Source of the DNA: an uncultured Flavobacteriaceae bacterium
Lineage (GTDB): Bacteria > Bacteroidota > Bacteroidia > Flavobacteriales > Flavobacteriaceae
Direction: 5' to 3'
Length of the DNA stretch: 43,623 nt
Assembly: GCA_913020075.1 (NCBI GenBank)
Contig: CAJWAE010000008.1
Span: forward strand, 1-43,623
Shown one piece after another: positions 1-43,623 of the stretch (position 1 is the first letter of the stretch; each line of letters starts with the position of its first letter). Both the position numbers and the translations under genes were made by a program. Below the pieces are notes generated by a model. It saw nothing but the letters and a program-made list of their open reading frames with translations. It had not been told where the DNA came from and made no database searches.

Positions 1-39
1 AAAGCAGAGAAAAGACTAAAGAAATCTAAAAAAGCTTAG
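1..39 (+). CDS. C-terminal end of a truncated CDS (…KAEKRLKKSKKA*)
   Basis: Frame 1 reads aaa gca gag aaa aga cta aag aaa tct aaa aaa gct tag, a Lys-rich tail ending in TAG. Too short to identify. Confidence 0.5.
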   Translation, partial: KAEKRLKKSKKA

Positions 40-173
40 TTCTTTTCTGAAACAACTAACCACAACACAGTCTAAAATGCATGCCCTAACCTAGACGCAC
101 CTCATATTACACGCACCATTAAAATTAATTTTTTGAGAAGTGTCATTAAGCAATAAATAAAATCTAAATAATA

Positions 174-647
174 GTGGAGAAAATTTCCAATAGAAGTTTA
201 ATTAGTAGACTATATAGTTCAGCAGAAAAACAACTTGAGATTGCTGAATTTGATGATAAAAGTTGGTCGCAATGGTATGATGTTATTCAGGGTTTAACTA
301 GTCCTGAAAAGATGGTTTATGTAATTGTGAAATTAAATAAAGCAGTAACAAGTGGTGGATTTTCAAGCTTTTACGAGACTTCATATGGGATATTTGCCCC
401 TGAAATTGTTCATGCACTAAACGAAATTAACGCTTCTGCAACAGCAGATATAGTTTCTAGCTCTTTAACAGTAGTAAACCCAAAAGTACTTTTAGATGAA
501 GCTTACAAAGACTATATTTTCAATATCCAGATATCCAAAGAACAAAAAGAGCAACTTCATTCTCAAGACATACAATATGACCAACTTCATGGTTATGAAA
601 ATCTAGAAGATCTTCTAGGGGATTATTTACAAAATATGATTAACTAA
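174..647 (+). CDS. DUF4375 (DMP19-like) hypothetical protein
   Basis: 157-aa ORF with GTG start. The GGFSSFYETSYGIFAPEIVHALNEINA segment resembles DUF4375/DMP19 proteins. Confidence 0.6.
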   Translation: MEKISNRSLISRLYSSAEKQLEIAEFDDKSWSQWYDVIQGLTSPEKMVYVIVKLNKAVTSGGFSSFYETSYGIFAPEIVHALNEINASATADIVSSSLTVVNPKVLLDEAYKDYIFNIQISKEQKEQLHSQDIQYDQLHGYENLEDLLGDYLQNMIN

Positions 648-797
648 CTATCATATTGAAAATTAGTGTCTTTTCACATACTAAACGTTAAACTTAAAAT
701 ATTTTGCATTTAATTAGTTATCTTACTATCCGAAACAAAAGAGGTTTTTTTTAAACTAAATTTATAAAATACTCAATAGCAATTCATAAAAATAAAC

Positions 798-1961
798 GTG
801 GTGAAAATTTATTTAGTTACTAGTATTTTATTCTGTGTTTCATCGAATTTATTTGCTCAAACCTATAATATTGGTCACACAAGTATTGACTTTTACGATA
901 ATGCTAGAAATAGAAATATTACCACTGAAATTTACTATCCTTCAGACACAAATGGTAACAATGTTCCCATTTCATTGGGCAACTTTCCAGTAATAGTTTT
1001 TGGACATGGATTTTTAATAAGTTGGGACAGCTATGGCAACTTTTGGAATTCTTTAGTGCCAGAAGGTTACATATTGTGTTTTCCAACAACAGAAATGGGC
1101 TTTGCCCCAAATCATCAGTTTTTTGCAGATGATTTAAGTTTTATTGCTTCAAAAATTCAAATGGAAAATCAAAACAGTAACTCTGTTTTTTATAATTCTG
1201 TATTACCTAAAACTGGAATAATAGGCCATTCTATGGGCGGAGGAGCTAGTTTTCTTGCTGCAGAAAACAATCCCAATATTAACACTTTAATAAATTTTGC
1301 TGCAGCTGAAACCAATCCCTCAGCAATATCAGCTGCAGGTAACATTACTATTCCTTCGCTAATATTTTCTGGGGATGATGACTGTGTTGCCCCACCAGTC
1401 ATTCATCAAAATATTATGTTTGACAACTTAAACTCAAGTTGTAAAACACAAATTAATATTACAAATGGTGGTCATTGTTATTTCGCTAATGAAAGTGTTC
1501 TATGCAATTTTGGAGAATCTTCTTGTAATCAAAATCTTAATATTTTAAGACAGGAACAGCAAAGTATAACCAATGATTTTTTAAAAATTTGGCTAAATTA
1601 TTCTTTAAAATCAGACCAAAATTCTTTTACAATTTTCAACGACTCTTTACAATCTTCTAGTAGAATTACATTTTCTCAAAACTGTAATGGCACAGCAATC
1701 ATGGGGCAAAACAAAGAAGATGAAATAAATATTTATCCAAATCCATTTACAGAAATATTAAATATTGATGTACCATTAGAATTCATTAATGGAGAGCTTG
1801 TTATATTAAACATCTTTGGTCAACCACTACACAAAGAATTAGTCACCAATAAAAATACTGAAATTAATCTGTCTAATTTTGAAAGTGGAAGCTATTTTAT
1901 TTTCTTTAAAAAGGGCTTAAATGTAATGAAAAGTAAAATTATTAAAGTTGTTCACTATTGA
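798..1961 (+). CDS. Secreted alpha/beta hydrolase (dienelactone hydrolase/chlorophyllase-like) with T9SS type A C-terminal sorting domain
   Basis: Signal peptide; GHSMGGG nucleophile elbow; GDDDCVAPP (Asp) and GGHCYF (His) motifs; C-terminal INIYPNPFTEILNI...GSYFIFFKKG...SKIIKV typical of Por secretion tails. Confidence 0.85.
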   Translation: MVKIYLVTSILFCVSSNLFAQTYNIGHTSIDFYDNARNRNITTEIYYPSDTNGNNVPISLGNFPVIVFGHGFLISWDSYGNFWNSLVPEGYILCFPTTEMGFAPNHQFFADDLSFIASKIQMENQNSNSVFYNSVLPKTGIIGHSMGGGASFLAAENNPNINTLINFAAAETNPSAISAAGNITIPSLIFSGDDDCVAPPVIHQNIMFDNLNSSCKTQINITNGGHCYFANESVLCNFGESSCNQNLNILRQEQQSITNDFLKIWLNYSLKSDQNSFTIFNDSLQSSSRITFSQNCNGTAIMGQNKEDEINIYPNPFTEILNIDVPLEFINGELVILNIFGQPLHKELVTNKNTEINLSNFESGSYFIFFKKGLNVMKSKIIKVVHY

Positions 1962-1976
1962 TAATATTTATAGAAT

Positions 1977-2948
1977 TTGGAATTTAAAAGACTTTCATAT
2001 CGCAATAAAAACAATAAAACCCTCTACTATTTTAAAAACTATTTAAGGCAATTAGTCCCTCTCCTATTCTTTCAAAAGAAATTATATATTAAGCTAAATA
2101 AATTTGAAAATTTAAATTCAAGTGAAAAAGAAGAGTTGCTATTAAGATTAAACTACTACAACCAACTAAAAGAAAAATACATACTTACCCAAAATGCCCA
2201 AAAACTATCTGAAATAAAACTGCAAAAAGTCAATAAGACCTACTATTTTGATTTGTATGAGCATAGTCGATATTTTAATCAGAATCTTAAAGGACATTTT
2301 TTATTTGGTGATATTACCAAAACCCCCAAAGAACCTGGGTTAGTAAAAAGCAGACCCATTAATAATGAAAACACCAATTCTATTATTTTAAAATGGAACA
2401 AAATAAGACACTTTACATTTATTAAAAAAGATACTTTACCAAATTCAAAAAAGAAAGACCAACTTGTATTTAGGGCAAAAGTTCATTCGTCCCAACCTCA
2501 AAGAATAAAATTTTTAGAAAAATACTATGGGCATCCAATGTGTGATATTGGAAAAGTAAACAGTAATAGTCTAAACAATAATTGGACAGTAAATAGAATG
2601 ACCTACAATGAACAACTTAATTATAAATTTATTCTATGTTTAGAAGGGAACGATGTTGCCAGTAATTTAAAATGGGTAATGTCCTCCAATTCCATTGCTG
2701 TTATGACTAAACCCAAATACGAAACGTGGTTTATGGAAGGTCTTTTAATACCAGACCTTCACTACATACTTATAAAAGACGATTATTCAGATTTAGAAAG
2801 TAGACTTAAATTATTTTTAGACCATCCTGAAAAAGCAACGTTAATTATAGAAAATGCAAATAAGCATGTAAATCAATTTAAAGATCAAAAAAAAGAGGAT
2901 TTACTTTCTTTTATGGTGTTAAATAAATATTTCACAAAGACCAATTAA
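1977..2948 (+). CDS. Glycosyltransferase family 90 (CAP10/LpsA-like)
   Basis: GRAKVHSSQPQR-like segment, FILCLEGNDVASNLKWVMSSNSI and ETWFMEGLLIPDLHYILIKDDYSDLE motifs typical of GT90. TTG start 15 nt after the previous stop; an in-frame TAG lies just upstream. Confidence 0.75.
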   Translation: MEFKRLSYRNKNNKTLYYFKNYLRQLVPLLFFQKKLYIKLNKFENLNSSEKEELLLRLNYYNQLKEKYILTQNAQKLSEIKLQKVNKTYYFDLYEHSRYFNQNLKGHFLFGDITKTPKEPGLVKSRPINNENTNSIILKWNKIRHFTFIKKDTLPNSKKKDQLVFRAKVHSSQPQRIKFLEKYYGHPMCDIGKVNSNSLNNNWTVNRMTYNEQLNYKFILCLEGNDVASNLKWVMSSNSIAVMTKPKYETWFMEGLLIPDLHYILIKDDYSDLESRLKLFLDHPEKATLIIENANKHVNQFKDQKKEDLLSFMVLNKYFTKTN

Positions 2949-2961
2949 TAAAGTAATAAAG

Positions 2962-3519
2962 ATGGAAAAACCCTCGTCTTATTGTGAATATGTAAATACA
3001 CTTGAAAAAGAAAATCTACATAAAATATACCACGATTCACAGTATGGTTTTCCAATATTGTCCGACAATGAATTATTTGGAAGATTAATATTAGAAATTA
3101 ATCAAGCAGGATTATCGTGGACTACAATACTAAATAAACAAGATAGTTTTAGAAATGCGTATTCTAATTTTGAGATTAGTACAGTTGCTAATTATGATAA
3201 AAAACAAGTGGAAAGATTAGTTAATGATTCAGGCATCATAAGAAATAAGTTAAAAATAAATGCTGCTATTTATAATGCCAAGAAAATCATTGAACTTCAA
3301 GAGTCCTGTGGATCATTTAAAAACTGGTTGGATTATAGTCATTCAATTTCTTTGGATTTGTGGGTAAAATTATTCAAAAAAATATTCAAGTTTACAGGTC
3401 GAAAAATCACAAATGAATTTTTAATTAGTACGGGGTATCTTCCAGGAGCACATCTCACTTCTTGTAAAATATTTGACAAAGTTATTCGGAAAAATCCAAT
3501 TTGGAATATTAATAAGTAA
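2962..3519 (+). CDS. tag: DNA-3-methyladenine glycosylase I
   Basis: YHDSQYGFPILSDNELFGRLILEINQAGLSWTTILNKQDSFRNAY...LVNDSGIIRNKLKINAAIYNAK is the Tag family signature. Confidence 0.92.
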   Translation: MEKPSSYCEYVNTLEKENLHKIYHDSQYGFPILSDNELFGRLILEINQAGLSWTTILNKQDSFRNAYSNFEISTVANYDKKQVERLVNDSGIIRNKLKINAAIYNAKKIIELQESCGSFKNWLDYSHSISLDLWVKLFKKIFKFTGRKITNEFLISTGYLPGAHLTSCKIFDKVIRKNPIWNINK

Positions 3520-3635
3520 ATTAATTCAAAATGAGAATTATATCAATTAGTTAATAAAAAATCCACTAAAAAGTAATTATAGGGTTTGAAAAAAATGTGT
3601 ATGAATAAAAAAGATTTTATTCAATAAAGAAATAG

Positions 3636-4493
3636 TTATTTATGTTGTTCTCTAAAATAAAATTCTTCTTTTTCATTCCACTTGAAGTCTGAAATTGCGG
3701 AATTAGTTGTGGGATTATAAAACACCTCAATAAATTGATATCCCTCTCTTTCATTAAGTTTAACTTGTACTATAAATGTGTGATAATGAAAAGAGTCGTA
3801 ATTACTTACTAGTGTATGATAAGAATCCCAAACAAGATTCATCACAAACTTAACTCTAGGATAAGCTTTTTCTACATATGTTGTAACTACATCAAAAACA
3901 TCAGCATCTCCATCACCATAGCCCTGATAAAAAGACACAAGACCGCTGTTGACTCCAATAATCAGTTGTTTATGCTCTTGAACTAAATTATCTATGGTTG
4001 CTTTAGTCGGAGCATCTTTAATCCCTAACTCAATTAAATTTGGCAAATAGGATCTTCTAGCTTTCTCATCTAATGTTAAAACAAAATTTCTTTTCGATTC
4101 ATTAAATTTATAATTTGTTTTTATCTCATCAATAGTTGGATAGAATTCAACTTCTAGATACCTGTATTCTATACTTTGATTATTGTTTTTAATATGAACT
4201 CTAGCTGCATATCTCTGGACATGAGATTTTGAATTTGGGTTTGTATCAGTTTCATACGATTCCCAAACAATATTTCTAGCTGATTCAACAAGCCCATAAA
4301 ATTTAGCTTCAATAAAAGAAGATATTCTTTTATTCATTAACGGGTCTATAGGAGTTATTACTGCTCCTCTATTATTTAATTCAAATTGGGTATGAATGAA
4401 AACAAAATTTTCTGTTTTCTCTTCTTGAGATAAAACCTTATTTGATAACAATAAAACAATAAAATATGAAAAATATGAAAAACGGAATTTCAT
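3636..4493 (-). CDS. Secreted hypothetical protein with internal duplication
   Basis: Signal peptide MKFRFSYFSYFIVLLLSNKVLSQ; two related segments (NIVWESY...YLEVEFYPT... and NLVWDSY...FIEVFYNPT...). Confidence 0.7.
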   Translation of the reverse strand: MKFRFSYFSYFIVLLLSNKVLSQEEKTENFVFIHTQFELNNRGAVITPIDPLMNKRISSFIEAKFYGLVESARNIVWESYETDTNPNSKSHVQRYAARVHIKNNNQSIEYRYLEVEFYPTIDEIKTNYKFNESKRNFVLTLDEKARRSYLPNLIELGIKDAPTKATIDNLVQEHKQLIIGVNSGLVSFYQGYGDGDADVFDVVTTYVEKAYPRVKFVMNLVWDSYHTLVSNYDSFHYHTFIVQVKLNEREGYQFIEVFYNPTTNSAISDFKWNEKEEFYFREQHK

Positions 4494-4529
4494 AAAAAAA
4501 ACATATTGTAGGATTAATTTATTCTAAGA

Positions 4530-5033
4530 TTATTCAACTGCTTCCTCTGCATCAGGGCTTACAGCCATTAACATACCTGTGGCATCGAAAAAATCACCAG
4601 ACTGTGAAATTTTACCATCCTTAATCACGAAATAGTGATAGGCGTCTACTGAAAAAGTTTTCCCAGTTGTATTACTTTCTCCTTTCCATGTTCCATAAAC
4701 TCTAACACTTCCATCAGCTACAAGAGTTTCTTCATTAACTCCGGGTAACCACCTTGCATTTTCAAAACTAACATTTGAAAAATTTGACATATAAAAGTTT
4801 CCTTGCTCGATGACTTTATCATATCCAACCATCCCAGCTCCATACATTGGAGATTGATGTTCAATATTCATATCTATCATTGACTTAAAAAGATCAGGAT
4901 TTGAGGGGGATGTATAAGTAGAGATAAATTTTTCAGCGATTTTTTTATTACTGTTAAAAAGACTAGTGTCTGGTGTGTTTTTGCAAGAGATGAGTAATAT
5001 AAATGCAAACGCAAAGAAAAAATATTTTTTCAT
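4530..5033 (-). CDS. SnoaL/NTF2-like lipoprotein
   Basis: Preferred start MKKYFFFAFAFILLISC gives a lipobox; IAEKFISTYTSPSNPDLFKSMID...HYFVIKDGKISQSGDFFDATGM resembles SnoaL-like proteins. The ORF track start (5090) is probably too long. Confidence 0.65.
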   Translation of the reverse strand: MKKYFFFAFAFILLISCKNTPDTSLFNSNKKIAEKFISTYTSPSNPDLFKSMIDMNIEHQSPMYGAGMVGYDKVIEQGNFYMSNFSNVSFENARWLPGVNEETLVADGSVRVYGTWKGESNTTGKTFSVDAYHYFVIKDGKISQSGDFFDATGMLMAVSPDAEEAVE

Positions 5034-5244
5034 TTTTTTGAATAAATTATTGATTAAAAAGTTAAAGATAGCAAATTCTATTAAACACAAGTAATAGAGA
5101 TCACTGAACCAATGAAATTAAGACATGCCTATAGTTTAAAGTTAATAATGGTATAAAATCGATAAGTATTAAACATTTCACCTTTAAGATGAAAAAATAT
5201 TTAGCTTCTCCTTAAAATGAAGATTAAATATTAAATTTAGAAAC

Positions 5245-5252
5245 TATATTTG
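5245..5252 (+). promoter_or_regulatory. Candidate Bacteroidota -7 element TAnnTTTG (TATATTTG)
   Basis: Exact match 18 nt upstream of the ATG at 5270; no clear -33 element identified. Confidence 0.35.
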
Positions 5253-5269
5253 ATATAAATAAACAAAAA

Positions 5270-6205
5270 ATGACAAAAAATGATCTCTTAGAATGTCACA
5301 AAAGGATAAAACCGTTTATTCATAACACTCCAGTACTTACTTCAACTCAAATTAATAAAATAACTGGAGCTGAAATTTATTTTAAATGTGATAATTTTCA
5401 GAAAATGGGGGCCTTTAAAATGCGAGGTGCTACGAATGCTATTTTGCAACTTTCTGATGATCAGAAAAAAAGAGGAGTAGTAACCCATTCTTCAGGAAAT
5501 TTTGCTCAAGCTCTTTCTTTAGCAGCTAGTAGTATAGGTGTTAAAGCATACATAGTTATGCCTTCAACTGCAACAGAAATAAAAAAAACCGCTGTAAAAG
5601 GTTATTTGGGAGAGCTTATTGAATGTGAGCCTAATCTTAAGGCAAGAGAAATTAATGCTAAAAAAATTGAACAATCAAAAGGAGCAACGTTTATTCATCC
5701 TTCAAATGATAACAATGTAATTCTTGGACAAGGAACAGCTTGCAAAGAGTTATTGGAAGATTATAATGATTTGGAATATGTTCTTACTCCTGTTGGAGGT
5801 GGAGGACTTATTGCAGGAAGTGCGTTAGCAGCTAAATTCTTTGGAAATAAATGTAAAGTTATTGGTGCAGAGCCATTTGAAGCTGACGATGCTTATCGAT
5901 CCTTAAAAAGCGGAAAAATTGAAACAAACATCACTACAAATACTATAGCAGACGGACTCAAAACTCAACTGGGAGATAAAAACTTTCCAATAATTCAAGA
6001 TGAAGTTCATTCAATAATTAGAATCACTGAAATTGAAATAATTCAGTCTATGAGGATTATATGGGAAAGATTGAAAATAATATGTGAACCTTCATGCGCC
6101 CTTCCACTAGCTGCAGTTTTAAAAAATAAAGATTTTTTTAAAGCTAAGAAACTAGGGATAATAATATCAGGAGGTAATGTTGATTTAAATAATCTACCTT
6201 TTTAA
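5270..6205 (+). CDS. PLP-dependent serine racemase / threonine dehydratase-like enzyme
   Basis: FQKMGAFKMRGA (PLP lysine), SSGNFAQALSLAA, GGGGLIAG, EPSCALPLAA; fold-type II serine/threonine dehydratase family. Confidence 0.88.
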   Translation: MTKNDLLECHKRIKPFIHNTPVLTSTQINKITGAEIYFKCDNFQKMGAFKMRGATNAILQLSDDQKKRGVVTHSSGNFAQALSLAASSIGVKAYIVMPSTATEIKKTAVKGYLGELIECEPNLKAREINAKKIEQSKGATFIHPSNDNNVILGQGTACKELLEDYNDLEYVLTPVGGGGLIAGSALAAKFFGNKCKVIGAEPFEADDAYRSLKSGKIETNITTNTIADGLKTQLGDKNFPIIQDEVHSIIRITEIEIIQSMRIIWERLKIICEPSCALPLAAVLKNKDFFKAKKLGIIISGGNVDLNNLPF

Positions 6206-6324
6206 AATTACTTTTTAATTTTAAAAATTGAGCGGGGGGGATGTTCGATAGGTTTAATTACCTGAACTCAAATAAAGTTTAATAAATATGTTTTATTACT
6301 TAAAAAAATTGGTTTATGAAATTT

Positions 6325-6612
6325 TTAGAAATTATCTTTTTCAAATTCTTTTAAGCTCCAAACCATTTCAGGTTTCTCGATATAATCTGGCGTTATTCCT
6401 ATTGCTTTAGCGTGAATATCTTCATCTATGTCATTAAATCTAACCATCCAATAATCAATTTCATTGATTTTAGAAATACCTTCAATTAATTCAGCATCTA
6501 TGTTGTGTTCCTTTTTTAAGAAATGCGAAAAAAAATAGCAACTTTTCCAAACTTGATCTTTTTTTGGCTTGAAATCTATAAGAAACTCATCTATTAACTT
6601 TTGTCGCTCCAT
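6325..6612 (-). CDS. Small hypothetical protein
   Basis: ORF of 95 aa from MERQKLIDEFL (preferred start); no family recognised. Confidence 0.5.
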   Translation of the reverse strand: MERQKLIDEFLIDFKPKKDQVWKSCYFFSHFLKKEHNIDAELIEGISKINEIDYWMVRFNDIDEDIHAKAIGITPDYIEKPEMVWSLKEFEKDNF

Positions 6613-6926
6613 TATTTTAAAAGATAAATTATTATTTACAGCAAAGTAAGGGAAAAGTTTTTGCAACACAAAGAAGAAGATTGTGACTCTGCTTTTAAAT
6701 ATATCTTATTAGTTAAGTTTTAAATGTAATTGTTCAAGTCTGAGCTCAATTAACTATTAGTAAATAAAAATAGATAAAACTTTTTTGTTCATTAAATGAA
6801 TATTATCATTACATATACTGATCATCTTCATGACTTTTAATAGAAAATTTGATAATGGTCAATAATTTAAATAAATTTAGTGATGATATTTAGATGTAAA
6901 ATCTAATTCACTTTCAAAACTTTTAT

Positions 6927-8210
6927 ATGAAAAATCTTTTCCTTTTCCTTATTTTATTTTCTATTACTATTCAAGCTCAAAATGATAGTTTAAAAATAGA
7001 TAAACTTTATTCTAAACAAATCAGTCAACTTGTTGGGTCAAAAAACATTAAATCTTCTTTTGATTATATTTATGAATTAGAATCATTTACTCACAGTAAC
7101 TTAATTGAGTTAACTGAGATAGCTTCACCTCCTTTTAAAGAACAAAAACGTGCTTCAAGATTTGCTGAAAAAATGAGAGAAATTGGAGCTGATTCAGTAT
7201 GGATTGACACTGAAGGAAATGTTATGGGACTTTTAAGGGGTGAGATAGGTGATCGAACAGTTGCCCTAGATGCTCATCTAGATACAGTTTTTCCTGAAGG
7301 AACCGATGTTAAAACCAGAATAAGTAATGATACAATTTATGCTCCAGGAGTTGCTGACGATACACGAGGTTTATCAATGCTTTTGACAATTCTTAAAACA
7401 ATTCAAGATAAAAACATTAAGACTAAGGATGATATTTTAATTGTTGGAACTGTTGGTGAAGAAGGCTTAGGAGATTTAAGGGGTGTTAAATACTTATTCA
7501 AGAATAATTCCCCTAAAATTGATTCTTGGATAGCAATTGATGGGGGTGCTTTAGGTAGGGTAAATTTTAAAGGTCTTGGATCGTACAGATACCGTGTCAC
7601 CTTTAAAGGTCCAGGAGGTCATTCTTGGGGAGATTTTGGCATGGCCAACCCTCATCATGCAACTGGATCAGCTATTGATAATTTTATTGACTCTGCTAAT
7701 AAATATACTCTTGAAGGACCTAAAACTAGCTATAATATTGGAATAGTTCAAGGAGGCACTTCTGTAAACTCTATCCCTTTTGAATCTATTATGGAAATTG
7801 ATATTAGATCAATAGAGCCTTCTAGACTAGACGTTATGCAAGAATTGCTTTACGATGCAGTAAATGACGCCTTAAAAAAACAGAATAAAATCAAGCGAAA
7901 AGGGGAATCTCTAACAGTAATAATTGATAAAATTGGAAATCGTCCTTCTGGAGAACTAGATCCAAATCTTCCTTTAATTCAAAGGGCTTTGGCTGCAACA
8001 AAATATTTTAAAGAAATACCGAGATTAACTCGAGGTTCAACAGATTCTAATATTCCTATTTCCCTCGGAATTCCCTCAGTAACAATCGGAAGGGGAGGTA
8101 TTGGGGGAAATGCTCATTCATTAAATGAATGGTGGTACAATAAAGAAGGGTACAAATCAATTCAACTAGCTCTTTTATTGCTTTTAGCGGAAGCTGGTTT
8201 CGAAAAGTAA
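6927..8210 (+). CDS. Secreted M20-family metallopeptidase
   Basis: Signal peptide; VALDAHLDTVFP, GVADDTRGLSMLLTIL, VGTVGEEGLGDLRG, GGHSWGDFG dimerisation-domain motif, RGSTDSNIPISLGIP. Confidence 0.9.
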   Translation: MKNLFLFLILFSITIQAQNDSLKIDKLYSKQISQLVGSKNIKSSFDYIYELESFTHSNLIELTEIASPPFKEQKRASRFAEKMREIGADSVWIDTEGNVMGLLRGEIGDRTVALDAHLDTVFPEGTDVKTRISNDTIYAPGVADDTRGLSMLLTILKTIQDKNIKTKDDILIVGTVGEEGLGDLRGVKYLFKNNSPKIDSWIAIDGGALGRVNFKGLGSYRYRVTFKGPGGHSWGDFGMANPHHATGSAIDNFIDSANKYTLEGPKTSYNIGIVQGGTSVNSIPFESIMEIDIRSIEPSRLDVMQELLYDAVNDALKKQNKIKRKGESLTVIIDKIGNRPSGELDPNLPLIQRALAATKYFKEIPRLTRGSTDSNIPISLGIPSVTIGRGGIGGNAHSLNEWWYNKEGYKSIQLALLLLLAEAGFEK

Positions 8211-8265
8211 AAAAGCTTAAAACACTATACATGTAATTATTAGATCGATATTAATAATATTTAGT

Positions 8266-8511
8266 TCAGTTATTTTTCTTTTTTAAATCAATATAAAGTT
8301 GTTCAACTTTTTCTCTTGCCCATTGTGTTTTCCTCAAAAATTTAAGGCTAGACTTAATGGAGGGATCATTTTTAAAACAATTGATGTTGATTTTCAATGC
8401 TAATATTTCCCAGCCATAGTATTCGACCAAACCCTCTACAATATTGATTAATTTCACACCATGCATTAGATTATTGGGTTGTTTTTTTTTAGGAATATGG
8501 TTTTTGTCCAT
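8266..8511 (-). CDS. VF530 family (DUF2132) putative DNA-binding protein
   Basis: [23 protein letters not shown]...[29 protein letters not shown] is the VF530 signature. Confidence 0.88.
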
Positions 8512-8632
8512 TAAGCAAGGTAATAGTTAAATAAAACTCAATATTACAATAGATTTTTGTGTAGTACGAAGGTATAGAAATTGCCAAAACGATCTCACAA
8601 GATTAAAATCAACATATTATTCTAAAAAAATA

Positions 8633-8677
8633 ACTTAATTCAAAAACCCTCCTTAGTAGAGGGTTTTTGAATTAAGT
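8633..8677 (-). terminator. Rho-independent terminator-like hairpin for the 8681-9601 gene
   Basis: Perfect 19-bp inverted repeat ACTTAATTCAAAAACCCTC / GAGGGTTTTTGAATTAAGT with 7-nt loop; T-rich tract follows on the minus strand. Confidence 0.85.
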
Positions 8678-8680
8678 ATA

Positions 8681-9601
8681 TTACTTATTTAAACTTCGTT
8701 CATATTGAACAACTCTATTAATCTTTCCGTCAAGATTGAAATAGAAATAATCCACAATTTCTTTGTCCCAAACATCTCCATTTTTCAAAGTCCTAGTTTC
8801 ACGACCCTGAACGGATACTCCAGAAGCAGGATCTGTATTATAAATTTTTAATGGAACGATATCATAGGGATTCCATAAAATCTCAGAATAAGAATCGAAA
8901 TATGAATTCCACATTTCGTGAGTAAATGCAGTTGAAGAACCGTCTGATCCCTCGACTATTGCTCCATCTATGAAAAAGGTTTTACAAGTTTTGCTATCTT
9001 TTTTATTATAGGCTTTAATGAATTTTTCAATAATTTCAGTTTCTCCTCTATTAGAAAAAACTAATTTACGTCCAGTGTATTCACTTTTTGTTTTTCCAAA
9101 AAACTTACCACCCGTAGCTAACCCAAATTCATTATCAGGATAATTTCTTCTCCATTGATTAAATCCAGATATTTCCCCTGATTTATTAACAACAAATATC
9201 TCCATCAAATTTTGTTTTTGTTTTGAGCCATTTTTCCATTCTCGCTCTTCAACAGACCAACTAAGAACTTGAGTTCTATCGTCTCCTTTTATTCTGATAG
9301 GAAACATTACCCAAGGTTTCATATTAAGTTTAGTCGTAGTTTCGTGCCACTCTTTTGTAAACGCACCATTTTTCTTTTTATACTCATCAGAATAATATGA
9401 TAATTCCAATTCGGAATTTCCTGCATTATATGCTTCAATTGCTTTTAATACAGTTTCCATTGCATCATCATCTCCTAATAAAATAGGTTGATTTAAAAAT
9501 TCACCTTCACCCATCCATTTTCCTGCAGATTTTATTTTTTGCGCCTGAAGTGTTGGAAAGATAAGCATAGCAAGAATAAATAATTTCACTTTCATTGTCA
9601 T
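8681..9601 (-). CDS. Secreted protein with two tandem NTF2/SnoaL-like domains
   Basis: Signal peptide MTMKVKLFILAMLIFPTLQAQ; two SnoaL-like segments (AYNAGNSELELSYYSDEY... and AYNKKDSKTCKTFFIDGAI...). Track start 9640 is likely too long. Confidence 0.65.
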   Translation of the reverse strand: MTMKVKLFILAMLIFPTLQAQKIKSAGKWMGEGEFLNQPILLGDDDAMETVLKAIEAYNAGNSELELSYYSDEYKKKNGAFTKEWHETTTKLNMKPWVMFPIRIKGDDRTQVLSWSVEEREWKNGSKQKQNLMEIFVVNKSGEISGFNQWRRNYPDNEFGLATGGKFFGKTKSEYTGRKLVFSNRGETEIIEKFIKAYNKKDSKTCKTFFIDGAIVEGSDGSSTAFTHEMWNSYFDSYSEILWNPYDIVPLKIYNTDPASGVSVQGRETRTLKNGDVWDKEIVDYFYFNLDGKINRVVQYERSLNK

Positions 9602-9806
9602 TGATTTAAGATTAATTAATTCAAATATAATAAAAAACACTCCTTATCTATGGGCCTATGGTAGGGTTTATATACCATCAACAGAAAAATAAAGCTAAAG
9701 TTGTTCTATGAATTCTCCATTGGTAATTAAAACAAAGTATTTATCTCATTTTTGTATCTTTCATAGACTAAAATTATCTTTATAATAATTTTTTAAATCA
9801 AAAATC

Positions 9807-11690
9807 ATGAATGCTCTTAAACTAATTGTTTTTTTAGTCTTTTTTCCTTTATTTCAAAACAACTATGCTCAAGAAAACATAAAAGAAAAACTTCTTAAAA
9901 TTGCTATAATAGAAGAAAAAGTAATGATGCCTATGCGTGACGGAATTAGACTGTCTACAGACATTTATCGTCCAAAGAACATTAAAAAGGCACCTATTAT
10001 TTTCTCAAGAACACCTTATAATTTTAATACTTGGCAAAATGAAAAAGAAGAGTTTAGAACAATGGAGCGTGCTTATGAAGCGATAAAACATGGATATGCT
10101 TATGTAGTACAAAATGAACGTGGCCGTTATTTTTCAGAAGGGGATTGGGATATTTTAGGCATTCCACTAACGGATGGTTATGATGCCTTTACTTGGATGA
10201 CACAACAAGTTTGGTCAAACGGTAAAATAGGAACTCTTGGTTGCTCATCTACAGCAGAATGGCAGATGGCAGTAGCTGCACTTGATCATCCCTCTCATGC
10301 CGCAATGGTTCCTCAAGGTTATGGTGCTGGAATTGGAACTGTAGGTGAATATTTTGAACAAGGAAACTGGTATCGTGGCGGTGCTGAACAATTATTATTT
10401 CCGTCATGGCTTTATAGTGTTGAGCATGATAAATTTAAACCACGGATTCCGAAGGGTGCTTCACAAGAAGATTTAATTCGTATTTCAAGATTTTATGATT
10501 TAGCTCCAGAAAATCCCCCTGTCGATTGGGCGGAGTCCTTCAAACATTTACCACTTCAAGACTTACTAAAAAACGTAAATGGAAAAAAAGAAATTTATGA
10601 TAAGATGATTCGAAGAAAACCTAATAATGAAGAATGGTTTAATGGAGGTCTTTATCATGATACAATGGACTTTGGAGTTCCTAGCTTTTGGTTTGTTTCT
10701 TGGTATGATGTTTCGGTGAGTCCAAATCTTGCATTATTTAATCATGTTCGAAAGATGGCTAAAGATGAAATGGTAAGAGATAACCAATATTTAGTTATTG
10801 CTCCTACTCTCCATTGCGGCTTCACTAGAGCCACAAAAAACACAATTGTGGGAGAAAGGTCAATGGGAGATGCAACACTCAATTACGATGATCAAATATA
10901 TGCCTGGTTTGATTATTTATTGAAAGGGGAAGACAATGATTTTAAAAAAGATACTCCAAGAGTTCAGTATTTTACTATGGGTAAAAATATTTGGCAAGCA
11001 TCAGATACATGGCCTCCATCAAAAACAGTTATGAAAACTTATTATTTACAAAGCGATGGGAATGCGAATAGCCGTTTTGGAGACGGGGTTTTAAGTTCTA
11101 AAAAAGACAAAAGAGGAAAAACTTCAGATATGTTTTTATATGATCCGATGAATCCTGTTAAATCTTACGGAGGAGGAGTCTGTTGTACTGGAAATGCTGT
11201 ACAGGGTGGTTCATTCGATCAGCGTGAAATGGAAAAAAGAAAAGACATTTTAGTATATACTTCAGAACCCTTAAAAGAGGGTGTTGAAGTTTCAGGCTTT
11301 ATTAAAAGCACTCTGTACCTTTCTTCCGACGCTAAAGACACAGACCTAACAATTAAATTAATTGATGTATACCCAGACGGAACTGCCTTCAACTTGGATG
11401 AAACGATACAGCGTGTTCGCTATAGAGAAGGGTATGAAAAAGAAGTTTTCATGAACCAAGGAAATATTTATGAAGTACCTTTAACACCCATGGCTACGAG
11501 TAATTATTTCAAAAAAGGGCATCGCATTAGAATAGAAGTTTCTAGTAGTAATTTTCCTCGTTTTGCTAGAAATCTTAATTCAGGAGGCAATAATTATGAT
11601 GAAATCAATTCAAAAATTGCTACAAATAAGATTCATCATTCCTCAAATTATCCATCAAGCATTAGCTTGCCTTTTGTTGAAAATAAATAA
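9807..11690 (+). CDS. CocE/NonD family X-Pro dipeptidyl-peptidase-like hydrolase
   Basis: [19 protein letters not shown]...[58 protein letters not shown]-terminal jelly-roll ([20 protein letters not shown]...[20 protein letters not shown]). Confidence 0.92.
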
Positions 11691-11786
11691 ATGTATTAAC
11701 TCTTAAGGTAATTTTGGATACACTCTTGGAAATTAATCAAGATATTAAAAGCTTGTGAAATAAGATAAAAACTATTTCAAAGGCTT

Positions 11787-11794
11787 TATATTTG
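11787..11794 (+). promoter_or_regulatory. Candidate -7 element TATATTTG upstream of Stealth gene
   Basis: Exact TAnnTTTG match 35 bp before the ATG at 11829. Confidence 0.35.
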
Positions 11795-11874
11795 TAATTG
11801 AAATGTTGATAATAATATTTATCACAATATGTTAAAATTTATTTTCTCTTTTTATAAAAAAGCATAAAGACCAT

Positions 11875-12873
11875 TTGTTAAAAGATCCATTTCATATTGA
11901 TGTTGTTATTTCTTGGGTAGATGGAAAGGCAGCCAAACATGAAAAAAAAATCCAAAGTTATATTGATAAAGAAGTCATCAATAATTCTCACGGAATTAAA
12001 AAAACTCGCTTCAAATCAATAAATGAAATAGAGTATTGTGTTTTATCTATTTTAAAATTTGCTCCTTTTGTTAAAAACATTTTTATCGTTACAGACAATC
12101 AGGATCCTAAAATTTTCAATGCTGTAAAAACAAATTTTCCCGAAAGATTTACTAATATTAAAATAATTGATCACAAAGAAATTTTTGAAAACTACGAACG
12201 CTTTCTGCCTGTCTTCAATAGTCGTTCAATAGAAAGTATGATATGGCGGATTAAGGATCTATCAAATAATTTTGTTTATTTCAATGATGATTTTTTTATA
12301 ATTAGACCAATAAAAATTTCAGATTGGTTTATTAACGGAAACCCCGTTCTGAGAGGGAATTGGAAATTAGCCCCAAAAAAACAGATTAAATGGATTGCTT
12401 TATCAGAAAAAATAAGGAATTACTTTTCGAAAGAGAAAAAATACTCACCGAAACCTAATTTTTATATTTCACAATGGAAAGCAGCTAAAATAATAGGATT
12501 TGACAATAAATTTTTTAGAATTGAACACACCCCACATGCCATAAACAGAAAAAGATTAGATTTTTTTTTTAAAAAAAATAAAACTCTTTTAGAAAAAAAC
12601 ATATCATATCGATTTAGAAATTACTCTCAATTTAATACTGTCGCATTATCAAACCATCTTGAAATAAAAAAGGGAAATTCTAATTTAGAACCTCCCAAAG
12701 CAGTATATATTTATCCAATAAAAAGGCATAAAAACTACATTAAAAATAAATTAGAACAGTGTGATAAAGATTTAGAAATGAAATTTTTATGTGTTCAAAG
12801 CTTAGACAGATCAACAATTCAAGATCAGCAAAAAATAATGAGTTGGATTAAAAACAGAATTTTTAAAAAATAA
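11875..12873 (+). CDS. Stealth family protein (capsular polysaccharide / hexose-1-phosphate phosphotransferase)
   Basis: CR1-like IDVVISWVDGKAAKHE; CR2-like TRFKSINEIEYCVLSILKFAPFVKNIFIVTDNQDP...FNSRSIESMIWRIKDLSNNFVYFNDDFFI; CR3-like EHTPHAINRKRL. Predicted start is TTG; the 5' end may lie out of frame at ATG 11829 (see finding). Confidence 0.85.
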   Translation: MLKDPFHIDVVISWVDGKAAKHEKKIQSYIDKEVINNSHGIKKTRFKSINEIEYCVLSILKFAPFVKNIFIVTDNQDPKIFNAVKTNFPERFTNIKIIDHKEIFENYERFLPVFNSRSIESMIWRIKDLSNNFVYFNDDFFIIRPIKISDWFINGNPVLRGNWKLAPKKQIKWIALSEKIRNYFSKEKKYSPKPNFYISQWKAAKIIGFDNKFFRIEHTPHAINRKRLDFFFKKNKTLLEKNISYRFRNYSQFNTVALSNHLEIKKGNSNLEPPKAVYIYPIKRHKNYIKNKLEQCDKDLEMKFLCVQSLDRSTIQDQQKIMSWIKNRIFKK

Positions 12874-12958
12874 TCATCAAAAATTGAACTTAATTTTCAA
12901 TTTAATTAAAAATATAACTGATTGAATTATCTTAATTACCTGTAAAAAGAGATTTACG

Positions 12959-14272
12959 CTATAAAATAGTAATCCTTACTTTTTTCTTTTTTAATCGGGT
13001 GTTGTTTAATTTTTCTACCAATGAATCTGCAATTATTTTAGGAACGGCTACAAATGCACAATCTTGTTTTAACTCTATCGTTCCTAATTGATCTTTGGTT
13101 ATATTTCCCTGTTTAAAGAAGAGTCCAGCAATATCACCTTTAGAAATTTTATCTTTTCTACCGCCAGAAATAAATAATGTTTCCCAAAACGGAGATTTAA
13201 TATTTGATTTTTTTGAAATATCCACAAAACTGGCTTTTTTAACGTATTCTGGTAGATCTTCGCTTTCTCCTTTCAAAACATAAGCAGTTCCTTTAGAATC
13301 AACTCTGGCTGTTCTTCCATTTCTATGAACAAACTCGTCTTCTGAACGCGGAAGTTCGTAATGGATAATAAATTTTAATTCTGGAATATCAAGACCTCTT
13401 GAAGCTAAATCGGTAGCAATTAAAATTAAGTTTGTACCATTTCTGAATTTTATTAATGAGCGTTCTCTATCTTTTTGCTCCATACCTCCTGAAAAACAGC
13501 CATGGTTTAACTCATTTCTATCTAAAAAACTACTGACCTGATCGATACTACTTCTTAAATTACAGAATATAATCCCGTTTTGATTTCCAAGATATCCGAT
13601 TAGATCTAATAGTGCTGGCAATTTGCTTTTTGAGGAGGACAAAACTGATTTAACTTCCAATTTAGAAAATATTTTTTCTCGTAAATAATTAATCGTAGTA
13701 GGTTGGTCTAAGCGAACAAAATCAGGAATTTTCACACTTTGAGTTGCAGATGTTAAAACTCGTTTATTTATGTGGGGGAGCTGATTGATAATTTCCCGCA
13801 TCTCCAATTCAAAACCATCTTCAAGTGATTTATCAAACTCGTCTAGTATAAGTATTTTTATGTTTTTTTTAGAAAACCGTTCATTACCAAAATGATCTGC
13901 AATTCTACCAGGAGTTCCTATTAAAATTGAGGGCACATGCTTTATTTCCATTTTGTCCTTAGACATCGGTCTGCCACCATATACTGCATTTACTTTAAAA
14001 CCAGAACCCATAGTACGAACTACTTGTTCAATTTGTATAGCTAATTCTCGTGAAGGCACTATAATTAAAGCTTGAACCTCATTGCAATTGGGATCCAGTA
14101 TTTTGATAATGGGTAATAAAAAAGCTAATGTTTTACCTGTTCCTGTTGGTGATAAAATAATAGTATTAGTTGTTGTTTTAATTACAGAGATAGCTTCCTC
14201 TTGCATTGGATTTAAGACATGAATATTTAATTTTGTTAAAATATCTTGTTGCCCTTTAATACTATTTGCCAT
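12959..14272 (-). CDS. DEAD-box-type RNA helicase with C-terminal DbpA-like RNA-binding domain
   Basis: SPTGTGKTLAFLLP, PSRELAIQ, TPGRIADH, LDEFD (motif II), TSATQ, HRNGRTAR; C-terminus FISGGRKDKISKGDIAGLFFKQGNITKDQLGTIELKQDCAFVAVP matches the DbpA RBD. Confidence 0.9.
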   Translation of the reverse strand: MANSIKGQQDILTKLNIHVLNPMQEEAISVIKTTTNTIILSPTGTGKTLAFLLPIIKILDPNCNEVQALIIVPSRELAIQIEQVVRTMGSGFKVNAVYGGRPMSKDKMEIKHVPSILIGTPGRIADHFGNERFSKKNIKILILDEFDKSLEDGFELEMREIINQLPHINKRVLTSATQSVKIPDFVRLDQPTTINYLREKIFSKLEVKSVLSSSKSKLPALLDLIGYLGNQNGIIFCNLRSSIDQVSSFLDRNELNHGCFSGGMEQKDRERSLIKFRNGTNLILIATDLASRGLDIPELKFIIHYELPRSEDEFVHRNGRTARVDSKGTAYVLKGESEDLPEYVKKASFVDISKKSNIKSPFWETLFISGGRKDKISKGDIAGLFFKQGNITKDQLGTIELKQDCAFVAVPKIIADSLVEKLNNTRLKKKKVRITIL

Positions 14273-14277
14273 AATAA

Positions 14278-15618
14278 TTAGTTCCTTTTATTATTTTTTA
14301 AAGCTGTGTCTTTTGGAGTAGTCATGCCTGTGTTTATCAAATAATTTGCAAGTACTTTATTTATTAACTCTTCTTTTGTAAGGTGATGAAAAGTTTTACT
14401 TACTCGCTGTCTGAATTCAACTGAAATATTTCGATTAGTTTTGGTTTTAAGTATTTTTTTAGCCCATAACAAACCATTATTTTCTTCAATACTTTGCGTG
14501 TCCCCTTTTTTAAATTCATTAAATTTTATACATAATTCTTTTTCAAGATCAGCAATTCCTTCAACTTCTTCTTGTTGGATTATGACTAGTGAAAGCCCTT
14601 TAGCACCAGCTCTGGCAGTACGACCGCTTCGATGCACATAGGTTTCGTAGGTTTCTGGTAAATGATAATTTACAACATAGGAAATTTCTTTAACATCAAT
14701 TCCACGTGCTGCTAAATCGGTTGCTACCAAAATATCTATATATCCTTCTCTAAATTGACCCATGATTCGATCACGAATACCTTGTGTTAAGCTACCATGA
14801 ATAGAACCTGATGAAAATTTATTGATAGCTAAATTTTTTCCTAATTTATTGACTGCTGCTTTTGTTTTGCAGAAAATAATTCCTCTTTGTCCTTCTTTGG
14901 AACTTAAAAAATGCATTAAAACATTTAACTTTTCTATCGGTTCTACAACCATATAATTGTGATCGATCTCTTGATGTCCAATTTTGGCCATGTTAGCCTC
15001 TATCTGCAGGATATCCTTTGACATATAATTTTGAACCAATTGTTTTATTTGACCTGAAAGGGTTGCAGAAAACAATAAGGTTCTACGTGTTTTGGGTGTT
15101 TCTCCAATAATACTATCTAAATCGTCTTTGAATGCATTCACCATTTCATCGGCTTCATCCAGTACCAAATACCTTAAACTTTTAATGTTAATAGCATCAC
15201 GACTAATTAAATCCAAGAGACGTCCTGGTGTTGCTACAACAATATGTGTTGTTTTTTTTAGGCGCTCTATTTGAGGTTTTATAGAAATTCCACCACACAC
15301 TACTGCAATAGAAAAATTAGAGTTGTTCGCTCCATAAGACAATAAGTTATTATGGATTTGTTGACCTAATTCTCTTGTAGGTGCTAGTATTAAAACCTGA
15401 ATATTTGTAACTTCTAAATCGATTAATTGTAGAAGAGGCAACCCAAAAGCAGCAGTTTTACCTGTTCCTGTTTTTGCCAAAACAACAACATCTTCTTTTC
15501 GATTAAGTAGCACTGGAATGGTTTTTTTTTGAATATCTGTGGGAACAGAAATATTCAAATCAGCTAACCCTTTTTGTAATAGCTTATTAATTCCTAAATC
15601 AGAAAACAGGTTTGACAT
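14278..15618 (-). CDS. DEAD-box ATP-dependent RNA helicase
   Basis: AKTGTGKTAAFGLPLL, APTRELGQQ, TPGRLLDL, VLDEADEM, FSATL, IIFCKTK, HRSGRTARAG. Confidence 0.95.
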   Translation of the reverse strand: MSNLFSDLGINKLLQKGLADLNISVPTDIQKKTIPVLLNRKEDVVVLAKTGTGKTAAFGLPLLQLIDLEVTNIQVLILAPTRELGQQIHNNLLSYGANNSNFSIAVVCGGISIKPQIERLKKTTHIVVATPGRLLDLISRDAINIKSLRYLVLDEADEMVNAFKDDLDSIIGETPKTRRTLLFSATLSGQIKQLVQNYMSKDILQIEANMAKIGHQEIDHNYMVVEPIEKLNVLMHFLSSKEGQRGIIFCKTKAAVNKLGKNLAINKFSSGSIHGSLTQGIRDRIMGQFREGYIDILVATDLAARGIDVKEISYVVNYHLPETYETYVHRSGRTARAGAKGLSLVIIQQEEVEGIADLEKELCIKFNEFKKGDTQSIEENNGLLWAKKILKTKTNRNISVEFRQRVSKTFHHLTKEELINKVLANYLINTGMTTPKDTALKNNKRN

Positions 15619-15737
15619 AACATTGTTTTAGGTAAAGATAAATATACAAAACCTGTGAATTGAATAAATATGAGTGCTATTTTATTTTAAACCAACGATA
15701 TAAAAAACTTATCGAAAAATATTCTGACAAGTTTATA

Positions 15738-16187
15738 TTAATCCCCTTTTACCGTTCGTTTTGATTTTCTATAAAGGTGGTTGGGATAGATTGTGCGTTT
15801 TGCAAAACGACTCAATTTATTAGAGTTAATCATCTTGATATATATAGTTTTTGTTACTCCAAAATATTCATAAGTTGTTCCATCTAAAAAAGTAATTTCT
15901 AACAGTAAACCTTTGTGTGAATAATCTGCTATACCAGAATTTGTGATGGTTTCTGTATACGCTTCTATGTTAGCCGCTAATGTTTCTGGTGCTATACTTA
16001 CTAAAAAATGATAGCCATCAATTATTATTTGACTTTGTACTTCGGCCTCCTTATATTTTGGATCATCTCCTTGAAACTTGTCAGGATGCCATGCTTTGAC
16101 CAAATTCCGGTAGGTAGTTTTGAGCACCTTAAGATCAATCTCTTTTTCTACACTAAATAATTTCTTGTATTGATTTATGCGTTTCAT
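15738..16187 (-). CDS. J-domain protein with C-terminal KTSC domain
   Basis: N-terminal VLKTTYRNLVKAWHPDKFQGDD (J-domain HPD); C-terminal LLLEITFLDGTTYEYFGVTKTIYIKMINSNKLSRFAKRTIYPNHLYRK (KTSC-like). Confidence 0.82.
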   Translation of the reverse strand: MKRINQYKKLFSVEKEIDLKVLKTTYRNLVKAWHPDKFQGDDPKYKEAEVQSQIIIDGYHFLVSIAPETLAANIEAYTETITNSGIADYSHKGLLLEITFLDGTTYEYFGVTKTIYIKMINSNKLSRFAKRTIYPNHLYRKSKRTVKGD

Positions 16188-16414
16188 AAACTATTTTTTC
16201 AACCCGCGAAACTACATTTTTATTATGAACTATACGATTTAAATACTACGTTTCTTACTTTATAATTGTTTCACGGTTTTTAGGAATCCTATCTGTCATT
16301 TTTTCATACATATCTAGAAACTTTGTTTTATTTGTTATTAATCGTATTTTAATATTATGTAACTCGCCTTTCCAGGTTTTACTAATATCGAAAATCTAAT
16401 TTAGAATTTAAGCA

Positions 16415-16448
16415 AAAAAAAACCACCTTTTTAGAGGTGGTTTTTTTT
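16415..16448 (-). terminator. Rho-independent terminator after susD-like gene
   Basis: AAAAAAAACCACCT / AGGTGGTTTTTTTT stem with TTTTAG loop. Confidence 0.85.
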
Positions 16449-16481
16449 AAGAATATATAAATCCTTTAAATATTAAGTTAA

Positions 16482-17915
16482 TTAATTAACGTCCCAAAAT
16501 ATTTTTGTTGTTTGTTCGTCTCCACCAATAGCAGAGGCAGCTGAGCTTCTGTTAGCTTCGTTTAAATTCTGTTCTACAATTGGATAAGTATACCTAGTTG
16601 GTATAGGTCTCTGAGAAGCTACAGGGATGTTTAATTGTGGTGAATCAAATTTTCTCCACACGTTCCATCCTTCACATCCTCTATTATACATACCAATCCA
16701 AAATTGCATTGCAATTTTTTCTTTCCAATCTCCTGACGCAGTTGTGTAAGCAACATCTGGATTAGCCATATAACTAGTTACATCTGATGCCGATCCACCC
16801 CAATACAAAATTGAAGATTCAATTCCATTATTATAGTGTTGTTCGGCTGTCCCAGTAATGCTATAGCCTCTTTCAGCAGCTTCTGCTTGCAAAAATGACA
16901 CCTCAACAAAATCAATTAGTGTCCCTTCAAAATCAGGAGCTAATATTTGAGCATTGATATGAGAATATTTACCATACGTATTTGTAGCACCATAAGGTCC
17001 TCCTAGATATGCACCATTAACTTTATCTTTGAAGAAATTATCTAATCTTGGATCAGATAAGGCATTCATGTGGTCAATCATTGTGTTAGAAGCTACGTAA
17101 TCTTTTCTTCCAGACTGAACTATAGAAACCCAAATAGGATTAGTGTTAGGAGGTGCACCTAAGTACTGCAATGTTGTATTGTCTGCATTGGATGTAAATA
17201 CTCCCGCAGCAACAGCTTGCTCTGCAGCAGCTTTCGAAACTGATGGATTAACGTCAGATAATCTCATTGCTAATCTTAACTTAAGTGAATTAGCAAACTT
17301 AGACCAAGCAGCTAGATCTCCACCATATATAAGATCAGCTTTTGTAAACCCACCAGGAGCACTTCCTAGTTGACTTATTGCAGTATCTAGACGTATCATT
17401 AAATCAGCATATATAGTTGCCGCGTCATCATAAGCTGGAAGAATATTTTCCTTTGGATTTAGAGCCTCTGTATAAGGCACATTTCCAAAAGTATCTACCA
17501 GGTTTTGCCATGCATAAACCTCAAGAACAGTAATTTGGGCTTCTTCTCCAACTTTATTTACGGAAGTTCCATTAATAGCTCTCTCTTTTGCATCTTTAAA
17601 ATCGAACAAAACATCTGTGTACATTTCTGACCAGTGATTTCTCGATATATTTCTGTTTTGTACCTCATAGTTCGACTCGTCTGTATAAGTTGTTTGTGCC
17701 CAATACTGAGCTAAAAACTTATATATACTTGTATTATAGTTAGTCGTTACCATTTCATCCACTAGTGATTTTGAAGCCGAAGTGAATAGTGTTGCGTAAG
17801 GAACCACTGAAGGGTCCTTTGGGTTTCTGTTTAAAGTTTCATATTCAATGTCAGTTTGACACGCAACGAAAATTAAAGAAAAACACGCAAATAAAATTTT
17901 ATAGTTTGTTTTCAT
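16482..17915 (-). CDS. SusD/RagB-like outer-membrane lipoprotein
   Basis: MKTNYKILFACFSLIFVACQ lipobox; LFTSASKSLVDEMV...YKFLAQYWAQTTYTDESNYEV...FVEVSFLQAEAAERGY typical of SusD-like_2. Track start 17966 overlaps SusC; ATG at 17915 is preferred. Confidence 0.92.
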   Translation of the reverse strand: MKTNYKILFACFSLIFVACQTDIEYETLNRNPKDPSVVPYATLFTSASKSLVDEMVTTNYNTSIYKFLAQYWAQTTYTDESNYEVQNRNISRNHWSEMYTDVLFDFKDAKERAINGTSVNKVGEEAQITVLEVYAWQNLVDTFGNVPYTEALNPKENILPAYDDAATIYADLMIRLDTAISQLGSAPGGFTKADLIYGGDLAAWSKFANSLKLRLAMRLSDVNPSVSKAAAEQAVAAGVFTSNADNTTLQYLGAPPNTNPIWVSIVQSGRKDYVASNTMIDHMNALSDPRLDNFFKDKVNGAYLGGPYGATNTYGKYSHINAQILAPDFEGTLIDFVEVSFLQAEAAERGYSITGTAEQHYNNGIESSILYWGGSASDVTSYMANPDVAYTTASGDWKEKIAMQFWIGMYNRGCEGWNVWRKFDSPQLNIPVASQRPIPTRYTYPIVEQNLNEANRSSAASAIGGDEQTTKIFWDVN

Positions 17916-17925
17916 GTTTATTTTT

Positions 17926-20900
17926 TTAGAATTGAAGTTTAAGACTAGCACCAATTTCTTTAACACCTAATGGAGCTCCAGACTGGTAACCTGTAATATT
18001 TCCTGCAGATAATCCGAATTCTGGATCTGAGTAAGGTGAATTTTTACTAATGATCCATAAGTTTTTTCCGATTACAGATAAAGTAGCAGAGTTCACAAAG
18101 CCTCCAAATACGCTAGTTGGAATACCATAAGATAAACGAATCTCTCTTAATTTAACATAAGAGGCATCCCATACGTGCTGTTCTTGAATACCAGTTTTAT
18201 ATCCATAAGGATTTCTATAGTTATGGTGTTCTGTTCTAGCAGTTGGGCCTGATCCGTCGGGATATACACCATCAAGTAAAACTCCACCACCATTAGCTAC
18301 ACGATCTCTTTTTGGATTTCCGAGTTCGTTGAGTCCAGCTGAACGATCATAGATTCCAGTTGCAAAACCGTAATATGTATCAAGAGAGAAAAAGTCACCT
18401 CCTTCTTGAATATCTATTAAAAAGCTAAAAGAAATATTTTTATAGTTAAACATATTTCTAATTCCAGCATTCCAGTCAGGAGTTTGATTACCAATAATTT
18501 CATTATTTAAATCAGTCCTAAGAAAAGCTGGGCCATATGACGCACCATTAGGGTTTTCATCAGTAAGTAATTTTACTCCGGCTGAGTTACGTTGAAATCC
18601 TCTACCTCTTATTGCACCGTAAGCTTCACCGGGTACAGCATGAATGCTAACACCACCTTGGAAAGCTCCAAGTTGAAGAGTTTCTAATCCTTCAGCTAAC
18701 TCCAAGACTTCACTTTTATTATTAGACCAAGTACCAGAGATATTCCAGCTAAAGTCCTGAGTCCTGATAGGGATTACAGAAAGCATTAATTCTATTCCTT
18801 TATTTTCTATACTTCCAGCATTCAACCATTTTGCAGCTACACCTGTAGCAGTAGAAACATCTACTGGAGTTAAAAGATCTTCTGTTCTTTGATTGTAATA
18901 AGAAGCATCTAGAGTAACTCGTGAATCAAATAAAGAAGCTTCAATTCCAAATTCTGTAGATTTAGTAATCTCAGCTTTTAAACCAAGATTATTAAATGCA
19001 CTTGGATTTGATGCCAATCCATTTCCATCGAAAGGATCACCTAAGTTATAAGAGCTAAATACATTGTAAGGATTGGTATCATTTCCAACCTCAGCATAGT
19101 TTGCTCTTATTTTACCAAATGTCAAAAAGTCTAAGTTAATAATTTCAGAAAACACCATAGTACCAGATACAGAAGGATAAACAAATTTATTTCCTGTTAT
19201 TGGAAGAGTACTCGATCTATCTCTTCTTAAAGAAGCTTCAAGGAAATAAGTATTATCATATCCAGCAGAAACATTTGCAAATACTCCATCTACCATATTT
19301 TGAGCTGTATATTCAGATGGTGCAAGTGGTGCATTTGCTGAATTAGCTAGAGTATATAGTCCACGAATATTTAAACCACCATTTGTTGAAGCTCCAATTG
19401 AGCTATAGTTTTGCTCTCTTAGATTAGCACCTATATTTCCGTTTAAACTAATTTCATTAAAGTTTTTCTTGAAGTTAACCCTTACATTATAATTGAATTC
19501 ACTTCTTGTTCTATTAATTCTTGAATAATTAGATACATCAACACTACCAACATTAATTCTTTCTTCAATTAAAGAGTCAGAGGTATCAAAACTAACTTGT
19601 GCTAATACGTTTATCCAGTCATTAAACTCATAAAACAGATTTGCATTACCATAGTATCTAGTTTTCGTATCTGTTTCAAAATTTTCGAATAATGTCCATC
19701 CAATATTATCAAAATAAATAGGATCTGTATCATCCCAACTGTACGAATTCCAAGTCATATTTTCTTTGTGTTCCTGGTAAACTCTAATTTGTTCAACAGG
19801 GTCAACATTTACTTGCCACCATTGTCTGTGACTCTGTAATAAGTTTCTAGAATCGTATCCAGTACCATTTCTACCTTTACCATCTGTTTTGATTAAATTG
19901 ACAGAGGCAGAAGCCTTGAAACGATCTGTAATATTGTATGAGCTGTTAAAAGAAATAGTATTTCTTTTAAGTTTACTATTTGGAACAATACCTTCAGAAT
20001 CTAGATTGGTAAAACCAATTCTAAAATTTCCATTTTCATTACCGTCTTGAATCGAAACGCTATTTATGAATGTCGAAGCTGTTTGATATAAATCGTTTGG
20101 TGTATTTGGCGCTGCCAAATAAGGTGTAGCTTTCTTATAGTTTGCTAATTGAGGCCATTGAGAATCCCACTGATAAGCTAGGTCTGGGTTAGCAGGATTA
20201 AATCTTGTTCCAAATGATGCATCTTCAGTAAAAGGAGATGTTATATCATCAGTACCGTTACCATCAACATCATATAAGAAAAAACCAGCTCCAGGACCGT
20301 CATAATATGCACCATAACCACCACCATATTCATTTTGATATTTAGGTGCTGTATCTAAATTTATATTTCCTGAAGTAAATGAAGAATTTATAGTTACTCC
20401 AAATCCATCTTCAGTTCCGCTTCCTTTTTTAGTTGTAATTACAATTACACCGTTTGAACCACGAGAACCATATAGTGCAGTTGCAGCAGCTCCTTTAAGT
20501 ACAGACACTGTGTCAATGTCATCTGGATTAATGTCCATGGCACCATTACCAAAGTCATAACCTCCTCTACCGCCTCCATTACTATTGTTAATTTCATTAG
20601 TAATAGGAGTACCGTCAACAATAAATAAAGCTTGGTTGTTACCGTATAGAGAACTGTTACCTCTAATTATTACATTAGCTGAACCTCCAAATCCTCCTGT
20701 GGATTTAATATTTAAACCAGCAACTTTACCTTGCATAGAAGTAAGAAAGTTTGTGTCTTTAACAGCTGCAATATCGTCACCTTTAACTGTAGATACAGAA
20801 TAACCGAGTGATTTCTTGTCTCTACTTATACCAAGAGAAGTTACAATAACCTCTTCAAGTTCGTTAGATTGATTTAGAGATATTGAACTGAAATCAGAAT

Positions 20901-21144
20901 CACTATTTAAGGTCAAGGATTCATATCCTATAAAACTAATAGTAACTGATGAGTCTTCTGCAATAGTAATTGTGAAGTTTCCGTCAAAATCTGTTAGAGT
21001 TCCGTTGTCAGTTCCATCTTCAACCAGAGTTGCTCCTGGGAGAGGTAGTCCTTGATCGTCAGCAACAGAACCAGATATTGTCTTTTGTGCCAATGCAAAT
21101 TGAACGCAAAGAAGAAAAGACAACAAAAAGTATATTTTTTTCAT
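17926..21144 (-). CDS. SusC/RagA family TonB-linked outer membrane protein
   Basis: Signal peptide, CarboxypepD_reg-like domain, plug (LTSMQGKVAGLNIKSTGG...VIIRGNSS...FIVDGTPI...VLKGAAATALYGSRGSNGVIVITTKKG), C-terminal beta-barrel. Confidence 0.96.
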   Translation of the reverse strand: MKKIYFLLSFLLCVQFALAQKTISGSVADDQGLPLPGATLVEDGTDNGTLTDFDGNFTITIAEDSSVTISFIGYESLTLNSDSDFSSISLNQSNELEEVIVTSLGISRDKKSLGYSVSTVKGDDIAAVKDTNFLTSMQGKVAGLNIKSTGGFGGSANVIIRGNSSLYGNNQALFIVDGTPITNEINNSNGGGRGGYDFGNGAMDINPDDIDTVSVLKGAAATALYGSRGSNGVIVITTKKGSGTEDGFGVTINSSFTSGNINLDTAPKYQNEYGGGYGAYYDGPGAGFFLYDVDGNGTDDITSPFTEDASFGTRFNPANPDLAYQWDSQWPQLANYKKATPYLAAPNTPNDLYQTASTFINSVSIQDGNENGNFRIGFTNLDSEGIVPNSKLKRNTISFNSSYNITDRFKASASVNLIKTDGKGRNGTGYDSRNLLQSHRQWWQVNVDPVEQIRVYQEHKENMTWNSYSWDDTDPIYFDNIGWTLFENFETDTKTRYYGNANLFYEFNDWINVLAQVSFDTSDSLIEERINVGSVDVSNYSRINRTRSEFNYNVRVNFKKNFNEISLNGNIGANLREQNYSSIGASTNGGLNIRGLYTLANSANAPLAPSEYTAQNMVDGVFANVSAGYDNTYFLEASLRRDRSSTLPITGNKFVYPSVSGTMVFSEIINLDFLTFGKIRANYAEVGNDTNPYNVFSSYNLGDPFDGNGLASNPSAFNNLGLKAEITKSTEFGIEASLFDSRVTLDASYYNQRTEDLLTPVDVSTATGVAAKWLNAGSIENKGIELMLSVIPIRTQDFSWNISGTWSNNKSEVLELAEGLETLQLGAFQGGVSIHAVPGEAYGAIRGRGFQRNSAGVKLLTDENPNGASYGPAFLRTDLNNEIIGNQTPDWNAGIRNMFNYKNISFSFLIDIQEGGDFFSLDTYYGFATGIYDRSAGLNELGNPKRDRVANGGGVLLDGVYPDGSGPTARTEHHNYRNPYGYKTGIQEQHVWDASYVKLREIRLSYGIPTSVFGGFVNSATLSVIGKNLWIISKNSPYSDPEFGLSAGNITGYQSGAPLGVKEIGASLKLQF

Positions 21145-21238
21145 TTAAATTAAATTTTAGTTATTTCCGTGCAAAGATGCAATAATTGTTAACAAAACCT
21201 TAAAAATATAGAAAAAATTATTCCAGGCAATGTTTATC

Positions 21239-21246
21239 TATATTTG
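21239..21246 (+). promoter_or_regulatory. Candidate -7 element TATATTTG upstream of GLPGLI gene
   Basis: Exact TAnnTTTG match 25 nt before the ATG at 21271. It overlaps the TTG start used in the ORF track, which argues for the ATG start. Confidence 0.4.
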
Positions 21247-21270
21247 TTAATCATTCATAAACAATATTTT

Positions 21271-22101
21271 ATGCAACTATTTTTTTTAAAACTTATCGTA
21301 TTCAGCTGTTCAGTATTAGTATCAAATAAACCTATTTTAGAATTTCAAGAATTTCAAGAATTTCAAGGAAAAGCATATTATTTTTCAATGTCCAAGATGG
21401 AATTAGGAACTTGGGGATCAAGAATGAGTGAAGCTCAAAAAAAACAAATTCAAAATAACCTTAAAAATAGATTAGAAAAAACTTACATACTGAGTTTTAA
21501 CAAAGAAGAATCAATATTTAATGAAGAAGAAAAAGTAGATGCTATTTCAGGAGCAACTGACTCTTGGGGGAGCAATTTTTCAAGAGGAAAACAATATAAA
21601 AACATAAAAGAAAACAAGTTAGTTCAAGCACAAGAATTTTATGGAAAGAGATTTCTTGTTAAAGATAAATTACAAAAAATCGAATGGAAAATGGAATCAG
21701 ATTCTAAACAAATTGGACAATATATCTGTTTTAAAGCAACAACTTCAATACCAACTAATGAGTTGTCTTGGTATGATTTTTCATGGAGTGATTTAACTTC
21801 AAAAACGATTGATAGCGAAAATTTAGAAATTGAAATGACTGAAGTTGAAGCATGGTACACTCTTCAGATACCAATAAAAAATGGCCCTGCCGGATATTGG
21901 GGTTTACCAGGATTAATTTTAGAGGTAAGTGCCGGAAACACAACAATATTATGTTCTCAAATTGTAATTAATCCAAAAGAAAGAATCAATATCAAAGCAC
22001 CAGACAAAGGGAAAGAAATCACCAAGATTGAATATCGATCAACAATTCAAAACAAAATGCTTGAGATGAGAAATAATAGAGGAAGAAGAAGAAGAGGCTA
22101 G
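21271..22101 (+). CDS. GLPGLI family protein
   Basis: Contains the literal motif GYWGLPGLILEV plus MELGTWGSRMSEAQKKQIQ and DAISGATDSWG. Confidence 0.9.
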   Translation: MQLFFLKLIVFSCSVLVSNKPILEFQEFQEFQGKAYYFSMSKMELGTWGSRMSEAQKKQIQNNLKNRLEKTYILSFNKEESIFNEEEKVDAISGATDSWGSNFSRGKQYKNIKENKLVQAQEFYGKRFLVKDKLQKIEWKMESDSKQIGQYICFKATTSIPTNELSWYDFSWSDLTSKTIDSENLEIEMTEVEAWYTLQIPIKNGPAGYWGLPGLILEVSAGNTTILCSQIVINPKERINIKAPDKGKEITKIEYRSTIQNKMLEMRNNRGRRRRG

Positions 22102-22132
22102 TCTATTTTAATAATTAAATAAGATCACATCC

Positions 22133-24841
22133 ATGATAAAAAGATGCTGTTTTCTCGTTCTATTTTCAAGTTTAGTTTCTTTTGGACAAGTTAAGTTAGA
22201 GGGTGTAGTTACCGATAGTCTAAATATTCCCTTAGAATCTGCAAGTTTAGTTGCTATTAATAAAAAAACAAACGGCCTGGAGTCATTTATACTTACTGAC
22301 AACATGGGTAAATATAAGCTGAACTTAAAAAAAAATAACAATTATAAAATACAGGTTAGTTACATCGGTTTGAGAACTATTACTGAAGATATTTTAACAA
22401 AAGACGCTAACATCATTAAAAATTATATTTTGAGATCGGATATAGTCTTAGATGAGGTGATTGTTAAAATGCCTGTTATTATTAGAGGAGATACTCTTAT
22501 CTATGATGCAGATTCTTTTAAAAATGGATCAGAAAGAAAACTAGAAGATATAATTGATAAGTTGCCAGGAGTTGAAATCAACGAAAATGGTCAAATTGAA
22601 GTTGAAGGAAAAGTAGTTAACAAATTAATGGTTAATGGCAAAGATTTTTTTGATGGTGACACTAAAATTGCAACTAAAAATATTCCATCAAATGCAGTTG
22701 ATAAAATACAAGTATTGCGAAACTATTCAGAAGTAGGTCAACTTAGGGGTGTTCGTAATAATCGAGACAATGTAGCTATCAACATAAAATTAAAATCTGG
22801 AAAAGAAAGCTTTTGGTTTGGAAATGTAACCTTAGGTGGTGGTGATTCTCCAGACGATAAACTTTATTTAGTTCAGCCCAAGTTATTTTATTATAACCCA
22901 AAATACAGTATTAATTTCATAAGTGATGTTAATAACACCGGTGAGCTAGTTTTAACCCGACGAGATATAAGAGGGTTTGGAGGTGGGTTCAGGACCCCCA
23001 GCAGTAGAAGTGGGACTAGTATAGATCTCGGTGATAATGGTCTCAATTTTTTAACAAATCAAAGAAATGCACTGAAAATTGAAAACAAACTAGCTTCAGC
23101 TAATTTTAGTTATTCACCTAAGAAAACATTGGATATAAGTGGTTTCTTAATTTATAACAATAGTAGAATCCTTTCAAATCAAATTAGTCTTATTCAATAC
23201 ACCAATTTAAACTTAGAAGTTCCCGACGAATTAACAGAACAATCTAATACCGAACTTTCTAATCAAGCACTACTAAAGCTAAGCACTTCGTATATGCCCA
23301 ATTTCAACAACCAAATTGATTACGATATATTAGCACGAGTGTCTAATGATTCACAAAAAAAAAATAATTACTCCTCAGTGTTAGGAGACATAAAACAATT
23401 AGAAGAGACTACTCCTTTCAATATCAATCAAAATATTAGTTATTATTATACGCTTAACGAAAAAAATATTTTTGCTTTTGAAGCGCAAAATTTAGTAAAA
23501 AATGAAGATCCTTTTTACAATGTCATTTTGAAAAATGATCCAACTGGAATCGATTCTTTTGACACAACAGCAGAAGCTCTTGGTCTAGATCCTTCTTTTT
23601 CTGATTATAATTTGGGACAGAATAAACGAATTCAATCAAGTCAATTAGATGCTAAATTAGAATACTATAATATTATTAATCCTAAGAGTAATATAAATTT
23701 AACACTAGGAACTATATTGAGTCATCAAGAATTTAATTCTAATATTTTTCAATTTCTAAGTAATGGCTCATCTTTTAAACCAACTCCTAGAATCAATCAA
23801 GGTCTCGCAGTGAATGACACAGAATATAATTTTAGAGATATTTATTTAGGTTTACATTATCGATTTAGAACTGGTAAATTTACAATTACTCCTGGATTTT
23901 CAGTCCATGCTTATGGAAACAAGAACAATCAATTTGGGGAAACATCACAGGATAATTTTTTGAGGCTATTACCTGATTTTGAAACACGTATTCAACTTAA
24001 GAAAGGAGAGTCTTTAACCTTTAGTTACAATATGCGTAATCAATTTACAGATATCACAAAATTAGCTCAGGGATTGGTTTTGAATAGCTACAACAGCATA
24101 CAGTATGGTGAACCGGATCTTCAGAATGCTCTATCACATAATTTAAGTTTGTTATACAATAGTTTTAACCTTTTTAATTATACTAATGTATTTGCAAGAG
24201 CTTCTTACTCTAGTAATATTGAACAAATCCGTAGTCTAACAAATTTTGAAAATGTAATTCGCACGAGTACTTTTTTCAATTCAAATTTTGCTGACGAAAA
24301 TTTTAATTTTTTCGGACGCATTCAAAGAACATTTGGTAAAATTAGAACGAGTTTCAACACTAGCTTTAATTATAATAAAATTAATCAATTCGTTCAACAG
24401 CAACAATCTACGAATGAAGGATTTACCCAAACATATACACCCGGAATAAGAACTAATTTTAGAATTGCTCCAAACGTTAGTTTTCGTTACAGATACAGTT
24501 TGGTTAATAACAATCAAGGAACACGACAAACTAAGTTTATAACAAAAACACCGTCTATAGAGTTTGATGCTTTTATTGTAGAAAAAATTACGTTTATAAC
24601 TAATTTTAGTTACGCGACACAAAATCAAATTAATGGTGAAACTCAATCTTTTCAAAATTGGGATGCCAAACTTTCCTACAGAAAAAATAAAGATGCAAAA
24701 TGGGAATATGTTATAAAAGTGACCAATATATTAAATATTGATTCTCAAATTAGAAATAGCGCTAATAATCTATCTGTTTTAAATTCCGAAACGTTTATTC
24801 AGCCTCGATTTTTGACCTTTAGATTTGTTTATACTCTATAG
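22133..24841 (+). CDS. Outer membrane beta-barrel / TonB-dependent receptor-like protein with carboxypeptidase-regulatory-like domain
   Basis: Signal peptide; VKLEGVVTDSLNIPLESASLVAINKKTNG; plug-like KLEDIIDKLPGVEINENGQIEVEGKVVNKLMVNGKDFFDGD; long aromatic-rich barrel. Confidence 0.9.
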   Translation: MIKRCCFLVLFSSLVSFGQVKLEGVVTDSLNIPLESASLVAINKKTNGLESFILTDNMGKYKLNLKKNNNYKIQVSYIGLRTITEDILTKDANIIKNYILRSDIVLDEVIVKMPVIIRGDTLIYDADSFKNGSERKLEDIIDKLPGVEINENGQIEVEGKVVNKLMVNGKDFFDGDTKIATKNIPSNAVDKIQVLRNYSEVGQLRGVRNNRDNVAINIKLKSGKESFWFGNVTLGGGDSPDDKLYLVQPKLFYYNPKYSINFISDVNNTGELVLTRRDIRGFGGGFRTPSSRSGTSIDLGDNGLNFLTNQRNALKIENKLASANFSYSPKKTLDISGFLIYNNSRILSNQISLIQYTNLNLEVPDELTEQSNTELSNQALLKLSTSYMPNFNNQIDYDILARVSNDSQKKNNYSSVLGDIKQLEETTPFNINQNISYYYTLNEKNIFAFEAQNLVKNEDPFYNVILKNDPTGIDSFDTTAEALGLDPSFSDYNLGQNKRIQSSQLDAKLEYYNIINPKSNINLTLGTILSHQEFNSNIFQFLSNGSSFKPTPRINQGLAVNDTEYNFRDIYLGLHYRFRTGKFTITPGFSVHAYGNKNNQFGETSQDNFLRLLPDFETRIQLKKGESLTFSYNMRNQFTDITKLAQGLVLNSYNSIQYGEPDLQNALSHNLSLLYNSFNLFNYTNVFARASYSSNIEQIRSLTNFENVIRTSTFFNSNFADENFNFFGRIQRTFGKIRTSFNTSFNYNKINQFVQQQQSTNEGFTQTYTPGIRTNFRIAPNVSFRYRYSLVNNNQGTRQTKFITKTPSIEFDAFIVEKITFITNFSYATQNQINGETQSFQNWDAKLSYRKNKDAKWEYVIKVTNILNIDSQIRNSANNLSVLNSETFIQPRFLTFRFVYTL

Positions 24842-24882
24842 AATCATTTACTAATTAAAACATATTACGTTTAGTCAATTTT

Positions 24883-25344
24883 TTATATGCAATACCCAGT
24901 AGTATGAAACATTTCTTTTAAAACAAAGTAGCTTTCCAGAATCCCTATATTTTCAATTTTAGAAAGCTTAATTCGAACAAATTGATGATATTCATCTAAA
25001 CTCTCAAGATTTATTTTTAAAAAAAAATCAACTTTGCCAGCCATGTGATAACATTCTTGAACTTCATTAAGTCCATTGATTTGACTTTCGAATTTATCAA
25101 TAAATCCTTCATTGTGATAACGTAAGGAAACCATACAAATTACTGTTACAGGTCTGTGGATTAATTTTTTATTTAAAATAGCTACATACTTTTTAATATA
25201 TCCCTTCTTTTCTAGTTTTCGAGTGCGTTCATAAACTGGAGAAGCGCTAAGATTTAAAATTTCCGCAATTTCCTTAGTTGTTCTCCTAGAATTTTCTTGC
25301 AATATTCTAAGAATTTTTAAATCAATTTGGTCTATAATTTCCAT
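24883..25344 (-). CDS. Lrp/AsnC family transcriptional regulator
   Basis: IDQIDLKILRILQENSRRTTKEIAEILNLSASPVYERTRKLEKKGYIKKYVAILN HTH followed by AsnC ligand domain. Preferred start MEIIDQID at 25344. Confidence 0.93.
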   Translation of the reverse strand: MEIIDQIDLKILRILQENSRRTTKEIAEILNLSASPVYERTRKLEKKGYIKKYVAILNKKLIHRPVTVICMVSLRYHNEGFIDKFESQINGLNEVQECYHMAGKVDFFLKINLESLDEYHQFVRIKLSKIENIGILESYFVLKEMFHTTGYCI

Positions 25345-25513
25345 AGGACAATGTTTTTTACTTTCAACAAGACTAAAGTAAATCATTAAAAGTAAATATG
25401 TTTGACAATATTTAATTTTAAAGATAAAAATACTCATATTTTCAATTATTAAAGATTATATGTGTTTATAAGTAGATTTATTTATAATTTTATTTTTTAC
25501 CATAAAAACTATT

Positions 25514-26461
25514 ATGGAGCAAGAAAAAATATTAATAACTGGCGCAAATGGGCAATTAGGTTCTGTTCTTGTTGGGAGATTACAAGAAAAACATGGAGTT
25601 CATAATGTAATAGCAACTGATTTACGATCAAACAAAAATTTTATTGGAATTTTTGAAATTTTAGATGTTTTAGACCTAGAGAAATTGTCAAGTTTGGTGC
25701 TTAAATATAAAATCACTCAAATCTATCATTTAGCTGCTATTTTGTCAGCTAATGGAGAAAAATCTCCAGTTCTAACTTGGGATATTAACACAAAAACTTT
25801 TTGCAATATTTTAGAAACTTCATTAATAAATAAGGTTAAGAAAGTATTCTTTCCAAGTTCAATAGCTGTGTATGGTAAAGATGCTCCAAAACATAAAACG
25901 TCTCAAAATCATGAATTAACTCCATCTACAGTGTATGGAATTAGTAAAGTAGCAGGAGAAAATTGGGCAAAATATTATTTTGAAAATCATGGGTTAGATG
26001 TCAGATCGTTAAGGTTTCCAGGGATTATTGGATATCAATCACTGCCAGGTGGAGGAACTACAGATTATGCTGTGGACATTTATCATAAGGCGATTAATGG
26101 AAATGATTTTGAATGTTTCTTAGCTAAGAATATGATACTTCCTATGATCTATATGCAGGATGCAATTCGTGCGATAATTGAATTGATGGATGCCCCAAAA
26201 AAGTGTATTAAAATAAGAACTTCATATAATATAACAGGAATGAGCTTTTCTCCAGAAGAATTAACTCTGTCTATTCAGAAATTTTATCCTAATTTCAAAA
26301 CATACTATAGACCAGATTTTAGACAAAAAATTGCAGCCAGTTGGCCTTCGAGCGTCGATGATTCTTGCGCAAAAAAAGATTGGAATTGGAATCCTTTATT
26401 TTTAATTGATGATATGACCGAAACAATGATTAAAGAATTAAAACGGAAAGATAAAATTTAA
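25514..26461 (+). CDS. tdh: L-threonine 3-dehydrogenase, NAD-dependent epimerase (extended SDR) type
   Basis: ILITGANGQLGSVLVGRL, PSSIAVYG, TVYGISKVAGE, GGGTTDYAVDIYHKA; directly followed by kbl. Confidence 0.85.
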   Translation: MEQEKILITGANGQLGSVLVGRLQEKHGVHNVIATDLRSNKNFIGIFEILDVLDLEKLSSLVLKYKITQIYHLAAILSANGEKSPVLTWDINTKTFCNILETSLINKVKKVFFPSSIAVYGKDAPKHKTSQNHELTPSTVYGISKVAGENWAKYYFENHGLDVRSLRFPGIIGYQSLPGGGTTDYAVDIYHKAINGNDFECFLAKNMILPMIYMQDAIRAIIELMDAPKKCIKIRTSYNITGMSFSPEELTLSIQKFYPNFKTYYRPDFRQKIAASWPSSVDDSCAKKDWNWNPLFLIDDMTETMIKELKRKDKI

Positions 26462-26464
26462 AAA

Positions 26465-27676
26465 ATGTACGGACCAATAAAGGAGTATTTACAAAATGAA
26501 TTGCAACAAATAAAAGATGCTGATTTATATAAAAATGAACGTATCATTATAACCAATCAAGATGTAGAGATTGAATTGAATACCGGTGAGAAAGTGATTA
26601 ACTTTTGTGCAAACAATTATTTAGGCCTGTCAAATAATCCTGAAGTAATTCAAGCAGCAAAAGATACTCTAGACTCACACGGCTATGGAATGTCATCTGT
26701 TCGTTTTATTTGTGGGACACAAGACATTCACAAGAAATTAGAGCAGAAGGTTGCTGAATTTTTTCATTGTGAAGACACCATCTTGTATCCTGCTGCATTT
26801 GATGCCAATAGTGGAGTTTTTGAACCTCTTTTAACAAAACAGGATGCTATAATTTCAGATTCTTTAAATCACGCTTCTATTATTGATGGAGTTCGACTGT
26901 GTAAAGCTTCTCGTTATCGCTATGCAAATAACGATATGAAAGAATTAGAAAATCAACTTATTGAAGCCAATAAGCATCAACATCGATTTAAAATAATTGT
27001 TACTGACGGAGTTTTCTCAATGGATGGAATTGTAGCTCAATTAGATAAAATATGTGATTTAGCAGACACGTATGATGCTTTAGTACTGGTAGATGAATGC
27101 CATGCCGCTGGTTTTATAGGTAAAACTGGAAAAGGTACAATTGAATTAAAAAATGTTTTGGGAAGGGTTGATATTATAACAGGAACCTTTGGAAAAGCCT
27201 TGGGTGGAGCTATGGGTGGCTATACAACAGGCAAAAAAGAAATCATTGAAATTTTACGTCAACGCTCTAGGCCTTATTTATTTTCGAATTCACTAGCCCC
27301 TGCTATTGTTGGGGCTTCGATAAAAGTATTAGAAATATTATCTAGAGACACTTCTTTGCGTGATAAACTAGAATGGAATACAAACTATTTTAGAAATGAA
27401 ATGGAAGCTGCAGGCTTTGATCTTGTTGGAGCAGATTCAGCTATTATTCCTGTTATGCTTTATGACGCAAAATTATCGCAAACAATGGCTAATATGCTAA
27501 TAGAAGAAGGTATTTATGTAATTGGATTTTTCTTTCCAGTAGTTCCGATAGGAAAGGCTAGAATTAGAGTACAACTTTCATCAAGTCATGAAGTTGAACA
27601 TCTTGATAAAGCAATATCAGCATTCACAAGAATAGGAATAAAACTAAAAGTAATTGAACCTAAAAAAGGAGACTAA
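26465..27676 (+). CDS. kbl: Glycine C-acetyltransferase (2-amino-3-ketobutyrate CoA ligase)
   Basis: NFCANNYLGLSNNPEVI, SVRFICGTQDIHKKLE, DGVFSMDG, LVDECHAAGFIGKTGKG, TGTFGKALGGAMGGY. Confidence 0.95.
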   Translation: MYGPIKEYLQNELQQIKDADLYKNERIIITNQDVEIELNTGEKVINFCANNYLGLSNNPEVIQAAKDTLDSHGYGMSSVRFICGTQDIHKKLEQKVAEFFHCEDTILYPAAFDANSGVFEPLLTKQDAIISDSLNHASIIDGVRLCKASRYRYANNDMKELENQLIEANKHQHRFKIIVTDGVFSMDGIVAQLDKICDLADTYDALVLVDECHAAGFIGKTGKGTIELKNVLGRVDIITGTFGKALGGAMGGYTTGKKEIIEILRQRSRPYLFSNSLAPAIVGASIKVLEILSRDTSLRDKLEWNTNYFRNEMEAAGFDLVGADSAIIPVMLYDAKLSQTMANMLIEEGIYVIGFFFPVVPIGKARIRVQLSSSHEVEHLDKAISAFTRIGIKLKVIEPKKGD

Positions 27677-27719
27677 AATCAGTATAATCCTATATTATTG
27701 TCCTACAATATTAACAGAT

Positions 27720-30700
27720 CTAGTTTAAAATAATTGTTGGTATTTGACCGCTTGTTTTGTTAATAGCTTTCACTTTTTCTTTTATTTCAGCCAATAGTTT
27801 TTGCGCTTCTTTAACCTCCGATTCAAGACTAGTAGTCCTTTTATTTTGAGCTATTGTAGGTGGATTTGTCGTATTATCTATAGCTCTCATTAAAGATCGT
27901 ATTTCCTCTCTTAATCTAGGTCTTTGTCTGTAATTCATAACAGGAGAGGGACGTTTAAGGGTTTCATTTAAAAAAGAAAGACTGTTTTCATGAAGTGCTC
28001 TTGTGTCAAGAATTAAAGACTCCCATTTATTATTATTTAACAATTTGAGTTTAGTCTGCAAATCATTTAATTGAATATTTATTGAAATAACATCATCAAT
28101 GATTTTATGAGTTTCAGATTGAAGATCTCTTAAACTCAACAAGGACCTAACTTTTTTCTCATAAAAATTCTGACTCATTCCTATTCTGGGATCTCCTAAA
28201 ACATTAATATTAGAACTTTGTTCAACACCGCTTGTTTTTATGGACACCGTATACGAGCCTGGAGCAACTTTTGGGCGAATTAATGAAGATGAAAACCCTT
28301 CTTTTATAGAATTTTTTAACGGTATTGCTCCATCATATCCAAGATCCCATACTATTCTATTTACACCTCGAATAGCTGTTGAGTCAATTAATGTTGTAAT
28401 TAGTTCCCCTTTTTCATTCTTTATATGTGCAGTTATGCTGTTAACTGGAGAATCATTAAGGTAGTAGTTGATATAAGCACCATATTCAGGATTTTTGGCT
28501 TTATAGGTGCGATCTCCCAAATTCTCAATTCTCCAATACATATTCCAAAGAAAAGCTTCACGAACATTAAAAATTTTCAATTCTTCAGAACTTGCAGAAG
28601 ATAATTCTTCTATAGGACGAATATCATCTAAGATATATGCTCCTCTTCCGTGTGTTCCTACTATTAGATCTCTATCCCTAGCCTGAATTCTAATATCACG
28701 AACAGAAACATTGGGGAGATTGTTATTGATTTTTTCCCATTTTTTTCCTAAATCCCAACTTGCATATATACCATGTTCCATCCCAGCAAATAATAAGTTT
28801 GGATTATGTGGGTCTTGACGAACTACTTTTACATAGTCGTCATTTGGGAGTTTTTCAGAAATCGATTTCCAAGTTTTTCCAAAGTTGGAGGTATGGAAAA
28901 TATATGGTTTGAAGTCATTCATTCGATGTTGGTCAACAACAACGAATGCTGTTCCAGCATCATGTTCTGAGGCATGTATTTTTGAAACCCACGAAAAATC
29001 AGGAAGACCTTTGATATTGTCTTTTACGTTTTCCCAACTCTCACCACTATCTAATGAAACTTGAATATTCCCATCATCAGTACCTGCCCATAATACTCCT
29101 TTTTGAACAGGAGACTCTGCAAGATAGAGGACAGTACAATGGAATTCAGCAGCGGTGTTGTCTTGATAAATTGTTCCTCCTGAAGTTTTTTGTTTTGATT
29201 TATCATTAGTAGTCAGGTCTGGGCTTATAACTTTCCAGCTGTTTCCCCTATCATTTGATCGAAAAACAACATTTCCAGCCATATAGACAACCTCAGGATC
29301 GTGAGGAGAGATAAGCAAGGGGGAGTCCCAATTAAAACGATATTTATGAAATTCTATAGCATCACCAGCAGAACCTGTAATAGTTGGGTACGGATGGATA
29401 TTTTGTACATTACCGTAGCGAGAATCTACAAGAAAGGGAACTCCACCTTGAAGGTTTGTATACACTTTATGTTCAGCTCCAGGTATTGGGACTGCGAAAT
29501 ATCCATCACCATATGCTAATCCCTTCCAGTGTCTTTTTAATATTCCAGCTTCATAAAGAGAATTGCTTGGTCCAACCCAGGTTCCATTATCTTGAAGTCC
29601 ACCATATACATTATACGGCTGTTGATTATCCACAGCCAATTGATAAAATTGTGAAAGCTCAATATTATTTATAATTTCCCAACTATCTCCACCATCAAAT
29701 GATCTTTGAAATCCACCATCACTTCCGTTTAATATGTAGTTTGAGTCAGAAGGATCTATCCATAAAGCTTGATGGTCTCCATGTACTGTATTTGCTATTC
29801 TTTCAAATGTTATTCCACTATCTACTGAACGGCTTAAACGTCCAGAAATTGAAAAAAGAACATTTGGATGATTGGGATCCACGCGAACATCACTATAATA
29901 AAAAGGTCTAAAATTGATGTTTGGATCATCATTAACCATTTTCCAATGATCTCCTCGATCCTGAGAACTAAAGACTGTTCCACCTCCTTCAAATTCAGTA
30001 ATTAGATAAACAATATTAGGTTTGCTTTGAGCGATGTGAATACCAGGTCTTGCCATATTAGTTTTTGGAAGACCATCCATTATTTTTTCCCAAGTTTCTC
30101 CGCCATCTATAGTTCTAAATAGTGAAGTCTCTTTTCCTCCATCATCAAAGCGCCAAGGCTTTCTTCTAAAGGTCCACATTGCTGCATACATAATTCTGGG
30201 ATTATCATTTTCCATTGTAATGTCAGCACAACCTGTGTCCTGATCAATGTATAATATTTTTTTCCAGCTTTTACCACCATCTTTAGTTTTAAACACACCT
30301 CTTTCTTTGTTTGGCCCCCACTCTTTTCCTAAAGCACAAACACAGGCTATATCAGGATTATTTGGATCCACCACAATTCTTTTAATACGTTCTGTATTTT
30401 CTAAGCCTAAGTGATTCCAATTTTCACCACCATTAACAGAGCGGTATACTCCCCACCCGTAGCCGACACTGTTTCTTGGGTCACCCTCTCCTGTTCCAAC
30501 CCACAAAACATTCGGATTAGAAGGTGCAATTGTTAAGGCCCCTATAGAATATGCGCGTTGTCCTTCAAATATTGGAGTAAAATTGACCCCTCCATTGACA
30601 GTTTTAAAAATTCCTCCATCAGCACCACTTACGTAAAATGTACTTTTATCGCCAGGAATTCCGTCAATATCCGTTACTCTTCCACCCATATTTGCTGGAC

Positions 30701-30836
30701 CAATCGCCCTCCATTTATATTTACTTAGTGCAGAAGAATTTTTAAAATCAGTCTGTGAGTTGATATTTATGGGAATTATTATAAGTAGACAAATCAAGTA
30801 TGTGAATGAAAAATTGGAATAAAAAAGAATTTTCAT
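27720..30836 (-). CDS. Large secreted Asp-box (BNR/VPS10/sortilin-like) beta-propeller protein
   Basis: About 11 Asp-box-like motifs (e.g. SVNGGENW, TKDGGKSW, TIDGGETW, SFDGGDSW, SLDSGESW); VRDIRIQARDRDLIVGTHGRGAYILDDI typical of this family. Preferred start 30836 with signal peptide. Confidence 0.88.
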   Translation of the reverse strand: MKILFYSNFSFTYLICLLIIIPININSQTDFKNSSALSKYKWRAIGPANMGGRVTDIDGIPGDKSTFYVSGADGGIFKTVNGGVNFTPIFEGQRAYSIGALTIAPSNPNVLWVGTGEGDPRNSVGYGWGVYRSVNGGENWNHLGLENTERIKRIVVDPNNPDIACVCALGKEWGPNKERGVFKTKDGGKSWKKILYIDQDTGCADITMENDNPRIMYAAMWTFRRKPWRFDDGGKETSLFRTIDGGETWEKIMDGLPKTNMARPGIHIAQSKPNIVYLITEFEGGGTVFSSQDRGDHWKMVNDDPNINFRPFYYSDVRVDPNHPNVLFSISGRLSRSVDSGITFERIANTVHGDHQALWIDPSDSNYILNGSDGGFQRSFDGGDSWEIINNIELSQFYQLAVDNQQPYNVYGGLQDNGTWVGPSNSLYEAGILKRHWKGLAYGDGYFAVPIPGAEHKVYTNLQGGVPFLVDSRYGNVQNIHPYPTITGSAGDAIEFHKYRFNWDSPLLISPHDPEVVYMAGNVVFRSNDRGNSWKVISPDLTTNDKSKQKTSGGTIYQDNTAAEFHCTVLYLAESPVQKGVLWAGTDDGNIQVSLDSGESWENVKDNIKGLPDFSWVSKIHASEHDAGTAFVVVDQHRMNDFKPYIFHTSNFGKTWKSISEKLPNDDYVKVVRQDPHNPNLLFAGMEHGIYASWDLGKKWEKINNNLPNVSVRDIRIQARDRDLIVGTHGRGAYILDDIRPIEELSSASSEELKIFNVREAFLWNMYWRIENLGDRTYKAKNPEYGAYINYYLNDSPVNSITAHIKNEKGELITTLIDSTAIRGVNRIVWDLGYDGAIPLKNSIKEGFSSSLIRPKVAPGSYTVSIKTSGVEQSSNINVLGDPRIGMSQNFYEKKVRSLLSLRDLQSETHKIIDDVISINIQLNDLQTKLKLLNNNKWESLILDTRALHENSLSFLNETLKRPSPVMNYRQRPRLREEIRSLMRAIDNTTNPPTIAQNKRTTSLESEVKEAQKLLAEIKEKVKAINKTSGQIPTIILN

Positions 30837-31002
30837 AGTATTTTTTTTAAGTGAGTTGACAATATTATTTATATCTGTCATTAAGTGCGAATACTGTTGA
30901 TTTATGATTGATTAGTACACTATATTACTAAAAAGTATTTAAATTTTTTAGGGATTTAACATTTTTTTAGTAATTTGGTATTTCAAACTTAAAATTAATC
31001 AT

Positions 31003-34000
31003 ATGTCAAATCAATTTAAAACTTCAATTGCAAGTTTATGCAAAACGGTTTTTCTTATAGGTTTTATGTTTCCAGTATTTGTTTTTTCTCAGCAATCAAT
31101 TTCAGGGAATATAACGGATGCCGATACAGATGAACCCCTTTTAGGAGTAACGATTTTAATTCAAGGAACGAAAAAAGGAACTGTTTCGGACTTTGATGGA
31201 AATTATTCTATTACTAATCTCGAAGCTGGTGATTATGTATTGGAGTTATCCTACACTGGATATAAAAACTTTACTCAGGCTGTTAACGTTGGCTCCTCAG
31301 ATCAAGAAGTTTCTATTCAAATGGAATTTTCTGCTTCCCAACTAAATGAAATAGTTGTTACAGGAACAGGTGCTCCAATTGCACGTAAAAAAATAGGGAA
31401 TAGTATTGGATCTATTTCAACAAGTAAATTAGCAGACCTGCCTATTAATTCTTTTTCAGATCTTTTACAAAGTAGAGAACCTGGTATAATTGCATTTCCA
31501 TCAGGAGGTTTAACAGGTGAAGGAGCTCAAATAAGAATTAGAGGTAATGCTTCATTATCTCAACTAAACGAACCTATTGTAATAGTTGATGGAATTCGAG
31601 TTGACCGAGGTGGTGGTTACGGTGGTGGTTTTGTAAATTCAGGTGGAGGGTCTCCTTCCCGTTTGGATGATATCAATCCAGAATCTATAGAGAGAGTGGA
31701 AATCCTTAAAGGTGCTTCTGCAGCAACCCTATTCGGAACTGAAGCCAGTAATGGTGTAATTCAAATTTTTACCAAAAAGGGTAAAAGTGGAATTCCAAAG
31801 TTTGGTTTTAAAGCAACACAAGGTTTTATAAATTATCCCATTGGTGCTGTTCCAGACAATACAGGCTTTACTAATAGCGCTTCAAGAGCTACAGAATTAA
31901 CTGGTCTTCTTGGATATAGTGTTAAACCTTATCAATTACTTTCTTTTAACGCTATGGAAGATCTTTACGAAACTGGCGTTCAAAATTCAATAACTGCCGA
32001 TGTTTCAGGTGGAACTAATATAATTACTTATTTTACTTCGGTTCGTTATTCTTACACAGACGGTCCATTTGGTGGAAAAGAAAGAGAAGGATATTTAGAA
32101 GGCCAGGAGACACAAGCACAAGATATTGACAGATTAGCTCAATTCAATCTAAATTTAAATATCAATCCAAATGATAAATTTAGTCTTCGATTGACACAAG
32201 GATTTACATCTAGATTTAATGCTACAGCCGAAAATGGTAATAATATTTATGGAGTTGGATCTTTAGCACAATTTAGTAAACCGGAGCTTGTAAAAGATAA
32301 TAATTCAACGGGTACAATTGCATTTGCCACTGTGGACGAGACGCTTCAACTTTCTTTTGGTTCAAAAGTAAATAATTACAATGGGAGTATAGGATTAAAC
32401 TATTATCCCATTGACTGGATTAAAATCGATGGTACATTTGGACTAAACTTTGTTAGTCAATCAAGTACAAATTTCCAACCTTTTGGTTGGAACATTGACG
32501 GTTTTTCTGGGAGTAATCCTCAAGGACAGTTAAGTGCTGATACAAGAAATTTCTTAGCTCAAACTGCTGAGCTTAAAATTATCCTTGATAATAAGATTGG
32601 AAGTAACATTACATCCAATCTTATATTGGGTGGACAATATGTATCACAGGAAACTAAATTAATAGGAGCTCAAGGAACACAATTTCCTGGACCAGGTTTT
32701 GAGGTAACTTCAGCTGCAGGAGTTTTAAATATTTTTGAATTTTTTGAAGAAACGAAAAATGCAGGAGTATTTGCTCAAGAACAGCTCGGATTTAATGATA
32801 ACTTGTTTGTGACAGTTGGTGGAAGGTTAGATGCGCATTCTGCATTTGGAAGTGATTTTCAAGCTGCGTTTTATCCTAAGATATCTGCTTCTTATATTCC
32901 TTCCGATTCTGCTAGTTGGTCAAATATTGGCCCAGTAAGCTCTTTACAACTAAGAGGATCTTATGGGTGGTCTGGTCTTCAGCCGGGTGCATTTGATGCA
33001 CTAACTACATATTTAGCTTTAGCTTCTGCTAGTGGTGCAGGTATTGCACCAAATAATCTTGGAAATCCTGCTTTAAAACCTGAGATTTCTAAAGAATGGG
33101 AAGCTGGTTTTAGTGCTGGATTAATCGATGATAAAGTAAATTTAGAATTTACTTATTTTGATCGTGTTACTGAAGATGCATTATATGCGAGACAATTTCC
33201 CTTATCTGGTGGATTTCGAAATCCACAATTAACAAACATTGGAGAGTTATCAGCACACGGTATGGAAATAAGTCTGAGGGGAACAGTTATTAGAACTAAA
33301 GATCTTCAACTTAACCTATTCGTTAATGGGGCATATTATAAAGATAAGGTTGTCAGTTTAGGCGGTGCTCCACCACTAAAAGTAGGTGGATCTTATCCAA
33401 GATATCGTAACTATTTAAAAGAAGGTTTTGCTCCAGGTGCCAACTTTGGTGCTCAGCTATTAGAAGTTGGGGCAAATCAACTTCCTGTTGATATTGCAAA
33501 TTCGGATGGTCTTCCAGATACTAGAGATCAATTACTTTCTTATTTTAATGGAAAAACACCTGACGATGTTGGAAGTGTCCCTACATCAATTGGAACTGGA
33601 AAAGTTCTCTTAAGAGATGATGATGGTGATGGAGATTACTTAGATCATTATCTTGGTAAATCAACACCAGACTGGACAGGTGCTTTTGGAGGTTCACTTT
33701 CATACAAAAACTTTACTCTTAGTACTACCTTTGAGTACAAGGCTGGAAATTTTGTGATAAACAATTTGACAGATGCATTTCGCCAAGCTAATGGTGCGAT
33801 TGGACGTAACTTGCCATCATCATCTCGAACTGTAAGAGATTATGCTACAGGAGGGGTTGATGCTAGTTTTAATCCTCAGAACGACCCAAATGTAAGGGTT
33901 GATGCTTTAGGAGATTGGGTGAATAACACGTTAGCTTTATCGCCTTTTTCAGGTCTAAATACACTCGAAAAGGCTGATTTTATTAGTTGGAACGAGTTAA

Positions 34001-34239
34001 GTTTAAATTATAAATTTACAGGAGGCCTTTTAGATACCTTTAATTTTGATAGAGCTACTCTAGGAGTTTCAGGAAGAAACATAGCGATGTTTACAGGTTA
34101 CACTGGTGTAGACCCTAGAATAAACTTTATCGGTAGAGGAAGTGGAAGTGCACTGAGCCAAAATTTTGGACAAGGTATTGCCGCTTTTGGATGGCCTATT
34201 CCAAGACAAGTAATGATTACTCTTAAAGTAGGATTCTAA
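31003..34239 (+). CDS. SusC/RagA family TonB-linked outer membrane protein
   Basis: CarboxypepD_reg-like N-terminus (ISGNITDADTDEPLLGVTILIQGTKKGTVSDFDGNYSI), plug with VEILKGASAATLFGTEASNGVIQIFTKKG, C-terminal barrel. Confidence 0.96.
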   Translation: MSNQFKTSIASLCKTVFLIGFMFPVFVFSQQSISGNITDADTDEPLLGVTILIQGTKKGTVSDFDGNYSITNLEAGDYVLELSYTGYKNFTQAVNVGSSDQEVSIQMEFSASQLNEIVVTGTGAPIARKKIGNSIGSISTSKLADLPINSFSDLLQSREPGIIAFPSGGLTGEGAQIRIRGNASLSQLNEPIVIVDGIRVDRGGGYGGGFVNSGGGSPSRLDDINPESIERVEILKGASAATLFGTEASNGVIQIFTKKGKSGIPKFGFKATQGFINYPIGAVPDNTGFTNSASRATELTGLLGYSVKPYQLLSFNAMEDLYETGVQNSITADVSGGTNIITYFTSVRYSYTDGPFGGKEREGYLEGQETQAQDIDRLAQFNLNLNINPNDKFSLRLTQGFTSRFNATAENGNNIYGVGSLAQFSKPELVKDNNSTGTIAFATVDETLQLSFGSKVNNYNGSIGLNYYPIDWIKIDGTFGLNFVSQSSTNFQPFGWNIDGFSGSNPQGQLSADTRNFLAQTAELKIILDNKIGSNITSNLILGGQYVSQETKLIGAQGTQFPGPGFEVTSAAGVLNIFEFFEETKNAGVFAQEQLGFNDNLFVTVGGRLDAHSAFGSDFQAAFYPKISASYIPSDSASWSNIGPVSSLQLRGSYGWSGLQPGAFDALTTYLALASASGAGIAPNNLGNPALKPEISKEWEAGFSAGLIDDKVNLEFTYFDRVTEDALYARQFPLSGGFRNPQLTNIGELSAHGMEISLRGTVIRTKDLQLNLFVNGAYYKDKVVSLGGAPPLKVGGSYPRYRNYLKEGFAPGANFGAQLLEVGANQLPVDIANSDGLPDTRDQLLSYFNGKTPDDVGSVPTSIGTGKVLLRDDDGDGDYLDHYLGKSTPDWTGAFGGSLSYKNFTLSTTFEYKAGNFVINNLTDAFRQANGAIGRNLPSSSRTVRDYATGGVDASFNPQNDPNVRVDALGDWVNNTLALSPFSGLNTLEKADFISWNELSLNYKFTGGLLDTFNFDRATLGVSGRNIAMFTGYTGVDPRINFIGRGSGSALSQNFGQGIAAFGWPIPRQVMITLKVGF

Positions 34240-34267
34240 AATGAAAACAATAAAAAACACTTATACA

Positions 34268-35569
34268 ATGAAAAAAATATTTCTTTTATTATTACCTAGT
34301 TTATTGTTTGTTGGTTGTACTCTAGATGCTGACAATCCCAACAATTTACTAGAAGAACAGCTTAATATAACAGCATTTCCTCCCATGGTTAATGGTCTTG
34401 AAGGTGTTCTTGTTAGGGCTTATGGAAACATTCTTGCTCCCTATTCTGTAGCGAGTGATGAAATGATATGGATAGGTTCACGTGATGCATGGCAGCAGCT
34501 AAATTTTGGAAATGTGGACAATATTAACAATGAGTTTATTGATGGAGCTTTTTTTCCTGTGAATGAAGCTAGATACTGGGCTGACGCCGTAATATCTAAA
34601 GGTGAAGAATTTAGTTCATCTAATGCATTCACCCCATCCGATAAATCTGATTTAGTTAGAGCATACTGGTACGGAGCAATTATCTATATTGTTATTGCAG
34701 ATATGTTTGATGATTTTGTTGTTGGATCGGTTAAAACAGAAGGTAGTCCCCCAGTTGGTGCTGCAAATATGAGTTCTTTGTATGATACTGCAATTAGTTA
34801 CTTAGATAAGGCGTTAGCTTTAAATTCAGGACTTACAGCTCCTCTTAAAGCGACCAAAGCCAGAGCTCATTTTTCAAAGGGAATATGGTCTAAAACTAAT
34901 CCTGTTAACACAGCAAGTCCTCTTGTTAGTTCTTCAGCTGCAGCAGCTTTAGCTCAGGAAGCTTTAGCCGCATTAGGCGAAGACTTTTATGTAAACTTAC
35001 TAACTTCTGGCTCAGCTCCACAGACCATTGGTGGTTTAGATATCGCAGGTGAAGTAAACGATCGTCTTGAAATGAGAATTTCAGACACTTATGTTATTTC
35101 TTCTGATTCAAAAAGGCCTGATGCTTATACTGATGATGATCCTTCAACTACAATTTCTTTAATGGATCCCATTGATAACATAGCAGATCCAGCACTTTTC
35201 AAGCTAGTCGCTGATTTTACTATCGCGCAGCTCTATCCAGAATATCCAGTAGTTTCCGGAAGAGAAATGCACTTAATAATTGCTGAAAATGCACTAGCAA
35301 CTGGTGATAATGCTACGTTTACGACACATATTAATAAAATCAGAGCACTTGACGGATTAACTGATTATTCTGGTCAGATTGACGCACAAGATCTACTTGA
35401 GCACTCAAGAAGAGTTAATCTTTTCCTTCAAGGTAGAAGATTGGCTGATCATTATCGCTTTGGGAAACCATCCGAATATTGGATTTCTACCTCTCCTGCG
35501 ATAAATTCTCCAGGTTCGTTTTTTCCGATCACAATTTCTGAAATTCAATCAAACGACAATATAAATTAG
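34268..35569 (+). CDS. SusD/RagB-like outer-membrane lipoprotein
   Basis: MKKIFLLLLPSLLFVGC lipobox; VSGREMHLIIAENALATGD and RRVNLFLQGRRLADHYRFG typical of SusD C-terminus. Confidence 0.9.
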   Translation: MKKIFLLLLPSLLFVGCTLDADNPNNLLEEQLNITAFPPMVNGLEGVLVRAYGNILAPYSVASDEMIWIGSRDAWQQLNFGNVDNINNEFIDGAFFPVNEARYWADAVISKGEEFSSSNAFTPSDKSDLVRAYWYGAIIYIVIADMFDDFVVGSVKTEGSPPVGAANMSSLYDTAISYLDKALALNSGLTAPLKATKARAHFSKGIWSKTNPVNTASPLVSSSAAAALAQEALAALGEDFYVNLLTSGSAPQTIGGLDIAGEVNDRLEMRISDTYVISSDSKRPDAYTDDDPSTTISLMDPIDNIADPALFKLVADFTIAQLYPEYPVVSGREMHLIIAENALATGDNATFTTHINKIRALDGLTDYSGQIDAQDLLEHSRRVNLFLQGRRLADHYRFGKPSEYWISTSPAINSPGSFFPITISEIQSNDNIN

Positions 35570-35590
35570 GATCCAATTGAATTATAAATT

Positions 35591-35620
35591 AAAAACCCTT
35601 CAGAATATGAAGGGTTTTTT
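35591..35620 (+). terminator. Rho-independent terminator after second susD-like gene
   Basis: AAAAACCCTTCA / TGAAGGGTTTTT stem with 5-nt loop followed by T-tract. Confidence 0.85.
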
Positions 35621-35848
35621 TATTGTAAATTTTAAAAGTTACACCAAGTAAAAAAGTTTTAAGTTCCATCTATTAATCAATAAAGACAGTTTAATTAAAT
35701 GTTTATAGAATCAATGGAATTAAATAAATCTAAATCTAGTAGGTGTTATTTTCAATAAATAAAAACAGAAAAAATGATTTCACAGATTTTATCATAAACG
35801 ATTATGGATTTAATTAATAATATAATCAAGAATATTTAAAAGAATAAA

Positions 35849-37219
35849 TCAGCTTTTATTTTTTATAACATTTCCCTTTTTTATAACTAAATCAACATCT
35901 TGTAACAAAGAAATGTATCTAATAACGTCGCCTTTAACAGCAATTATATCTGCCTGTTTCCCTGGAGTAATAGTACCTACTTTATCAGACACTCCCATAA
36001 AAACAGATGGCCAGTAAGTTGCAGACTTGATTGCCTGCAAAGGAGAAATCCCCAATTCATTCACCCAAATATCAAGTTCATTCCATGTACTTTGAGAATG
36101 GAATTTCATGGGTACTCCACTATCAGTTCCAATTAAAAGGACAACACCGGTATTTTTTAATTGATTAAACTTTGTTTTTAATGTTGGCTTTCTAATAGGG
36201 GTTAACTGAAAATATGGAAGTTTTCCAGGATGTTTAATGGAGTTTTGAATATCTTTTATAATGTGATTTGGTAATCCCAGATGCCAACTAGTATTGTCTA
36301 AAATTTCAGAATTTTTAATGGTATAGTCATAGTTATATAATACTTCTATTGTAGGTGTCCAAAAAAGAGGTCCTTTATTCATTTGAGCAGTTCTTTCTTG
36401 AATTAATTGGATTATATCAGCAGGATATTCAGGAGCAGATGATAAGCCAGTGTGTTCAAAGTTGTCTACCCCAGCCTTTAAACCCAATCTTATCTCATCA
36501 GGTCGATGGGAATGAGCAACAACTTTTAAATTGTTTTTATGGGCTTCGTTAACAATTGCTTGAATTTCCTCAAAACTCATCTGATCTTGATCAATTAATT
36601 TTATACAATCAACTCCTGCTTTTGCTAATAACCTTATCTTTTTCTTTGCATCTTCTGGATTTTTAATTCCCCATCTAAATGCTTCTGTACCTGGATAAGG
36701 ATTTTTTTGGATAAATGGACCGCTAACATACATTGTAGGACCTAGAATTTCTCCTTTATTTATTTTATTTCTAACTGAAATACTTGCTTTCAACGGAGCA
36801 CCGAGATCTCTTGCACTTGTAACTCCTGCCATAAGCAACTGATTTGCGGAAGAAGGCATTATTACTTCTTCAAATTGATCTATATAGGTTTTATCCCAAT
36901 GCGTATAGTCAGAATGTCCGTTAAGCATTAAATGGACATGCATATCCCATAAACCTGGCATAACTGTCATTCCTTCTGTGCTTATAATCTTAATTCCTAG
37001 TGGAACTTCCAGAGTGGCAATAGTTCCAACGCTAATAATTTTCTCACCATCCAAGAGAATAACACTATTTTTTATTGGATCATTTCCAAAACCATCAATG
37101 AGGGTGCCGCCAACAAGCGCAACTGACTGAGAGTTAGCAATTAAAAAGCTAAATAGTATACCAATATATAATGTTTTTCTAATCATTTTCTTTATATTTA
37201 AGTATTTTAATAAATTCAT
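35849..37219 (-). CDS. Secreted amidohydrolase family protein (imidazolonepropionase/prolidase-like)
   Basis: MPGLWDMHVHL (HxH), GVDCIKLI (putative carbamylated Lys), VVAHSH, NFEHTG, IGTDSG; C-terminal GKQADIIAVKGD. Start at 37219 or 37186 (MIRKTLYIGILFSFLIANSQ). Confidence 0.92.
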   Translation of the reverse strand: MNLLKYLNIKKMIRKTLYIGILFSFLIANSQSVALVGGTLIDGFGNDPIKNSVILLDGEKIISVGTIATLEVPLGIKIISTEGMTVMPGLWDMHVHLMLNGHSDYTHWDKTYIDQFEEVIMPSSANQLLMAGVTSARDLGAPLKASISVRNKINKGEILGPTMYVSGPFIQKNPYPGTEAFRWGIKNPEDAKKKIRLLAKAGVDCIKLIDQDQMSFEEIQAIVNEAHKNNLKVVAHSHRPDEIRLGLKAGVDNFEHTGLSSAPEYPADIIQLIQERTAQMNKGPLFWTPTIEVLYNYDYTIKNSEILDNTSWHLGLPNHIIKDIQNSIKHPGKLPYFQLTPIRKPTLKTKFNQLKNTGVVLLIGTDSGVPMKFHSQSTWNELDIWVNELGISPLQAIKSATYWPSVFMGVSDKVGTITPGKQADIIAVKGDVIRYISLLQDVDLVIKKGNVIKNKS

Positions 37220-37232
37220 TATGACCTCTTTT

Positions 37233-38966
37233 ATGAAACGTAAAGGCTTTTTTGTTTTAATATTAAATTTAATCTTTTTCACCTTATTTTCTTGTAATCC
37301 TAAAAGGAATTCAATTATAAAAGTAAAATATTCAAGTGCTTTAGGTAATGAGGGTTTTGACGGAAGACTTTTAGTTATTATTAGTAAAGATGTCAAAACA
37401 GAGCCCAGGTTTCAAATCAATGATTCAGATAAAACAGCTGTAATTATTGGTAAAAATATTCAAAACTGGATGCCTAACTCCACTGAAAGTTTTAATTCTG
37501 AAACTCTAGCATATCCAATTGATGAATTGGGAGACCTTCCAGATGGAAACTATTATATCCAGGCAATATTAAATAAATATGACACATTCAATTTATCTAG
37601 TGGTTTTGAGGTTCAGCTTCCAATGGATCAGGGCGAAGGGCAAAAATGGAATATTAGCCCAAAAAATATTTACAGTAAACCTATGAGGGTGAATTTATCT
37701 AATAGTGCTAAATCCATTGAAATAGAAATAACCGAGGAAATTCCATCAATAGAACCTGAAAAGGACACAAAACATATAAAACACATTAAAATCCAAAGCA
37801 AAATTCTGACCGAGTTTTGGGGTAGACCTATGTATCTTCAAGCAAACGTTCTTATTCCAGAAGGTTTTTCTAAAGAAAGTGAAATTGAATATCCATTGAT
37901 GGTTTTTCATGGTCATTTTCCTAAAACAGTAGGAGGGTTTAGAACAACTCCTCCAAGTGCCATAAAAAATGACAGTATATATAGTAGTCGATTTAACATA
38001 ACAGGATATAAATATATTCAGGAAAAAGAGGCCTTTGACTTTTATCAAAAATGGATATCAAATGATTTTCCTCGTTTTTTAGTGCTTGAAATTCAACATC
38101 AAAACCCCTATTATGATGACTCGTATGCAGTGAATTCAGCCAATATTGGTCCTTATGGGGATGCTATAACCTACGAGTTGATTCCTCATATTGAAAAAAT
38201 ATTTAATGGTGTTGGTAAGGGCTGGGGTCGTTTTCTTTATGGAGGCTCAACTGGTGGATGGGAAGCCTTAGCTGCTCAGGTGTTTTACCCTAAAGAATAT
38301 AATGGTTGCTTTGCTGCTTGCCCAGACCCCATTGATTTTAGAGCATATACGGTAATAGATTTATATAAAGATAAAAACGCATATTACAGTGAGGGGGACT
38401 TTAAAAAAACTCTTAGACCAGGAATGAGAGACGGAAAAGGACGTATCAAAACTTCTTTAAAAGATATTAATAGAAAAGAACATATCCTTGGAAATAAAAG
38501 TAGATCAGGCGATCAGTGGGATATCTGGCAGGCGGTCTATTCTCCTGTTGGAGATGACGGATATCCAAAACCTATCTGGGATAAACTTTCAGGCGAAATT
38601 GATATAGAAGTAGCTAATTATTGGAAAGAAAATTATGATTTAAGATTTATTATGGAGCGTGATTGGGATAAAATAGGTTTTGATTTAGTAGGTAAAATCA
38701 ATCTTTATTGCGGTGATATGGATAATTATTATCTCAATAATGCGGTTGTTTTAACTGAACAATTCCTTGAAAACAGATCTAATCCATATTATGATGGGGA
38801 AGTCGATTATGGAAATAATGCAGAGCATTGTTGGAATGGAGACCAAGAAAATCCAAATTATATATCAAGACTTCGATACAACACCTTGTATTTGGATAAA
38901 ATTCAAGAACGGTTAAAAAAAACAGCTCCTAAAAATAATAGATTACAAAATTGGAATATTAAATAA
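37233..38966 (+). CDS. Secreted/lipoprotein esterase-like protein (alpha/beta hydrolase fold)
   Basis: N-terminal lipobox-like LIFFTLFSC; LYGGSTGGWEALAAQVF nucleophile elbow; GKINLYCGDMDNYYLN and NAEHCWNG near the C-terminus. Confidence 0.8.
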   Translation: MKRKGFFVLILNLIFFTLFSCNPKRNSIIKVKYSSALGNEGFDGRLLVIISKDVKTEPRFQINDSDKTAVIIGKNIQNWMPNSTESFNSETLAYPIDELGDLPDGNYYIQAILNKYDTFNLSSGFEVQLPMDQGEGQKWNISPKNIYSKPMRVNLSNSAKSIEIEITEEIPSIEPEKDTKHIKHIKIQSKILTEFWGRPMYLQANVLIPEGFSKESEIEYPLMVFHGHFPKTVGGFRTTPPSAIKNDSIYSSRFNITGYKYIQEKEAFDFYQKWISNDFPRFLVLEIQHQNPYYDDSYAVNSANIGPYGDAITYELIPHIEKIFNGVGKGWGRFLYGGSTGGWEALAAQVFYPKEYNGCFAACPDPIDFRAYTVIDLYKDKNAYYSEGDFKKTLRPGMRDGKGRIKTSLKDINRKEHILGNKSRSGDQWDIWQAVYSPVGDDGYPKPIWDKLSGEIDIEVANYWKENYDLRFIMERDWDKIGFDLVGKINLYCGDMDNYYLNNAVVLTEQFLENRSNPYYDGEVDYGNNAEHCWNGDQENPNYISRLRYNTLYLDKIQERLKKTAPKNNRLQNWNIK

Positions 38967-38995
38967 AAAGATATCATTTTATAAAACTCACAGTC

Positions 38996-40564
38996 ATGAA
39001 AAAAAGTATACTAATATTAATTATTCACATACTAATTATTTCTCCACTATACTCTCAGGAATTGTTTGGTGGACTTGCAGCAGGCCCATATAATAAATTA
39101 GTTATTAGAGGAGCTATGGTCATTCCAGGTCATGGTGGACCTCCGGTTGGACCTTATGATATTGTTGTTAAAGGAAATAAAATTACTGATATGATTCCCT
39201 TTGATCCCGTCACAGCTAAAAGAAGAGGAATCGTAAATAGAGAAGAAGGAGATAGAGTTATAGACGCGACAGGTAAATACGTAATGCCCGGCATGATTGA
39301 CCTTCACACTCATTTAAGAACAGAGCCAATGCCTCTGGAGTATATTTATTATTTAAAATTAGCTCATGGAGTAACAACTATGGTTCCAGGTTCGGACAGA
39401 GGACTAATTCCCGGAATGAATCAGGCTAAATTGAGTAAAGAAAATAAAATTCTTGCACCAAAACTTTTTCCTATTTGGTCTTATGGTGCAACTACAAAAT
39501 ATGATAAAATAGCTCTTGATGATCCGAAAAATACTCCTGATGTAGTAAAAAAAATGTTTGAAAATGGTGCTCACGTTGTAAATGCAGGAAATTTAGGATG
39601 GAGTCAAGAACTGCTAAAAGCAGTTTGTAAAGCGGTTAAAGAAAATGGTGGAATCACAACTTATCATATACCTCCCAGTACAACTGCAGTGACTAAAGCT
39701 ATAGATGCTGCAAGATTAGGGGTTACAATGATTGAACACCATTATGCCTATGCTGAATCTGCATTAGATAGACAGGTTCAAGATTTTATTCCGACTTATA
39801 ATTACAATGATGAAAACGAAAGATTTAGACAAGCAGGTAAGGTATGGTCTCAAACAAATGAAAAAGTTTTACTTAATGAAATTGCAGATTCATTAGTATA
39901 TTATGGTGTAACAATGCTTCCAACTCGAGTTGTTTATGAGGCTAATCGAGATATTCTCAGAGCACAAAGCTTGCCTTGGCATAAAAAATATACTCATCAA
40001 TTATTAATAGAAAGAAATGGTCCAGACCCAAATTATCACGGAGCTTATCATTATGATTGGACAAGTGATGATGAATATTATTGGTCTAATGCTTTTAATC
40101 TTTGGGGAGATCTTATTTTTGAGTTTAATAAAAAAGGAGGTAGAGTGGCTTATGGTACAGACGATAGTTATATTTTTGCAACTCCTGGTTTTTCTAATAT
40201 AAGGGAATTACAGCTTTTAAGGGAAACAGGAATGCATACACTTGAAGTGTTAAAATCGGCAACTTTAAATAGTGCTTTAACCCTTCGGCAAGAGAAATTA
40301 GGCTTAGTTCGACCAGGATATATAGCAGATTTAATTATTGTAGAAGCCAGCCCTTTATATAATCTAAGAAACATGTATCAGTTTGGAGCTTTAACTGAGG
40401 ATGTTAATGGCAATATGATAAGAAAGGGAGGGATTTTACACACCATTAAAGATGGAATTGTAATTGAAAATCAGAAGCTAATGATCGAAGTTGAAAAAAT
40501 GGTTAAAGAGTCTAAGAAAAACGCATTACCCTCTGCAATGGAGGTCCCTTTTATTATTAACTAA
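38996..40564 (+). CDS. Secreted amidohydrolase family protein
   Basis: VMPGMIDLHTHL, TTYH, MIEHHYAY, YGTDDS metal-site motifs; LRQEKLGLVRPGYIADLIIVEASPL C-terminus. Confidence 0.9.
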   Translation: MKKSILILIIHILIISPLYSQELFGGLAAGPYNKLVIRGAMVIPGHGGPPVGPYDIVVKGNKITDMIPFDPVTAKRRGIVNREEGDRVIDATGKYVMPGMIDLHTHLRTEPMPLEYIYYLKLAHGVTTMVPGSDRGLIPGMNQAKLSKENKILAPKLFPIWSYGATTKYDKIALDDPKNTPDVVKKMFENGAHVVNAGNLGWSQELLKAVCKAVKENGGITTYHIPPSTTAVTKAIDAARLGVTMIEHHYAYAESALDRQVQDFIPTYNYNDENERFRQAGKVWSQTNEKVLLNEIADSLVYYGVTMLPTRVVYEANRDILRAQSLPWHKKYTHQLLIERNGPDPNYHGAYHYDWTSDDEYYWSNAFNLWGDLIFEFNKKGGRVAYGTDDSYIFATPGFSNIRELQLLRETGMHTLEVLKSATLNSALTLRQEKLGLVRPGYIADLIIVEASPLYNLRNMYQFGALTEDVNGNMIRKGGILHTIKDGIVIENQKLMIEVEKMVKESKKNALPSAMEVPFIIN

Positions 40565-40957
40565 TTTAAGACTGAAAAGCACCTATTTATTTTAGTAAGC
40601 CCAGCGTATAAAAGTTTTATTTTCTGATATTTTTAGACAACATAATTTAAAGTGTTAGAGTCTATAGTAAAGAAAAAAAAAGATTGTAACTCCATAAACT
40701 AAACAAGAATTTAGAAATATTTCTTTAGAGCCAATATAACAAAGGAATTATTGATTACTGAGATAAAAACAGTTTTACTTTCCAACAAAAAAAACTAATT
40801 AAATGACATAATAAAACTCAAACATATCAAAAAATAAATCAGATGTGAGTTTAGTCTAATAATGTTGAAAGTCATTTTGATATAAAATTTGTAAATCATT
40901 TTATAGAATTGTAAGTTTACTAGAGTATATTTCCATTAATTTTTAAATTAATATCAC

Positions 40958-41488
40958 ATGAAAAATTTAATAACGTTGTCATTTATAATATTTACATACT
41001 TTATTCATGCTCAAGATTTTAAAGGATTGGACAAGAGTCCAATGGACATGATTGAATTTCCTTCATCTAATAAAATAATAAATAAATTAGCTCGAGTAAT
41101 ATATAGCCGTCCACAATTAAAAGGAAGAGCGATTTCATCTCTTGTATCTGATGGGAAAGTATGGCGTTTGGGGGCTAATGAGTCTACAGAGCTTACTTTG
41201 TATTCTAACATGAAGCTTGCCGAAACAGAAATTACTGCAGGATCTTATACTCTTTATGCTATTACATCTGGAAATGATATTACCATCATAATAAACAAAG
41301 CAACCCATGTTTGGGGAGCTTATTCTTACGATCAAAATAATGATATTGCAAGGCTTACTGTTCCTTGGGAGGAAGATAGCAGCAAAACTCTTGAAGCTTT
41401 CTCAATGATATTTAATGAAACAAAAAGTGGTTTCAATATCCACTTAGGCTGGGGAAAACGGAGAGCAGTTATTCCTTTTGCTAAATAA
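40958..41488 (+). CDS. DUF2911 domain-containing secreted protein
   Basis: VIYSRPQLKGRAI...VWRLGANESTELTL...AGSYTLYAITSGNDITIIINKATHVWGAYSYD matches DUF2911. Confidence 0.9.
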   Translation: MKNLITLSFIIFTYFIHAQDFKGLDKSPMDMIEFPSSNKIINKLARVIYSRPQLKGRAISSLVSDGKVWRLGANESTELTLYSNMKLAETEITAGSYTLYAITSGNDITIIINKATHVWGAYSYDQNNDIARLTVPWEEDSSKTLEAFSMIFNETKSGFNIHLGWGKRRAVIPFAK

Positions 41489-41550
41489 TAATTATCACTA
41501 TTTAAAATTTTAGTTTTCCCATGTCTCATTTTTTCATAAACTCTTTCATA

Positions 41551-41585
41551 ATTTTCTATGTTAAAGTAACTTTAACATAGAAAAT
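41551..41585. repeat. Perfect 16-bp inverted repeat with 3-nt spacer
   Basis: ATTTTCTATGTTAAAG-TAA-CTTTAACATAGAAAAT in the intergenic region between DUF2911 and the SGNH-like gene. Confidence 0.9.
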
Positions 41586-41629
41586 ATAATGTTTTGGGAC
41601 GATGGTTTTCCCAATCAAAAATTAATATA

Positions 41630-42397
41630 ATGAAAAAGCTACTTATTATTTTATTACTTATTCCACTTGTTTCTTTTGGGCAAAATAAAAAAAAAGATAC
41701 TCTAAGTATTCTTTTTGTAGGAAATAGCTTTACCTATTATTATAATCTACCACAAGTTGTAAATGCTATGTCGATATATAGTGACAATTATCACTTAAAA
41801 ACTAGACATTCGATAGTGCCAGGATCAACATTACAAGAACATTTAAATCAAGAGCAAGGAACTCAAACGATTGATATTCTTAATTCAGAATCGTTTGATT
41901 ATGTAGTACTACAACATCATAGTTCGGCAACACAAAAAAATCTGGAGAATCTTGTAAACCCCAAGAATAAGGACTCTTTATTTCCATTTCTAAAGACAAG
42001 CAGAAAGATGGTTGAGCTAGTCAAAAGTAAAAATGCTATTCCTGTATTTATGATGACTTGGGCTTATCGTGCAAATCCACTAATGATTGAAACCATATCC
42101 TCTGCATACAATAATATGAGTGAAAAACTTGAAGTTGATGTAGTTCCTTGTGGAATATTATTTGATAAAGCCAGAAAATTCCGACCTGATTTAAATCTTT
42201 TTCATGATAATTCACATCCATCTAAAAATGGAACTTATCTCAACGGACTAGCTTTTTACAAATATTTTACGAATGAAAAAACATCTAACATTCCAAAACA
42301 AATAACTACTATTGACCGAAATGGAGAAAAACTATATTTACTCTTATTAAGTAAAGAAAACTCTGACTTTTTACAAAATTTAGTAGATGAGTTTTAG
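41630..42397 (+). CDS. SGNH/GDSL-like hydrolase (DUF4886-like)
   Basis: Signal peptide MKKLLIILLLIPLVSFGQ; ILFVGNSFTYYYNLPQVV, VVLQHHS, HDNSHPSKNGTYLNGLAFY (DxxH). Confidence 0.85.
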   Translation: MKKLLIILLLIPLVSFGQNKKKDTLSILFVGNSFTYYYNLPQVVNAMSIYSDNYHLKTRHSIVPGSTLQEHLNQEQGTQTIDILNSESFDYVVLQHHSSATQKNLENLVNPKNKDSLFPFLKTSRKMVELVKSKNAIPVFMMTWAYRANPLMIETISSAYNNMSEKLEVDVVPCGILFDKARKFRPDLNLFHDNSHPSKNGTYLNGLAFYKYFTNEKTSNIPKQITTIDRNGEKLYLLLLSKENSDFLQNLVDEF

Positions 42398-42592
42398 GCA
42401 TTACTATAACTGGATTTGATCTACAAGTATATGGAGTAATTTTTTAAAATCCCTTTGTTACAATACATTTGAAAATTCAACTATTTTCAAAGTGACACTA
42501 ATTTGACACAATAGATAAAACTTAATAGTAAATGTAGCTTAAATATCTCAACACTGTTTTTCTTCGTTAATTTAATGAAGAGGATATGCCTT

Positions 42593-43623
42593 TTACTTCG
42601 CTACCCTTTTTAGCATCAACAAACGAAAGTCCATCACCTGTGTCCCAGGAATTTCGAGTGCTTTTAATATTAAAAATCCTTTCCCCTTTTTAAGCTCAAT
42701 GGTTCCTACAGAGATTTTCATAAAGTCTTTTGCATAGGATTCTGTTCTTGGGCTTCTATCGTATTCCACGTTTTGGAACAAAGGGTCATATGCCTCTTTT
42801 ATTTCACCTATAAGTTTATTATTTCGAAAACTTAGCTCGAAAATAGAACCAATATCTTTAGGTGGGCAGGTGTAATAAAGCTCTACCTCAAACCTACCAC
42901 TTTCCAATACTTCTGCTTCCCAACTTATACTGTCTGAAACGCTTGTCCAATTAGTAAAGAATGAGCTATTGGGGAATTTATTGGAACGTTTGATGTTGCC
43001 ATAAGGGATTCCATCACGTGCAGGAATCTGAGTAAAAGTATAATCAGGATGTCCTATGAGAAAAGTTCGGATATCTATTTCTGGAAGTTCTGAAAACACT
43101 TCTGCCTTCCATCTCTTTTTTTCTTGGATAAATTGTTGCAGTAATTCTGGTTGTTGGGATGAAACATCCACCCTCTGTCCTGGATCTTTTTCCATATCAA
43201 AGAATTTCCCTTCAGGACCTAATCGATATTGCTGATTTCTAATACTAATTTTTTTCGCCCAATAATTAACGATAAATCGATCTTTCCACTTCGGATTAGC
43301 CTCTAATAATAAAGGCTTAAGACTTTTTCCGTCCAACGTTTTTTGTGGTACATAATCAATTCCAAATAAATCAGTTAACGTTGGTAAAAGATCTAGTACA
43401 CTAGCAATTTGTGTTATCGTCTTTCCGGCTTTTAATGTACCACTCCATTTCATAAATAGGGGAGATCGGACGCCTCCTTCATTTGTTGAACCCTTTGCCC
43501 CTTTCATGTCACCGTTCCAGCGAACCCCGTTCGGACCATTATCCGACAAATAAATGATGATGGTATTGTCCGATAATCCGAGTTCTTCAACTTTGGCAAC
43601 AACCCGGCCTACATTCCAGTCGA
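42593..43623 (-). CDS. Sulfatase family protein, C-terminal part (truncated by window edge)
   Basis: DNTIIIYLSDNGPNGVRWNGDMKGAKGSTNEGGVRSPLFMKWSGTLKAG, LPTLTDLFGID, LDGKSLKPLL; the reading frame stays open to 43623. Active-site Cys/Ser motif is outside the window. Confidence 0.92.
   Translation of the reverse strand, partial: DWNVGRVVAKVEELGLSDNTIIIYLSDNGPNGVRWNGDMKGAKGSTNEGGVRSPLFMKWSGTLKAGKTITQIASVLDLLPTLTDLFGIDYVPQKTLDGKSLKPLLLEANPKWKDRFIVNYWAKKISIRNQQYRLGPEGKFFDMEKDPGQRVDVSSQQPELLQQFIQEKKRWKAEVFSELPEIDIRTFLIGHPDYTFTQIPARDGIPYGNIKRSNKFPNSSFFTNWTSVSDSISWEAEVLESGRFEVELYYTCPPKDIGSIFELSFRNNKLIGEIKEAYDPLFQNVEYDRSPRTESYAKDFMKISVGTIELKKGKGFLILKALEIPGTQVMDFRLLMLKRVAK

Follow-up and report, generated by a model that had tools for sequence, protein, structure and literature searches.

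The SusC-SusD pair encoded by this uncultured marine Flavobacteriaceae bacterium may import peptides or amino-acid amides, with exported hydrolases trimming these compounds and an Asp-box protein (AspBox) binding them. This assignment is held with moderate confidence. Peptidase and amidohydrolase genes neighbouring the pair in relatives favour a substrate of the peptide or amino-acid-amide kind, while confidence stays moderate because neither the fold nor the sequence of SusD shows a preference for glycan over peptide and because sugar-type genes are neighbours in some relatives. The pair belongs to a six-gene block (positions 27720-40564) of the window, the whole stretch of 43,623 nucleotides that was analysed. 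The physical grouping of the pair with enzyme genes in the window is one of several arrangements. The block is organized as follows:

27720..30881, minus strand: AspBox, Asp-box protein of ~1040 amino acids, putatively exported (Pfam PF15902/PF02012)
31003..34239, plus strand: SusC/RagA-family TonB-dependent outer-membrane transporter (TIGR04056)
34241..35569, plus strand: SusD-family surface lipoprotein lid (PF07980)
35591..35619, no strand (readable both ways): terminator-like hairpin, 12 pairs and a T run
35849..37186, minus strand: Amd1, putatively exported amidohydrolase of the prolidase / arginine-carboxypeptidase-like group (PF01979)
37221..38966, plus strand: Est, alpha/beta-hydrolase-like lipoprotein (PF00756 below cut-off; GGSTGG)
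38996..40564, plus strand: Amd2, putatively exported amidohydrolase (PF01979/PF07969)

This six-gene layout had been described in an earlier note, and the open reading frame list and profile searches confirm it: the Asp-box gene is divergent from the SusC/SusD pair at 31003-35569, which is followed by an amidohydrolase (-), an esterase-like gene (+) and an amidohydrolase (+). The plausible start of Amd1 is position 37186, leaving 34 bases between Amd1 and Est; an ORF started at a TTG would overlap Est. By inspection, SusD and Est have lipobox-like cysteines at their amino termini while AspBox, Amd1 and Amd2 feature signal-peptide-like amino termini, so that all five proteins look exported. The block has the SusC/SusD pair of a canonical polysaccharide utilisation locus. 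No CAZyme was found in it at Pfam and NCBIfam cut-offs: as the earlier note had it, no glycoside hydrolase, polysaccharide lyase or sulfatase profile of these collections scores above cut-off in 27720-40564. A sulfatase fragment (the carboxyl-terminal part, cut by the contig end) is found just outside, 2 kb past the block at 42593-43549 (-). The nearest regulator gene also lies outside the block, as had been claimed, but only just, since 24883-25437 codes for an Lrp/AsnC regulator. The segment 24883-27676, which ends 44 bases before AspBox, carries this regulator gene (-) next to those of an epimerase-fold dehydrogenase and a glycine C-acetyltransferase (Kbl), the latter two probably acting in threonine breakdown. 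A second, unrelated SusC/SusD pair (SusD-like_2, PF12771) is located 6.5 kb before AspBox at 16482-21144 (-); after it come a KTSC/DnaJ-like gene and two genes for DEAD-box helicases.

SusC scores 493 bits against TIGR04056 (cut-off 368) and SusD 25.6 against PF07980 (cut-off 23.1), with residue 26 as the lipobox cysteine of SusD. The AlphaFold model of SusD (pLDDT 84) has a SusD fold according to Foldseek. The PDB entry closest to SusC is 8aa4 (144 bits), which we take to be the SusC of a dextran system, followed by RagA (6sli, 130 bits) and BT2264 (5fq6). The rank of 8aa4 above RagA counts against a peptide cargo. SusD gives 3jq1 as best hit in profile searches and RagB with an E-value of 0.012. 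The Foldseek hits are mixed, and the PDB, profile and Foldseek searches do not single out RagA and RagB as the nearest solved relatives. The comparison with RagB suggested in the earlier note is thus not discriminating, the predicted SusD fitting glycan SusDs equally well, and similarity to RagB was discarded as a clue to the substrate because neither Foldseek nor profiles show a preference for it.

A search of genome contigs yielded 36 SusD relatives, distributed over Flavobacteriaceae, Saprospiraceae/Lewinella, Rhodothermota, Marinimicrobia, KSB1 and Gemmatimonadota. Where the contig extends far enough, SusC adjoins almost every one of them. Other SusDs of the sampled Flavobacteriaceae match the window protein weakly (E 1e-7 or worse), which makes the latter a distinct family; 59 positions are invariant among 24 of its members. 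The SusD tree tracks taxonomy for the most part and points to long vertical descent in Flavobacteriaceae. A sister SusCD subfamily is present in f24, a distant family within the phylum. It is treated as related rather than orthologous because its branch is long (1.3 changes per column) and its SusD lacks two motifs of the window SusD, and this distance weakens what its neighbours can say for peptide import.

The neighbour survey comprises 168 proteins from 32 loci, which are not a random sample. Among the matches listed, the commonest neighbour families include amidohydrolases (15, many of them supplied by sister-type loci), M14 (8), M28 (5), S10 (4) and Pro_dh (4), and the only carbohydrate-degrading-type family with at least two members among these matches is 3keto-disac_hyd (2). 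Within the genus, the gene of a GCPII-like (glutamate-carboxypeptidase-II type) M28 peptidase follows SusD in several genomes, together with an ftsZ/ftsA cluster; the window genome encodes an M28 peptidase elsewhere, outside the block. In other Flavobacteriaceae the pair is found beside M28 (L039) or a tricorn-type S41 peptidase (L056), and in Saprospiraceae beside an Asp-box protein and DPP4 (L048). Five f24 loci of the window-type clade have an M14 carboxypeptidase gene directly after SusD (L198, L200, L201, L203 and L213), and Asp-box genes flank the pair on both sides in L199 of that family. The eight sister-type loci of f24 all encode Amd2-type amidohydrolases, accompanied by S10 serine carboxypeptidase (seven loci), proline dehydrogenase (five), an SNF (sodium:neurotransmitter)-type symporter (three), an Asp-box protein (three) and, in some, DUF885, M20 or TPR proteins. 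The amide or peptide substrate proposed in the earlier note gains from this recurrence of M28, M14, S10, DPP4, tricorn and amidohydrolase genes beside SusCD of the family and its sister, without being proven by it. Asp-box genes occur near SusCD in four separate groups, where about 1.5-3% per locus is expected; a rough binomial estimate, ignoring phylogeny, puts P between about 1e-4 and 1e-3.

Three other proteins recur at these loci. An exported-looking protein of ~220 amino acids, a partner of both the window SusCD family and its sister, is encoded downstream of SusD in three groups: Marinimicrobia, where it is in tandem (L057, L059, L061, L062, L065), KSB1 (L063:12234-12890) and the loci L204:8461-9126 and L209:13728-14432. 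Its L059 copy has no Pfam match. A lipoprotein-like protein of ~160 amino acids, whose L053 copy gave no Pfam match, is encoded right after SusD in Rhodothermota-type loci (L052, L053, L055, L190, L192, L193, L197, L212). In the genus, a fusion of APH, peptidase M23 and class III aminotransferase is found near or divergent from SusC (L030:3588-6611, L035, L044, L036).

A possible but rather unlikely alternative is that the enzymes of the window are bystanders, the cargo of SusCD being unrelated to them and the amidohydrolase cassette having arrived alongside by rearrangement in the window genome. The recurrent cassette of the genus consists of Amd1, a third amidohydrolase (DAA, 558 amino acids, PRK09061-like below cut-off), AspBox and Est, which are co-directional, and of Amd2, from which they are divergent together with a 196-amino-acid protein on the Amd2 side. 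It is seen in L097, L106 (with an M28 gene inside) and L107, and in part in L108-L112. MoaA-, MocA/MobA- and XdhC-like genes, identified by inspection, flank the cassette in L108, L111 and L113, and Cox/XdhC-like genes precede SusC in L101. The window cassette departs from its relatives in gene order and in the absence of DAA, of which its genome has only a 50% relative elsewhere; both features speak for a rearrangement. So does the separation of SusCD from the cassette in six of the eight resolvable genus genomes (G153, G155, G157, G159, G162, G171), which also counts against the peptide reading; two genomes with loci cut by contig ends (G160, G179) were left out of the eight. Adjacency across the contig break in G162 was considered and rejected, the contig ends being non-overlapping and each continuing into other sequence. 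Of the gene-order conservation that the earlier note proposed to check, the genus shows the recurrence of the cassette, whereas the pair adjoins it only in the two remaining genomes (G000, G184).

The hairpin directly 3' of SusD likewise favours independent neighbours and, by separating SusCD from the enzymes, argues against the peptide reading. It is intergenic, with 12 pairs and a T run, and has the longest stem among the hairpin matches of the region, although such matches are overall no commoner there than in shuffled sequences. Its presence suggests that AspBox, SusC-SusD, Amd1 and Est-Amd2 form four transcription units and that the block is not one operon. The Bacteroidetes-type promoter pattern TTTG-N16-21-TANNTTTG has three matches in the window, not above shuffles, and none in the block; the search for a conserved element upstream of SusC gave nothing beyond a loose match, rich in TTAAC, within AT-rich sequence. 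Outside the genus, Est is mostly solitary, near folD/ffh-like genes, another point for bystanders. It was rejected as a cassette marker there, a distant Asp-box gene being beside it in only 2 of 20 loci. The hairpin, the adjacency in only two of eight genomes and the solitary Est leave the idea of one functional locus weak.

Points against chance neighbourhood are the Amd2 homologues beside sister SusCD at every f24 sister-type locus, the Asp-box genes in four groups, and G184, which has its own SusCD-cassette grouping in a different gene order. Moreover, SusD is present in 10 of 38 genus genomes, and nine of these ten carry one or more of the cassette genes Est, Amd1 and DAA, which 13 of the 38 genomes do in total (hypergeometric P about 4e-5, before correction for the relatedness of the genomes).

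Amd1 resembles the prolidase-like and arginine carboxypeptidase amidohydrolases (Cc2672 and relatives) in sequence and in its metal-ligand positions: aligned to 3mtw and 3be7 it keeps HxH, Lys, His, His and Asp, and these positions match those of arginine carboxypeptidase Cc2672, a point in favour of the peptide reading. It differs from prolidase-like members in falling below the equivalog cut-off of NF051886 (Xaa-Pro dipeptidase; 192 bits, cut-off 500). In Amd2 the HxH, two His and the Asp are invariant in the alignment, and no Lys is found where the related AmdX has 'GLK', which makes a carboxylated lysine doubtful. The f24 homologues are 62-70% identical to the window Amd2 where aligned (65-73% to a genus orthologue), far above the identity of about 40% between the SusDs, and in a small tree the genus Amd2 adjoins one f24 type (SH-aLRT 88). 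This might reflect horizontal transfer of Amd2 between lineages or, on another reading, strong constraint on its sequence. Est scores 20.3 against PF00756, below the cut-off of 22. Profile searches relate it weakly to an esterase and feruloyl esterases (PDB 8z91, E 4e-5), so that a CE1-type label is conceivable. Its alignment shows an invariant GGSTGG serine motif and, close to the carboxyl terminus, a conserved Asp and a conserved His.

AspBox was called Asp-box/VPS10-like in the earlier note, and it does match PF15902 (Sortilin-Vps10) as well as PF02012. Its AlphaFold model (pLDDT 78, pTM 0.76) features a tandem beta-propeller, a beta domain and a carboxyl-terminal helical bundle. The first 25 Foldseek hits are all GH74 xyloglucanases (E-values between 8e-24 and 1.4e-18; target TM at most 0.59), with sortilins far below. 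On this ranking the ten-bladed Vps10 fold was abandoned; the model matches the tandem seven-bladed propeller fold of GH74. Profile alignment to the Clostridium thermocellum xyloglucanase (2cn2/2cn3) places Ala of AspBox at the GH74 catalytic Asp, and this position in the YAR(A/T)DxGG motif is Ala or Thr, never Asp, in all 14 aligned family members. The two PDB entries differ there (Asp in 2cn2, Ala in 2cn3), at what is presumably catalytic Asp70. AspBox is thus more likely a GH74-like binding protein that lacks GH74 catalysis, as judged at this position. Its match to an NCBIfam 'glycosylhydrolase' model lies below cut-off (135 against 175), and with the GH74 fold this means that dbCAN could label it GH74. 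Relatives of the propeller number 1-8 per genus genome at E<=1e-60, a marked expansion for genomes of 1-2 Mb. AspBox shares predicted tandem Asp-box beta-propellers with the GH74 xyloglucanases (PMC2716378) and departs from them by the Ala/Thr at the catalytic Asp and by the additional beta domain and helical bundle.

It is improbable that SusCD imports glycans or glycoconjugates (sugar polymers or sugar-acid oligomers), with AspBox GH74- or lectin-like and Est a carbohydrate esterase: the GH74 fold, 8aa4, the feruloyl-esterase resemblance and the sugar-type neighbours that count against peptides in Saprospiraceae (LacI regulator and SDR in L051, by inspection also apparent uronate isomerase and PfkB kinase genes) and in two Flavobacteriaceae (3keto-disac_hyd and Gfo/Idh-like in L046 and L056) point that way, but the catalytic Asp is replaced throughout the AspBox family, no CAZyme profile of Pfam or NCBIfam scores above cut-off in the block, and the neighbours of SusCD often belong to peptidase or amidohydrolase families.

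From the genes, folds and recurrent neighbours observed, the substrate, catalytic activities and joint working of the peptide importer can be pictured as follows. SusC-SusD, which belongs to a widely conserved family, would act as a 'pedal-bin' importer, its cargo most likely a peptide or amino-acid amide rather than a polysaccharide. Surface SusD and SusC would take in these compounds using TonB energy. The putatively exported hydrolases, namely the prolidase/carboxypeptidase-like Amd1 together with Amd2, Est and the M28 peptidase, might trim them in the periplasm or at the cell surface. The role of the AspBox propeller would be that of a scaffold or binding protein with no GH74 catalysis. 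A broader proposal is that one ancient SusCD family, shared by Flavobacteriaceae, Marinimicrobia, KSB1 and Gemmatimonadota, is throughout a dedicated peptide or amino-acid-amide importer working with exported amidohydrolases and with a catalytically silent GH74-like propeller that binds at the surface. This is considered unlikely; if true, it would be the peptide counterpart of the glycan utilisome. An Asp-box 'glycosyl hydrolase' annotation beside SusCD need not imply glycan use.

The block shares with RagAB of Porphyromonas gingivalis a SusC/RagA-type barrel, a SusD-type lid, the absence of recognised adjoining CAZymes and a proposed peptide substrate. The window pair is not specifically related to RagAB, RagA being second-best in the PDB and RagB no closer than glycan SusDs. 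RagAB is not known to have amidohydrolases or Asp-box proteins as partners. The involvement of a SusCD system in peptide or protein uptake is already known for RagAB (PMC11817032), and CAZyme-free loci are common: among 28,250 SusCD loci of 964 Bacteroidetes genomes 52% have no CAZymes, and 11% of the CAZyme-free loci have sulfatases and peptidases (PMC6499787). The window block belongs to that broad kind. Our literature search found nothing specific on SusCD combined with Asp-box, peptidase and amidohydrolase genes. What is new compared to the survey is that one SusCD family is traced across phyla with recurring amide-cleaving and Asp-box partners. The family occurs among uncultured Flavobacteriaceae as well as in complete genomes from other families, providing a concrete and testable case of peptide or amino-acid-conjugate import among the SusCD loci that lack CAZymes.
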